NCBI GenBank assembly: GCA_000827325.1
Contig: KN832908.1
Span: 1 to 64,000 of the forward strand
Length of the DNA: 64,000 bases
Direction: 5' to 3'
DNA from: Oidiodendron maius Zn
Lineage: Eukaryota; Ascomycota; Leotiomycetes; Myxotrichaceae
The position numbers and the translations under genes are program-made. This document shows positions 1 through 64,000 of the stretch, one piece after another. The notes under the pieces are model-generated. The model did not search any database. It was not told the DNA's origin and was given only the letters and a program-made list of their open reading frames with translations. The first letter of the stretch is position 1, and every line of letters begins with the position of its first letter.

Positions 1-515
1 CCCTCGCTGGTACCGCGTACCCCCTTTGCCACTGCCGCCCTACGTCTTCTTGGATGTATTCTCAGGCCCCGTAGGGCCTCCTTAACCGTTTTTGCCAGTG
101 TCTCGATGGTGGTTCGCAGGTTGTTCAACTCTGTCGCGGTGCTGGCTCCTAGCGTGTTTTGACGCGTCGCGAGGACCTCCCTCAGCATCACAATAAAGCC
201 CTCCTCTTTACCTGGTATCACATAGTCTTTGAATGGTCGCAAGAGATCCTCGTGATTACCCTCCAGCCCCCCTTCTCCCTCATCGCCGCTGCTTCGCTGG
301 GTCTGCGCATGCATACTTGCGCCTGCCAGTGGGTGGTGCACGCTTTGCTCAAGACCAGCGTATCCGTCGTCGACCACCATTGGAGCCGCCATAACGCCGG
401 AGGGACGCAGGTGACTCGAAGGGTAGTAGAACCAGGGTCGCTAGTTCCAGATTTCGTAGTTATTTAATTTTATATTGAGGTTTAAGGTTGAATGTAGGGT
501 ATAAATTAAAATCGC
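1..515 (-). mobile_element. Tad1-like LINE, 5' portion, not RIP-mutated
   Basis: The reverse complement matches the start of the LINE at 29074-34203: 5' leader, ORF1 start and the next roughly 350 bases. Read on the minus strand, ORF1 opens with an ATG at 392-390 and runs off the window edge without a stop (about 130 codons), starting MAAPMVVDDGYAGLEQ. The 5' end lies near 515, where similarity to the other copy stops beside an A/T run. Normal base composition shows that this copy largely escaped RIP, unlike the copies at 29 and 56 kb. ORF1 of such elements encodes a nucleic-acid-binding, Gag-like protein; its zinc knuckles would lie outside the window. Around positions 60-80 a small indel pair relative to the other copy may change the local frame. 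Confidence 0.75.
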
Positions 516-946
516 CCTTTTTTTTTAATTACTTAATACTTACTAGTAGAACTTTCTTCTTTAATAGAAGATATATTAACTTCTTAATAATAATAGTATA
601 TTAGTACCTTAAAAAGGATACTTAAAGTATAATAATAGTTTATATTTAGTATTAGATAAATCATTAAGTAAGTTAGGTAAAGTAGAGATACTATTAAGTT
701 AAGAAGTAATATTTAGACTTAGTAAGTTATTAAAGTAGTAATAAAATACTTTATTTAAGTTAAGTATAAAGCTTCTATCTATTAAGGAATATATACTATT
801 TATATAGAACCTTTATTCCTGATTAGACTATTATAGACTATTATAGACTAATAGTCTCTAGTAGTCCTTCCTTATATATAATATTCCCTTATAGTTCTCT
901 ATATAGAGTTCTATTAAGCCTTAGACTATAGATAAGTATATATTTA
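516..946. other. AT-rich RIP-degraded interval, no gene
   Basis: Almost pure A/T with TAG/TAA/CTA words and no usable reading frame. It separates the LINE 5' end from repeat R1. It shows no similarity to the corresponding interval beside the second R1 copy (60126-60645). Confidence 0.6.
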
Positions 947-2270
947 TAATACTATACTAGAATATAAGTTTAAAGGAGTTAGTGTTTTTATATAAGGAGG
1001 GAGGATATCTAGAACTTACTAAGGATTAAAAGGTATAATTCTAGTCCCTCTAAAGCCTTCCTAGATATTTTATATAGTTATTAACTCTTAGAATACTATC
1101 TAGAATACTAGAAAGAAATCCTCCTTTATAATATAGGTCTGACTACTATATATTAAACCCTTAATTTGCTTACTATATAACTTTTTCAATAGACTAAAAC
1201 AGCCTATATTAAGTAGCTAGAGAATATAAGAGGAATAAAGAGATATATAAAGTATAATGATATTATAGTTCTAATAGAAAAGCTTGAATTTAGTTAAATA
1301 GTAGGATTTATAGCTATTAAGTATTAGGAGTTAATATCTATTTACTTTTTAAGACTATATATATAATTCAAAATACTTGATCTAATCTAGGCTAATCTTA
1401 TTTATAGTCTATCTATTATTACTAATAGAGAGTCTCTAACCCTTTAGTAATTTAAACTTATTATACTAGAAGAGTAGGATATATATACCTTTTATAACTA
1501 CAAATAGCAGTAGTAACTAGCTAAGTATATCTATAGCCTAGATTACTATAACCTATTCATGATTATTAGACTGCTTTACCTTTACTCTACTAGACCTCTT
1601 TAAGCTTATAACCACTATTACTATTAAGATAATACCTATTATAAACCTAGTCTTATCAAAATTATAGATATCTATATCTATAATCCTATACTTTATAATT
1701 ATATTCTTAAGGAATAAAAACTAGCCACTAATTATAATTAGATCTTTATATTTAGCTCTCTAGTAATTATATTTTTGATTAAAATATATAGTAAACTATA
1801 GTTGTTATTATATAAAGCAAGAAGTCTAGTATATTCTGATATATCCTGTATTTCATTCAGTAAGCAGATAATTAGCTATATCTTCTATACTATAAAGCCT
1901 AGATAGAAACCCTTTAGAATCAAGGTTAAGAATATATTAAACAATCACTGATTCTTCTAAATCAGTAAGCTTTCAAGATTTAGGTTAAATATCATATTAT
2001 AATAGTCAGCTACTATATTGATCAAGGACTATTCTAAGTAGAGCACTATAGATTTTGGCTATATATATAACATTAAGATAGGGGTTATATTTAAGGGCTT
2101 AGAAGGTAAGGATAACCTTATATTTATTAGAAGTTAATTCTATAATATATAGTAGAGAAAAAGTAGAGTAAAGTATAGTAAGGTAGGAAATTATAGAAAA
2201 TAAACGGCTTACTATTCTAAGCGACTTACTGTATATATATGTTATCTATTATATATAGCTATTATCAAGA
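947..2270 (+). repeat. Repeat R1, copy 1 (unclassified, about 1.3 kb)
   Basis: This stretch is repeated in the same orientation at 60646-61945 with strong similarity; most differences are transitions. Both copies begin at a shared word near TATACTAG and diverge after a run of TATATA. In one plus-strand frame the stretch reads as degraded coding sequence rich in aromatic and lysine codons. I do not recognise the protein family, so element class is left open. Copy 1 abuts the BCS1-like gene remnant at its right end; copy 2 does not. Confidence 0.7.
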
Positions 2271-3389
2271 GCTATTAGTATCTATAACTCTTAATAAGGA
2301 TAGATAGTAATTATAATAATAAACTATATAGAGTATCTAGATACTATACTAATCTAAGTAGACTAAATAGATATAAAGATAGAGCTAGAGTTAACAAATC
2401 AGGATATTAATACTTAGCTATTCTCTTTTATACTTTTATTTAATAATACTCTAGATAAAGGAAAGGGGGCTAAAGACAAGATCCTACTTAAGAAGCTAGT
2501 AATAGAATTTACTACTATAGTTCTAGAGTAGAAGTTTAGTCTAGCGGATATCTAGTTGTTTCTATTAGAATATAGGGGGTTGCCTTCTATAGTAGTATAG
2601 AATATATAAGGATAGATAGCTAGAATCCAGGAGGAAAAGAGGCAAATTATAAGAATAGAGCTTAAAGGATTTAGTAGTAGTATTCTAACCTCTCTACTAG
2701 ATATCCTTACTATACTTAATGATATATAGGTTAAAGAGATAGAAAGTGCTATAGCTACTATAAGGTTGCTAACAACTCTATTCACCTACTATTGCTCTTG
2801 TTAGGCTCTTCAGGATATCAAGAGCAACCCTAACGTTAAGCTATATCACCTCAGCAACCTGGACTATTTGATGCTCGGATATCTCAAGTTGTTGCTAGGT
2901 ATTATCAAGGAAATTCCTGAATACACTATAGAGTGTATCAATATACAGCCAGCTATACCTTATAGTAGTCCAAGCCTATCAGCTGTCAGTTCTTGCAAGG
3001 GCTGTTTCCTATCTATAAAACCTACACTCGGGGATCTCGAACACGATACAAAGCTTGTAGAAGCACAGCTCCTAGGCTTGGATACTATAAAGCTAAGATT
3101 CCTTGATATAGCGATAGCAGTCGATATTTCGGCTTCTTATAAGGATGTATATAGCGACACGTCTGCTAATGATGCCTCAAGTGGAACGTCTTTTGAGCTG
3201 GACAGCGAACCATCTCTTGAGACCGGGGACAAAGAATGGCCGGGCAAGGTCGCTTGCGGTTGCAGCTCTTGGCCCTATCCAACGCTACCGGACAGTCCCA
3301 GCTCCTCGCCTCCTATCATACTGAGCGATGAGCAGGAGGGAGAGCATGACGATGTCTATTTACTCTCACTGTTGTTTAGTCAGAGCTGA
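2268..3389 (+). pseudogene. BCS1-like AAA ATPase, 3' remnant with RIP-type stops
   Basis: A single plus-strand frame runs from about 2268 to the TGA at 3387-3389. Its first part reads like the end of a BCS1-type AAA module: a beta strand and sensor-1 block ending INYIEYLDT (2319-2345; family form TTNHIEKLDxALIRPGRVD), then VD..IDIKIELE, and about 60 codons later KFSLADI, the family's KFSPADIQGFLL block, in its usual place. Internal terminators are TAA or TAG, as expected from RIP of CAA, CAG or TGG codons. From 2805 the frame is open for 195 codons and shifts to normal composition; this tail is serine- and acid-rich. The P-loop half is missing: similarity begins where repeat R1 ends. BCS1 family members are membrane-anchored AAA chaperones, and fungi carry many paralogues. 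The assignment rests on motif order in a damaged frame. Confidence 0.6.
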
Positions 3390-3546
3390 AAGACTTGGTT
3401 GCAGCTAAATTCAATGGCACCAGGTACAGATTTACCTGAATCTCCCTCAGCAACTTGTGTTCACTCTCACTTTCCTATAGATTAATGTTGCCCCAGGCTC
3501 TGGCAAGAGAATTCTATAGTAGATACTATATCGACAGTGTGTATAA

Positions 3547-3876
3547 CTAGCTGCCTTGGATAAGGTTGCACTTCACGCCATCGCTCAGGAGCACGGGCTG
3601 ATCTGGAGACGGTCCTTCATATATACGTTCATATTCTGTTGCTACCTGTTTTAAACGATTTGTGTTTATGTAGCCATTCTTCTGCCACATATAAGTGTGA
3701 TTTTTGCTGATGAACATCTGGCCGGATCTGTCTAGTGGGCCAGTGCTGGGGATAACAGCTAGGCAGAATGTTCTACCATCGTTCGTAGGAGGGAGACGAG
3801 TTGATCTGGAGATGGCCGGATATATACGTTTCTTTTTGTCATCAGATGTGCAAGACCATCTTCTTTTACCTGCCAA
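3547..3876 (-). CDS. Hypothetical protein, doubtful
   Basis: An open frame of 109 codons with no family I recognise. The DNA contains a diverged internal duplication: the word GATCTGGAGA followed about ten bases later by ATATATACGTT occurs near 3600-3632 and again near 3805-3828. The frame might therefore be a chance product of repeated non-coding sequence. No introns or neighbours support expression. Confidence 0.2.
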   Translation of the reverse strand: MAGKRRWSCTSDDKKKRIYPAISRSTRLPPTNDGRTFCLAVIPSTGPLDRSGQMFISKNHTYMWQKNGYINTNRLKQVATEYERIYEGPSPDQPVLLSDGVKCNLIQGS

Positions 3877-3889
3877 ATATAAGCGTTAT

Positions 3890-4222
3890 GTTTGAATCCG
3901 CGTCCTCGACGGCACCCAAACCGTCTGATTCACGACGCCAACCGGGAGTGGGAAGTCCGCAAAATAATAGGCAAAGAGTATGTTGACGGTAGGTTGCACT
4001 ACTTGGTGGAGTGGTGCCCGACACTGGAGCCCTAGCACTCGCTGGGACATGCAAAGGAGTTGGTGGACAAGTTCGAGTCGCAGCTCCGAGCACATCGCGG
4101 GACAAAGAGCGGAAGAAGGGCCTTGGCTGTGAAAGATCAAGAAGCAGATGGCTTTGGAATCTGATGCATTTAGTGGCCATCAACAGAAGAGGCGACGAGG
4201 GCGGCCACGGAAGCAAAAGTGA
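3890..4222 (+). pseudogene. Chromodomain / AT-hook protein remnant
   Basis: The frame starting AAC CGG GAG at about 3942 reads NREWEVRKIIGKEYVDG, then LHYLVEWCPTLEP, a chromodomain (a methyl-lysine reader fold) including the aromatic YLVEW strand. An in-frame TAG follows CCC at about 4032. The same frame continues HSLGHAKELVDKFESQLRA, the C-terminal helix, then meets TGA and TAG stops. In another frame the end reads QKRRRGRPRKQK, an AT-hook (the RGRP core binds the minor groove). Domain order chromodomain, helix, basic linker, AT-hook matches a small fungal chromo-protein family often seen in many copies. Here it is a fragment with one nonsense codon and at least one frameshift. Residues upstream (PRRHPNRLIHDA) may belong to it. 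Confidence 0.7.
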
Positions 4223-4741
4223 GATTGGAATTGAAGCAAATTAATTGAGCGCCAGAGGTTTGGTGCGGCGCGGGCCTAGGTTTCAACCTACCTTTCAATT
4301 GCAACTTCGGGCGCTGAACTTGCTTCGCCATATATACCTAGCACTGGTGCGAAGTGTTTTGGGAGTCTCCATTGTTGCCCAGGGTTTGTTCGTCCAGTGT
4401 AGCAGCAGCTGGATGTGATCCGGAGTCCATCAGCCCTGCTGTATATTGCCTCACACCAGTACTAGTCTTCTCCATGGTTGGCTTGGGTGATTTGGCACCT
4501 GCTTCAGACCGAGTTGGCTGCAATTTAATTCGAGAATAAAGTGGTAGTCTAGGCAGTGGAAATATTGTCTTGTAGAAGCACAGACAATGCATACTGTAGA
4601 AATAAGATTCGAGACCTACTAAACTGGCCAGATAGGTAATTTATCAAGAAACATAATAGAGGGCTTGTCTTTTATCCTACTAGCTAAACGCCTAAATATG
4701 GCGGCGGATTATGAGACGGGTTAACAGAATGCTTTGTCAAC
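4223..4741. other. Intergenic, no gene seen
   Basis: Mixed composition. Short open frames at 4338-4592 on both strands overlap each other and resemble nothing known. Confidence 0.5.
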
Positions 4742-6508
4742 CTACTCTTGAAAGTAGACCCTAGACAAAGAGGGCTGTGGTAAATAGCCAGAGATCTTGA
4801 ACTGGTGCTCAGAGATAGGTAGGGGGACTCTGTAGGGTGAGGTAAGAGGGATAAGTGGTTGGGGAGAGGCTGACGCTGGTGTAGGAACCCTGCTGGGCAT
4901 GCCATTCTCCCGGCTATATATATTTGGCTGTGGGAGTTGATACATAAATGAAGGGAGAGCGCGGCGACTTGGGTCCAAGTCGACGACACCCTGTGGCGGG
5001 AGCCTAAGTGGGGTGTACAAGCCATTGTCGGATGGAATATGGTTATCTGATTGATTTTGAATATTCTGGGGAAATGGGGCGGTGTATATATCGCAGAATT
5101 CATTAGGCCATGGGGGAGGTCGGTTCGGAATCATGGTGACGGCCGAAAACGAAGGGCCTGAAGTGGAGAAAGGAGTAGGAGCCAACACTTCCTGGTACGA
5201 TTTATCCACCTCCTCAATATCGTCACCAGGCTCATCTTCATCTGGGTAATCAACTCTATACCTGTTGTTGTACATTATAGAAATGTAAGTCATGTTATCT
5301 ATAAGAGTGTAAGGGTCCGTTCAGCCAGTTGTATAGAATCTAGTTGCCTTACCAATCTCTCCTTTATTGTATCGCTCTTCCGCCTTTGCGACCTTGAAGA
5401 TTCCCTTTAGTAATACCTCTTTCAAGCTGTTCTCTATATGCTCTAGGTTATTGAACTAGCTCAACATTGATTTCATCGTTGCCTCTTCCAGCTTCTTGAC
5501 ATTGAGGTCTAGTTTCTGAACGGCTATACATTGTTTATCTTGCAACCTAGCGATCATTTATAGGATATGAACTAGGAGCCGGATCCGTTCTAAGGTCATG
5601 TTAAACCTGAGAAGCCTAGAGAGCACGGTGCAACTCACCTGGCCTCAGAAGATGATCAGGCTCCTTGTGCCGGACAGCCCGGTTGCCATTCGTATCAGGC
5701 CACTATAGAGGAGCGCTGATATCGCCTTTGGTATAAGGGTAATAAGACTGCTTCTTAGGCTCGATAAACTTGACGAAAGCCTTACCCATTATCTTGCAAG
5801 CAGATTGTTGCATCTCCTTTAAGCGGACAAGGTAGAAGCATTCGACCCCAGCCTTATCACTGATCACCAGGCGCCGGATCTTTTGGGCTGGTGTCGCAAT
5901 ATCATGACTATCAGGATACAATCTGATGGAGGGTGATAAGCTAGAGCGTTTCCTTTTCTCATGTATAGCGGAGTCATCGTCGACAGTGCTGCCCGATGTC
6001 AATTGGGGTCCAGAATGGCGTCGAATTCTCTTGACAGGTAATGAATCTTCTATATTAGACTGTCCGCTATAATGTTTATTGTAAATATGACTCTCCAGGC
6101 TACCTTGGCCGGATTCTAAGGCAGCCAGTTATCAGCAACGGATAGTGTGGGTTGGGAAAATAATTGATCCTGTAAGAAGACACAAACCTCTCGCAAGAGC
6201 TTTCCGAATGCTAGAACGGAAACCAACCTTAAATCGATCTGTAAATATTCTCTGCTGGTGTGGCGTAAGGGCGGCAGATGTATACAGCTTCTCTTCTCTG
6301 TCTTCATCAAGCACAACCAGTACAAACTCCTTAAATAACAGACCTGTACAATCCTTCAGAGCAGCAGCAATAGGCTCGGAAGATATCAGTCGTACAGATC
6401 TGGTGACTTAGCGTGGTTTTTACCTACCAAACATTCAGGGTGAATAGGCCGAGCTATAGAATGGCCGTCAATGAAGGGCGGATTCTCTGGATACAAGCTA
6501 TTCTCCAT
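4742..6508 (-). pseudogene. DUF2841 (YDR124W-like, subtelomeric) protein gene with three nonsense codons
   Basis: Five exons can be placed by GT/AG signals and a continuous frame: 6428-6508, 6188-6374, 5639-6115, 5353-5589, 4742-5298 (513 codons in total). Introns are 53, 72, 49 and 54 bases with recognisable branch sites. The N-terminal part contains DCTGLLFKEFVLVVLDED. From about residue 180 comes the diagnostic core YLVRLKEMQQSACKIMGKAF, VEPKK-like IEPKKQSYYPYT, then RHKEPDHLLRPERIRLLVHI and LNVKKLEEATM, which I recognise as DUF2841 (PF11001), a helical family known from the Aspergillus subtelomeric hrmA-associated cluster and yeast YDR124W. The C-terminal third is proline-rich. Three stops break it: TAG at 5703-5705 (at a tryptophan of WWP), TAA at 5558-5560 and TAG at 5456-5458. 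All are of the RIP type, though surrounding composition is nearly normal. Confidence 0.7.
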
Positions 6509-7484
6509 TGGCCTGCACAACACTCTATTGTAAGGTGCTCGTACTAGACTGTCCTGAAGAATAAATGAAGAGTGGTAGGGCGCCGAGGAGGCAAGTGAGC
6601 GGCGGGTAAAGCCTTCCCTGGGTTCGAAGGGGATAACGTTGCGCCTTTCCCAAATAGAAAGCCGCAATTTGGCGTCGAGACCACCTGAAATGGCCAATAA
6701 AATGCGGTTTCATCAAATAAAACTTGGCCTGTTTTGATCAGGTGTACTGGTGACATATAGCTAGAGTTGCCACATATTAAGGGAATGGCCTATCATAATA
6801 AAGGTGTTTGATCTCGTGGTGAGCACCCATGTCATAGTAGGGTTATTATCACAACTAAGCAAAGATTACGCGACGACTTTCCATGATAAAGTTTCTGCCT
6901 GAGACAGGCAGGTCAAGCAGATTACCGGCGACGGACCTTAGATACTTGGCTGCGTGCTGTCTAAACCCTATTACAGGCTACAGACATTGACTTTCTAGCC
7001 CTAATCTAGTTGAACTGTGGTGACTGTAGCTTGTTTTTGTTCATGGCAGGGGATCTTTGAATGTTTATGTTGCTAGAGTGAGCAGAAAAATAAAATGTTA
7101 CAAACCTGGCTTTAGCCAAATACTCATCGGAGGCGGAACATCTTCCGTGAAGATCTTAGCCTAGAAGCCGAGATCTTTGTAAAGTGGTTCACAAAACTCG
7201 CATAAGGTCGTTGATCGAAATCGTGAGCACCGCATCATCATCACCCTTCAATAATCTTCGTCTTGACTAATAGTCCATCTACAGGTTTCGCTGTCGCCTG
7301 GCCCCGGATCTTGAGGTTCTTCTCATCATACAGCTGCTCATCCTCCAGTGCAAACTCAAACCGCCCTATCCAAGAAGCCAGCAGACATGCAAACTCAGAC
7401 CGTATTATAGAATGCATAACTACTTGGTTTGTATCCCAGCTTTCTGAGAGTCAATCACCCAAGAAGTAGTCCACAGAGATTGCG
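6509..7484. other. Intergenic between divergent genes
   Basis: This stretch holds the upstream regions of the DUF2841 gene and the LRR-like gene. A 68-codon frame at 7263-7469 lies in the same phase as the LRR-like gene and is separated from it by a single TAG. It may be an old N-terminal extension or a chance frame. Confidence 0.4.
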
Positions 7485-8405
7485 ATGTTTAATAGTTCAG
7501 AAAGATCACCGATAGAGGATTTAGGGGCCTTTTTGGCAGAGTATAACGTCAATGATCATGTGGAATTATTGCCCTTTCACGAGGATGGGGAGCAACGAAG
7601 CCACGCTGATGATGTCGACTTGGGCTCTGTAGTGGTAAGTGGTAGCAGGTCGCTGGTAGAGGCACTTTGCTCTTCTATAGGTAGCGAATCAAAAATCACC
7701 TTGCTCCACGCCCGGGATTGTAGCGTCGCTTTCCTTGCCACCGATACCAATATCTCGTCCGCACTACAATTCTCAGTCCGATATGTACGTCGATTATCCT
7801 TCCATGCTGACCTCGTCTCGAACGATACTTTTATATGGGATGGTAGCAAGCTAGCAGTCCCCTGCTTCGAATCCCGTCAGCAAAAATTACACAGAGCGAT
7901 TACAAGTGGCCTGCTTGGAATATTCATATCGTCGGCTAAAGATTTAGAAGAGTTAAATATTGACCTCCAGTGTCATGAGATATCCAGTTTGCAGGTTGAA
8001 GAAAGCGACCTCGTCAACTTCCTTAGGAACTACTGTTGGTCCCAGCTACGATGTTTAAAGATTCGGGGCATATGGACTTCAGAAGACCAATTGTTGGACC
8101 TGCTTGGTCGACACCAAGGGTCGTTAAAATACCTCGATATTGGTGACGTAGTGCTGAAAGAGGGTACATGGCTCTCGTTCTTTAAGAGACTGAAGACGTT
8201 GATTGCTGGTAGCCTCGTTGCTGCCGAGAGGTTTCAACTGGGTGGAGAGTATCTTGCTTCGCAGACGGAGAATAGGTTTGAAGGTCGGCGCTGGGAGTTG
8301 AACTCATTAGCCCTGCCAAACAAAAGCTTAAGAGACTCTCTGGTTGAATTCATGTTCACAGGTGGTGAATTCCCATTTCTTGATGAGACTGGTTACCATA
8401 ACTAA
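7485..8405 (+). CDS. LRR/F-box-associated type protein, hypothetical
   Basis: A 306-codon uninterrupted frame with normal composition. Leucine-rich segments of the fungal F-box/LRR type occur at about residues 160-235: LEELNIDLQ, LRCLKIRGIW and LKYLDIGDVV, spaced about 30 residues apart. The end, VEFMFTGGEFPF, resembles the closing segment of many fungal F-box-associated proteins. No F-box is visible at the N-terminus, so this may be a protein that lost it or whose first exon was not found. The ATG at 7485 is the first in the frame after a TAG at 7467-7469. Such proteins usually serve as substrate adaptors in SCF ubiquitin ligases, but that role needs the F-box. Confidence 0.5.
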   Translation: MFNSSERSPIEDLGAFLAEYNVNDHVELLPFHEDGEQRSHADDVDLGSVVVSGSRSLVEALCSSIGSESKITLLHARDCSVAFLATDTNISSALQFSVRYVRRLSFHADLVSNDTFIWDGSKLAVPCFESRQQKLHRAITSGLLGIFISSAKDLEELNIDLQCHEISSLQVEESDLVNFLRNYCWSQLRCLKIRGIWTSEDQLLDLLGRHQGSLKYLDIGDVVLKEGTWLSFFKRLKTLIAGSLVAAERFQLGGEYLASQTENRFEGRRWELNSLALPNKSLRDSLVEFMFTGGEFPFLDETGYHN

Positions 8406-10388
8406 AGGTCTATAGACTAAGTGGCTATTTTCATACCGTTTATATACTAGACTGAAGCAATGCGTACCACACGAAGAAGCGTCAAGATGCCCGTAACCGG
8501 TAGGAATCCTTCTCTCCCGCAACACCGCTGTTAATGAACTACAAAGTGTCGGCGAATTGCCAGCTTCAAGACGAGTTGCGAATGGTCGTACAAGGTTACC
8601 TCGGCGAAGGAGTGAGCATTTAAGATAAGCCGCGCCCAGAAGATTTGGTAAATTTTGCCTGTGTCAGCGCTGGGAAGGTTTCACGGAACTATCCTCAGAG
8701 TCTCAAAATGAATCGTTAAGGATTCCACTTTATAGCCTAGATTTATGGAAATAGCGTCTAAGGTTGAGACGAGATTTTGAAGCGCCATAATTCAATCAGG
8801 GCATGCTTCCCCCCTCGCCACACCCTTCCTATGTCATATCCTATTCAACCTGCAACCAGTCTGGTGCTTGCGCAAAGTTAGTCAATCGGGAGAGGTGTGG
8901 CGACAGGGCAGGGCAAAGCGCTGGGTGGAAGTAATTCACAGAGCGGGCCGCAAAAGGTGAGGGCGAGCAGAAGGGCGATAATCTAGGTATCTGATATTGG
9001 AATCTTAGAATCTTGACTCGCGGCTAGTTGAAGTGTGTGAAAACCTGCGACCCTTTGGCGACTGATGGCGGGACGATGAAGATAGGGGGTAAGGACTCTC
9101 TCAGGCTGGAGATCGCCCAGCATGGTTGAGAGCCTGCTCAAGATTCAGAGTCGTCAATGTTTGGCCTCCGATAGGGAATTCGTTGAGGTCGCCTGCTGAG
9201 TTGAGGGAATGTCCTGTTCATTATAATTGCAAATCCTTGATTAGCCTTGCCTGCCAGGTGAAAGATAGATGTCTTACCCAACTCTGCGGGCCACAAGGAC
9301 TCGTTAAATTAGGCGCAGAGTCATTACTATAAGATACTTCTGGTGTAGCTTGGCGAATAAAGGACGGAGACTGTGGAGGAGTGACTTTTTGAAAACTAGA
9401 CATCAGTTTGACCCTGAAAATCTAACTTCGAAACCCATTCTCCCCACGAGTACTGTACATATGCACATATGCACATATGCACATATATTAATTCACATTC
9501 ATTGGATCACTACTAAGAACCGTTCTAAATCAATATCAAAGATATCAGCATATATAAGCTCACGCTAAAATGTAGGTTGAATAGGGTTAAGCCGAATATT
9601 GACACTATTATCTGCTGCACTCCTAGTGCGGTGTGCAAATAACTTGCAGTGGCTTACGATCGAGGATCTCGATCGATTGGCGGCATGACGCCCCGGCTCC
9701 GCGCTCCTTTCTGCCGGAAGATGATATAACCAGACTGAGGCTGCGGTGAGTGTTGGTAATCGTCCCTACCTAAGATTACGATGCAACACTGATGCTTCTT
9801 CACGCCTACATTTTTTATATAAACGACAAGATAGGGCTAAATACTACGCTCCTAGTGATAAGAGGGTTATTACAAGAGACTATGGACTCCTTATATACAA
9901 TATTTTTGGCTATGCCCTCCTTAGTTCAAGCATGTACTATCCTCATTCCGCTACTGGTACTCTCCATTTCAATCCAATTTACCTTTATTTCGGCATCTAG
10001 AGGCGAATGTATGCATAAGCAGTACCCTATATGATATTGTCTTAATACCTTTATAGTAGCTGATCATCTCCAAAATCTATTGAGTCTCGTGGTGAGAAGG
10101 TAACATCTTAGCCGGGAAAATTATAATTAATGATGTAGCTTCATGGCCTTCCAGCAATGAGCCTTTAGGGCAGCAGATATTGAATTGTCTGGTTTATTCA
10201 TGGAAAGCTCCACATTAGAAAAACCTCGGATTTGACATGTGAGATTATTTTGAATTGGTCGGTCACAGTGGGAGACGTTTCAAGTCGGACTTAATATATC
10301 GTTATTCGATACTGGACAGCCCGACCTGCCACCCGAAGCTTGAAAGATAATCCATATCCTGCTATCCCTTTTGCCAATAACACAGCCG
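8406..10388. other. Intergenic, 2 kb, no supported gene
   Basis: Small open frames (9126-9332, 9746-10034) overlap others and lack family resemblance. A short tandem repeat lies at 9456-9487. Confidence 0.5.
9456..9487. repeat. Short tandem repeat, unit ACATATGC
   Basis: About four copies of the 8-base unit ACATATGC, the last imperfect, in non-coding DNA. Confidence 0.85.
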
Positions 10389-10835
10389 TCAATGCACCCC
10401 ACTGGAGCCCGCCTCAACAGCTTTGAGAAAGTCCTTAAGGGCTTCGTTGTTCGTCTCCAGCTTGTCATGCTTCTCTTCTATGGCTTTAATATTGCCAGTA
10501 ATCTTGGAGAGAGAATTACGGAGCGTGATTGCGTGCCTTAAGCTGTATTAGTTACTCATGCATAAGATAGTAAAAACAAAGAGCACAAACTCATTTAGCG
10601 TCGCTCGTGTTTCCTGAGCCATCTTTTCTAAGCTCTGACTACTCCGTCGAGGACTCATTGCCCTTGCATCATCAGGAGGGAAAGCTTCATGTCCTGCCAT
10701 TAGTTCTATGCAAGGATGCTGGCGTGGTATAACATCAGAGCTGCTCGATCTGCGAGCGATGACCTTGGGCTGCTGCTTCAGAATTTGAGATGCTGAAATT
10801 GATAACGGCGTGGTGGCCTTGGATGGCGATGACAT
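10389..10835 (-). CDS. SCOC/Slo1-like short coiled-coil protein
   Basis: Two exons, 10591-10835 and 10389-10542, joined over a 48-base intron (GTTTGTG...CTAATACAG) give 132 residues with a continuous frame. The N-terminal half is disordered and Ser/Pro-rich: MSSPSKATTPLSISASQI, RRSSSSDVIPRQHP, and MAGHEAFPPDDARAMSPRR. The second half is a short coiled coil, LSKITGNIKAIEEKHDKLET then NNEALKDFL, with the spacing of the fungal short coiled-coil (SCOC/Slo1) family, in which the helix normally ends with an LMQTSKIT-like segment. SCOC proteins act at the Golgi with Arl-type GTPases. Here the C-terminus is replaced by KAVEAGSSGVH, so this looks like a diverged second copy with an altered tail, not the housekeeping gene. 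The family name comes from memory of related sequences. Confidence 0.6.
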
Positions 10836-11701
10836 GATGTGCCGTGTTGCACTACCAACAATTAGTATGCTCTGCTACTTAGATATGCGACAAGCATGAA
10901 TCCTCCTACCTCATGTTTTCTCGTTTGACCCTGTATCTGTAGTATGTTGTATGAACGCATATCAAGTTTCATCCCAAGAAGGTACAGTAAATATATTGAA
11001 ATTAAGAAATGTTCAACTTCTAATTCTATGTATCATCGTCACGTGGTGTAGCATCAATATATTGCATACTAAGTGATAGCTCTCGAGGTTAGGAGTTTAG
11101 TTTAAGGTGATATACCCTCCGTTACGTGATATATATACCAGTTTTTGGGCCGCCCTTACACTCACACCACCCTGGTTATGTAAAACCCACACAACCCGAC
11201 TATCAATTACCCTTTTTAGCCAAAGGGTGTTGTGAACTCTTAGTCACGTGATGTACCGGTTTAGGACTAGTCTCTCTTGCCTCTATTAAAATATTTTCAC
11301 CGTAGCCTTAGATAGGCCAGACATACATAATTCAATGCACGTACACCTGCGTATTCATAGGTTGACAGGTGTGTCTCTTAGTCATCGCCCAGTCATCACC
11401 CAAGTTTGAGGATGTTCTCATGGACTCATCCCATCCGTCCTGCAACTGGCAACCAGTTGCAGATGTAAGCTAGGTGTGATCTTGCAGAGTCTTCCGCCCC
11501 CATGTCGTCAAGTACTTACCTACCGTAGACCATCAGTAACATCTCTGCCTGGCTCGAGAGCGAGCAGGCCGTTATTTTTTCTTATTTTAACCACCATCCT
11601 TCTGCCCGCCGGCCATTCCTGGAAGCAGTGCAGCGCATTGCCGGACGCGAGTTCTGCCTGACGCCGGTCGTCACTCCTACGCTATCGATGATCAGCCTGC
11701 G
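10836..11701. other. Intergenic upstream region with two CACGTG boxes
   Basis: CACGTG palindromes lie at 11040-11045 and 11245-11250, with a GTTACGTGAT variant near 11122. The sequence also holds a perfect hairpin at 11440-11462. No coding frame is convincing. Confidence 0.5.
11440..11462. other. Perfect 10-bp stem hairpin
   Basis: CTGCAACTGG, the loop CAA, then CCAGTTGCAG: a perfect inverted repeat in non-coding DNA. It could be a dimeric regulator site or a chance palindrome. Confidence 0.7.
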
Positions 11702-12236
11702 GTGATTAGTTCTCGCGATGTTGCTAGCTGGACGAGTTCGATAGCTCCGGAGACAGACAACAGAACCTTCGACGAGATAGCCTCCATCACAGATACACCC
11801 GACGCAGACATCGTGCTAGGTTTGAGGGTACGAGAACTGCACCAGGAGGACCGGAAACCTGGAACATGGCAGGACCTTGCTGCACCACCTGGTTCAGCAA
11901 ACATAGACCTTAGGCTTGACCCTCTTGTGACCACTGATGAAAGTCTAGACAGATCTCCGCGTAAGCCCGTGGCTGAAAGTTCAAACCAGGCTGATGAGGA
12001 CGAGAAAACGAGTGAGAAGAGATCGTCGCAGCCTGGGCACTGCGATCATGCGTCAAGCCTCCGTACTAGATGAGTTTGTTAACTTTCCCCTTGTTGAATT
12101 ACAGACCGGATGCGTCGACACGGCTAATAAGGCTAAGAACAAGCTTTTAAAATTGATGCAGTACGGAAAGCGGTGGCCAAAGCAGTCGGCCGCTATGGAT
12201 CCGGCATTTGCTACTCATACCCCACCATCTAACTAA
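11702..12236 (+). CDS. Hypothetical, possibly a broken regulator C-terminus
   Basis: Two overlapping plus-strand frames (11702-12073 and 11994-12236) together look like one damaged gene. The first is acidic and Ser/Thr-rich (EDEKTSEKRSSQ). The second continues with VLDEFVNFPLVELQTG and ANKAKNKLLKLMQYGK, a helical stretch. The switch near 12050 would need a frameshift or a missed intron. The helical end has a vague likeness to the last domain of AflR-type zinc-cluster regulators, but no DNA-binding domain is visible upstream. I cannot assign a function. Confidence 0.3.
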
Positions 12237-12444
12237 TGAAGAGTGAGTTCTTCTATGCGAGAATACCCTGCTTAGCTTTGGGTTGAATAATGACGGACTG
12301 TAGGTTTCTAAATGTACGTCTGCCCGACGTCGAATAGCAATTGTCAACTATAGACTCCGCATTTAAGTACCACACAGCGAGGTGTTATAAACCATTATAG
12401 TCGTGCTATCGCCCCGTCGCGGGCTCCGATATCGATCCATGACG

Positions 12445-13310
12445 TTAAAAGACCAATCGATTTTTCACTTCGCAATCCACGCCCGGTAAACAACCCATAT
12501 CAGCGCTCATAGTGTTTGGGTCCTCTCCGGCCATCGCGGAGATCATATCAGCTGTAATTATGCTGCTGTTAACGTTACAACTACCTGTAGTCGATGGTAT
12601 ATATAAGCTTTGCAGCGTGCTACGAGACTGTAGATTCTGTGCTGCTGTTTGATGATCGGCATATTGAGGTAGGTTTGGTTGGGACATTTGGGGCCGGCCG
12701 GTCATCAACGTTGGACTAGGATTCCGAGGCAGTGAAGCGGGTACTAATGGTCGTTGGTGTGAATGATAGCTGACGCTGCTTATTGTTGATCCGGCTGTGC
12801 TGCTAGAAGTCATAAGTTGATGATCTGTCGCCTTGCCCGTATGATTAAAGGCACCAGACACAGGCAATCGGCTTAAGTCCCATGAGAATGGAGTAGTACT
12901 AATGCTAGTTTCTGACCACGGCTTGTGGGTTTGAAGTAGATGCTCAATAGCCTGGACAGGGGCGTTGTAACTTGGGATCCGGCTAGTCAATTGAACGTCG
13001 CCAGCCGACGAGGATTGCGAGTATACCTCAATGCTGTCCTCTCTAATGCCATGAAGCGCCAGAAGCCCTCGCAGTTTCCTGTTTTCATCGGCCACCTTCC
13101 TCGCAGCCATCTGAATCTCTGCTGAGGCCTCGATTCCATGTAGTTCGAACTGTCGCAAACGAGTCTCGAGCTCTTGAAGGTACTCTCTTCGGCGCAAACG
13201 GGAGCGTCGTTGATTATCCCGAATGCGGGCAAGATTCACCTTTTCCTGCTCGAATATAAGAGCGGGGGCATAGACTTGGGAGAGAAGGATCTTACCGAGG
13301 CGGTTGGCAT
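12445..13310 (-). CDS. bZIP transcription factor
   Basis: Exon 1 (13296-13310) encodes MPTAS. A 50-base intron (GTAAGATC...TTCGAGCAG) leads to exon 2 (12445-13245), for 271 residues. The frame also runs open through the intron upstream, which explains a longer apparent ORF. The basic region is NLARIRDNQRRSRLRRREYL (residues about 9-28; N..x7..R pattern NQRRSRLRR). The adjoining zipper QELETRLRQFELHGIEASAE is followed by the conserved AARKVADENRKLRGLLALHG. The end DCEVKNRLVF is also typical of this fungal bZIP family. The middle is Ser/Pro/Gln-rich and probably activating. It should act in the nucleus as a dimer; targets cannot be told. No disruption is seen, so this gene appears intact. Confidence 0.85.
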
Positions 13311-14801
13311 AGCGATGTTGTTTAAAACAGGTAGACGTGAAGTGATATACAAGTGCTGTAGGCAAAGGCCAAAAAGATCCAGGATGTTCGTCAACCGTCG
13401 AGCGGAAATGATGGCGATCGATCCCAGGTGATGCAGGCGTCCGCACAGTAGCCTCACTAGTTAGAGATATGTGGCTGATGCTTTGCAGGTTCGACAAGAT
13501 GCAGTATATCGGGCTGTATTTGGCTTCATTGAGAACTGCGGTCCCACTCCAACTCGGGCCGGAAGAAGTTGACGTGTCTTTACAATATCAGTCAATAGGG
13601 ATCGGGGCTCGCGACTTCGCCACAACGAGGCGAATCTAGATGTCTTGGCAGCTGGAGATCGTCCTGCTAAAACGGACACCCAAGATAAAAGTTCCCGTGT
13701 TTCAGGGCCACTGGTCCCAGGGAAAGGCATAATAATGGCCAGGCCCGGTTTCTACAGAGCTGGCAAAATGACCCGAGAGTTCTGGCGCTAGACTGTTAGC
13801 AATGCAGCCCGTGTATTTGTTTGGATTTGAAACACCCATAGTCGCGTCCCCTTTCTAGCGCTACGAGATAGTGACATCCATTACCCTCCGATACTATTTC
13901 TGCGCAAAGCACAATTTTGGATATCTTCTGCCCTGGTCAAAATACGGACCTTGGTTGAAAGGCTTGGGAAACCCAGAGTCTTGAGTCATTGCCACTTCTG
14001 GGGAAGAGTTAAGCGCCGTGGGATACGAGTTGACCGAGTAGCACGACACACTGTGATATCATTTAGGTAGGCAAAAATCATGAGAATTTCATAATCCTTG
14101 ATCCTAAATAACTGTCATGCCAGGTAAAGTTATAGGTGGAAGTGCAAAGATCTCACTTTTCCCTTCACGAGACCTGTGTTGGCTCAGTGGGGAAGGGAGA
14201 GTGGTCTTGCACACTTTTAATCACCACATCTGGCCTGATATAGCCCTCAAAGCCCCAAGCAGGAAATCATAACCCCTCTCTAAGGGGACGGATGCTCTAT
14301 TGCCTGATAAGCCGAATGGTCGATCATAGACCGGACGCCTCGCGAATGCAGGAGGGGTAACCGCATCCAGAGTGTCAATGTCCGTAGCATTAGCCTCAGA
14401 AGATGGGTATCACGTCAAATCAGTGTGGGAAGATGCTGACCCGGATTATCCCGTATGGGAGATTGAAAACACTACCACTGGCTTGATCAGGATCATAATT
14501 ACGATGCGTCGGAAGATCGTTAACTTAATAGGTTGACTTGATGACAGAGATCTTGGGCACCTTGATTTGAGCCCTCCTTCGACATCTGCAAAGAGGTCTG
14601 GATCAATAATTTTGATATATGAACAATTATCACTATTTATCAAGTGATTGTGCCGCAAACCTCGTTCCCTATGGAGCTAATATTTCAGATTCTGTACCGC
14701 TTTCCTCCACCCGGTTAATGACAGCAGATATAACCTCACGGTAGACAGCCTGGATCTGTTAAGAAGCGTATCGAATCCAGCCTATAATCAGTCACGAAAG
14801 T
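13311..14801. other. Intergenic, no supported gene
   Basis: Contains the upstream region of the bZIP gene. A minus-strand frame at 13461-13730 (89 codons) is Arg/Ser-rich without recognisable features and could be an upstream leader ORF. Confidence 0.4.
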
Positions 14802-15242
14802 CTATACTGGCACACAGCACTCATATGTTGAAGGACCTGGGCAGTAACCACTAGTATTCATCGTTAACTCAAGCCCACCTCGAAAAATGCAACTAAATAC
14901 TAACGCGAGCCAGAAACCACCATTATTATTGCACACGACATTTGGGTTATCGACATAGTTGCAGTACGCTCCCAACGTATAGCATTCAGGAACAAAGCAG
15001 CACTTGACGTTGTCAGCGCCGCCGGGGCAAAAACCGCTCTCGTAGCCGCCACTATGAGCAGCACACCAAGTCGTCGTTTGACAGGTGCCCCAGGCCTATT
15101 GACGACACATTGTTAGAATAGTTTGAAATTAGTAGAGGAAATAACAGGATGGCTTTACATTGCCATTATGGCAGAGATCATTGAGCCCTTGGCCCAGTGC
15201 TAGGGCGGGGAGAAGAAAGTAGGCCAACGCTGTGAGCTTCAT
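14802..15242 (-). CDS. Small secreted cysteine-rich protein, two repeated units
   Basis: Three exons: 15159-15242, 14905-15095 and 14802-14850, with introns of 63 and 54 bases, give 107 residues ending in TAG. The N-terminus MKLTALAYFLLPALALGQG is a clear signal peptide. The mature part holds 12 cysteines in two similar units: GTCQTTTWCAAHSGG then GFCPGGADNVKCC, and GAYCNYVD..VVCNNNGG then GYCPGPSTYECC. The pattern C-x5-C...GG...(F/Y)CPG...CC occurs in fungal secreted proteins and next to some lysozyme-like domains. The protein is likely extracellular and disulphide-rich; role (antimicrobial, effector or wall binding) unknown. Intron 2 is 54 bases without a stop in frame, so retention would add 18 residues between the units. 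No disruption seen. Confidence 0.75.
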
Positions 15243-17495
15243 GCTTATTGTTGGTGCTTCCGTCCGATGGGTAGCAAGGAGTTTTGTGGATTCTAATTTA
15301 CGACAGGGCCACCGCCCACTTTATACAGTGAGTGCGCGATATCGAGGCCCAGGCTATTACCCGCGACCTATGAACTCTCTCGACTCTTTCGTTGTAGGCG
15401 GTGAAGCTAAATCGAATGGCTTCATTGCTTGTCTCTATTAGCGGAGCCACACGTGCCGCTGAAAGAATCAAACACCCAACTGAGTGGTGTCGGTGTGTCA
15501 CGGTAGCTGCCGAAGGCTTGCATAGCATTGAAATATTACGAGCTGGAGACTACTTAAACACAATAGCGCCATTTAGTTTACAGTCTTCGATGTTTCTGCT
15601 CCGAAATGCCCCATTTGGCCGCTGTCTAGCTGATCTGAGCCAGAGACCTGCACTGTAATTCGCATACCTTCGACGCTTGCCATGGCGGTAGAAGCAAGTT
15701 GCCGGCCCCGCAAATGACAGTGGCCCGACCAATCGATCAGTTAGGGATGTCAGGAAACGTGTACGAGGAAGAGACGGAGCGAGATCGATGTGGGAGGCCA
15801 AAGTCTCCAGAGGTTCATGCAACCCTGATGGAAACAGTAAGCAGGAGGACGAAGCAGAAGCGAAACCAAGGTGGGAGCCCGAAATCTATGGAGTGGTACA
15901 GGCCTATGAGGGCTGAGCTGAATGCGAAGCCTTTTGACCCGATCGCTACGGATCAGGGCGATGTCGAAAATGAGCTTCAGTCAGGGTTGTCCATTTTGGT
16001 GCTGGAGAGCACACCGAACAGGCGGAGCCATTGTCGAACCTTGTTCTGTCTGCGATATAAACTCACTAGCGGACAAATATTGAGTCCGCATATTATTTCA
16101 ACCTAAAGGACCTGACCCGGGAGATGGAAGACAGCACACGACGAGCGAAAGCCTCATGGTTGTGTAGTATATTATTATTTTAACTATTTGATTTAATAGC
16201 CGTGACCTTTTATGGGATTTAAATTTTTATTCGACAGACCACTCTTCGTTTGCTCAGTTTTACAACGAACGGCGCAGGCAATTAATTTGTAGGCTAACCA
16301 GACCCCTACTTCCCAGCCGCCAAATCTCCGCTACCTTGCATCGAAAGCTTGCAAAAGGCTCTGTGCCGCTCGACATATGATTTGTTGTGTTCTAGAGGCA
16401 TTAACTAGATAAGGCTAAAATATATAGAGCCGAGCGAACAATTAGAAAGCTTCCACTAACACCTTAACTTAGTGAGGAATAGTCTAACGTACGCCAGCGG
16501 CCAAGGGTTTACAGACCTACGGTTAGAGCCAATTTCAATTTCTGTATCCGCAGCTAGGCTCCCATCGCCTTGCCCGTGTCGCGCCCCCACTTTGTTCAGG
16601 TTCGCAGACTCTACGCAGAGAACCAATCTAGCCTTTTGGTAAATGGCTCTTTGCCCCGTGGTGACAAGAGATATAAACTAGAGAAATGCGCTTGCTCCTG
16701 TGCCAAGCAAACATTGGTTCTTAACCCCTTTCTAAATGGGTGCAATTACATTCGCACACCTAATCCAATTCTTCATCCAAATTCCAGTATCGCGGCTTGG
16801 TTGCTCGTAAAGATTGTGCTAGAGTGGTATCAGGGGAACTCAGCTTCGGGGTATCAGAAAAAAAATATGTTAATAGAATACACATCCAGCTAGGGAAGCT
16901 GTCGTCGCGAGGGTTATGTCATATGCCCCTGGATTGAAAACTGCACCTAGTTGTGCATCATCAGGACAATTGCTACTTACCGCTTCATAGAAGCAATACT
17001 CAATAATACGACAGCGGCACGATGGTAAGGTAAGTGAGACGATATGGATAGGAAGATCAATACGCCTACAAATTATCTTGTGTACGCCATAGTTCAGAAG
17101 TTAATGTGGATAATAAATCCACGCGTATATCCCATTGCTAGTTCACAATTCCTTTTGACGGTTGAGTCCACTGAAATCGGCACCATACTGTAACCTGCCA
17201 TTGCGATTTGAAGGTGGCATCTGGACTGATTCTCATTCTACAGGATCGAGGATCGAGACTTGGGGACATCTTTAATATTTCCTTTACTCGGAATGGAACA
17301 ATGAATAGCCCGTAACAATCTCTCACGCTATTCCACTGGCCAAGCTATAATCTTGAATCACTCCAACTTCTGTAGACGCCAGAGGATGGTGACCGGCAGC
17401 CAGTGCAGTCCTTTCTCGAAGAGAGGCTGTCTTTGATTCCCGAAAACAAATTGGCGAGACGAGAAACTACAAGCTTTTCAAGGGATGCAAACCTA
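15243..17495. other. Intergenic, about 2.2 kb, one doubtful frame
   Basis: The longest frame, 15699-16106 on the plus strand (135 codons), is Arg/Glu-rich and without recognisable motifs. A second, 16570-16893, is likewise unknown. One CACGTG lies at 15450-15455. I see no transposon remains here. Confidence 0.35.
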
Positions 17496-19222
17496 CTAGC
17501 TGCTCACTCTGTAGACTTCAGGTGAGGGGAAAGGTTCGGCAATGCCGGTTGCAAATAGAAGATACGACAGAGAGCATGGCATGCGGCGGAGGCCGTAAAG
17601 ACTTTCATAGGAGCGCATAAGTGCAATGATCGCATTAACGGCTTCGGCACAGACGTTGGTAGTAGTGATATTGGCACCCAAGGAAATTACCTCTTGGAGC
17701 GGATGAATGATGAAGAAGACACTGAAGTGGTAATAAATACTGCTCGGCCTCCCGTTAGCGAGGCATCTGATGTACTGGAGCCAACTTACTGGACAAAGAT
17801 AACGGCAGGGGTTGAATTGAATCCCAGTCTTAACGCTCCCGGTAGAGAGCTGTACCACTTGAGCATACAAGTATAGTAATTCAGGATATCCTGACTGTTG
17901 GGTGAATCTGCGTCTGCATACATTGCGTAAAGAGCGTCGTGAATAATGGTCGAGAGCTTGCAGAGTCTGTTATATACCCAGCGGGCATGACTAGGTTGCT
18001 GCAAATGTAGGCCTTCGCGGATCTCTTCCCTTGAATATGGCATCCATTCCCTCAGGTCGTTTGTATCGAGTGAGACAAACTTTAAAGACGGGACACTATA
18101 CTTTGAAATCTGTGGAAGAGAGCCAGAAATAAGAGACCAGGCTCTGCAAAGGGACTGGCTTCAACCGATGTCTAACTTTGGGAGTGAGAAGATGACTTAC
18201 TGGTCTAACATGAATGCTCCCCAAAACGTGACGCGACGGACTTCAAGCTCATCCGAAGACGCCTCGTCTGAGTCCATCTCGCGATGCAGTCCCATCTCGA
18301 CTGTCATTCGTATCGCCTGTCCTGCATAGAACTGAGCTTTTCTGTCTCGCCTCTGGCTTGTATTCCAAAGCGACATCTGCGCTAGAGCTTGAACAATAGT
18401 GATCGAACGTTCTCCGTGGTGTAACAAGAGAAGTCTCTCAGCCTCAGCAAAGAAATGAATCCCCGTATTCATCCCATCATTCGGAGATAATGGAGTCTCA
18501 TCCTGGTCTGAAAGCTTACAGGCAACTGCTAGAATTGCATTGACTAGCAGGGGCAAGCAGTACCTATCCTGTCCTGCGTTGAAGTCGTCGACAAAATGAC
18601 GCTTAGACAAGCTAGAGAAGATAGGATACTCCCAGCAGAAGTACAAGTGTAGAAGATGTTCGATGAACTCGTTATCTAGACTCAGCTCTGTCCAACGACT
18701 TCCACGCTTAAATTCATCTATCTTGCTCGTACCTAGCGTCTCCCTGTTAGCGATACCCCCATTTCGCACTTTGACCTTATCGCCTCTTTGCAGTGATGTT
18801 CTACAAATAAGGTGTCCGGCCCTTAGGTTGCTTTGGCTTAGTTGCTCGTATATCTCTTCGAGCTGTAACCGTCGCTGTAGGCTGTGAATTATGAACTCTG
18901 ATCGATCTCCATGAGCGAGAGATCCAAGAACCTGCTCGCTTAACTGACGATATTCCTGCAATTCTCTAATCTCTAGCTTTAGAGCTTCCTTTTTAATATG
19001 TACAGACCCTCTATACTTGCAATTTAGTCTCTTCTTTGATATGCAGCGCGTATATGGCTTCTGTCCGTTGTACTGTTGATCCTGATTAGCGGGAATGGCC
19101 AATAGCGTATTATTAGACGTTACCTTTGCTCTCCCTTTCCTGCATTCCGTGCAGGCTGCCTTGGTTATGGGGCGAGGGTCTCTTCGTCTACACGATAGTG
19201 CGTTATAATCTGCTATCTTCAT
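17496..19222 (-). CDS. Zn2Cys6 regulator (fungal_trans type) with damaged zinc cluster
   Basis: Four exons fit one frame: 19124-19222, 18201-19072, 17790-18143 and 17496-17739, with introns of 51, 57 and 50 bases, for 522 residues from the ATG at 19222. The family resembles the regulators often annotated nitrogen-assimilation factor nit-4/nirA-like. The cluster reads ACTECRKGRAK, YNGQKPYTRC, ISKKRLNC: cysteines 3 and 4 of the C-x2-C-x6-C-x5-C-x2-C-x7-C motif are tyrosines (codons at 19070-19072 and 19052-19054), each one G-to-A step from Cys. A coiled coil follows (EALKLEIRELQEYRQLSEQV). The fungal_trans domain contains HLLHLYFCWEYPIFS, QALAQMSLWNTSQRRDRKAQ and HIYYHFSVFFIIHPL. The C-terminus is shorter than usual. 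With two zinc ligands missing, DNA binding should be lost although the rest is open. Confidence 0.8.
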
Positions 19223-21495
19223 TCTGCTCTCACCCAGACTAATTTTGCTACAGACTTGGCTTGAAATATATTTCCACGTTACCCTAGAGCATGCGGGGTT
19301 GTATTGATCCATGCTTTTATCATGGTGTGGTCTGTTCGGGTCTGGACCCAGCGATAATTTATGCTGCTCTCGTTGATTCGTTAATGCATGCCACCAATAT
19401 GCCTCAGAGGCTGGATTGCAGCGTCAGCGTCCAAGCTCCCCGCACCAATGCCAGCAGCATTCTGAGTCCTCGGAAATTGTGATGTTGGCATTTTTTATTG
19501 GTTGTACGTGCGTATAATAATGTAGAGTCTTGCAGTCGACCACTTAATCGGCCATCAGCGGGGTTATATCGGCCCTTTGGCATTGCTCAAGATTGCTGTG
19601 GTTTCTTTGAGGGTGTCGAGAGCCGAACGCACCAGAATAGTACTCACCATACCATCCGCGCATCACTTTGAACCGTAGAGCAACTGATTTTAGCTATGCT
19701 TAGTGCTGTGTTGTGGAGTCCTACATTATCAAAACTGCAGCTCTTATAGATCGCTTTACTGTACAGTATTGCAATACTCTGTGGGACTTTTTCGATCGGG
19801 ACGCCGCAAGTTTACAGGGTCAACAGGATTCCCACATTTCTAAATTGCTTGTGTCGCTCTACGTCAAGAGCATCCTTATGCTTTGCGCACACTGTTCAAC
19901 GCATCCCTTTCGACCCGCAGAGGTGAGTAGGACTTCCTTATTCTATCCTCTACTTGGAAAGTAAAGCTAATAATGTAGTAGCGCTACAATCGCACTTTTC
20001 CTCAAATTAGCTTAGGCATATTAGTCCAGTGTGCCATTTTCAGGATCTCTTTGCACCCTCCCTCAACCGCCCCGAAAACCGAATCCAACACGTTATAGAT
20101 ACAACAATCTAACACCGCATAATGGATCTAGAGAAGTATACAATAACGGTGGGATGAGAATATGCAGCGGACCAAGCGGTTTCGTTCTAGTGGCGGTTTG
20201 GCAGTATATTTGACGGTTGAGTGAACGTCTTCTATTCTCTCCGTGCATGTTCATCCTTGGATGCCACTTTTACGGAGAATCTACAAAGAGGGTGCACACA
20301 AACTCAAATGAGAAACCAGTGTATCTCTCACCAGATGCTCTAAGCAGAAGATCATCACTTTTTGCGGCCGGGGGTTGCCCAATGCCGGATGCAGCCTCTG
20401 CTCACCTCGGATGTTCGAGTTGCAAGCAATCGGTAATCTTCACGAACCCTCATTTATTAACCCCTCTTCGGATCAAATGCCCATCCAGAAGGATAGCCTC
20501 TCCTGTAGTTCAGAGATGGCGCCATAACAGAGACTACGGTCCTCCTCAGGAAACAGCAGGCTCGATAAATTGGCCGTCTAAGCTGCCAACATGGTGAGCA
20601 TCAACACCCTCATAGTCCTGATAGCCGCCATTTGATTCTATGGTTCCACTTCTACCATATTGGAGCAGACGCAACGTTGCAGGGGGGCGATCCGATTTTC
20701 CGCATTTTCAAAATTTGGCTTCGGTCGTTTACAGTAACCGACATTCCTGTGAAGCGAAAATCCCGAGCAGGCTGACAACGCCGGCTGAATTGTAAAAGTC
20801 TCAACAAAAATAGCATGACTCCTGTCGTAGCTATGTTGCTTCATTCCTGGAGCAGTTTATCTCCTCTACTTGTATTATCTACTTTATAACATATACATTA
20901 GCTTAATACTGTAGTTGCGCAATAAGTGGCTCGTCCTGAAACCACTACTTACCTAAATCATATATTTTCTTCGCCTCAGTAATACTTCTACAGCCCGAAA
21001 GTTAGTCATGACTTATAATAGGCATTTAAATACAGTATAAAGACGACTAAGGTGTGTTAGTGTTATGAGTCAGAACCCGAGGTTGTAAACGATCAGCTAA
21101 ACTGACTGCACTCGGCTTGAATTGCCACCTAGGGAAAGCTTGTACTACAGCCACACACGTATTTGATAACGCCGACATATATTATCATGCGCGTCACATG
21201 TGGGATGTACTGTACTGTAACATAGCTTTCCCTCGTCAGAGTGTTTCGCCCATCGCAATGCGCGATTGCTCTCATTGCCGCGGTATAGATGTCTCTTCCA
21301 ATATGTAGCCTTTTTCTCTGCTGCTCACTCAAGGTAGACTAGGCACCCAGCTGCATCGCAGAGACATTATGAAGGTGCGGCTGATGTGCTTCGCCACCCC
21401 GCCAGCAAGGGCATGGAATCGCTCACAAATATTTAACGGTATTGCAAGACCCCGAGCACCGACTTTGTGCTTTAGTAAATAGCCACAGAACCAAG
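19223..21495. other. Intergenic, about 2.3 kb, no supported gene
   Basis: Open frames at 19713-19964 and 20217-20597 have no recognisable family, and splice patterns are not evident. The last 70 bases are the serpin leader, with an A/T-rich AAATATTTAA box at 21427-21436. Confidence 0.4.
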
Positions 21496-22605
21496 ATGGT
21501 ATCAGTGATGCAAGCAAACAGCAAGCTAGGATGGGACATTTTGAAAAAGCTATACGACGATGACGGGGATCTTCTCGCAGGCGGGAGAACGCTCTCGCCT
21601 CTATCACTGACGATAGCAGTCGGCATGCTGGCGGGAGCAGCCGATGCTACGAAAAAGCGCGACTTGAGCACAAAACTTGGAGTACAGCCTGATGGGACCG
21701 TGGAGAACGAGTTTGCAATGTTGCTGTCGTCGCTGGCCGTAGACAAAACTGGCAGTCCATTGGCGATAGCAAATGGAGTCTTCACCGATGAGTCCATCAC
21801 ACTCTATCAGAAGTACGTCGACTTTTTGGCAACCTTTAAAGCCAGCATTACGCAATATCCAAGCCTCCCGGCGGCCGTGGACGATATCAACGCCTGGATC
21901 AGCGACAACACGTTGCAGCTTATTCAGGAAATGCTCTCGAAAGGGGCGTTGAAAAGTACACATGTTGTTCTAGTGAACGCGATAGCGTTCAAGGGGATGT
22001 GGATTGAGCCATTTAATCCGAGCGAAACAAAGAATCACCCCTTCTACGCCACAGAGCGACACAAGATATCCGTGAAGATGATGTTCAGGCACGACGCGGC
22101 AGTGTTGTCCTTCAAGGCTCCGACCTTCACTGCTCTGTGTCTACCGTACAAGTCGGCCACAATAACGTCGGCTACATCTCTCATCGCGTTCTTGCCAAAC
22201 AAGGGAGTGAACTTGCGCACTGCTCTGGACGATATATCCAGCACCAAGATCACGTTAGCCAGGTTCTCGAAGATTGAATACAGGCGACTCGGCTTCCCAA
22301 GATTCGAGCTGCGAAGCGACCTATCTGTTTTGGATGTCCTTCAAAGCCTAGGTTATCCAATCAAGGGGTCCTATTCGCAAATGGGAACGGGTGGCAACAG
22401 GGTTGACAAGGTGCTCCATCGAGCCGTGGTGAAGGTAGATGAGGAGGGGACCGTCGCCGTCGCCGCCACAGCGGTATTGATGACAAGAGGAAGAGTAATG
22501 CGGCAGACGAAGCCGGACTTGATATTCGACAGGCCATTCGCGTTTACGATTGTCGAAAACAAGACGAACACGGTGCTATTTGTGGGGATGTTTTCCGTCC
22601 AGTGA
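21496..22605 (+). CDS. Serpin (serine protease inhibitor family), intact
   Basis: A single 369-residue exon from the ATG at 21496 (context CCAAGATGG) to TGA. Family landmarks appear in order: LSPLSLTIAVGMLAGAADAT (helix B region), INAWISDNTLQLIQEML (helix F), VVLVNAIAFKGMWIEPF (strand 3A), KMMFR, then HRAVVKVDEEGTVAVAATAV (strand 5A and hinge, residues about 308-327), and FDRPFAFTIV...VLFVGMFSVQ (C-terminal signature). The hinge EEGTVAVAAT has small residues at the alternate positions needed for loop insertion, so an inhibitory, mobile serpin is expected. By canonical numbering P1 is Gly332 and P1' Arg333; with one extra loop residue P1 would be Arg333, fitting a trypsin-like or Kex2-like target. 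No signal peptide is visible, suggesting an intracellular site. The gene has no intron. Fungal serpins are rare, so transfer from another group is possible. Confidence 0.92.
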   Translation: MVSVMQANSKLGWDILKKLYDDDGDLLAGGRTLSPLSLTIAVGMLAGAADATKKRDLSTKLGVQPDGTVENEFAMLLSSLAVDKTGSPLAIANGVFTDESITLYQKYVDFLATFKASITQYPSLPAAVDDINAWISDNTLQLIQEMLSKGALKSTHVVLVNAIAFKGMWIEPFNPSETKNHPFYATERHKISVKMMFRHDAAVLSFKAPTFTALCLPYKSATITSATSLIAFLPNKGVNLRTALDDISSTKITLARFSKIEYRRLGFPRFELRSDLSVLDVLQSLGYPIKGSYSQMGTGGNRVDKVLHRAVVKVDEEGTVAVAATAVLMTRGRVMRQTKPDLIFDRPFAFTIVENKTNTVLFVGMFSVQ

Positions 22606-23702
22606 GAGTAACAGCAGTCGGTTAAGGATGAGTTCTAGCAGCATTATGGCATGTTTACAGCTATAAATGTATAACAATTTGAGACGTTTCAATGGCCTTC
22701 TTAGAGAGGCTGAATCGAATGCGGCAGGATTGTGTCCTCCATGATTGGGGAAGGATAAGGCAACGATGGTCTATTCTTGCCGCTCGTAGCTGGCCTGCTA
22801 CCTGAGGGATCGGAGTGTCCCAACCGCATTGACGAAAGGTCGATTTTGGTAACTCATTTGTTTCCCCAAATAGACCGATGAATCGACAGAGGATGAATTA
22901 TTAAGCAATTGAGGCCTCACATAGAGAAATAATTTGTAAAATTCTAACCATGGAGCCGCCTAAATACCAACCTGTAGAACATGTTAAGAATATGTTAGGC
23001 AGTTCGGGACGTGAACGTGGGCGTAAAATGAGGTCCCTTCGCGACATGGGCACTACAGTATACGATGCAGCGCATGTGTGACCTAGAGTCCTAGACACAT
23101 GAGTGCTCTAACACTCGTTGAGATGGCAGAGATGTAGAGTCATATGTTGCAGCAATCACGACCTAGCCGACTCGCCATGCTGGATCTCCTACTGGATGTT
23201 TGCTCTCTTGGGAGTACAGATAGGTTAACGGTTATGGTAGTATAATTGTCCGTGGTTACGATGACCCCTAGTTAGGAGGCCTCAGGTAAGTGAGGAGGTG
23301 TCCATACATCAAGTGGACCACCTGCCGAAGTAAATCGATCCTGTCTGCAGCCATCATTACCGGGAGTGATGCAGCTTTGCATATGGGATGGAAGGATCTC
23401 GCTGAAGAGTTGCAGTGATTGCTCTCAGAGAGTTGATTCCCTGGGGGAAACGTTGAAACCTGAAATCTCTAGGCGGCATCGATCTCTCACGTGATATAGC
23501 ATATGATTACCAATCGATGAATAAGCGAGTAAGCGAAGAATGGTGGAACTGCACCGCTGCATGCATTTTATTGTCCAAAATCACGTGAACTATTTGAAGA
23601 TCTGTGACAACTGTCCGTTCTCACTTTTACTGCCTTGCCGACCCATCCACCTTTTCCCACGTTGAACTACTTTTGCTGTGACTGCATGATTCCCTTTTTA
23701 GA
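22606..23702. other. Intergenic between serpin and F-box/ankyrin pseudogene
   Basis: No supported gene. Two CACGTG palindromes, 23488-23493 and 23582-23587, sit within 220 bases upstream of the F-box/ankyrin start and could be bHLH-type sites. Confidence 0.45.
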
Positions 23703-25136
23703 ATGCCACTGCTTAAGCTGGCAAATGAATTGCTGCAGTCCATAGTGCAACATCTAAACGTACTGAAGGACATAAATGCATTTTGCCAAACAAACAAGAG
23801 GCTTTATGCTCTTCTGAATATATATCTCTACCACCAGGAAATATACTGGTTTGAAAGTTCTGCACTGCTATAGGCTGTATGATATAGACATATAGCGACT
23901 ACTGAGGTATTAATCAAAGACAGTACGGATGTTCAAGTAACAAATCATTATGGTTGGTCCTCGCTATCAATGGCTGCAAAATTTAGGCATGATATAATGG
24001 TGAAGCTCCTCCTTTATATACAAGGTATTAATACAGATTATAGAGATGATTTTGATTGTATACCGCTATCACTAGCTGCAGTAGGTGGCCATATAAAGGT
24101 AGTAAAGTTGCTGACTAAGGAGCATAATATTGACATTAATTCTATAGACTATAACGGCAATATACCGCTATTATAGGCTGCAGAGAACGGATATAAGGAA
24201 GTGGTGAAGCTACTAATTGCTTATAGTAACGTTAGTCCAGAGCTAAGAAATAATATCTATAGTACAACCCCTCTGTTTTGTGCTGTATAGAGGGGCCATA
24301 AGGGCATAGTCAAGTTGCTGCTTGCTGATAGCCGGATCGACCCTAACTCCAGGGGATTTTGCGGTCAGACACTAGTGCTGCAGGCTATAGTTAACAGATA
24401 TAACCCGGTTGCGAAGTTGCTGCTAGCAAGGGATAACGTTAATCCAAATAAGCCTGTAAATAGGCTCCCACTTATTTTTTGTACAGCAAGGTTTGGGTAT
24501 AATACAGTAGTGAAACTACTGCTTATAAAGGATAGGGTTAATCCTGACCCTAAAGATCACCTATATAGCCAGTCACCGTTAACTTGGGCAGCAGTATAGG
24601 GGCATATAGCTATAGTGAAATTATTTCTTATAAATTCTGGTGTCAACTGTAACGCCAGGGACTTTCAAAGCTGGATACCGCTTTGGTAGGCTACAAGGCA
24701 TAGGTATAAGGCAGTAGTTCAACAGCTGCTTGCGAGCGATAGCATTAATCCAGATACCAAGGATATTTGTGGCTAGACCCCGCTATCGGTAGCGGTATAG
24801 GGTAGGAACGACCGAATAGTATGCCTTCTTCTTTCAAGAATAAGTGTTAATCCGGACTCTAAAGACAGTGATAGCCAAACACTATTATACTAGGCAGTAG
24901 CGGAAGGAAATAAGGCAGCGGTATTGGCTTTGCTAGAGAAATCAAGTGCAAAAACCGAAGACTATTGCGGATATACCCCTCTCTATATAGCTGCTATTAG
25001 ATCATATAGAGAGGTGGATCTAATCCTTACTGATGAAACAGCCTCTGCCCGAGATGACTTCTATAGACTCCAGTCTATGTTTTGTGACGGCACATGCGTC
25101 ACGTGGCTAGGAGGTCTGCGTTTGCACTTATATTAA
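23703..25136 (+). pseudogene. F-box / ankyrin-repeat protein gene with nine nonsense codons
   Basis: One frame of 478 codons. It starts with an F-box-like segment (LKLANELLQSIVQHLNVLKD then INAFCQTNKRLYALLN, residues 4-38), followed by about ten ankyrin repeats of roughly 33 residues (for example IPLSLAAVGGHIKVVKLL-type units: PLSLAAVGGHIKVVKLLTKE, VVKLLIAYSNVSPE, PLTWAAV). Nine internal stops occur: eight TAG and one TGA (23880). TAG often falls at the Trp/Gln position of the repeat consensus, so the changes are TGG or CAG to TAG, and CGA to TGA, as RIP makes. No frameshift is seen. Fungal F-box/ankyrin proteins are multi-copy candidates for ubiquitin adaptors; multi-copy status would explain exposure to RIP. 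It is probably dead as a full-length protein. Confidence 0.8.
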
Positions 25137-26421
25137 ACCTCTGCGCACCTAGCTAGTTGCTCCTTACTTTAGTATCTTCGTCAATACAGCATCATTGCCA
25201 GCCACTGCCTCCCTTGTGAAGCTTATATTAGCTGGGCTGTCACATGTTTCTGGAAAACGACAAGAACTTTCAACCGTGAGACCATATGGCTGTGAGACGA
25301 TCCCAGTTACGAAGGACTCTTTATAAATGCTCTTTGTCAGAGGTCAGGTAATGCACAGGTTGTAGTCGGATATCAAGGTGAAACTCAGTTATATTGATTA
25401 CTGAGTAATATAGAGACAACTATCGAGTATAGATACGCTGGCATAAGGCTCTCTTATATAGACCTATTCAGCCTCTTACGACTTACATGAACCCTCTGAA
25501 TCCTAGATCCTGAATCCTAAAGGATATATGATATATATGCTTGAGGCCCTAGTCAATAAATGCTTTGCTATATTATTATCTAATCAACCCCAGTTTGATC
25601 CGATATGGCAGAATTATATAGCAGGTACAGTATAACAAACATTAAGGCCTGTTCCTAGTTGAATCATTACCACTTATCAGCTACCGGTATAGGAGTATGT
25701 TGTTTATGTCTTGTAGTACTATACAAGACTATACCTGGTAACTTTGATTGTGGTATATCTGCATTTGGAATGCATGATTTTATCATGTATTCGGCTTTAT
25801 TGAATATAGGTGTAGCTGTAGAACAAACAGACTGTCAACCACATGGCAAGTAAAGCCGAACGCAATTTTGCTGGCTTTTTTAACCACGAGTTCTGACCCA
25901 TGAAACTTAATACAACTTAGACCTCAGATATATGAAATTCTCTTTATACTATATTTAAATAACTATTCTAAATCATGACCAAATTTTAAGCTCTAGAAAC
26001 ATTGTCGAGGAATAGAAAATATGTAATTTAGGTAAATAGTGGTTTAATAACGAGATGCTTCTCGCCCAACTAATTAGCCAATATACAAGTTATAAAAGAG
26101 AGAATACAAAATTAGGGGAAAGATTGTGCTAGGAATGACTTAAGACAACTACAAAAACTAAAATACTAGTTGTGATCGCGAACCTTGCCATTTGGTCAAG
26201 GTCCCAGCCTTCCTACAGGATTTTCGCTTCGCAGGGATGTCGGTTACTGTCGAAGGAAATATAGGACTGAGAACCTAAGGGACTCCGAACTTTAGTTGCC
26301 GACTCTGGGCTGCAGGTTCTCGGTTGCGGGTTCCAGCTGATTCAGGGTTTTACAGTAGGGACACTCTGACCATTAACTAAAATCAATCGCGGGGTGCTGT
26401 AACCCCGCCCCCCCCTTCAAC
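25137..26421. other. Intergenic, no supported gene
   Basis: Mixed sequence ending in a C-rich stretch before the pogo element. A hairpin shared with 51983-52006 lies at 25768-25792. Short frames here (for example 25659-25853) are not convincing. Confidence 0.45.
25761..25792. repeat. Hairpin repeat, copy A
   Basis: GCATTTGGAATGCATG followed by an A/T loop and CATGTATTCG. The reverse complement of 51983-52011 starts with the same 16 bases and has the same stem, with a different loop. Confidence 0.55.
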
Positions 26422-26559
26422 TACAGGTAAAGCTGGATAATACGGAACACTAATATTTAAGGATTATTTCCGGTTAATAGAGAGTTCCGTATATTCAAGA
26501 GTATGACTAATCTGATTCCCCCCTGCGCCCCCCCGCCCCCCCCCCTTTTTTACCTTAAC

Positions 26560-26855
26560 NNNNNNNNNNNNNNNNNNNNNNNNNNNNNNNNNNNNNNNNN
26601 NNNNNNNNNNNNNNNNNNNNNNNNNNNNNNNNNNNNNNNNNNNNNNNNNNNNNNNNNNNNNNNNNNNNNNNNNNNNNNNNNNNNNNNNNNNNNNNNNNNN
26701 NNNNNNNNNNNNNNNNNNNNNNNNNNNNNNNNNNNNNNNNNNNNNNNNNNNNNNNNNNNNNNNNNNNNNNNNNNNNNNNNNNNNNNNNNNNNNNNNNNNN
26801 NNNNNNNNNNNNNNNNNNNNNNNNNNNNNNNNNNNNNNNNNNNNNNNNNNNNNNN
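26560..26855. other. Assembly gap (Ns) flanked by a duplicated 120-bp stretch
   Basis: The 296 Ns follow a C-rich run. Sequence 26435-26559 reappears, nearly identical, at 26856-26978 directly after the Ns. The two copies differ only in lengths of C runs. The simplest explanation is two overlapping contig ends that were not merged, so the gap and one copy may be artefacts. Confidence 0.85.
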
Positions 26856-26973
26856 GGATAATACGGAACACTAATATTTAAGGATTATTTCCGGTTAATA
26901 GAGAGTTCCGTATATTCAAGAGTATGACTAATCTGATTCCCCCCTGCGCCCCCCGCCCCCCCCCTTTTTTACC

Positions 26974-27726
26974 TTAACCTAGCCAACCAGTCAGATTTGA
27001 CTGCTTCTTTAAGTTGGTCTTTTCGGCCTGTAAGATCCGTAACTCCTTCCGTAACTGGGCTGTTAGGTCCTGATTAGCCAGCTGATCCCTTTGCTCCTGG
27101 TATAATTTTAGAGTATTTAATACTGCAATTGCTTCAGATACCGAGACCTTAGCCACCTCCTCAACACTAGCCTCTTGATTGTCCTGGAGGGAGTAATACG
27201 CTATAATCTGATCAGTTATATCCTCTTCCGAATCAACTATCCTTTCGTCCTCTGAGTGGATAAAGCTCCTTATATCTGCTGGCTCAATCCTTTGATTAGA
27301 AGTAGCTAGAGATCTAGCCATGCCTTGAATTTCCTGGATTAATTCAAGAGATTCGGCCCAGTAGCTATTATTTTCTGGCCCTTCTTTCACCTCTTCAACC
27401 TCTCTGAATCCTTTTTGCCAGCATCTAGTTATTAGAGTCGAATCAACAGACTCCCAGGCTTGAATACCCCACTCAATGGCCCGTAAAACATGGTATATCT
27501 TAGTATAATCCCTCCTAGCGTCGAATTCGGTCATAAGAAACTGTAAAAGCTGCTTCTTAACATAACACTTCCAGTTCTGAATAATCCCTTGATCTAATGG
27601 TTGAAAAATAGACGTTGTATTAGCTGGAAACCACTCAATTCGAGTCCACTTAAGTGGTTGATTACTCTCCCTGATCAATTCAACTGCAGCTTCATGAGCA
27701 CTAAAGTTATCCATTAAAAGAAGCAT
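26974..27726 (-). pseudogene. pogo/Fot1 transposase, C-terminal half
   Basis: A 250-codon open frame beginning MLLLMDNFSAHEAAVELI (second catalytic Asp of the DDE/D triad in MDNFSAH), then WFPANTTSIFQPLDQGII (third catalytic Asp in QPLDQ) and NWK. Its C-terminus is acidic and then a coiled coil (LRKELRILQAEKTNLKKQS). It is cut at its N-terminal side by the gypsy insertion at 27729. Unlike its other half, this part is nearly free of RIP changes. Confidence 0.9.
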
Positions 27727-27728
27727 AG

Positions 27729-27957
27729 TGTAACAGCTCAGGAAGAATATAGATCTGGATCCTTAGGATAAGGCATAGCGCTGGATACAAGGTATATTCA
27801 ACTATCAACCGAGATAACTAAAAGAACAAGTTAAGGAGTAAAGGAGAGGACAAGAGTAGAGCTCCTTATATACAGGAGGGGCTTGTCAGGTGACCTGTAG
27901 AAGCGTGATTACTGCTACACTGGTAAACCGCTAGCTAATCTGGCCAGGTTTGTTATA
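27729..27957 (-). repeat. LTR (left) of the gypsy element
   Basis: Pairs with 39139-39367. This copy retains near-normal composition. Confidence 0.85.
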
Positions 27958-29060
27958 TTACCCCCTCCTTTCAGAGGCTTGCCCTTAAGCTATATAATAA
28001 AAGTCGATTCAGTAGCAACAGAAAGTAACTAGAAACGAGAATTAAGCAGTGATTGAAGGTTATCCAGCAACAAGAATAGAACAATAATAAGCCTTAAACA
28101 GTAGTAATAATCAAACAGTAATAGTTCTAAAGGGGGTAGAGGCTATAGAGTTAATAGCCTAGTATAGCAGTAGAGGGCTAAGACTAGGGCTACAGCTTGA
28201 CTTTATAGGGACTTAGCTCCTATATACTTTAATTACTAATAAATACAAGCTCTAGTAGTTAGAAGTTAGTCCTTCCCTGTCTTTTATAACTAGACTAGAC
28301 TTAGTATATATTAGTATAAACATTATTATTTAGATAGTTTTCTAGTTCTTTACCTTGTTTATAGTAGTCTAGCTAGTATTCTAGGTTTACTAGAGGTTCT
28401 ATAGCCTTTAGGTATTAATTATAGAAGGCTTTAATCTTATATAGAGCCCCTTTAAAACTCTTAGTATTATAAAATATAAAGTTATAATTAATACCTTTCT
28501 ACTTAGTCTAGTATTAGAGCTTCTAATACTTCTTATAGCTCTAGAGTACTTGATTAACCTCTTATTCCTGCTTCTAGTTATATATTATAGATAGAGGGGG
28601 TTCTTGATATTACTCTAGTAAGGAGTTCTCTAGATCCTTATATAAAAGATCTAATATAAATATATTATACTACTTATTATTATCTAGTAGCTTAAACTAA
28701 TATAAGTATTTAACTTATTCTATAATCTTATATAGACTCTTATTCTAATACTCTAGCTTTTAATTAGAGTATTTACTTATCTAGTTCCTTATTAATACCT
28801 ATACCTTATCTTCTATCTAAAAGTCTATAGATTAGTAATACTTATTAGTCTAGATCTATTACTTCTTTTAAGCTTTAGCTATACTATTCTTATACTACTT
28901 TTAGACTTTATAGATCCTCTTAATCTACTTCTAGATATCCTATCTAGTCTTATAGATATACTCTAAAACTATAATATTATTCTATAGATAATCCTAGTTA
29001 ATATTCATTTATAGCTAATAGTCTAGCTTAATCTAGAAGGATAATAATTCTATTAAGTTA

Positions 29061-29073
29061 TATAGAAGAGTTA
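29061..29073. repeat. LINE target-site duplication, left copy
   Basis: TATAGAAGAGTTA, matched by TATAGGAGAGTTA at 34204-34216; the one mismatch is a G/A transition. Confidence 0.75.
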
Positions 29074-32000
29074 AAAAAACACATTTATTGAAATTTTAAT
29101 TTATACTCTATATTTAACCTTAAACCTTAATATAAAATTAAATAACTATGAAATCTGGAACTAGCAACCCTGGTTCTACTACCCTTCAAGTTATCTATAT
29201 CCCTCCAGCATTATAGCAGCTCTAATAGTAGTCAATAATAGATATACTAGTCTTGAGCAAAGCGTATACTATCTACTAGTAGGTGTAAGTATATATATAC
29301 AGATCTAGCAAAGTAGTAGCAATAAGGGAGAAGGGGGGCTGGAGGGTAATTACAAGGATCTCTTATAATTATTTAAAGACTATATAATACCAGGTAAAGA
29401 AGAGGGCTTTATTGTAATACTAAGGGAGGTCCTTGTAATATATCAAAATATACTAGAAGCTAGTACTATAATAGAGTTGAATAACCTATAAACCACTATC
29501 AAGACACTAGCAAAAACAGTTAAGGAGGCCCTACTAAAGCTTAAGAATATATCCAAGAAGATATAGACAGTAGTAATAAAGGGGGTATATAGTACTAGTA
29601 AGGGAGTAGTATATATACTAAAGGTAGTTATCCTAGAGCAATAAACCCAGGAAATTGTAGTATAAGCTCTAGAGTAGAGTAAGGACCTGGCTAAAAGAAC
29701 GCCTACCCAAGTAGTTAAGGCAGTTAATAAGGCACTAGGAAAGGATAGTATAATAGTAGCAAGGAGAATATAGAGCAGCAATATAGTCCTAACGTTTATA
29801 GGAAATACAGAAGGCTTTATTAAAGAGATAGTATAAATAGCGACTATATTTAGAGTATAGGTATAGGTAAAATACAGGGAGTTTATAGTTATAGTAAAGG
29901 GAATAGTAGCCTCTAGACTATATAATATCTATAATCTAGTAGAGCTCCTTATTAAACTAAAGAAATATATATCTAGTATTATCTAGTATAAAATATAGCT
30001 CTCTAAGACCCCTTATAGGCTATTTGCTAATATAGTCCTATATATAAGCAGTATAGTTGCTACTTAAAAGGCTTACTAAAAAGGTATTATATTTAAGGCC
30101 TAAATTTTCAACATTAAACTCTACTATATAGAAGTATAGATAAGGCAATACTTTAGGTACTATACCTTCAGGTATATTAGATAGTACTATACTAAATAGA
30201 CTAGATATAGCTACTATATCTATATAGTATATAAAGGGGGAGAAGCCAACTGTTTAAAGAAGGAAGATAATAGCAAGAAAAGGTATATCAACTATAGAGG
30301 AGCTTATACTATATAGAACTAGGACTACCCTACTACTAAATAGGAGAGTAGTAGAGCCTACTAGATATACCTATATTAGCTACTCTAGTTTAAGGTTATC
30401 TAAGGAAACAGTAGTAGCAATACAAGCAATATACTAGTCTTATAACTAGAAGAAGATATAGATAGCTTCTGTCTAGTTATATATAAAAGACTACTATAGC
30501 TAGAGAGCTCCTAGTATACCTCTAGCCAACTAGTAACTAAAAGAGGAAGACCTCTAGAAACTATCTAGATAGTAAAGATATATTAAGATATTATAATATT
30601 TGCCTAGTAAGGCTATAGTATAAGTATAATAAGGACCTAGGGAATATAAAGTACCCAAGATACTATAATAAGCAGCTCTAACCCCTTCTAATAATACTAT
30701 TAGTAGTATACTAGAATATAGGAAAGAACTAGAAAGCAGTACTAATTATACTAGGGGATTATAGTAAGTACAATATAATAGCTATATAGAAACTAGCTAG
30801 AAGCTCAGGAACTAGACAACTCTACTATTTAGCTAATAGTAAATATTATCTAGTCTATAGAGGTAACAGCTAGATAGCGTTATATATCTATAAACGCTAT
30901 AGGATTATAGGGTAGTTATAGGCTATAGGGACAAACTAGTATAGAGTTACCTTTAAGGATAAGCTTAAACTACTAATAATATAGTTAATATACTTACTAT
31001 ATAAGGGACTAGACTAGTAGAGCCCTCTCTAGATACTCTTTAAAAGACTACTAGAGGGTTACTATCTAGTAGTCAGTAATATAAACCTCTACTATCTATA
31101 ATAAGATAGAGAAAAGAGAACCTTATAATATATAGAAGTACTCCTTTTAATAATATAATACTAGAACCTTATACTAGTTATACTATAGAGAGAACCTACT
31201 AGATAAAGAAATATAGAGTATAGAGAGGATAGAGATAGAATATTAGACCTTATATAGTATATAGAGATACTATAGGTATATTATAAGGGAGGCCTAGACT
31301 ATACTAGATTAGACTATATAGCCTAACTTATATAAGTTAAAAGTATATAGTACTAGTAATCCTCTAATATACTACTAGAGTAGTTATAGATAAAGATAAA
31401 TAAAGACCTAATAGTAATAGAAGTAAAAACTCTAAAAATACCCCTCTCTATTAGCTCTCTAGAAGCCCTTGATTATATAACCAATTAGCTTATATAGTAG
31501 CTTTAGAAAATCGCTAACATTTCGACCTTATAGTATAAGACTAGCTATAGTTAAAGCAAACTATAGTAGAATAAGGAAGTAGACAAGGTAGTAGTAGAGG
31601 TATTAGTAGTATAATACAGCTACTATATAGTAGTATTATAATATATATAGATAAAGCTTCAAGAAACTATCTAGAAACAAAGGCAGATAATCTAAAAAGT
31701 ATAAATAAGGTATTAGAGACTAGCTCTTACTAGAGCCTTAAAGCAGCTAAAGACCCTTTAGAAACTCTAATAGTAGGTATAACTAAGAAGTTATACCTCT
31801 TAAGAGCTACTAATAATACTACTACTATATTAAAGCAAGAATACCCTTTAGTTAGTATTTATCTATAAAGAAAAGAGCAAAACCTTAATAGAGAGGTTCT
31901 TCTCTAGTAGTAAAGTAGACCTCTAGGATATCAAGGATACTATTTAGGAAGAGGCTTTAATCTAGTAGCAATTCTCTATTAAAAAGGTAGTTACTATAGA

Positions 32001-34203
32001 GGAAATAGAGGAAAGACTTAAGTAGGGAGTCTAGAAAGTACTAGAACTAAGTAACAATCTCCTAATAGAGTTCCTAAAGGTATATAGTAGACCTCTTTTA
32101 ATAATTCTTATAGCTATAACCTAAGCTAGCTTTAACCTTAAATACTTCCTGAAACAGTTCTATAGTATAGAAGTAATAGTTCTTAAGAAACTAGACAAGA
32201 TACTAATATAATAATAAATAGCTAAAGACTAGAGACTAATCTCTTTACTAAATATAGTTAGAAAACTTATTAAAAAGGTAATAGGGAGTTGAATTACAGA
32301 TATAGTAGAGTTATAATAACTACTACTAGAGAGTTAAACAGGGAACAGAAAAGGGTAGTCTATAGAACTTGCTATATATCTAGTTACTAAAGTAGTATAG
32401 ACAGTCTAGAGCTATAGAGCAGTAGCCTTGCTACTCTAGCTTAATATTAAAGGAGCCTTTAATATAGTTAACTATACTAGGCTTCTAGATACCCTATATA
32501 AACAGGGCTTCCTAATATAAGTAATAAGATAGACTAATAGCTACCTTAAAGTATACTCTATAAAGCTTATATTTAATAGCAAAGTATTAGAGCTAATATA
32601 GATCAGGGTAGGGGTCCTATAGGGATCCCCCTTATTACTAATTCTATTCCTGCTCTATATAGCCTTACTCTATAAAGCTCTAGAGAAATATAGAAACCTA
32701 ATAATTATAGGATTTATAGATAATACAAACCTTCTAGTAGCTAGCTATAATATCTAGGAGAACTGCTAGCAACTTAAGGGTATATTTAAGGTCTATAAAT
32801 ACTAGGCTAAAATAAAAGGTATAGAGTTTATCTCTTAAAAGAGTGAACTTATATACTTTATCTAGAAGTATATAGGGTTCTTAAAGGTAGTTTGTCTAGT
32901 AAGATATATAATTAACCTAGTAGAGTTAGCCTGATTCCTTAGAGTCTAGCTGGATAGGAAGCTCTAGTAGAGTTACTACCTGAAAGAAGTCAAGAAGAAG
33001 CTAGCTATCTAGAAGCTTATATTTATAAAGCTTATAGTATTAGTCTAGAGATATAGTCTAGTCTATATAAGAGAAATCTATACTAAAGTAATAAAGGTAA
33101 TAATAGTATATAGAGCATTTATATAGTATAAATCTAGTAAAATAGAGGTAAACTCTAGAGATATTACTAACCACTTTAGTATAGTATAGTCTAACTGCTT
33201 CTATATAGTAACTAGAGGATATTATATAACCTAGATTCAATACCTTAAGGTTAAAGCAGCTACTCTACTAATCTATATATACCTTAATAAAAGAGTTATA
33301 GAATTTAAGTTAAGGCTTAAATATATAGATATAGCCAAGAAGGTATATAATACCTATACTATAGCAGCAACCTACCTCTAATAGTAGAGGATAAGAATCA
33401 GGCTAGTAGGACTACAACTCCTACCTAAAAGAGGAGAACAGAAGGTAAAGTAAATAAACAGGTAGTATACTAAAGGGGAGCTAATAACAGATAAAGTAAT
33501 AGAGAGGGACTAGAGACTATAGTAGGAAGGTAAGGTTAAGATATAGGCAAGGTTCTAGGAAGGATCTAGTATAGAACTAGTGGATATAGACCCTAAATTT
33601 AAAGGGAAGAAGGTACTCTAGAAACACTAAAGCCTTAAGAAGTATAAAAGCTCCCTTCTTATATAGATCTATATAGGTAAGATAGAGCTTTAAGTATTCT
33701 TATTCCAGTAAAGGGTTCTAGAAGTAAATATACTACTCTATCGCTATAGCATTATAGGGGAAACGCTAGTCTATATAGTCCTCTATTATCTAGAACTATA
33801 ATAAGAGAGAAAGGAGCTCTAGAGGGCCCTCCTACTATACCCCCTTTAAACCACCTGTGACTTTATAGCAGTAACAGTAGACCTAGCCTATATAGAGATA
33901 GTAGTAAGGTAGCTATTAGCTAGTAGCTGCCTCCCTAAGTTCTAGCAAGCCTATAAGTATATAGTAATCTAGGACTAGAAGGAGGAGGAAGAAGAAAGGG
34001 GGCTATAGAGGCTCCAGGTAGTATTATATAGTTAGTAGTAAGACTAGCTAAATAGTAGCAAGGACTAGGCAAAGACACTTTATATATATAGAGACTAATA
34101 TATAAGGGTTTTGTCTAGCCCTAAGAGGTATAGTTTACCTTATAATATTTCTAGTAGAGGTTCTATAGCTAGATAGCTAAACAGAGTATTAATAATAATA
34201 ATA
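29074..34203 (+). mobile_element. Tad1-like LINE, full-length, RIP-mutated
   Basis: Inserted in the gypsy pol. The 5' leader and ORF1 start (about 29150-30480) match the reverse complement of 1-515. ORF2 follows. The endonuclease region lies about 30600-31450. The reverse transcriptase is about 31860-32960, with RPI-, GNRKG-, LDIKGAFN-type blocks, the GVPQGSPL-type block near 32610-32630 and the YADD site read as FIDN at 32713-32724. A C-terminal Cys/His-type region lies near 33700-33950. The 3' end is a short TAA/ATA run, as in Tad-clade elements. Many TAG/TAA codons interrupt both ORFs, so it cannot move on its own. Target duplications at both ends show it is a complete insertion and the youngest layer of the nest. 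Confidence 0.85.
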
Positions 34204-37200
34204 TATAGGAGAGTTATAGCTATATAATTGATTATATTAATTAAGCTAGACTAGTTATTCTAGAAAGTATTAATAAAGGGTCTTAGCTATTAATTAATCT
34301 ATTAGTTTATATTCTTAGTCTATTTATTAGTCTAGAGATAGTAAGCTATAGAAAGCTTTAACTTAATATCTAGTAGTTAATAAAACTCTTTCTAGAATAC
34401 TAATATAAATTATAGACTATAATCTAAGACTATAGTTATTACTAGTCTATAATACTTATATATATACTTTAGATAAAGTTAAGTTATTACTTAAGTATCT
34501 ACTAACTTATTATAGAGTATTAAAACTAGTCTCTTATCTAATCTATTTATAAAGATATAAACTATATTTATACTATCTTAATTAGAAAGTATATTCTTAA
34601 AATCAACTAAAATATATTACTATAACTAGTTAGATATTAATAAAGGGTATAATAGCTCTAGAGTCTTATTCTAAAAGACCTTTAATCTATAGTAGATATA
34701 GTAATTATTAATAAAGTAGTCTATATTATTATCTATTCTTATCTAGTAGTATCTTACTCTAATTAGAGTCTTTGTTTTACTTTAGTCTAAATAAACTATA
34801 GCTAGACTATAGTATATAGCTATAATTAGATCTATATAAACTGATTTAACTACTACTAGTTTATTATATCTTTTAAATAGTCTACTCTTAAGGATATATC
34901 TTCTCTTCTAGTCTATAGCTAGTTTATATATAGACTCTAGTTTAGATATAGTCTAGTTTATTTAAAAGATTTTATTAATTAAGTCTAGTTATTCTATAAT
35001 TAATAAGAGAGAGAAGGCTATCTAGTTTACTTCTAGCTTCTATATAATCTATAGATCTAATTAATCTAAAGGTAATAAGACCTACTTTTAGTTATTATAC
35101 TTTATCTAGTTTAAAGCCTTTTTATTAAGTTATATTAAAGAGTCTATCTTATTTGATTTATTTAGTTTATATAAGATTTTAAAGTAATATTATAAAAAGA
35201 TCTTTATTTATCTAGTTTAATAAACTAAAAGTAGTTTAATAGATATAAAGTATTTAAGGGCTTTATAGTCTATAATAACCTAGATCTAGTTTTTAATTCT
35301 CTTTAGCTCTATATACTAGTATTTTAATACTTAGATAATAGCTAATATCTCCTTATTATAGATTAAGTAGTTTATCTTAGCTAAAGCTATAGTCTTTAAG
35401 AAATATCTAACTAGATACTATTCTCTATTAAGTCTCTTCTAGAAGAATACTACTATAACTACTATATTAGATATATCTATCTTAAGGAGATACTAACTAT
35501 CTATATTATAATAGACTAGAAGAGATATATTTATTAGTATATATTTAAAAGTCTTAAATATCTAGATATAGAACTAGTTAAAATTAAACTTATAATCCTT
35601 ATAAATTAAGTAAGTTAAAGAAGTAGTAATCTAGCTATAGTTATAAATAAATCTATAATAAAAGTTATAAAACTTAAGGAAAGATTAAATACTATTAATA
35701 GTATAAAGGTATATCTAGTCCTTGATTATCTAGATCTTATTAGAGTTAATCTAGATACTATTAGTTAAAATAATAAAGCTAAGATATTTTATCTATTTAA
35801 TACTAAACTTATATTTCTTAATATTAGTCTATAGATCTATAGTCTAGAGATAATTAACTATCTATTTAATATATACTTTATATTTAAGCTTATTCTTAAA
35901 GTAGATTAGAATATTATCTAGATAAACTATATAGATTATATTAAGGAAGTCTTTTAATATATTATTAATATAGCTCTAAAAGATAGCTAGTCTATTAGTT
36001 AGTTTAAAAGAAAGGACTTTATATTAAAATAGTCTATAATATATCTGGAATATAGTTAGTTCCTTAGACTTAAAGGAGATATAGATCTAGTAAAAAGCCT
36101 ACTAGATATCTAACTTAGTAAATACTTTAGCTCTAGCTAGTTATACTAGAGTCTTATTAATTAGAGATAAAGGATATTAATTCTTTTTAGTTAATATATT
36201 AAGTTTATAATAGTCTATATAGAAATATAAAGAGTTATTACTCTTTTATATAAAGAAGATAAAAGATATAAAGAGTATTTAGTTTATTATAATAAATCTC
36301 TTAACTAAACTATCTATTAGATAGTAATATATAGTAGTAAGCTCCTTTATAGATTATTTGCTTAAATAGCTAAACTCTAGATCCTTACTATTATTAATTA
36401 GTTTAATCTAGTAATTAATACTATAAAATAGTAATAGAATATTAGATTACTCTTTTAAGAAGAAGTCTAAATAGTAATATAGAAAACTAAATACTTTCTA
36501 CTTTAGTACTTTAATTGATTAATCTAGTAAAGGCTAGAACTTCTATTCTTTATCTTTAATTATATAGTCTAAACTATCTAGAGTAATCAAGAATACTTCT
36601 ATATTAGATTATCTTATATTAAATATAAATCTATTATCTGAAATTATCTTAATATTGATTATTAGAAGAGACTTAGCTTATAGCTTTATTTCTTAGATTA
36701 ATAGTTACTTTTTAAAGAAGCTTAATATAGCTAGATAGAGATTATTAAGACCTTTTAACTTCTATTTTATCTATTCTAAGTTCTTATAGTTCTAGTACTT
36801 CTATATAAAGCTATAAGTCTTTACTTTTTAAAGAGTAGTTCTATCTTAGAGTACTAAAGAGCTTATTAGATTTTTCTAGATAACTAGATTAAATTATTAG
36901 TTAGATAGCTAGCTAGCTACTAGATAATTAAAGAGTAGCCCTTTAGCTAGATCTTTTATTAAAGCTTTAATCTAGATACTATCTTTATATCTTCTCTTAT
37001 TATAAATAATCAGATAATCCTTTCTAAATATATCTTACTAATATTATAGCTAGATCTTTTAAGGTCTAATCTTACTTTTTAGATATATAGTAATAGTTTA
37101 TAAGTAAGTCTTATTAGAGGGAAATTCCTAAGGTTACTATAGCTATTAATTATAAACATTAATTAAAATATAGAAATAATTAAAGAAATTCCTTCTAATA

Positions 37201-39138
37201 ATAATATTATAAGAGTCTAGCTCTATAATTAGTATTAGAAGGTTATAGATTCTATAGCTATTAATCTCTATATTAAATAAGAGATATTAAGATATTAGAG
37301 ACTCTTTCTTACTATTAAATCCCTTAAAGTAGATAGTCTAGAGAAGTTATCTAGACTTTAAATTAAAAGTATAATAGAGGTTTAATATAAATCTTAAATT
37401 AAGGAAAATATAGCTACTAGCTCTAGTATTACTAAAGGCTTTAGCTTAGATTATAACTCTATCTTTATAGAATATATATATAAAAGTAAAGGAGTTACTT
37501 ACTATTAATAAACTTAAATTAATCTACTAGAGATTAAATATATAGACTCTAAAGGAGGAGCTTTAGTTTAAAGCTTCTAGTTTTCTAACTTAAATTTAGA
37601 GTCAGTCTTATTATTTGCTTTATTACTAGAAGCTTTAATATTTTATTTAATCTTATTAATCCTTAATATAGTATAAAAGTTAAAGTAAAAGCTAGCAAAA
37701 TACTCTACTTTACTATAGTTAAAGTAAGATACTTTTAATAGATTAGTTACTAGTATAAAGAATACTCTAGAATCTAGAGTTAATAAATCTCTTTTTTTAG
37801 TTATAGATAAAGTTTAAAATAGTTTATATAAATATCTAGATACTAATAGTATATCTAAAGATAGCTATATAATAGAACTACTAGGTTTTATAGTTTATAT
37901 AACTATAAGATTAGACTAGTAATACTAGACCTGATTTATAAATAGAAATTAATAGTAGAGCTTTTTAAGATTAATATTTAATCTCTAGTATTTATATACT
38001 AGTTTCTAGTATATAAAGTATTAGTAGTATATAGCTAGAAGCTAGTTCTTAAACTCCTTATTTAGCTTATACTATAAGTGACTTTATTATATAATAGAGA
38101 GAACTCTATCTATTAAGACTAGATATATAAACTTAATATAGAATTTATTAAAGTCTTACTTTAGAGAATACTTTAAAGTATAAAAAGAGTTCTCTAACTA
38201 TTTAGTCTTAAAGTAGTTCTAGAAGACTATATTTAAATACTCTAGTATCTTATCTATAGTTAGCTAGAGATCTAGACTATCCTTATTAATCCTTAATTCT
38301 AAGAAGCTTTAGACTTTGCTTTTAGTATAACTAAAGATATAATTGATCTAGTCTTATTCTATAGACTATTAGTCTATATTAGTATATAGTTTTCTTTATA
38401 AGAAGAATCTCTATATAATATAGATAGATAAAATACTATTATTAAGTTTAGTTAAATTTATATATTTAAGAGAATACTTTATAGATTATAGATAGCTCTA
38501 ATTATACTAGTAGTATCTAGAGCTATAATCCTAATAAGATCTATAGAAGCTATTAAAAAGAGAGTTATCTAGGTCTTCTAGTATATAGTAAAGAGATTCC
38601 TAAATATTTAGTATATTTGTTTTTAGATCTTTAACTAGAAACTATACTAGAAGACTCTGAAACTATTTATCTATTAGCTAGACTAAGGATCTAATAAGAT
38701 TTAATAAGCTCTAATTTAGATATACTCTTAGTTCTAGATTTTAAATAGAGTCTAAATCAATTAGCTAGAACTTAAAGATAGAGTTTTAAGACTATATAGA
38801 AAGTATTTCCTAGTAAGTAAAGGATTCTTCTATCTTTTAGATAGTTACTATTTTACTTATAGGCTTATATTATATAGTTGATATTATTACTAATAAAGGC
38901 TTAGTGTTTTAGACTCTTCTTAAGAAGAGCTAGCTTAACTTAATTAAAAGGAGCTAGAAGAGATAGTAATAGATAGAAGGCTTTAATCTAATATCTCTTC
39001 TATTTAACTTCTAGTTAGAGTAGACTTATAGAATATTATATTATAGCTTTATAGATCTATTTAATATAGTAGATTTAATATAAAAGAGAGGGATATATTT
39101 AAGCTCTATCTCTAGAAAGTTTATTAAACTTATTCTAA

Positions 39139-39367
39139 TATAATAGCTTAGAAAGAATATAGATCTAGATCCTTAGAATAAGATATAATACTAGATATAA
39201 GGTATATTCAACTATTAACTAAGATAACTAAAAGAATAAGTTAAGGAGTAAAGAAGAGGATAAGAATAGAGCTCCTTATATATAGAAGAGGCTTATTAGA
39301 TAACCTATAGAAGTATAATTACTACTATACTAGTAAACTACTAGCTAATCTAGCTAGGTTTATTATA
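39139..39367 (-). repeat. LTR (right) of the gypsy element
   Basis: Pairs with 27729-27957 over its whole length. This copy is much more A/T-rich than the left one. Confidence 0.85.
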
Positions 39368-40403
39368 TATAGAGTTTTAAGCCCTTTTATTAAACTACCT
39401 TAACTACTTAGCTATAATTAAATAGATTATCTAAGTAGTTGAATTTACTCTCTAAAAGAAGCCTTTATTCTTAGTATTCTTGATATAATTTTAAGTAAAA
39501 CAATAAGGCCTTTAAGCTTTACTAATAAACTAAAGAGAGAGCTTATTACTACTATTCTTATTATAGTAAAGGTTAGCTATAATTCGAGTTTTATTAATCC
39601 TCTTACTAGTAGATATTATTATAAGGCCTATATTTAGAAGCCTTTTCTAGAGAAATCTAGTCTTATCTATATTATAGGTATTATTAGCTAAATATTCAGC
39701 CTTAATTACCTAAATATACTTTATCTAAGTAATAATATCCTTAGTTATTTCAACTAAAGAGGCTTTACCTACCTTCTTATAGTAGTGGAAGTTATATCTA
39801 TTCTTGAATCTAGCTAACTAGCTATTACTCTAACTAGAGCACTCTAATCCTTGATATTTAGGGAGCCTTTACCAGAATTTAATAGCCTTTAGCCTTAAAA
39901 GATTACTAGAAACAGTACTATAAACTTGATTAAATTGTATTGCCTAATTATCTAGAGCTTTCTTAAGTATATCCTACTTTATAGTCCTTGAGTTCTTTAC
40001 CTTTAGATTAACCTGATTAGAATCAAGGTGACTATTCTTTGCTAAAAGGATATTATATATAGTTGAAGAGCTTAAAGGATACCTGTATTCAGTATACTAC
40101 CAAGTAGATATATCTATAAGAGTCTTCTTCTAGCCAGGTATATAATACTAGATATATAAAGCCTTCTTTTAAGCGTTAGTGATACTAATTCAAGGCTGCT
40201 TAGCCACTAGAACAGCTAGAAAAGATATAATTAATAAGAAAAAAGGACTCTTTTTAATCCGGAAATACCAGAAAAAGTGTTCCGGATATAGTGAAAAGAG
40301 AGTTTCCAGATAATTGCCCTGAAAAATCCAATTTTTCCGGGTATTTTCCGGGTAAAGGGGATTTCCGGATTAACCGAATCCGGATTAGAAAGCTTTACCT
40401 GTA

Positions 40404-40908
40404 TGTCCCTCCTACCTCAGGGGCTCCAAGATTTCTTCATGCCAGGAACATAAAGTTAACCAATGAGGCGTTCTCTAGGTCCTTCTATTTCATCCAACTA
40501 AGGATTGCCCTCCATATTATTACAGCTTGGTAATGCTGCTTGTAAATTGACCAATAGCTATTTCTGCTGCTCCGATATACCAAATCATTGATTCTGCCGC
40601 CAATCAATCATACTTACCTGTACGGCTAAAGCATGTTTTCGGAGGCAGTGCTACTTAGACTCTCATTGTTGCGGACTTGTAGTTCGTTATTGGCTTGCAG
40701 ATCACTTGCCCAGAGTCAAACTCCCCATCTAATTGGATGCTTGTAGAATCTCAAATCGTAGCCAGTTGAAGCACGACAAAAGGGGGACTCCAAAGTTCCA
40801 AGAGTACAGGCCAGTAATGGTGTGTTGTGGGTTTAACGCAGCGCTGCAGATCCCAACTGTAGCTTCTCTGCTAAACTCGAGGACGGCTATATTAAAATGA
40901 TCATCTAG
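40404..40908. other. Intergenic flank of the pogo element
   Basis: Normal composition returns right at the transposon end. No gene seen before the bZIP remnant. A minus-strand frame at 40729-41088 overlaps the bZIP exon and is taken as a shadow. Confidence 0.45.
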
Positions 40909-41342
40909 CTGCGGGGGGGATAGAACGATATAATCTCGACAGCACACGAAATTTCCCCTGGCCGTGGGAGGTGCCGGTGACGGAGAGCCATGATTCTGAC
41001 GCCACAAACAATGTTTCTGACAGCATAGAGCGGAGGCGGATGCAGAACCGGTTAGCTCAAAGGAATCATTGTAACAAGTCCGGGTCATAATGTACGGGAT
41101 GGAGACTGATGATGTATACAGGAAGAAGAGTGAGAGCTTATATCTCCGCCCTAGAGCAGCGTGTAGTAGAGAATATACTCAATGCTGCCCTGAAGGAGAC
41201 AGGCATGCCAACTCCATCCACCGAGAATACTATACCGCCTGCATTACTGGTATTATCTTCATTGTTATCACCTCCAAAATCAACCTCCCTGCCTAGCCAG
41301 GATCCGGCTTTTGCAACCCAAATAGGTTCCGTGGCTTTATAG
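40909..41342 (+). pseudogene. bZIP regulator remnant
   Basis: In the frame with codons such as CGG at 41031, the sequence reads SHDSDATNNVSDSI, then ERRRMQNRLAQRNH, a fungal bZIP basic region (NRLAQR core). A 51-base GT/AG intron, 41071-41121 (GTAACA...TATACAG), joins this to RRVRAYISALEQRVVENILN, the start of the zipper, and then an open tail ending at 41342. The codon spanning the splice junction becomes TGA; an Arg codon CGA there would restore the usual RNH-R-RR pattern, so a single C-to-T change probably broke it. The exon appears to begin after an acceptor at 40905-40908; the first exon was not found. It is a different bZIP class from the intact gene at 12445-13310. Confidence 0.6.
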
Positions 41343-42479
41343 TCGAACTTGGGAATCAAGGAGATGTTACACTTTATGGAATTTCTATAAACGGTAGACG
41401 ATATATATAGTTCTCATGCTGCCGCTGCTAAAGGCTGGTGTCCGATATCTATATCCAGCTGTACAGCCATTTCTCCAAGATGCACCACTTGTTACGACAT
41501 GCCATAGCCTTATACTACCAACACTATAAAGGAGTCGTGCTGCAAGTTTTATATTGAATTATTGCCTTTGTATAATAGCCATGTCCACTCCCCGCTATAG
41601 CAAGATGCAGGTATATATGGCTATAGCAGAGAAGCTGGAGCAAATCCTAGAGATCTTTCTATACTGTACCCTTACCGATTACAGATATCGACAATGTAGC
41701 AGCACTTTAACATTCCGTAATCGATCTGTATTCCTAGCTTCTTATATTGTTATAATCCTCGATTCCACTCGTAGAAGCCTCCTGTTTCTCTATGCCCTGA
41801 ATATATGTCTATACGTATGTCTATCTACCTGTTCCTTATATCTGCTTCCGGCTCCACCATTGATATAGTTTGTCTTCGCTGTCGACTGAGCATTGGTTAA
41901 GTGGTCGATCACGCCGACTGCTGATGCAGCAGCGATTTTCTTATAATTGATATAAGCTTATAACCGACTATAGAAGCTGTAGTGTAGATCCCTTTACTTT
42001 GCTAGTGTGTACGCTGTTATGCAATTGAGTGTACTAACTATTAGGCTTTGCTAAGGCCAATGTTTATACCCAAAACTCTAATATATCAGTAGCCTCCTAA
42101 ATCCAACCAAGCCCTTTCAATACACATCCACCGTTGCTTATAAGTATAAATAATCAAGTGTACCAAGAATATATTCTCCATTCAATATCCGGGTTATATC
42201 CACCTTTCAATCATGATACTGGTTATCCCTACAATATAGTATATTGTCCGGGTGGCTACTGAGTGTCGTATATATAGCACTCCAGTATCAGCCCCAAGGC
42301 AATAAAATAGTAGAGTGCCTGCCACTTTAATAGGGGCAGAGATCAGTCTCCTACTTGGTTTTGGAATACACTACATTACCACTGTTCTGCCTGTAATCTT
42401 CTAGATACCTCCCTTCGTAACCTGTTGTATAAGCTGCTGGTTGACTCCATTGCATTGTACAGGAAGCACCTAACATATC
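41343..42479. other. Intergenic, one doubtful frame
   Basis: A plus-strand frame at 41554-41868 (104 codons) starts MNYCLCIIAMSTPRYSKMQV and ends in hydrophobic Leu/Tyr/Cys-rich residues. No family is recognised and coding status is uncertain. Confidence 0.3.
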
Positions 42480-43250
42480 CAAGCCTGAATATAACCATTA
42501 TTGAAGATGCAGCGTTCTACTATTGCCGGAATATAGAATTGGAACACAGGGCTGGGGTTGTAGTCCTTCGTGGTCCTTCATCGTCAATATCATCCGGTAG
42601 GGAGGAAAGAACTTGGCTAGTAATTCCTCTGCCTGCTCTTTATGGTTGTTCGTACTTGATCTATCTGTTCTGACAAGTTGCGGCACTTTCCCGAATACTG
42701 TATCGTCGCCTGACTTTAGGTACTTGGCGGCTTTCCAGATGTTGTCATTATCCGCCAGGAATTCATTCCAATGCTTTCTCTTTTGCTGCCGAATAGCGTC
42801 ATGATACTGCTTTGCTGCATCTTTCGCCGTCTTCTCTAGGCCTGAGTTTGCCCAGCCCATCTTTCAGCTCAGGAACGGTTTCTCCAGTATATATAAATTC
42901 AACGAAGCTGCGCCAGGTAGGTCGTCCATCATCGTTAGTCGGTCCCACAGTCACATGAGTCACACTTGATGACTACAAATAGTTGTATCTGCCCTCATAG
43001 ATAGTTAGTTGGTATCACACTTGTATTCTCAGTTCAGAGCTCCAAGTTCGTTTCACATATGGTGATAGTCTGGCCTTCGGTGTCAAGAAGTGGACAGCCT
43101 CTAGCACCACCGCCATCAATCTGTCTGTCTTCTGTTGGACTGTGCCGTCGATTATGGCAGACCCTAGTGTTCTAGCAATCCTGGCGTTTATTTCTTTCAC
43201 TATGGATTTTTTCGGCACAAAGCAGACTACCAACGACTTAAAGTTGTAAA
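42480..43250 (-). mobile_element. LINE fragment (second family), ORF2 linker before the reverse transcriptase
   Basis: On the minus strand, INARIARTLGSAIIDGTVQQ and KTDRLMAVVLEAVHFLTPKA (43015-43233) and then [20 protein letters not shown] plus [17 protein letters not shown] (42498-42860) read as the segment between endonuclease and reverse transcriptase of a Tad-type LINE. About 150 bases between the two blocks do not fit and may be an insertion. Composition is normal and RIP is weak, as expected for a short fragment. It is a different lineage from the LINE at 29-34 kb. Both ends are truncated. Confidence 0.75.
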
Positions 43251-43498
43251 TTAAGGCTGCTGAAGGTATTCCCTTTGATTTGCAGCGAATAATCTTTGCC
43301 GGGAAGCAGATTGAAGATGGTGCGTGGTATCTCCAGACATGTATCAGTTCAATACTTACTTCGACAGGGAGGACACTTGGTGATTACAACATCCAAAAGG
43401 TTTAAGTACATTAAATTGCTCCTCTTCTTTTGTCATTCCAGGTCGGAGCCACTGACTAACTCTGTCGCCAGCATTCAACCCTCCATCCCATCTTGCGT

Positions 43499-43843
43499 CT
43501 AAGGGGAGGAGGCATCGAACCTGAAGTATGCATCAACTTCTTGAACAAGAAAATCTTTATCGGAGTTGATAGCTTCTGAAAGCTCAGTATTGTTGGATTT
43601 GTCAAGGCAGCAGATGTCCACCCAGAAGTATTGCAGGCCAGCATGACCAGCTCGCTCTGCACAGAAGTGAAGCTTTGGGGATCCAGATTTGGTTTTCCTT
43701 GGGCCGATGGCCAAGTCTTTGAAGCCGACCGCTTCGTGATCTTCTGCCCATGTGTGCGAGAGAATAGCATACTGAGGGATGCTCCCAGTTAGGACATCAG
43801 TCAGAATAAACTCACCGTTCTCGTCAACCTACAAAAGACGCAT
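43499..43843 (-). pseudogene. HET-domain protein, truncated N-terminal piece
   Basis: The minus-strand frame from ATG (43843-43841) reads MRLL, a TAG at 43831-43829, then VDENGEFILTDVLTGSIPQY and AILSHTW, the opening of a HET domain. It continues with CAERAGHAGLQYFWVDICCL and DKSNNTELSEAINS, the second conserved block. The family then expects MFRWYRDA, but this copy runs into unrelated residues and stops at 43499. The TAG stands where related proteins have Gln. HET domains drive heterokaryon incompatibility (cell death after fusion of unlike hyphae). Only about 110 of the usual 150 domain residues remain, so it should not be functional. Confidence 0.8.
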
Positions 43844-44424
43844 CTTTGAGCGCCAACATCATGCGACCGCCTAGATAGGGTGGACAGGGTAATGGGCGCC
43901 AGAGTTAAAATGCAAATAATGAAGATTGTCAAGTGAAGAGAAAGAACTTAGATATCTCGGAACAGATGTTGAGAGAGCACCACATTCGGTTCGTAGCTCA
44001 GCTGGCTTCGCTACCTGGTTGTGTTTTGAGCGCGGCAGTAGGGCAGCCTCCTGCATGAGGTCATAGCGCCTGGAGCGGCTAACTTGTAGTTGACGCTCAG
44101 TTTGACCAAGTAAGTGCGCGCGATTGGTGTTGTCTGACTTACCGAGGCTAAAGGCATTGAAAAGAAGCAAGAGAATGATTTGACGTGGCAATATTTGGTC
44201 GGATACAGGTAGGGCATGCCAAACAGATGAAATTAGGTTCAGTAGAGGAATGGGAGGCCATTTGTACGACCTACAGATCATCACCATACCAACCGCTGGC
44301 AGCACCGACTACTGATTGTGGGGCCGTCGCCCTTGCTGCATGATAATCGCGTAACAAATGATCGAACCAAACCGGCCTCTTGTCCTGCGTTACTTGAATG
44401 CTCGCTGCTGTCTAGGACCTCTCT
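43844..44424. other. Intergenic, no supported gene
   Basis: Overlapping minus-strand frames (43871-44305, 44011-44217) carry no motifs that I recognise. Confidence 0.4.
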
Positions 44425-47118
44425 TCATAATTCTAACTGATAAACGCTTTGCAGGATCTTCCAACACCACAGGGCAATTGAATCAGTGCCTTTCAAATCT
44501 CTGATCCAGTCAAGCATCATCTCAATAGTTTGATCAATCTCTGCCTCGAACCTTGGCCCACAGAGTCGAGCTCGGATTTCGCTCAGCATTGGATTATGTC
44601 GTGTCATGTAGATTATGAGGAGGATACCCAGGAGATTCTGTGACCAGCAAAATAGGTAGGGCACTAGTCGCTTCTGACGAGAGGTTGGGGAGAGTGTGAT
44701 AGGCCATTTCAAACATGACTGTGAGCAATGTTAGCATGTAGCACCTCAAATGACCTTAGATAGAATGAAAATGGTGACGAACTCGTAAGCACTCTGCGAC
44801 CCCTTCAGCATCCTCTTGAGTCATCTGCTCGGAGAAGTGTAGCGCTTTGTATACGAAAGGGCGATAGACCATATACTTTACTTGGTAGTACCTCGTTCTC
44901 AACAAGGCAACTTGTATATCGTAGACATACGGGTACTGGATAGGCTCCTTGTCCAGGTCGGTTAAGAATAGGGGCATCCGAGACCGCGCCGAGTCCGATG
45001 ATAAATTCGGGTCTAGGGGTTGATTAAAGTAAACCGAATCAGCTTGTTTGGGGGTAGGAAAGCTGGTAGGGTCATCTTCGGCCCACTGAAGGTCTGGTGG
45101 GAGCATTCCGCGCCACTGGCCGAGCTGTGACACAAGGTTCTTCAGAGTGCCTATTTCAGGTCCACCGTAATCATCATTAGACGCACTAGGGGTGTCGCTA
45201 CTGTTATTTGTAGCTAAAGGGCTGTTGTAAGAAAGCGAGCTCAAGCTTTTAATTAAGATGAAAAGTTAGGAAGTTGGGAGAGTACAGTGCTTACAGTAGT
45301 TATTGATGCTCTGATGTAGATCAGTGCAGAGCCGTCGAAGTGCAACTTGCGAAGCGTAGTGGGCTTCGAAATGCGAGAACTGATTCGCATGATGATCTGC
45401 TTGGCAAAATGGACTATTAAAACTAGGGATGCCTACTTGATCTTCAAGTCCGGTGATCCCTGTGGGAGGTAAATCCAGTTCGAGGTGTAGAGCTCTGCTG
45501 CTGTCAGGAGACACTTCTTCGCTGGCAGGGAGATGACAGACGTTTCCATTATTACGCAATGCCAATATACAAGCTTAGTCAGTTCTCCTCTAGCAGAATT
45601 CCAATTAATTGGTTTGCTAGGTTTTATTAGCAAATGAAAGGTTTGAAGTATTGCCGGAAGTAGCACGTACCATGTGACAAGAACCCGACATGCTAATGAG
45701 GCAGAGACTGTCAGTCTCCATAGATCCTGTTTCCGAGGCGTGAGTTCCAATCGATCCAGCAGATCAACCTTTAACTTACCACATGTCGTGAACAGCATCC
45801 GCAATAGAGCCTGCAAGAAAACTAGCCAGTCACTGAGTCGTTCTATATCGTTGGAGACCAAAGAGACATCACGCACGCGGCTAAAGAGTAGATCTGGACA
45901 TTTTCAAGATCATTGTCCGTCAAAACAAATCCAATACGTTTCCTAGCTTCATTGAAGAGAGCAAGGCCTGGAGGCTTTGGTGCCGTCCCGCCTCTGACAC
46001 CACTCGGACGCCCTTTGTAGACCTCAACTGGATCCCCACGAGAGCCCTCTTTTGCTAATTCTCCTAACGCGAAGACAAGAAGTGCGATCACTGAGGCTTG
46101 ATCGCCACCGAAACCTTCTGCATGCACTTTCTTAAGAGTATTCGAGATGAAATCTTGCCTATCCATGAACGGGTACATGAGATTGAACGTGTCGAAATAG
46201 GCAGTTGCTAATTGGTGCATTATATCTCGTGTTAGGCGCGGGAATATAGACCTTGCCTCTCCCGCAGTCCTGCTTGCTTGCGACTGTATGGCTGCAAATG
46301 GTCTGTCTTGCAAGTTATCATCCAGGGCCAACTTTGGTATTCCCTCCTGTATCTGAAAAATAAAGGCTGGACCCTCTTGCTCCAGAGTCTTCCAATCCTC
46401 AATATTTGGTGGCGAAGCTTGTAACAAGAGCTGCTGTATGGCAGGCCATGTCAGCATTTTGTGGGCTGCAGAAGCATGGCGGTATGGCTGGCTTCTCTCA
46501 ATGCCACTTGAGCTTGGCTGCTGGACCAATCGGGGAGATAAAGATGAGCCCGGCTCATCGACATCGGTACTGAAGGAAGGTTGACTGGTAGGGGCGGGTT
46601 GTGGTGGTCCGAATCCGGTGGGCACTGAGCCGTGAATTTGATCAATTTTGCCTTCTAAGCTTTCAAGTCGGTCCAGAATCTCAACGAGGGTCTTGTCTTT
46701 CCTGGAAATCACTCATTAAGTCTCATTGCTTAACTAAAGTTCTGGTTGACGGATTTTATAAACGGAAATCCATTTGAGCATTCCCGTTGCTGTACGGTAC
46801 TTACTTCGTCGGCTGCGGTTCCCTATACCTACACTCAAGCGTTCTCTTCTGGCATAGGCCACATTTTGGTCGCTGTTCGTCACATTTTTGCTTCCGCGCT
46901 CGGCATGTCTCGCAGGCCTTGGAGTCATGGTCAGCCCTGGAGTGCAAAAGGACGGGTTTGGATATCCACGACGTCCTAAATAGGCCGGGAAGGACCTCGT
47001 GATGCTGCGAAAGATACCGATGCTCACCTGCGAAGCAATAGCCCCTTGAGTGGCGCGAGCTGGGGGTTTCAAGGAGCTGGCGATAGATGTGGGATCCAGG
47101 TTCATTGTCACAGTCCAC
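44425..47118 (-). CDS. Zn2Cys6 transcription factor with fungal_trans domain, intact
   Basis: Eight exons close on one frame: 46805-47118, 45877-46701, 45780-45810, 45671-45726, 45542-45616, 45295-45500, 44783-45213, 44425-44718 (743 residues). The seven introns are 41-103 bases. The zinc cluster is complete: ACETCRARKQKC, DEQRPKCGLC, QKRTLEC (C-x2-C-x6-C-x6-C-x2-C-x6-C). It is followed by a short coiled coil (LVEILDRLESLEGKIDQIHG). The regulator domain contains YFDTFNLMYPFMDRQDFI, LWRLTVSASLACRVLV, KPINWNSARGELTK, PYVYDIQVALLRTRYYQVKY and EQMTQEDAEGVAECLR; the end is CWKILQSVYQLEL. It should bind DNA as a nuclear regulator. The target is unknown and no pathway genes lie beside it. The start at 47118 is the first ATG but a later start before RADHDSKACE is possible. 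No RIP damage is visible. Confidence 0.9.
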
Positions 47119-48870
47119 AGGGCTGTGCCTGGGATATACTGGGTAGCGGATTGTGGGTGGCGAGTCGTGTCGAGAAGCATATGGGTCGCCTCATCCGTGG
47201 CTACGGAAACAAAAGTGGAATTGGAAGCAAAGTAATTCAGCGCACAGCGGCAGCGAGTCATCGCGATGAATATCACGACGCTAGCATACCCGAACCACAT
47301 CGCCAACCCATCCACCTTACACCATCCTTCCTCCAGCGACACTATCCTCCCCAAAGGATGCTGCTCCCCTGATCGAAAGCGCTGCAAACGGCTCGTCTCT
47401 CTAGCACTCGATCCTGGTCATAAATGGCAAGGAGATACTCAAATGTGCGAGCCACGAGTTCCTAGATCTTGCGACGGCGATGCGGCTAGAAACCATCAAG
47501 GCGAGACATCTCATCAGCCTACTGGTAATGGCGGGAAGGCTGGGATATAAGGATACAAATTCCGGTGAATACAATGCAGTTGATTATCTAGTCCAGGAAG
47601 CAAACAAAGATACATTCGGCGCAAATTCTGCCTCGGCACTACCCAGTACAAGATCAGGTCACGGCCGCAGTGAGACCACTGCTACACCACGTCCCTCTCC
47701 AGTCGAAGCATCTCTAGGGCCGAAACGCCGAAAGGCAGACGAATGCGGGTCTCTCGGCCCTCCCCATGCCAGTGCTCATCCGACGCGACTTGGCGCAGGC
47801 CCTCTCGACAAACAAAAGAGCAACAATATGAGGCGTAATAGGGTTCGTGTGGGAATGCGAGAGCAAGGCCACACCTCCGCCATGGCTAGTGGAAAACCTG
47901 GCTCTGGACCTGGCACAACAGTTAAAAGTGTCCCTCAGCCGCGGGCTGCCGTGCTACAGCTTAGCAATGTTCTGAAGAGACCGTACATCCGGCATGGCGT
48001 TTGCCCCATTCGATCATCAGATAGTAAGCAGTCACAGGGAATTTATAGACAGCGTATCGAGTTCGTTGTCATCACAGACACGCAACTGGAGTCAAGCTAG
48101 GACGACAAGAATTAGGCCAAGGAGGATTCTTGTCGGATTATAGCATACAAAGCGAGGCTATTGTTGGCAGGAAGGATACTGAGAAGAGGAAAAAGGAGCA
48201 ACGCAGAGCAGATTAGGGGTAGCAACCATCTCATAGCAACATAAATATCCAAAGGTATGAGCTATATCAAAGCCAAGTAATTTGAAACGGAAGTTCCTTA
48301 TCCTGAATACCACTCTCCGGCACAATGAGGCGGAGGGTATCTGCCGGGGGAGACGGCAGGTCAGAGCTCCCTCTATTCATACGCGTCACATAAGGTCCAA
48401 TATGGCCGGCAATGTCCTTCTCGGGCCAGGTTTGATGGAGGAGCTGCCGAGACTGCATATATTCCGATATTTAAAACAATACCGTCCTTTTGAGAACATA
48501 ATTTGGCTCCGCTAGCCTTCAGGAAGGATTGGTCACTGCACTAAATAGCAGAACAAGTCATTAAGCAGGACGGACGAGCTGATCAAAGGGTATGATATGT
48601 CTCGTTACCAGGACTAAAATTCTCCAATACTGGCAGAAAGTCTTTTCGCCTTTAACCTCATTAACCCCTTCCTATACAAGACAAACGTTCGTTTGCTCCC
48701 CAGATTTAGCAACCTTCATCTAATGAAGCTTCCCCTTCACTGCTGAACGGTCAAGCCAGAGACCTTAAACAGGCCCTTGGATCGCTCCTAGAGACTTCTT
48801 ATCTGTATATCGCAAGCGCCTGGGGAATATACCAAGAAAGTCTCCCGGAGATACAGAAACTAAAGGAGAG
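47119..48870 (+). other. Region divergent from the Zn2Cys6 gene; one hypothetical frame
   Basis: The best frame is 47480-48100 (206 codons from ATG). It extends upstream without a stop to about 47410, suggesting a missed first exon. It starts MRLETIKARHLISLLVMAGR, then LGYKDTNSGEYNAVDYLVQE, a helical start, and becomes low-complexity Ser/Pro/Arg-rich (GPKRRKADECG). I do not recognise the family. The rest of the interval, 48101-48870, shows nothing. Confidence 0.35.
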
Positions 48871-51225
48871 ACAGTAACTAATTTTGCTGATAGAGTCTTA
48901 CTACTGAAGGTCTTCTTCCTAGAGATACCTTTATATAGAATTATACTAATATAGATTGATTTATTACTATCGATATTGCCCTTAATGCTATAGTAGAGTA
49001 TAGACTTATTTGACTTACTGGAAACAGCCTTGATACTTTAAGCAGCCAGGTAGTTATATTTCTCTATAGTATCTGCCTATTTACTTAGATTGTCTCTCTA
49101 GATTATAGCTTATAGGATATAGAGTCTATAAAGGATATCCTGATCTATAAGATTATAGCAACTAGAGAAATCTGTATCTGCCTAAACTATAGCTCTTAAG
49201 CAAAGTTCATAGATATATAGATAGTATAGTTGGTTCTATAAAAAGGCTATAGATAGCAGGAAATAGATCTTGAATTCCTTAGTCCTATAGAGGAGAAGTA
49301 AGGTTACTCTAGCTTCCTGTAGGTCAGATAGGAGCTTGAGGTATAACCTTGCTTTTAGGATACTATCTCTACTACTACTATATTCTAATACTATAACAAG
49401 TTTTTTAGCTATATCCTTCTTTTAGACTATAACCCTAGTTTTCCTACTTAAGGATTCTAGAAGTAATCCTATCTTTTTTATACCCTACTAGATTATAGAC
49501 TAGTAGTAAGTCTCTTTTATAGATACCCTCCCTTGCTTCTTTATATTAGATATATTTCCTTTATTAATCTCCTTAATAAGATTCTTGAATTTATCCTCCT
49601 TCTTAAACTCCTCTATTAGCTTCTCTAGCTTAGATAGAATGTCTTTTAGATCTTAGTTAGTGATTTCTCTTATACTTAAGTATATAATAGCTATCTCTGT
49701 TTCTTTAGGTAATTGCTTCTTTTCCTCTTAATACTACCTCCTTTCTCTTTGTTTATATAGTAGAAAACAGATTTATTTGCTTTTAGCTTTCTCTAATTTG
49801 ATTTAATTTATTTTGCTTATATTCCTATAGGCTTTCTTTCTTAATCTCTATTATAAAAGCTAAACTTATAAAGCTACTCTTAATATAATTCTTTCTAATA
49901 CTAATAATAATTCTTATAAAAATAATAGAATTGATATTAATAAGTATAGTATATATTCCTGGAATTAAGGAGTTAGCTATATAGTTAGTATCCTAGATCT
50001 TAAATACTTCTAGAACACTTTCTAGTAAGTTACTAGACCTATTAAGAACTAACTATAGTATATTTATATACTTGTTTAATAAGAGAGAAGCAGTAATTAC
50101 TTCTATATAATCTATAGTACTAGACTCTACTAGAGGAGTATCCTTATAGAGAATAACTTTATTATTCGATTAGTTTATTATAGATATATTAGTTGTCTTT
50201 ATAGGAGACTTATCTGTTAGGCTATTACTAAAGAGTTTATTATAGAGATAAGAACTAGTAAACAGGCTTATAGAAGTAGTATTATTAGTAGGCTCTTAGA
50301 TAAGATCTATTAGAGTATTTATAGAAGCTTTATTATTAGAAGGCTTCTAGCTAGTATTTCTAATAGGATCTAGTACTATAGTATTAATAAAGTAATCTAT
50401 AAGTATTATTATAGTCTAGTATATTAAAGATATACTATATACCTCTTAAATAGTATACTTGAACTGTTTATATAGCCTTTCTAATCTATTTTGTCTGCTT
50501 TATAAGCCCTTATATAACTGTTTTATACTAGAGTCTATATAATTTGATTTATATAAAGTATTAGAGGTATCTTTAGAAAGGCTAGATAGAGATATAATTT
50601 AAAAAGAGTTATTATCCTTATCCCTTTAGAAAATAATAAGATAGAGCTTTAGATATACTTCTCCTCTAATCTCTATCTAATATATTTATATAATAAAGCC
50701 TTTAGCTTAATAATCAGAAAATAGGAGGCTTTTATAACTTACCTATATAACTGATATAAAGAGTCAAGTTATAAAGCTTATTATTATTAATATCAGCTAT
50801 CTTTAGAGTAGCAAGTATAGTATAGATTACTTACTAAAGCAAATCTATACTTTATTTAGATACTGTTACTAAAGACCTATACTATTATAGCTAGAGTAGA
50901 TACTATATAGAGTAATAGATAGTTTGGAAATATAGGAATCTATTTTACTCTAAGGATTTATAGCTACTTCAATAAGTTAAAGGTAAGTCTAAGAATATCT
51001 AATAGTAGCTATTAAGAAAGTAAGGGTATTGATATTTATATCTTAGATAGCTAGATATCGAAACTATTACTTCTTAAGAGTATAATTATATACCTATAGA
51101 TACTACTACCTTATAAAATACAGGAGAAGCTATCTTTCCAGATAGCTATATTATTATTAGTAGTAGTATAAAGTAATAGTATATATAGATTAATAATTGC
51201 TCCTTAACTTGAACAGATAGAGAGT
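48871..51225 (-). repeat. RIP-degraded unclassified repeat, minus-strand coding trace
   Basis: Strong A/T shift starting near 48870. On the minus strand around 49560-49680 a coiled-coil-like reading (LEKLIEEFKKEDKFKNLIKE) survives. The rest is too damaged to classify. It ends at an LTR-like segment of opposite sense. Confidence 0.4.
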
Positions 51226-51452
51226 AATAGAAGGTAACTATTATAATACTAAACCTTTTAATATATATATACTAGAACTATATAACTTTACTCTACTAGA
51301 TTACCTGACTAGGTTTCCTTTATATAAAGGCTCTCTTCTTTTTATTCTCTTTACTCTTTAGTTTATTCTCTTAGTTAAGTCAATTGATAGTTGAATATAC
51401 CTTTAAGCCCTTATCTCTAGATCGAGATCCCTGTTCCTCTTGAGTTATTACA
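51226..51452 (+). repeat. Lone gypsy-type LTR
   Basis: The reverse complement aligns along its length with the LTRs at 27729-27957 and 39139-39367, sharing the central block TTGATAGTTGAATATACC (in its own sense) and the terminal TTATTACA. It belongs to a related but not identical subfamily. No partner LTR or adjacent pol in the same sense is visible, so it is likely a solo LTR. The left boundary is approximate. Confidence 0.65.
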
Positions 51453-52900
51453 GTAACTTAGTTCAATAGAGATACTACCTGTAAGCTAGAGCAGAATAAA
51501 GGCAGTATAACAAATCTCCGAAATTTATATAAAGGTACCTCTATACCTCTATTATCAGGTAAACGGTTAAAATCAATTTAAGTAAATCACAATGTTTAAG
51601 TGGTATCTAAAGCTGTTCTTGAGTCTTGTAGCGCTATGCTAGGCTTATTCTCTTAAGCAAAGCAAGGGACTGCATTATACAACAGAGTAAAATCACCTAG
51701 AGTAAACCAATCTCATTTATAGAGACCCAATTTCATGTTGTACCTCGTCTAATTCTTGACCACGTGAGCTCCTTCCAAAAACTTGCCAGATTTCAATCTT
51801 GTGCGCCAACTATGTCCTGCCAACTCTTGGCATACCATCTACTGCCGCTCTGATGGCACGAGAACGCGTACTGGTGGTATAAATGAGCCTTTCATAAACA
51901 TACACGACAATAAACTATTTCTGTATAATACTGTATAACGGCCATGCCTCCTACAGCTTTGATCTCCGTACCTCTGTAGGGCGAATGCATGATTTAACAT
52001 GCATTCCAAATGCGTACTAGTTGCTTAGTAATGATTATTTGATGCCTAAGGCCTGTAGCAGAACATCGAAATGTGTTGCGGTATCCCGGAAGCTAGTCCA
52101 GTTTCGGTGCTGAGTAACCAACTCAAATGATGATACTTGTGCTCTGAATACTAATGTTATAGACTGTGTGAAGGAGTACATGTTAAGGATGCTGAAACCA
52201 CTTGATTTGAGTTATTTGAGACTGTATTTGGAATTCTAGTCCTGTCACGAAGTATAAAGGTGGTGGTTGAACCCACCCTTAGAAAATACAGAGCATTATT
52301 ACCTGAAAATACGAGCCCATCACGTGCAGCTAACTAAGCCCCACTCGACGTAATAAAATGCCATCTCGAAAGCATCACGAATCCTCCTGTCGTATAGGAG
52401 CATAGAAGACTTTCATATTTTAACTTCTAATTAGCATGCGAGGCTAATCAATGTATTGCAGTCATAGTCAGCTGGACAATCCCTTAATTGATCAGACGAT
52501 CGTAGCGATATTATTCATCAAAGGCGGATTGTTGACAACTCTCACCTGCAGCTGCAAGATCCCTTCACCTGGGAAGCCCTTGCCGCTCTCTCCATCGTCT
52601 CATCGTCCCGTCACCAGAGGCCGTGCAGGTTTTCGCACACTTCCCTGGCTGGACAAGGGGCAAGATTCTATTATTCAATACCTGGACTATTACCCTATGC
52701 TCGCTACTTTTTGTGGCCGCTTAGGAAACGGTCTTCTATACCAACGCTTTACTTAGCCCTGCTGCAGTCTCTCCCTATCATCCGGCTCATGCAAGCACTA
52801 GAAGTAGCTGTAGCCCAAATATGAAGAGTATACAGGAAGGGAGGTATCGGAGGGAGCATGTCTTGAGCAAATCATAGCAGCTCAAATTACCGCCTTAATC
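51453..52900. other. Small island of normal composition, no firm gene
   Basis: An open frame at 52451-52756 (101 codons) has no recognised features. CACGTG sites lie at 51761-51766 and 52321-52326, and copy B of a hairpin at 51983-52006. Confidence 0.4.
51983..52006. repeat. Hairpin repeat, copy B
   Basis: GAATGCATG, loop ATTTAA, CATGCATTC: a perfect 9-base stem. With the seven bases to its right it shares GCATTTGGAATGCATG, in reverse sense, with copy A at 25761. Confidence 0.6.
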
Positions 52901-55900
52901 ACAGGCAATCTTTCTAAACTATACTACAGTTCTATAGTTATACAGCAATTAATAAGGTAGCGCTTTAAGACTCGAAATACAGTTCTATAAAAGCTTTATA
53001 CTATCTATCCTAATAAGTACCACCTAAGATTATCCTGGATATAGCCTATCTTCTAGACTAATAATCCAGTTCTACTATACTTACTCCCTTATATAGATAG
53101 CCTTATATAGCCAGTTATAACTTATCTTAAACTTGGCTACTAGCCGATACTTTAATGCTTATTAGTATTGATATTATAAAGGACAAGATTTCCTACTAGT
53201 AACAAGTATCTTACTGCTTCTTTACCTGGTATCTATTCTTCCTAATTCTAGCTCTCTATCCTTAATAGGATTTCTAGACTAATAATTACTACTTACTAGT
53301 ATCTTTATATCCTAATCAATATCTGCTAGTTTATATTAAGTAAGATATACTTCTAGTATCTCCTTAGCAAGGATCTAGTAGAGAGATATCTTGTTTAAAT
53401 AGAGTATAGCTTGTTTCCTAAATAAGACTTTAGGAGAGTTACTAGACTACTTATAGATTAATATTAAGAGAATCTACTATTAAGTTAGTAGAAGCTTTAG
53501 AATCTAGTATATAGAATAGTTTATATATTTACTATCTAGTCTATTCTCTACTAGAGTACTATTTAGTAGTGATTAGTCTATAGCTCTAACCTCTGTTTAT
53601 ATTAGTCTTATTATAGATTAAGTATTTAATATAGGCTTACCTTTATTCTTAATCTATTAAACTAGATAGATCTAATAAGTATAAACCTCTTATATATTAT
53701 AGCTATAGATAAGGTATTTTAGATATAGTAGCTATATAGTAATACTAAATCTAGTTACTATTATAAGAACTATTTTATACCCCTTTATTAGAATACTTCT
53801 CTTATAAAGTCTACTAAATATAATAAAAGGATATATTATATAGCTTTTCTTTATATAATTTAAGAGTTCTTAAGTTAGCTCTTTATAAGACTTAATAAAG
53901 AGATTAAGGCTATTCTACTTCTATATTGCTTAAGAAATCACTATAAATAAATAGCTCTAGATAAAAGACTAGAAGCTAATAGATAGAATCTATAAGTTAA
54001 TATACTAGCCTATACTAATTTTTAGCTATTATTAGAGATTTATATAAATCTAGACTATACTATCTACTTATATAATATAGGCTTATAAGTAGTAATACTA
54101 GAGAAAGCTATTTATATATATAAAGAGACTACTCTAAAGAAGAAAGATTATACTAAATAGTCTAGCTAAGATATATAAATAGAGGTATAATATAAGCTTA
54201 TTAGAGAGTAGATATTACTATATAGAGTATATAAAAAGTCTAGCTAGAGCTTAATAGATATAGAGAAAGAGCTTATATAAAGGTTTCTAAAATATAGGAA
54301 ATAAAAGGAGAAAAAGGAAATATAAGGAGAATACTCTCTATATTATATTAGTATTAATCTAGATTAAAAGGTAGTCTACTTATAATAAATAGAAATAGAT
54401 TTTAATACTAGTTTAGAGGAAATAAAGTTCTAGCTATTATAATAGTAGATATATAAAAGAGAGCTAATAAAAACAATATCTAGTTAATAGATCAATAAAT
54501 ATAATAGACTAAATTAAGTAATAACCCAAGTATATTAATAAGGAAGTTTAGATAAGCCTCTATAAAGAGAGATACTATATTTATTAGTAAGAGAGTTTTA
54601 GCTCTTAGACTAGCTTTTAATACTAATAAGGTCTAGAATCTAATATAGAAGATATTTACTACTATATAGACTAGATATATAGTAACTATAGTTTAAGTCT
54701 ATAGCCTAACTATCTAATAGTACTCTAGAGTATATAGAAAGATAATATACTTTAAAATCTAGATAGAGATACTTTTAAAGAGCTTAGGAATATAAGGAAT
54801 CAATTAGATAAAGAAGAGTAGAGAGAAGATACTATCTATAGTAAGAGTATATTTTATAGTAATATCTATAGTATATAGAACTGAAATAAAGGCTAAGAAG
54901 TATATATAAGTAACTAGATCTATAATAGAGTCTTATAGTAGAAAGTTTATATATAAATAGAGAGCTAAAGAAGTACTTAAAGGAATATTTAGAGGAATAC
55001 TCTATATATTAGAGAAACACTAGAAGGCCTAATACTAGACTAAGATAATACTCTATATTATATAAAGGGGTTCTATAAGAAAAGAGATAATAGTTATTAA
55101 AAGTAAAAAGAATAGATAGCTACTAGATTACTTAATAACTATTATAGATAAAGAGGTAGTATTATAATAATTAGTTATCTAGCTAGCTTATATAACTAGT
55201 AGTTAAATATAATATAAGTACTATAAAAGAAAAGATAGTTTAACTCTATTATTATTCTTACTAGAAATTGAAACTATAATATATAATAGAACTAATAAGA
55301 ACTAGAAGGTAAATAATACTCTAGATACTCTTTATTTACTAAACTATATTTAATATACTTTAATATAGTAATCTAGAGATAAATTATAATAGAGATAGCT
55401 TACTTACTCTTTTTTAGAATATATTATCTCTACTAGTAGACTAGATATAAGATTTAAAGATATACTATAATATAAGACTATACTATCTTACTTAGATTAC
55501 TACTATATTTTCAAATATAAAGAGCTATTAACTTAGTCTAGAGTAGTAATCTAATAGTCTATACTTACTATAGAGAGAATAAAGGATAAGACTAGCTCTA
55601 GTTTAAATTAATATATAGTAGAGTTAATATATTCTAGATTATATATAACTGCTTTTACCTCTATACTAGATAAATAATCTTAAGATAAATAGAAAGATAC
55701 TCTAAATAATCTAGGATATTAGATCCTACTATATATATATATAGTATAATATTTATATCTAGGATATATAATCAAATTTATATAGGATAATATTATTATT
55801 AAGGAAGTCCTAAATAATAAGGAGATAATCAATAAATAAGCAAAGGAATATATAAGACTAGATTTAGCTTTATATATACTATATAGTAGTTATTACTATT

Positions 55901-56157
55901 AGAACAAGTGTTTTAATATACTAGAAAGAATAAAGAGTTTAGCTATAATTATAATTCCTATATACCTCTTTATTTAAAAGTTTTTATAGAATTAATATTA
56001 AGTATAAGTATTATTTATTCCTTATTCTTAAAATAAAAATAGATAAAGTATTACTAGGATATCTTTAGAGATCTAGTAATAGATAGTAATTAATAGTTAT
56101 ATTTTAAGTATATAGTCTTGCTTTCTAGATATACTTATAGTATTATATAACTCCTTT
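52901..56157 (+). repeat. RIP-degraded unclassified coding repeat
   Basis: Extreme A/T. Between about 53880 and 55000 one plus-strand frame keeps coding character, with Glu/Lys/Gln-rich helical stretches such as KELIQRFLKYRK. No catalytic motif or terminal repeat could be recognised, so class and ends are unknown. Confidence 0.4.
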
Positions 56158-59100
56158 TATTATTATTATTATTAATACTCTGTTTAGCTATCTAGCTATA
56201 GAACCTCTACTAGAAATATTATAAGGTAAACTATACCCCTTAGGGCTGGACAAAACCCTTATATATTGGTCCCTATATACACGAAGCGTCTTCACCTGGT
56301 CCTTGCTGCTACTTAGCTAGTCTTACTACTAACTATATAATACTACCTAGAGCCTCTATAGCCCCCTTTCTTCCTCCTCCTCCTCCTAGTCCTGGATTGC
56401 TGTATACCTGCAGGCTTGCTAGAACTCAGGGAGGCGGCTAGTAGCTAGCAGCCACTTTACTACTATCCCTATATAGGCTAGGTCTACCGTTGCTGCTATA
56501 AAGTTACAGGTAGTTTAAAGGGGGTATAGCAGGAGAGCCCTCTGGAGCTCCTCTCTCTCTTGTTGTAGTTCTAGGCAATAGAGGACTATATAGGCTGGTG
56601 TTTCCCCTATAATACTACAGCAATAGAGCAGTATATTCACTTCTAGGACCCTTTACTAGAACAGGAATACTTGGAGCTCTATCTTGCCTGTATAGATCTA
56701 TATAAAAAGGGAGCTTTTATGCTTCTTAAGGCTCTAGTGTTTCTGGAGTACCTTTTTCCCTTTAAATTCAGGGTCTATATCTGCTAGTTCTATACTAGGT
56801 CCTCCCTAGAACCTTGCCTATATCTTGACCTTATCTTCCTATTATAGTCTCTAGTCCCTCTCTACTACTTTATCTGTTATTAGCTCCCCTTTAGTATACT
56901 ACCTACTTATCTACTTTGTCTTCTGTTCTCCTCTCTTAGATAGAGGTTATAATCCTACTAGCCTGATTCTTATCCTCTACTATTAAAGGTAGATCACTAT
57001 TATAGTATAGATACTATATACCTTCTTGGCTATACCTGTATATTTAAGCCTTGACTTAAATTCTATAACTCTCTTATTAAGGTATATATAGATTAGTAGG
57101 GTAGCTGCTTTAACCTTAAGGTATTGAATCTGGGTTGTATAATATCCTCTAGTTACTATATAGAGGTAGTTAGACTATACTATACTAAAGTAGTTAGCAA
57201 TACCCCTAGGGTTTACCCCTGCCTTATTAGGTTTATACTATATAGATACTCTATATACTATTATTACCCTTATTACCTTAGTATAGATTTCTCTTATATA
57301 GGCTAGACTATATCTCTAGACTAATACTATAAGCTTTATAAGTATAAGCTTCTAGGTAGCTAGCTTTTTCTTGACTTCTTTCAGGTAATAACTCTACTAG
57401 AGCTTCCTATCCAGCTAGACTCTAAGGAATTGGGCTGACTCTACTAGATTGATTATATATCCTGCTAGACAAACCACCTTTAAGAACTCTATATACTTCT
57501 AGATAAAGTATATAAATTCACTCTTTTAAGGGGCAAACTCTATACCTCTTATTTTGGCTTAGTGTTTATAGACTTTAAATATATCCTTAAGTTGCTAGTA
57601 GTTCTCCTGGATATTATAGCTAGCTACTAGGAGGTTTGTATTATCTATAAATCCTATAATTATTAGGTTTCTATACTTCTCTAGAGCTTTATAAAGTAAA
57701 GCTATATAGAGCAGGAATAGGATTAGTAATAAAGGGGATCCCTATAGGACCCCTACTCTAATCTATATTAGCTCTAACACTTTACTATTAAATATAAGCC
57801 TTATAGAGTATACTTTAAGGTAGCTATTAGTCTACCTTACTACCTATATCAGGAAGCCCTGTTTATATAGGGTATCTAGGAGCCTAGTATAGTTAACTAT
57901 ATTAAAGGCTCCTTTAATATCAAGCTAGAGTAGCAAGGCTACTACTCTATAGCTCTAGACTATCTGTACTGCTTTAGTAACTAGGTATATAGCAAGTTCT
58001 ATAGACTGCCCTTTTCTGTTCTCTGTTTGACCCTTTAGTAGTAGTCGCTACAACCCTACTATATCTGTAATTCGACTCCCTATTACCCCTTTAATAAGTT
58101 TTCTAACTATACTTAATAGAGAGATTAGTCTCTAGCCTCTAACTGTTTATTACTATATTAGTGTCTTGTCTAGTTTCTTAAGGACTACTACTCCTATACT
58201 ATAGAACTGCTTCAGGAAGTATTTAAGGTTAAAGCTAGTTTAGGTTATAGCTACAAGAATCGTTAAAAGGGGTCTACTATATACCTTCAGGAACTCTACT
58301 AGAAAGTCGTTACTTGGTTCTAGTGCTTTCTAGGCTCCCTACTTAAGTCTTTCCTCTATTTCCTCTATAGTAACTGCCTTTTTAATAGGGAATTGCTACT
58401 AGATTAAAGCCTCTTTCTAGGTAGTATCTTTAATATTCTAGAGGTCTGCTTTATTACTAGGGAAGAACCTCCCTACTAAAGTTTTGCTCTTTTCTTTATA
58501 GATAAATACTGACTAAAGGGTATCCTTGCTTTAATATAGTAGTAGTATTATTAGTGGCTCTTAAGGGGTATAACTTTTTAGTTATATCTACTATTAGAGT
58601 TTCTAAAGGGTCTTTAGCTGCTTTAAGGCCCTAGTAAGGGCTAGTCTCTAATACCTTGTTTATACTTCTTGGATTACCTACCTTTGTTTCTAGATAGCTT
58701 CTTAAAGCTTTATCTATATATATTATAATACTACTATATAGTAGCTATATTGTACCGCTAATACCTCTACTACTGCCTTGTTTACTTCCTTATTCTACTA
58801 TAGTTCGCCTTAACTATAGCCAGTCTTATACTATAGAGTTAAAACGTTAGTGATTCTCTAGAGCTGCTATATAAGCTGATTAGTTATATAATCGAGGGCT
58901 TCTAGGGAGCTAATAGGGAGGGGTATTTTTAGGGTTTTTGCTTCTATTACTACTAGGTCTTTATCTATCTTTATCTACAACTACTCTAGTAGTATACTAG
59001 AGGGTTGCTAGTGCTATATACTTTTAACTTATATAAGTTAGGCTATATAGTCTAATCCAGTATAGTCTAGGCCCCCTTTATAGTATACCTGTAGTATCTC

Positions 59101-60125
59101 TATATACTATATAAGGTCTAATGTTCTGTCTCTATCCTCTTTATACTCTATATTTCTCTGTCTAGTAGGTTCTCTCTATAGTATAGCTAGTATAAGGTTC
59201 TAGTATTATATCATTAAGAGGAGCACTTCTATATATTATAAGGTTCTCCCTTCTCTATTTTATTATAGGTAGTAGAGGTTTATATCACTAACTACTAGGT
59301 AGCAACTCTCTAGCAGTCTCTTAGGGAGTGTCTAGAGAGGGCTCTACTAGTCTAGTCCCTTATATAGTGAGTATATTGACTATATTATTAGCGGTTTAGG
59401 CCTATCCTTGAAGGTAACCCTATACCAGTTTATCCCTATAGCCTGCAACTACCCTATAATCCTGTAACGTTTATAGATATATAGTGCTGCCTAGCCGTTA
59501 CCTCTATAGACTAGGTAGTATTTGCTGTTAGCTAGGCAGTAGAGTCGTCTGGTTCCTGAGCTTCTAGCTGGTTCCTATATAGCTATCATGTTATACTTGC
59601 TGTAATCCCCTAGTGTAATTAGTGCTGCCTTCTAGTTCTTTCCTGTATTCCAGTATACTACTGATAGTATTATTGGAAGGGGTTGGAGCTGCTTACTGTA
59701 GTATCTTGGGTACTTTATATTCTCTGGGTCCTTGCTATACTTATGCTACAGCCTTACTAGGCGAACATTGCGATATCTTGATATGTCTTTACTGCCTAGA
59801 CTGTTCCTGGGGGTCTTCCTCTTTTAGCTGCTGGCTGGCTAGGGGTATACTAGGAGCTCCCTGGCTATAGTGGTCTTTTGTATATAACTAGACAGAAGCT
59901 ATCTATATCTTCTTCCAGTTGTAGGGCTAGTGTATTGCCTGTGTTGCTGCTGCTGTTTCCCTAGGTAACCTCAAACTGGAGTGGCTAGTGTAGGTATGCC
60001 TAGTGGGCTCTACTGCTCTCCTGCTTAATAGCAGGGCAGTCCCGGTCCTATATAGTATAAGCTCCTCTATAGTTAATACACCTCTTCTTGCTGCTATCTT
60101 CCTTCTCTAGGTAGTTGGCTTTTCT
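56158..60125 (-). mobile_element. Tad1-like LINE, second copy, 5'-truncated
   Basis: The reverse complement of the 30240-34203 part of the first LINE, ending at the same ATT/TAA run (56158-56180). The 5' part is missing: similarity stops near 60120, in the ORF1 zinc-knuckle region. Short flanks TATAACTCC (about 56149) and TATAACTCT (about 60128) may be the target duplication. Reverse transcriptase blocks are recognisable around 57400-58500. RIP damage is present but milder than in the first copy, so more C/G remains; the ORFs are still interrupted many times. Confidence 0.8.
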
Positions 60126-60645
60126 ATAACTCTAATATAAGATTAATTATTATTTAACTATAATACTCTAAAACTAATTATTAATATATTAATCCTCTTC
60201 CTTAAAGGTCTCTAATACTATTTAATAGATATATATATTATATCTAGTCTTACTATAATTACTATAGTACTAAATATATAATTATATACCTTACCCTTAA
60301 CTACTACTACTATCTATTTCCTTACTCTACTAGCTATCTATATTAATACAATCTATTAACTCTTCTATCTCTTCTATAGAAAGTAATCCTCTTTTTTATA
60401 GTCTAGTTTTTTTTAGCTTATAATATTTGCTAAGCCTTTTATTTGCCTCTTTTAGCTTAGTAATCTATAACTATAATAGAGCTACCTTATATATAATTAC
60501 TATTAAACCCTTAGTAAATTAGTCTATAGTATTAATAGTCTATATTAGAGAGCTACCTTAATAGTAATTAATTCAGGTTTTAATAAAGGTAGACTATTAT
60601 AAGATATTAGTTATATTCTTTAGAGTTCTAGAGTTCTAGATTTAG
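60126..60645. other. AT-rich RIP-degraded interval
   Basis: No gene or recognised repeat. It lies between the LINE and R1 copy 2 and does not match the interval at 516-946. Confidence 0.5.
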
Positions 60646-61945
60646 GCTATACTAGGATATAAGTTTAAAGGAGTTAGTGTTTTTATATAAAAAGGGAGGA
60701 TATCTAGAACTTACTAAGAATTAAAAGGTATAATTCTAGTCCCTCTAAAGCCTCTCTAGATATTTTGTATAGTTATTAACTCTTAGAATACTATCTAGAA
60801 TACTAGAAAGAAATCCTTCTTTATAATATAGGTCTAATTACTATATATTAAACCCTTAATTTGCTTACTATATAACTTTTTCAATAGACTAAAATAGTCT
60901 ATATTAAGTAGCTAGAGAATATAAAAGAAATAAGGAGATATATAAAATATAATAATATTATAGTTCTAATAGAAAAGCTTGAATTTAGTTAAGTAGTAGG
61001 ATTTATAGCTATTAAATATTAGAAGTTAATATCTATCTACTTTTTAAGGCTATATATATAATTCAAAATACTTAATCTAATCTAGATTAATCTTATTTAT
61101 AGTCTATCTATTATTACTAATAGAGAGCCTTTAACCCTTTAGTAATTTAAACTTATTATACTAGAAGAGTAGAATATATATACTCTTTATAACTATAAAT
61201 AGCAGTAGTAACTAATCAAGTATATCTATAGCCTAGATTACTATAACCTATTTACAATTACTAGACTACTTTGCCTTTACTTTACTAGACCTCTCTAAGC
61301 TTATAACTACTATTACTATTAAGATAATATCTATTATAAACCTAATCTTATTAAAATTATAGATATCTATATCTATAATCCTATACTTTATAATTATATT
61401 CTTAAGGAGTGAAAACTAGCTATTAATTATAATTAGATCTTTATATTTAACTCTCTAATAATTATATTTTCAATTAAAATATATAGTTAGCTATAGTTAT
61501 TATTATATAAAGCAAGAAGCCTAGTATATTCTAATATATCCTATATTTCATTTAGTAAGCAGATAATTAGCTATATCTTCTATACTATAAAGCCTAGATA
61601 GAAACCCTTTAGAATTAAAGTCAAGAATATATTAAATAATCACTAATTCTTCTAAATCAGTAAGCTTTCAAGATTTAGGTTAAATATTATATTATAATAG
61701 TTAGCTACTATATTAATCAAAGACTGTTCTAAATAGAGTACTATAGATTTTAGCTATATATATAACATTAAGATAGGGGTTATATTTAAGGGCTTAGAGA
61801 GTAAGGATAACCTTATATTTATTAGAAGTTAATTCTATAATATATAATAGAGAAAAAGTAGAGTAAAGTATAATAGAGTAGGAAATTATAGAAAATAAAC
61901 AGCTTATTATCTTAAGCAACTTACTATATATATATATTATACTAT
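60646..61945 (+). repeat. Repeat R1, copy 2
   Basis: Same orientation and extent as 947-2270, slightly more A/T-rich. Downstream of it (62080-62500) is a further plus-strand coding-like trace, Ser/Glu-rich, unclassified. Confidence 0.7.
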
Positions 61946-62879
61946 TATTGATATAGCTAATTAAAACCTAATACTATTCAAGTATTAATATTTATTTATT
62001 ATTATTAGTAATTAATTTTATATATAGATAAGCTTTAAAGTACTCTTAGTCTAACTATTAATATTAATACTATAATAAATAAGAAAATAGAGACTAAAGT
62101 TAAAGAGTATAAAAGGGAATATTAACTAAAAGCAGCTAAAATTAATAAATAGGATTAAGACTAATTTATAAGCAATATTAAGGAGAATATCCTACTCTAG
62201 ACTTATAAGATTAAACTATAGAAGGAATTCCAGGTTAAAGCTAGATATTAAGGCTCTAATTAAGGGGCTATAGATATATATAATCTTAATTTACCCTCTA
62301 GTCTATAAGAGAGTAATAGAAGAAAGTAAAGAGAGGAGTTTAATAGAATAAATTAGGATATTTCTAGCTTTAAAGAGCCTGAAATACCTTCAATTTATCA
62401 ATTACTAGATAAAGAGAGTTCTATAGATAGTACTCCTTAATCTCTTAAGGATTCTAATAGCTTATCCTAAAGAAAATAGTAGTAAATATAGTTAGATTCT
62501 CTAATAAAACTATAATTTCTCTACTATATAAAGTATAGTAATATTTATAGTAATACTTATTTAATATTAATATCTATACTTAATTTTAAGTAAGGTATAA
62601 ATCTACTACTTTTATAAATATACTTGCTTTAGTATTATTACTAATATAATTAACTCTAGCTATACTAATCCTAATTAAAAGTAGGTATCTAATAGATACC
62701 TATTCTAAAAGGATCTAATCTAATCTAATCTAGTAGATATTTATATAAAGGAGGATTTACTCTATAGATTAGATACTTAAGAAACCTATTAAGTACCTAA
62801 TCTAAAGTATATAGTCTAGATTATATATCTACTCTTATTCTACTAGCCTAGCTTCTAGATATATATAAGGTCTAATGCT
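61946..62879. other. AT-rich, unclassified
   Basis: Contains a coding-like plus-strand stretch near 62080-62500 (for example FKEPEIPSIYQLLDKESSI), of unknown family. No terminal repeats seen. Confidence 0.35.
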
Positions 62880-63545
62880 ATATAGTTAGTCTAAAGGATT
62901 TTATTAATTAAGTCTAGCTAGTCTTTAATTAAAAAGAGGGATAGATTAATCCAATTAATCTTAAGGTTCTAGATAATCTACTAGTCTAGATTCTTATATA
63001 GTAGCAGAATCTATTCTCTATTATCTTTCTTAGTTTAATCAAGGTCTCTAGTCTATTTCTTGATTTATATTAATAGATTAGTTTTATTTATCTTATCTAG
63101 TTTATAGGATATCTTAAAATAGTACTAGGATAGAATTTCTATCTAATATACTTATTTTACTAAAAGTAGTTTAGAGATTATAAAGTACTCTAAAGCTTTA
63201 TAGTCTATAATAACTTGAATAGAGTCTCTAGTACCTTTAAGTTTAGAGTACTAGTATTATAAAGCTTAAACTATTACTAGTAGTTCTTTATTATAGATTA
63301 AGTAATTGGTTTTAGTAAAGGCTATTATCTTCAAGAAATATTCTATAGAGTACTATTCTCTATTAAGACCTTTTTAGGAGAATATAGTAATAGTAACTAT
63401 ATTAGAGGTATTAGTCTCTAGAAGGTATTAGCTATCTAGGTTATAGTATACTAAGATTAGAGTATAGATAAGTATATATTAGAGTATCTTAAATATCTAG
63501 ATATAGTCTCTATTAAAGAAGAACTTATAATCCTTATAAATAAGA
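62880..63545 (-). mobile_element. Ty3/gypsy pol fragment (RT end and RNase H)
   Basis: The stretch aligns with 35000-35630 of the nested gypsy element, in the same sense, including the RNase H start and the block around its tyrosine-aspartate-lysine-glutamate motif. It is an isolated broken fossil fragment; no LTR is visible around it. Confidence 0.65.
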
Positions 63546-63559
63546 TAAATAAGTAGTAA

Positions 63560-64000
63560 TATAATATAACGTTAATGTATAGCAAATATACAAAACAAGC
63601 AAATATGCAAAAACTTCCAAGTTTCCAACTCCTTTACTTTTAAATTTATTTTTAAATTAACTATAATATGCCTTAAAAAAACAATAAGAATTAATTGAAC
63701 CTTGCTATCCAAGCTATTAAACATGATCTAAAATTAAAGGTATATACTGCCTTAAAGATCTATAGAGTGGATCATCGAAAGCTAAGCTACTGGTTATACA
63801 GTATACCTCCAAGATACGCTATCCAAGCTAACTCTCGGAAAATGACAGATCTAGAAGAGTCTGTCCTTTCCGAATATATTATTAATCTAGGCTCTAAAGG
63901 ATTTCCTTCTAGACTCTGTATTATAGAAGATATAGCAAATCGAATTATCGCGATATATTAAGGAGAACGTGTCGGATCACGATAGGCTGGAAATTTTATA
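63560..64000 (+). mobile_element. Second pogo/Fot1-type transposon, 5' part, runs off the window
   Basis: The transposase frame starts at ATG 63668 and meets two early TAA codons. Then NLAIQAIKHDLKLKVYTALK, YRVDHRKLSYWLYSIPPRYA, IQANSRKMTDLEESVLSEYI and INLGSKGFPSRLCIIEDIAN match the N-terminal helix-turn-helix (Psq and CENP-B type) of fungal pogo/Fot1 transposases. After RIIAIY come TAA and TAG, with GERVGSR between. The catalytic part lies beyond 64000. The TIR may begin near 63570 (ACGTTAATG) but cannot be confirmed with one end. RIP is lighter here than to the left. It is a different family from the element at 26-40 kb. Confidence 0.75.

What the first reader, a model, noticed from the sequence alone, without database searches (positions are those of the whole stretch)
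21496..22605. Intact, intronless serpin gene in a filamentous fungus
Serpins are common in animals, plants and some bacteria but very rare in fungi. This one has all major landmarks, a hinge (EEGTVAVAAT) fit for inhibition, no signal peptide and no RIP damage although both neighbours are damaged. That suggests retention by selection, and the single exon and patchy family distribution suggest horizontal transfer. The Arg-rich reactive loop (TRGR) points to a trypsin-like or Kex2-like protease.
Basis: partly seen in the sequence, partly recalled or inferred. Interest (0 to 1): 0.85.

Follow-up and report, generated by a model that had tools for sequence, protein, structure and literature searches.

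The report
Intact intracellular serpin of a fungus
An ascomycete-type fungus carries an intact gene for a serpin, a suicide-type protease inhibitor; it belongs to a fungal serpin family that is patchy but already known, and its reactive loop suggests it may restrain one of the fungus's own arginine-cutting proteases.

Summary
The gene is real: 21496-22605 (+), 369 codons, no intron, full-length Pfam Serpin (E 1.8e-67), confident serpin model (pLDDT 85.8) that matches solved serpins. It is not an orphan. It sits in a fully supported clade with serpins of Talaromyces, Ilyonectria, Dactylonectria and Fusarium, and the same genome holds a second, very different serpin of another fungal clade. No bacterial, animal or plant donor is resolved; one fungal origin of both clades is not rejected (p-AU 0.73 and 0.36). 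Fungal serpins, one with a knockout phenotype, are in print (PMC13236867). 'Both neighbours damaged' is half right: the downstream ankyrin gene carries in-frame TAGs; the upstream transcription factor can be read through two ordinary introns. The newer part is the loop: both fungal clades mostly have Lys/Arg as the 16th residue from P17 (12 of 14 and 11 of 13 parsed rows, against 4 of 30 other serpins). With no visible signal peptide, this points to an internal Arg/Lys-specific protease. Metacaspase is my best single guess, untested.

The parts
21496..22605 (+). serpin gene, no intron, 369 aa plus stop
   Evidence: Pfam PF00079 E 1.8e-67; AlphaFold2 model pLDDT 85.8
22441..22473 (+). hinge EEGTVAVAATA (residues 316-326, P17 to P7)
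   Evidence: Gly318, Ala321, Ala323, Ala324 and Thr325 invariant in the 14 rows of alignment A1
22474..22512 (+). exposed reactive-centre loop VLMTRGRVMRQTK (residues 327-339), the only segment of 3 or more residues with pLDDT under 50
22486..22491 (+). proposed scissile bond Arg331-Gly332 (hinge of 16 residues)
   Evidence: inference
20735..21188 (.). degenerate dispersed repeat upstream of the gene (copies over 300 bases 66-73% identical, on several contigs)
17496..19423 (-). upstream neighbour: fungal transcription-factor gene, readable across two predicted short introns
23901..25200 (+). downstream neighbour: ankyrin-repeat gene with seven in-frame TAG stops (24174-24891), RIP-like

Best explanation
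This is a functional, intracellular, inhibitory serpin of an old, patchily found ascomycete serpin family. Its loop presents Arg331-Gly332 as bait (shown: sequence and alignment; inferred: P1). A target protease would cut there, the hinge would insert into sheet A, and the protease would be trapped (general serpin mechanism, inferred from hinge and fold). Because the protein has no visible signal peptide and because a Lys/Arg at the same loop position recurs in two very different fungal serpin clades, the target is most likely an endogenous cytosolic or nuclear protease that cuts after Arg/Lys. Metacaspase is the best single candidate (about 0.3), then a trypsin-like protease met when cells lyse or inside a host.
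For: Fold and family. Hinge residues of inhibitory serpins kept in the clade. Purifying pattern of the P0001/P0002 differences and 43 of 43 otherwise invariant columns kept. Lys/Arg as 16th residue from P17: clade A 12 of 14, clade B 11 of 13, others 4 of 30; as 18th residue 8 of 14, 8 of 13, 0 of 30 (parsed rows only). Arg331-Gly332 aligns with the Arg-Gly of Arabidopsis AtSerpin1 (3le2), with the same 17 residues to the conserved Phe. Arg at the 18th place is a poor P1 for the family because Pro follows it in 4 of 14 clade A rows, though in the window protein Val follows. AtSerpin1 inhibits metacaspases AtMC9 and AtMC1, and the Chlamydomonas serpin inhibits CrMCA-I (PMC10609998, passages including Table 2). 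Metacaspases cut after Arg/Lys, and type I is the widespread kind (PMC5613156, passages). Ac-VRTR-AMC, with Thr-Arg, was the reference substrate for the algal type II metacaspase (PMC10896300, passages).
Against: By the usual 17-residue count P1 would be Gly332, not Arg331; AtSerpin1 has its Arg at 17. P0004, the tree neighbour of the window protein, has no Arg there (EAPIGVAP), so the bait is not invariant; on the tree the basic state needs at least 6 changes. P0002, 96% identical, lacks one loop residue (TRRV). No transcript and no inhibition data. The protease content of this genome could not be read: every request for PF00656 and PF00089 did not complete. In Metarhizium a serpin knockout lowered virulence without a reported growth defect (PMC13236867, passages), which fits a host target at least as well.
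Confidence: 0.5

Rival explanations
1. Exported or lysis-released inhibitor aimed at a host's or competitor's trypsin-like proteases (a counter-defence protein).
For: A Metarhizium brunneum serpin knockout was less virulent to flies, and the authors cite upregulation of that serpin during aphid infection (PMC13236867, passages). A Lys/Arg loop suits trypsin-like proteases (specificity recalled). The setting, a 103-kb contig with RIP-like blocks, resembles accessory regions (inference).
Against: No signal-like N-terminus here or in the 13 other fungal rows tabulated, maximum 1.64. The loop position is conserved across two distant fungal clades, unusual for an arms-race loop (inference). It is not shown that the Metarhizium gene belongs to this clade.
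Confidence: 0.25
2. Recent horizontal acquisition of a bacterial or animal serpin.
For: Patchy named distribution, no intron, and the other serpin of the genome has a predicted intron. Grouping with three animal serpins is not rejected at 0.05 (p-AU 0.09).
Against: Nested in a 100/99 clade that holds the named fungal serpins, which are 38-47% identical to it. Best prokaryote identities found are 30% over most of the length, 35% over one 45-residue stretch; the best other outside hit is a Volvox protein, 33% over 76%. Grouping with animals costs 36.6 log-likelihood units. One fungal origin with clade B is not rejected. An old transfer at the base of the family is not excluded.
Confidence: 0.1
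3. Non-inhibitory serpin (chaperone, storage or nuclear structural role).
For: By the canonical count P1 is Gly; P13 and P11 are Val; one related protein (P0011, Fusarium) has a basic N-terminal extension that could be nuclear (inference).
Against: Ala at P12, P10 and P9 is invariant in the 14 rows of A1, and Thr at P14 nearly so.
Confidence: 0.12
4. Pseudogene or remnant that is intact by chance.
For: A 75-77% relative appears only as two half-length reading frames, apparently a broken copy (P0038, P0039).
Against: Open over 369 codons; 43 of 43 columns invariant in 12 other clade A rows are kept; substitutions against P0002 biased to variable sites.
Confidence: 0.03

Closest known systems
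Serpins of Talaromyces, Ilyonectria, Dactylonectria and Fusarium (database proteins, some named proteinase inhibitor I4)
   Same: Same clade, 38-47% identity, no signal-like N-terminus in those tabulated, Lys/Arg loop
   Different: TRGR loop; the only near copy, P0002 at 96%, is unnamed
Metarhizium brunneum myco-serpin (PMC13236867, abstract and passages seen)
   Same: Ascomycete serpin of about the same length, 365 aa, with Fusarium relatives according to the authors
   Different: Sequence not available here, so clade membership untested; reported with a virulence phenotype and relatives in Trichophyton and Aspergillus
Fungal clade B serpins (second gene of this genome, Stipitochalara, Hyaloscypha, Arachnomyces)
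   Same: Serpin domain, Lys/Arg at the same loop position in 11 of 13 parsed rows
   Different: 19-23% identical to the window protein; predicted intron inside the reactive loop in this genome's copy
Arabidopsis AtSerpin1 and Chlamydomonas CrSERPIN (metacaspase inhibitors by PMC10609998)
   Same: AtSerpin1 Arg-Gly aligns with Arg331-Gly332
   Different: AtSerpin1 hinge one residue longer; no stable sister relation in the trees; the CrSERPIN sequence was not seen
Piromyces celpin (cellulosomal serpin)
   Same: Fungal serpin
   Different: Has a CBM_10 domain beside the serpin (PMC8778642, passages)

Membership tests
Serpin superfamily (PF00079 / MEROPS I4) | full-length serpin profile above curated cut-off | tested here: met
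   228.6 bits against cut-off 27, positions 1-367 of 370
Serpin superfamily (PF00079 / MEROPS I4) | serpin fold | tested here: met
Inhibitory serpins | hinge with Gly P15, Thr P14 and mostly small residues P12-P9 | tested here: met
   EEGTVAVAAT; P11 is Val
Inhibitory serpins | covalent SDS-stable complex with a protease | not testable with these tools
   bench assay needed
Inhibitory serpins | 17-residue spacing to a P1 that suits the target | tested here: inconclusive
   canonical P1 is Gly332; the recurrent basic residue is at 16
Fungal serpin clade A | groups with named fungal serpins | tested here: met
   100/99 and 100/100 support in two trees
Metarhizium myco-serpin group | orthology to G6M90_00g004700 | not tested
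   sequence not held; no hit named Metarhizium, where most hits are unnamed and the candidates were limited
Metacaspase-inhibiting serpins | inhibits a metacaspase | not testable with these tools
   loop resemblance to AtSerpin1 only
Celpins | CBM_10 or dockerin-type domain beside the serpin | tested here: not met
   only PF00079 in the protein at E 0.001

The most novel reading that the evidence does not exclude
Ascomycetes keep two anciently separated families of intracellular serpins whose reactive loops share one Lys/Arg bait position and so act on the same endogenous protease; that protease is the type I metacaspase, making these the first endogenous metacaspase brakes in fungi, with the plant and algal serpin-metacaspase pairs as the same ancient pairing.
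Probability: 0.25. Interest if true: 0.75.

Novelty: new member of a known kind. Interest (0 to 1): 0.4.

Why it matters
Serpins in fungi were left as unclassified orphans in a superfamily-wide phylogeny (PMC8233489, passages), and I found no report of their protease targets in the passages I read. A genome with two clearly different fungal serpins that share a loop position gives a direct, cheap test of whether they restrain the fungus's own Arg/Lys-specific proteases, an open question in fungal cell death.

Tried and rejected
Recent transfer from bacteria or animals: looked for by pattern-and-tblastn scan of the GTDB genome contigs (72 stretches matched a pattern, 24 loci confirmed, best identity 30% over most of the length, 35% over one 45-residue stretch) and by trees; no donor. 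The weak Volvox sister placement of the first tree (93/67) vanished in the second tree, so I do not use it.

Kex2 target: Lys-Arg or Arg-Arg pairs occur in 5 of 15 clade A loops (P0002, P0005, P0008, P0011, P0038) and in 4 of 13 clade B loops, not in the window's; the residue before the 16th is Thr in 8 of 14 clade A rows and Lys/Arg in 2 of 14 there and 6 of 13 in clade B. Not favoured, not excluded.

dN/dS: not computed, because only the protein of P0002 is held; replaced by the entropy test. Both half-length relatives gave weaker bias (p 0.07 and 0.10).

I call it an ascomycete from RIP-like AT-rich blocks, gene content and the named relatives (inference).

Two searches scored only the candidates sharing most words (7995 and 7996), so absence of a fungal genus from the lists means little. 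Most clade A and B proteins are unnamed: 5 of 15 clade A hits (P0002-P0014, P0038, P0039) and 3 of 30 clade B hits (P0047-P0076) carry a fungal name. Viral serpins were not searched. In one search the loop parser lost 1 of 15 clade A rows (P0007, which by eye also has Lys there), 18 of 31 clade B rows (10 of them end exactly at the 15th loop residue, as if at an intron) and 12 of 42 others. P0061 and P0076 of clade B share one loop sequence, and the clade B row of this genome uses my predicted splice. On the tree the basic state needs at least 6 changes and the basic-x-basic state 7 (53 of 67 rows; the tree includes the loop columns), so it is clustered, not a single clean event.

The second tree leaves out 13 of 67 rows (long branches and fragments); the first row set was itself a choice: 44 of P0001-P0085, 19 of 24 prokaryote loci and 4 solved chains.

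Full report

Start and location. The ATG is shared with P0002 and P0039. The N-terminus has no signal-like stretch (maximum 10-residue hydropathy 0.34); the 13 other fungal rows tabulated reach at most 1.64, against 2.26-2.70 for three serpins outside the fungal clades in the same table. I therefore treat it as intracellular (inference; no SignalP).

Surroundings. The gene lies on a 103-kb contig. By 1-kb windows the stretch 3-24 kb is unmutated by RIP indices, as is 40-49 kb, while 1-3, most of 26-40 and most of 49-64 kb are AT-rich and RIP-like. Immediately downstream an ankyrin gene shows seven in-frame TAG stops. Upstream, a Fungal_trans transcription-factor gene (E 7e-22) seems broken only if introns are ignored: with two GTAAGT introns of 57 and 50 nt it reads on. 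So one neighbour is damaged, not both. DNA repeats flank the gene, but none of the 22 other matches of the 3.1-kb stretch in this genome covers the gene itself (which scores only the best candidates). RIP strikes repeated DNA (recalled), so its absence on an apparently single-copy gene needs no special selection.

Relatives. The protein search gave 36 hits: P0002 at 96%, twelve at 37-48% (P0003-P0014), and 23 at 22-33%. Five of the twelve are named fungal (Talaromyces pinophilus, Ilyonectria destructans, two Dactylonectria species, Fusarium sp. NRRL 52700). A profile search added two half-length pieces, 75 and 77% identical, which look like one broken copy (both report a longest contig of 2211 bases; inference). 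The genome itself has two serpin matches. The second, on contig C7, belongs to another fungal group with 30 closer hits, P0047-P0076, three of them named (Stipitochalara, Hyaloscypha, Arachnomyces). Its frame stops inside the loop. One predicted intron of 92 nt, GTTCGT..AAAG, gives a normal C-terminus with the loop RKSRMR, like RKSRSR of its relative P0049; 14 other intron choices also keep the frame, so this is the best fit, not proof.

Tree. In a 67-row maximum-likelihood tree clade A (12 rows, with the window protein) has 100/99 support, clade B (13 rows) 100/100. With 54 rows both stand at 100/100. Deeper forks are mostly weak. Holding A and B together is not rejected: log-likelihood 12.4 better in the first set (p-AU 0.73) and 3.0 worse in the second (p-AU 0.36). 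A with three animal serpins is 36.6 worse (p-AU 0.09, not rejected at 0.05); A with AtSerpin1 is 0.8 worse (p-AU 0.48).

Selection. The 15 substitutions between the window protein and P0002 fall on variable family sites (mean entropy 2.04 against 1.54, p 0.0099), one of them on the 80 strongly conserved sites of 364. Of 43 columns that are invariant in the 12 other clade A rows of A1 (P0002 set aside, at least 10 rows filled), the window protein keeps 43. The two half-length relatives have 6 of 43 and 6 of 38 differences on strongly conserved sites.

Loop. Counting from P17, the window loop is EEGTVAVAATAVLMT-R-G-RVM. The 16th residue is Lys/Arg in 12 of 14 clade A rows, 11 of 13 clade B rows and 4 of 30 others; the 18th is Lys/Arg in 8 of 14, 8 of 13 and 0 of 30 (rows lost to the parser are given under Tried and rejected). 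Among rows of the first tree the 16th is basic in 10 of 12, 9 of 11 and 4 of 30. The phmmer alignment sets Arg331-Gly332 on the Arg-Gly of AtSerpin1. That makes Arg331 the best P1, with a 16-residue hinge; from recall, a few known inhibitory serpins also have 16. Against it, the canonical count gives Gly332, and P0004 lacks the Arg.

Function. Shown: family, fold, intact frame, hinge, loop recurrence. Inferred: trapping mechanism, P1, cytosolic site, Arg/Lys-specific target. Metacaspase is suggested by P1 preference (PMC5613156, passages), by plant and algal precedent (PMC10609998, passages), and by a Thr-Arg substrate of an algal type II metacaspase (PMC10896300, passages). A host-directed role is suggested by the Metarhizium knockout (PMC13236867, abstract and passages). 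I could not list this genome's metacaspases or trypsins.

Known or new. Fungal serpins are in print: Metarhizium (PMC13236867), Piromyces celpin (PMC8778642, passages), and as unclassified orphans in the superfamily tree (PMC8233489, passages). A search for serpin, fungal and 'metacaspase inhibitor' together found 0 papers in the held library; the listings show no title or abstract on a shared fungal loop position, but I read passages of only the papers named here, and subscription journals are mostly not held. The gene is a new member of a known kind; the shared loop position of two fungal clades is the only part I would call new.

Noticed in passing
L002:1465-2508 (-), contig C7 of the same genome: Second serpin gene of the genome, fungal clade B, with a predicted 92-nt intron inside the reactive loop; 10 of 30 clade B database proteins end exactly at the 15th loop residue, as if the intron were conserved.
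   Followed up: partly
window 24174-24891: Ankyrin-repeat gene with seven in-frame TAG codons, RIP-like decay, beside the intact serpin.
   Followed up: partly
window 26974-27762 (-): DDE_1 transposase-like fragment beside an AT-rich block (Pfam E 6.9e-19).
   Followed up: no
window 12445-13587 (-): 380-aa open frame with a bZIP-looking basic region by eye, no Pfam match at E 0.01.
   Followed up: no
window 20735-21188: Degenerate dispersed repeat upstream of the serpin; copies over 300 bases on several contigs at 66-73% identity.
   Followed up: no
P0011, P0009 (relatives): Some clade A serpins (Fusarium P0011) carry a basic N-terminal extension that might be a nuclear signal.
   Followed up: no
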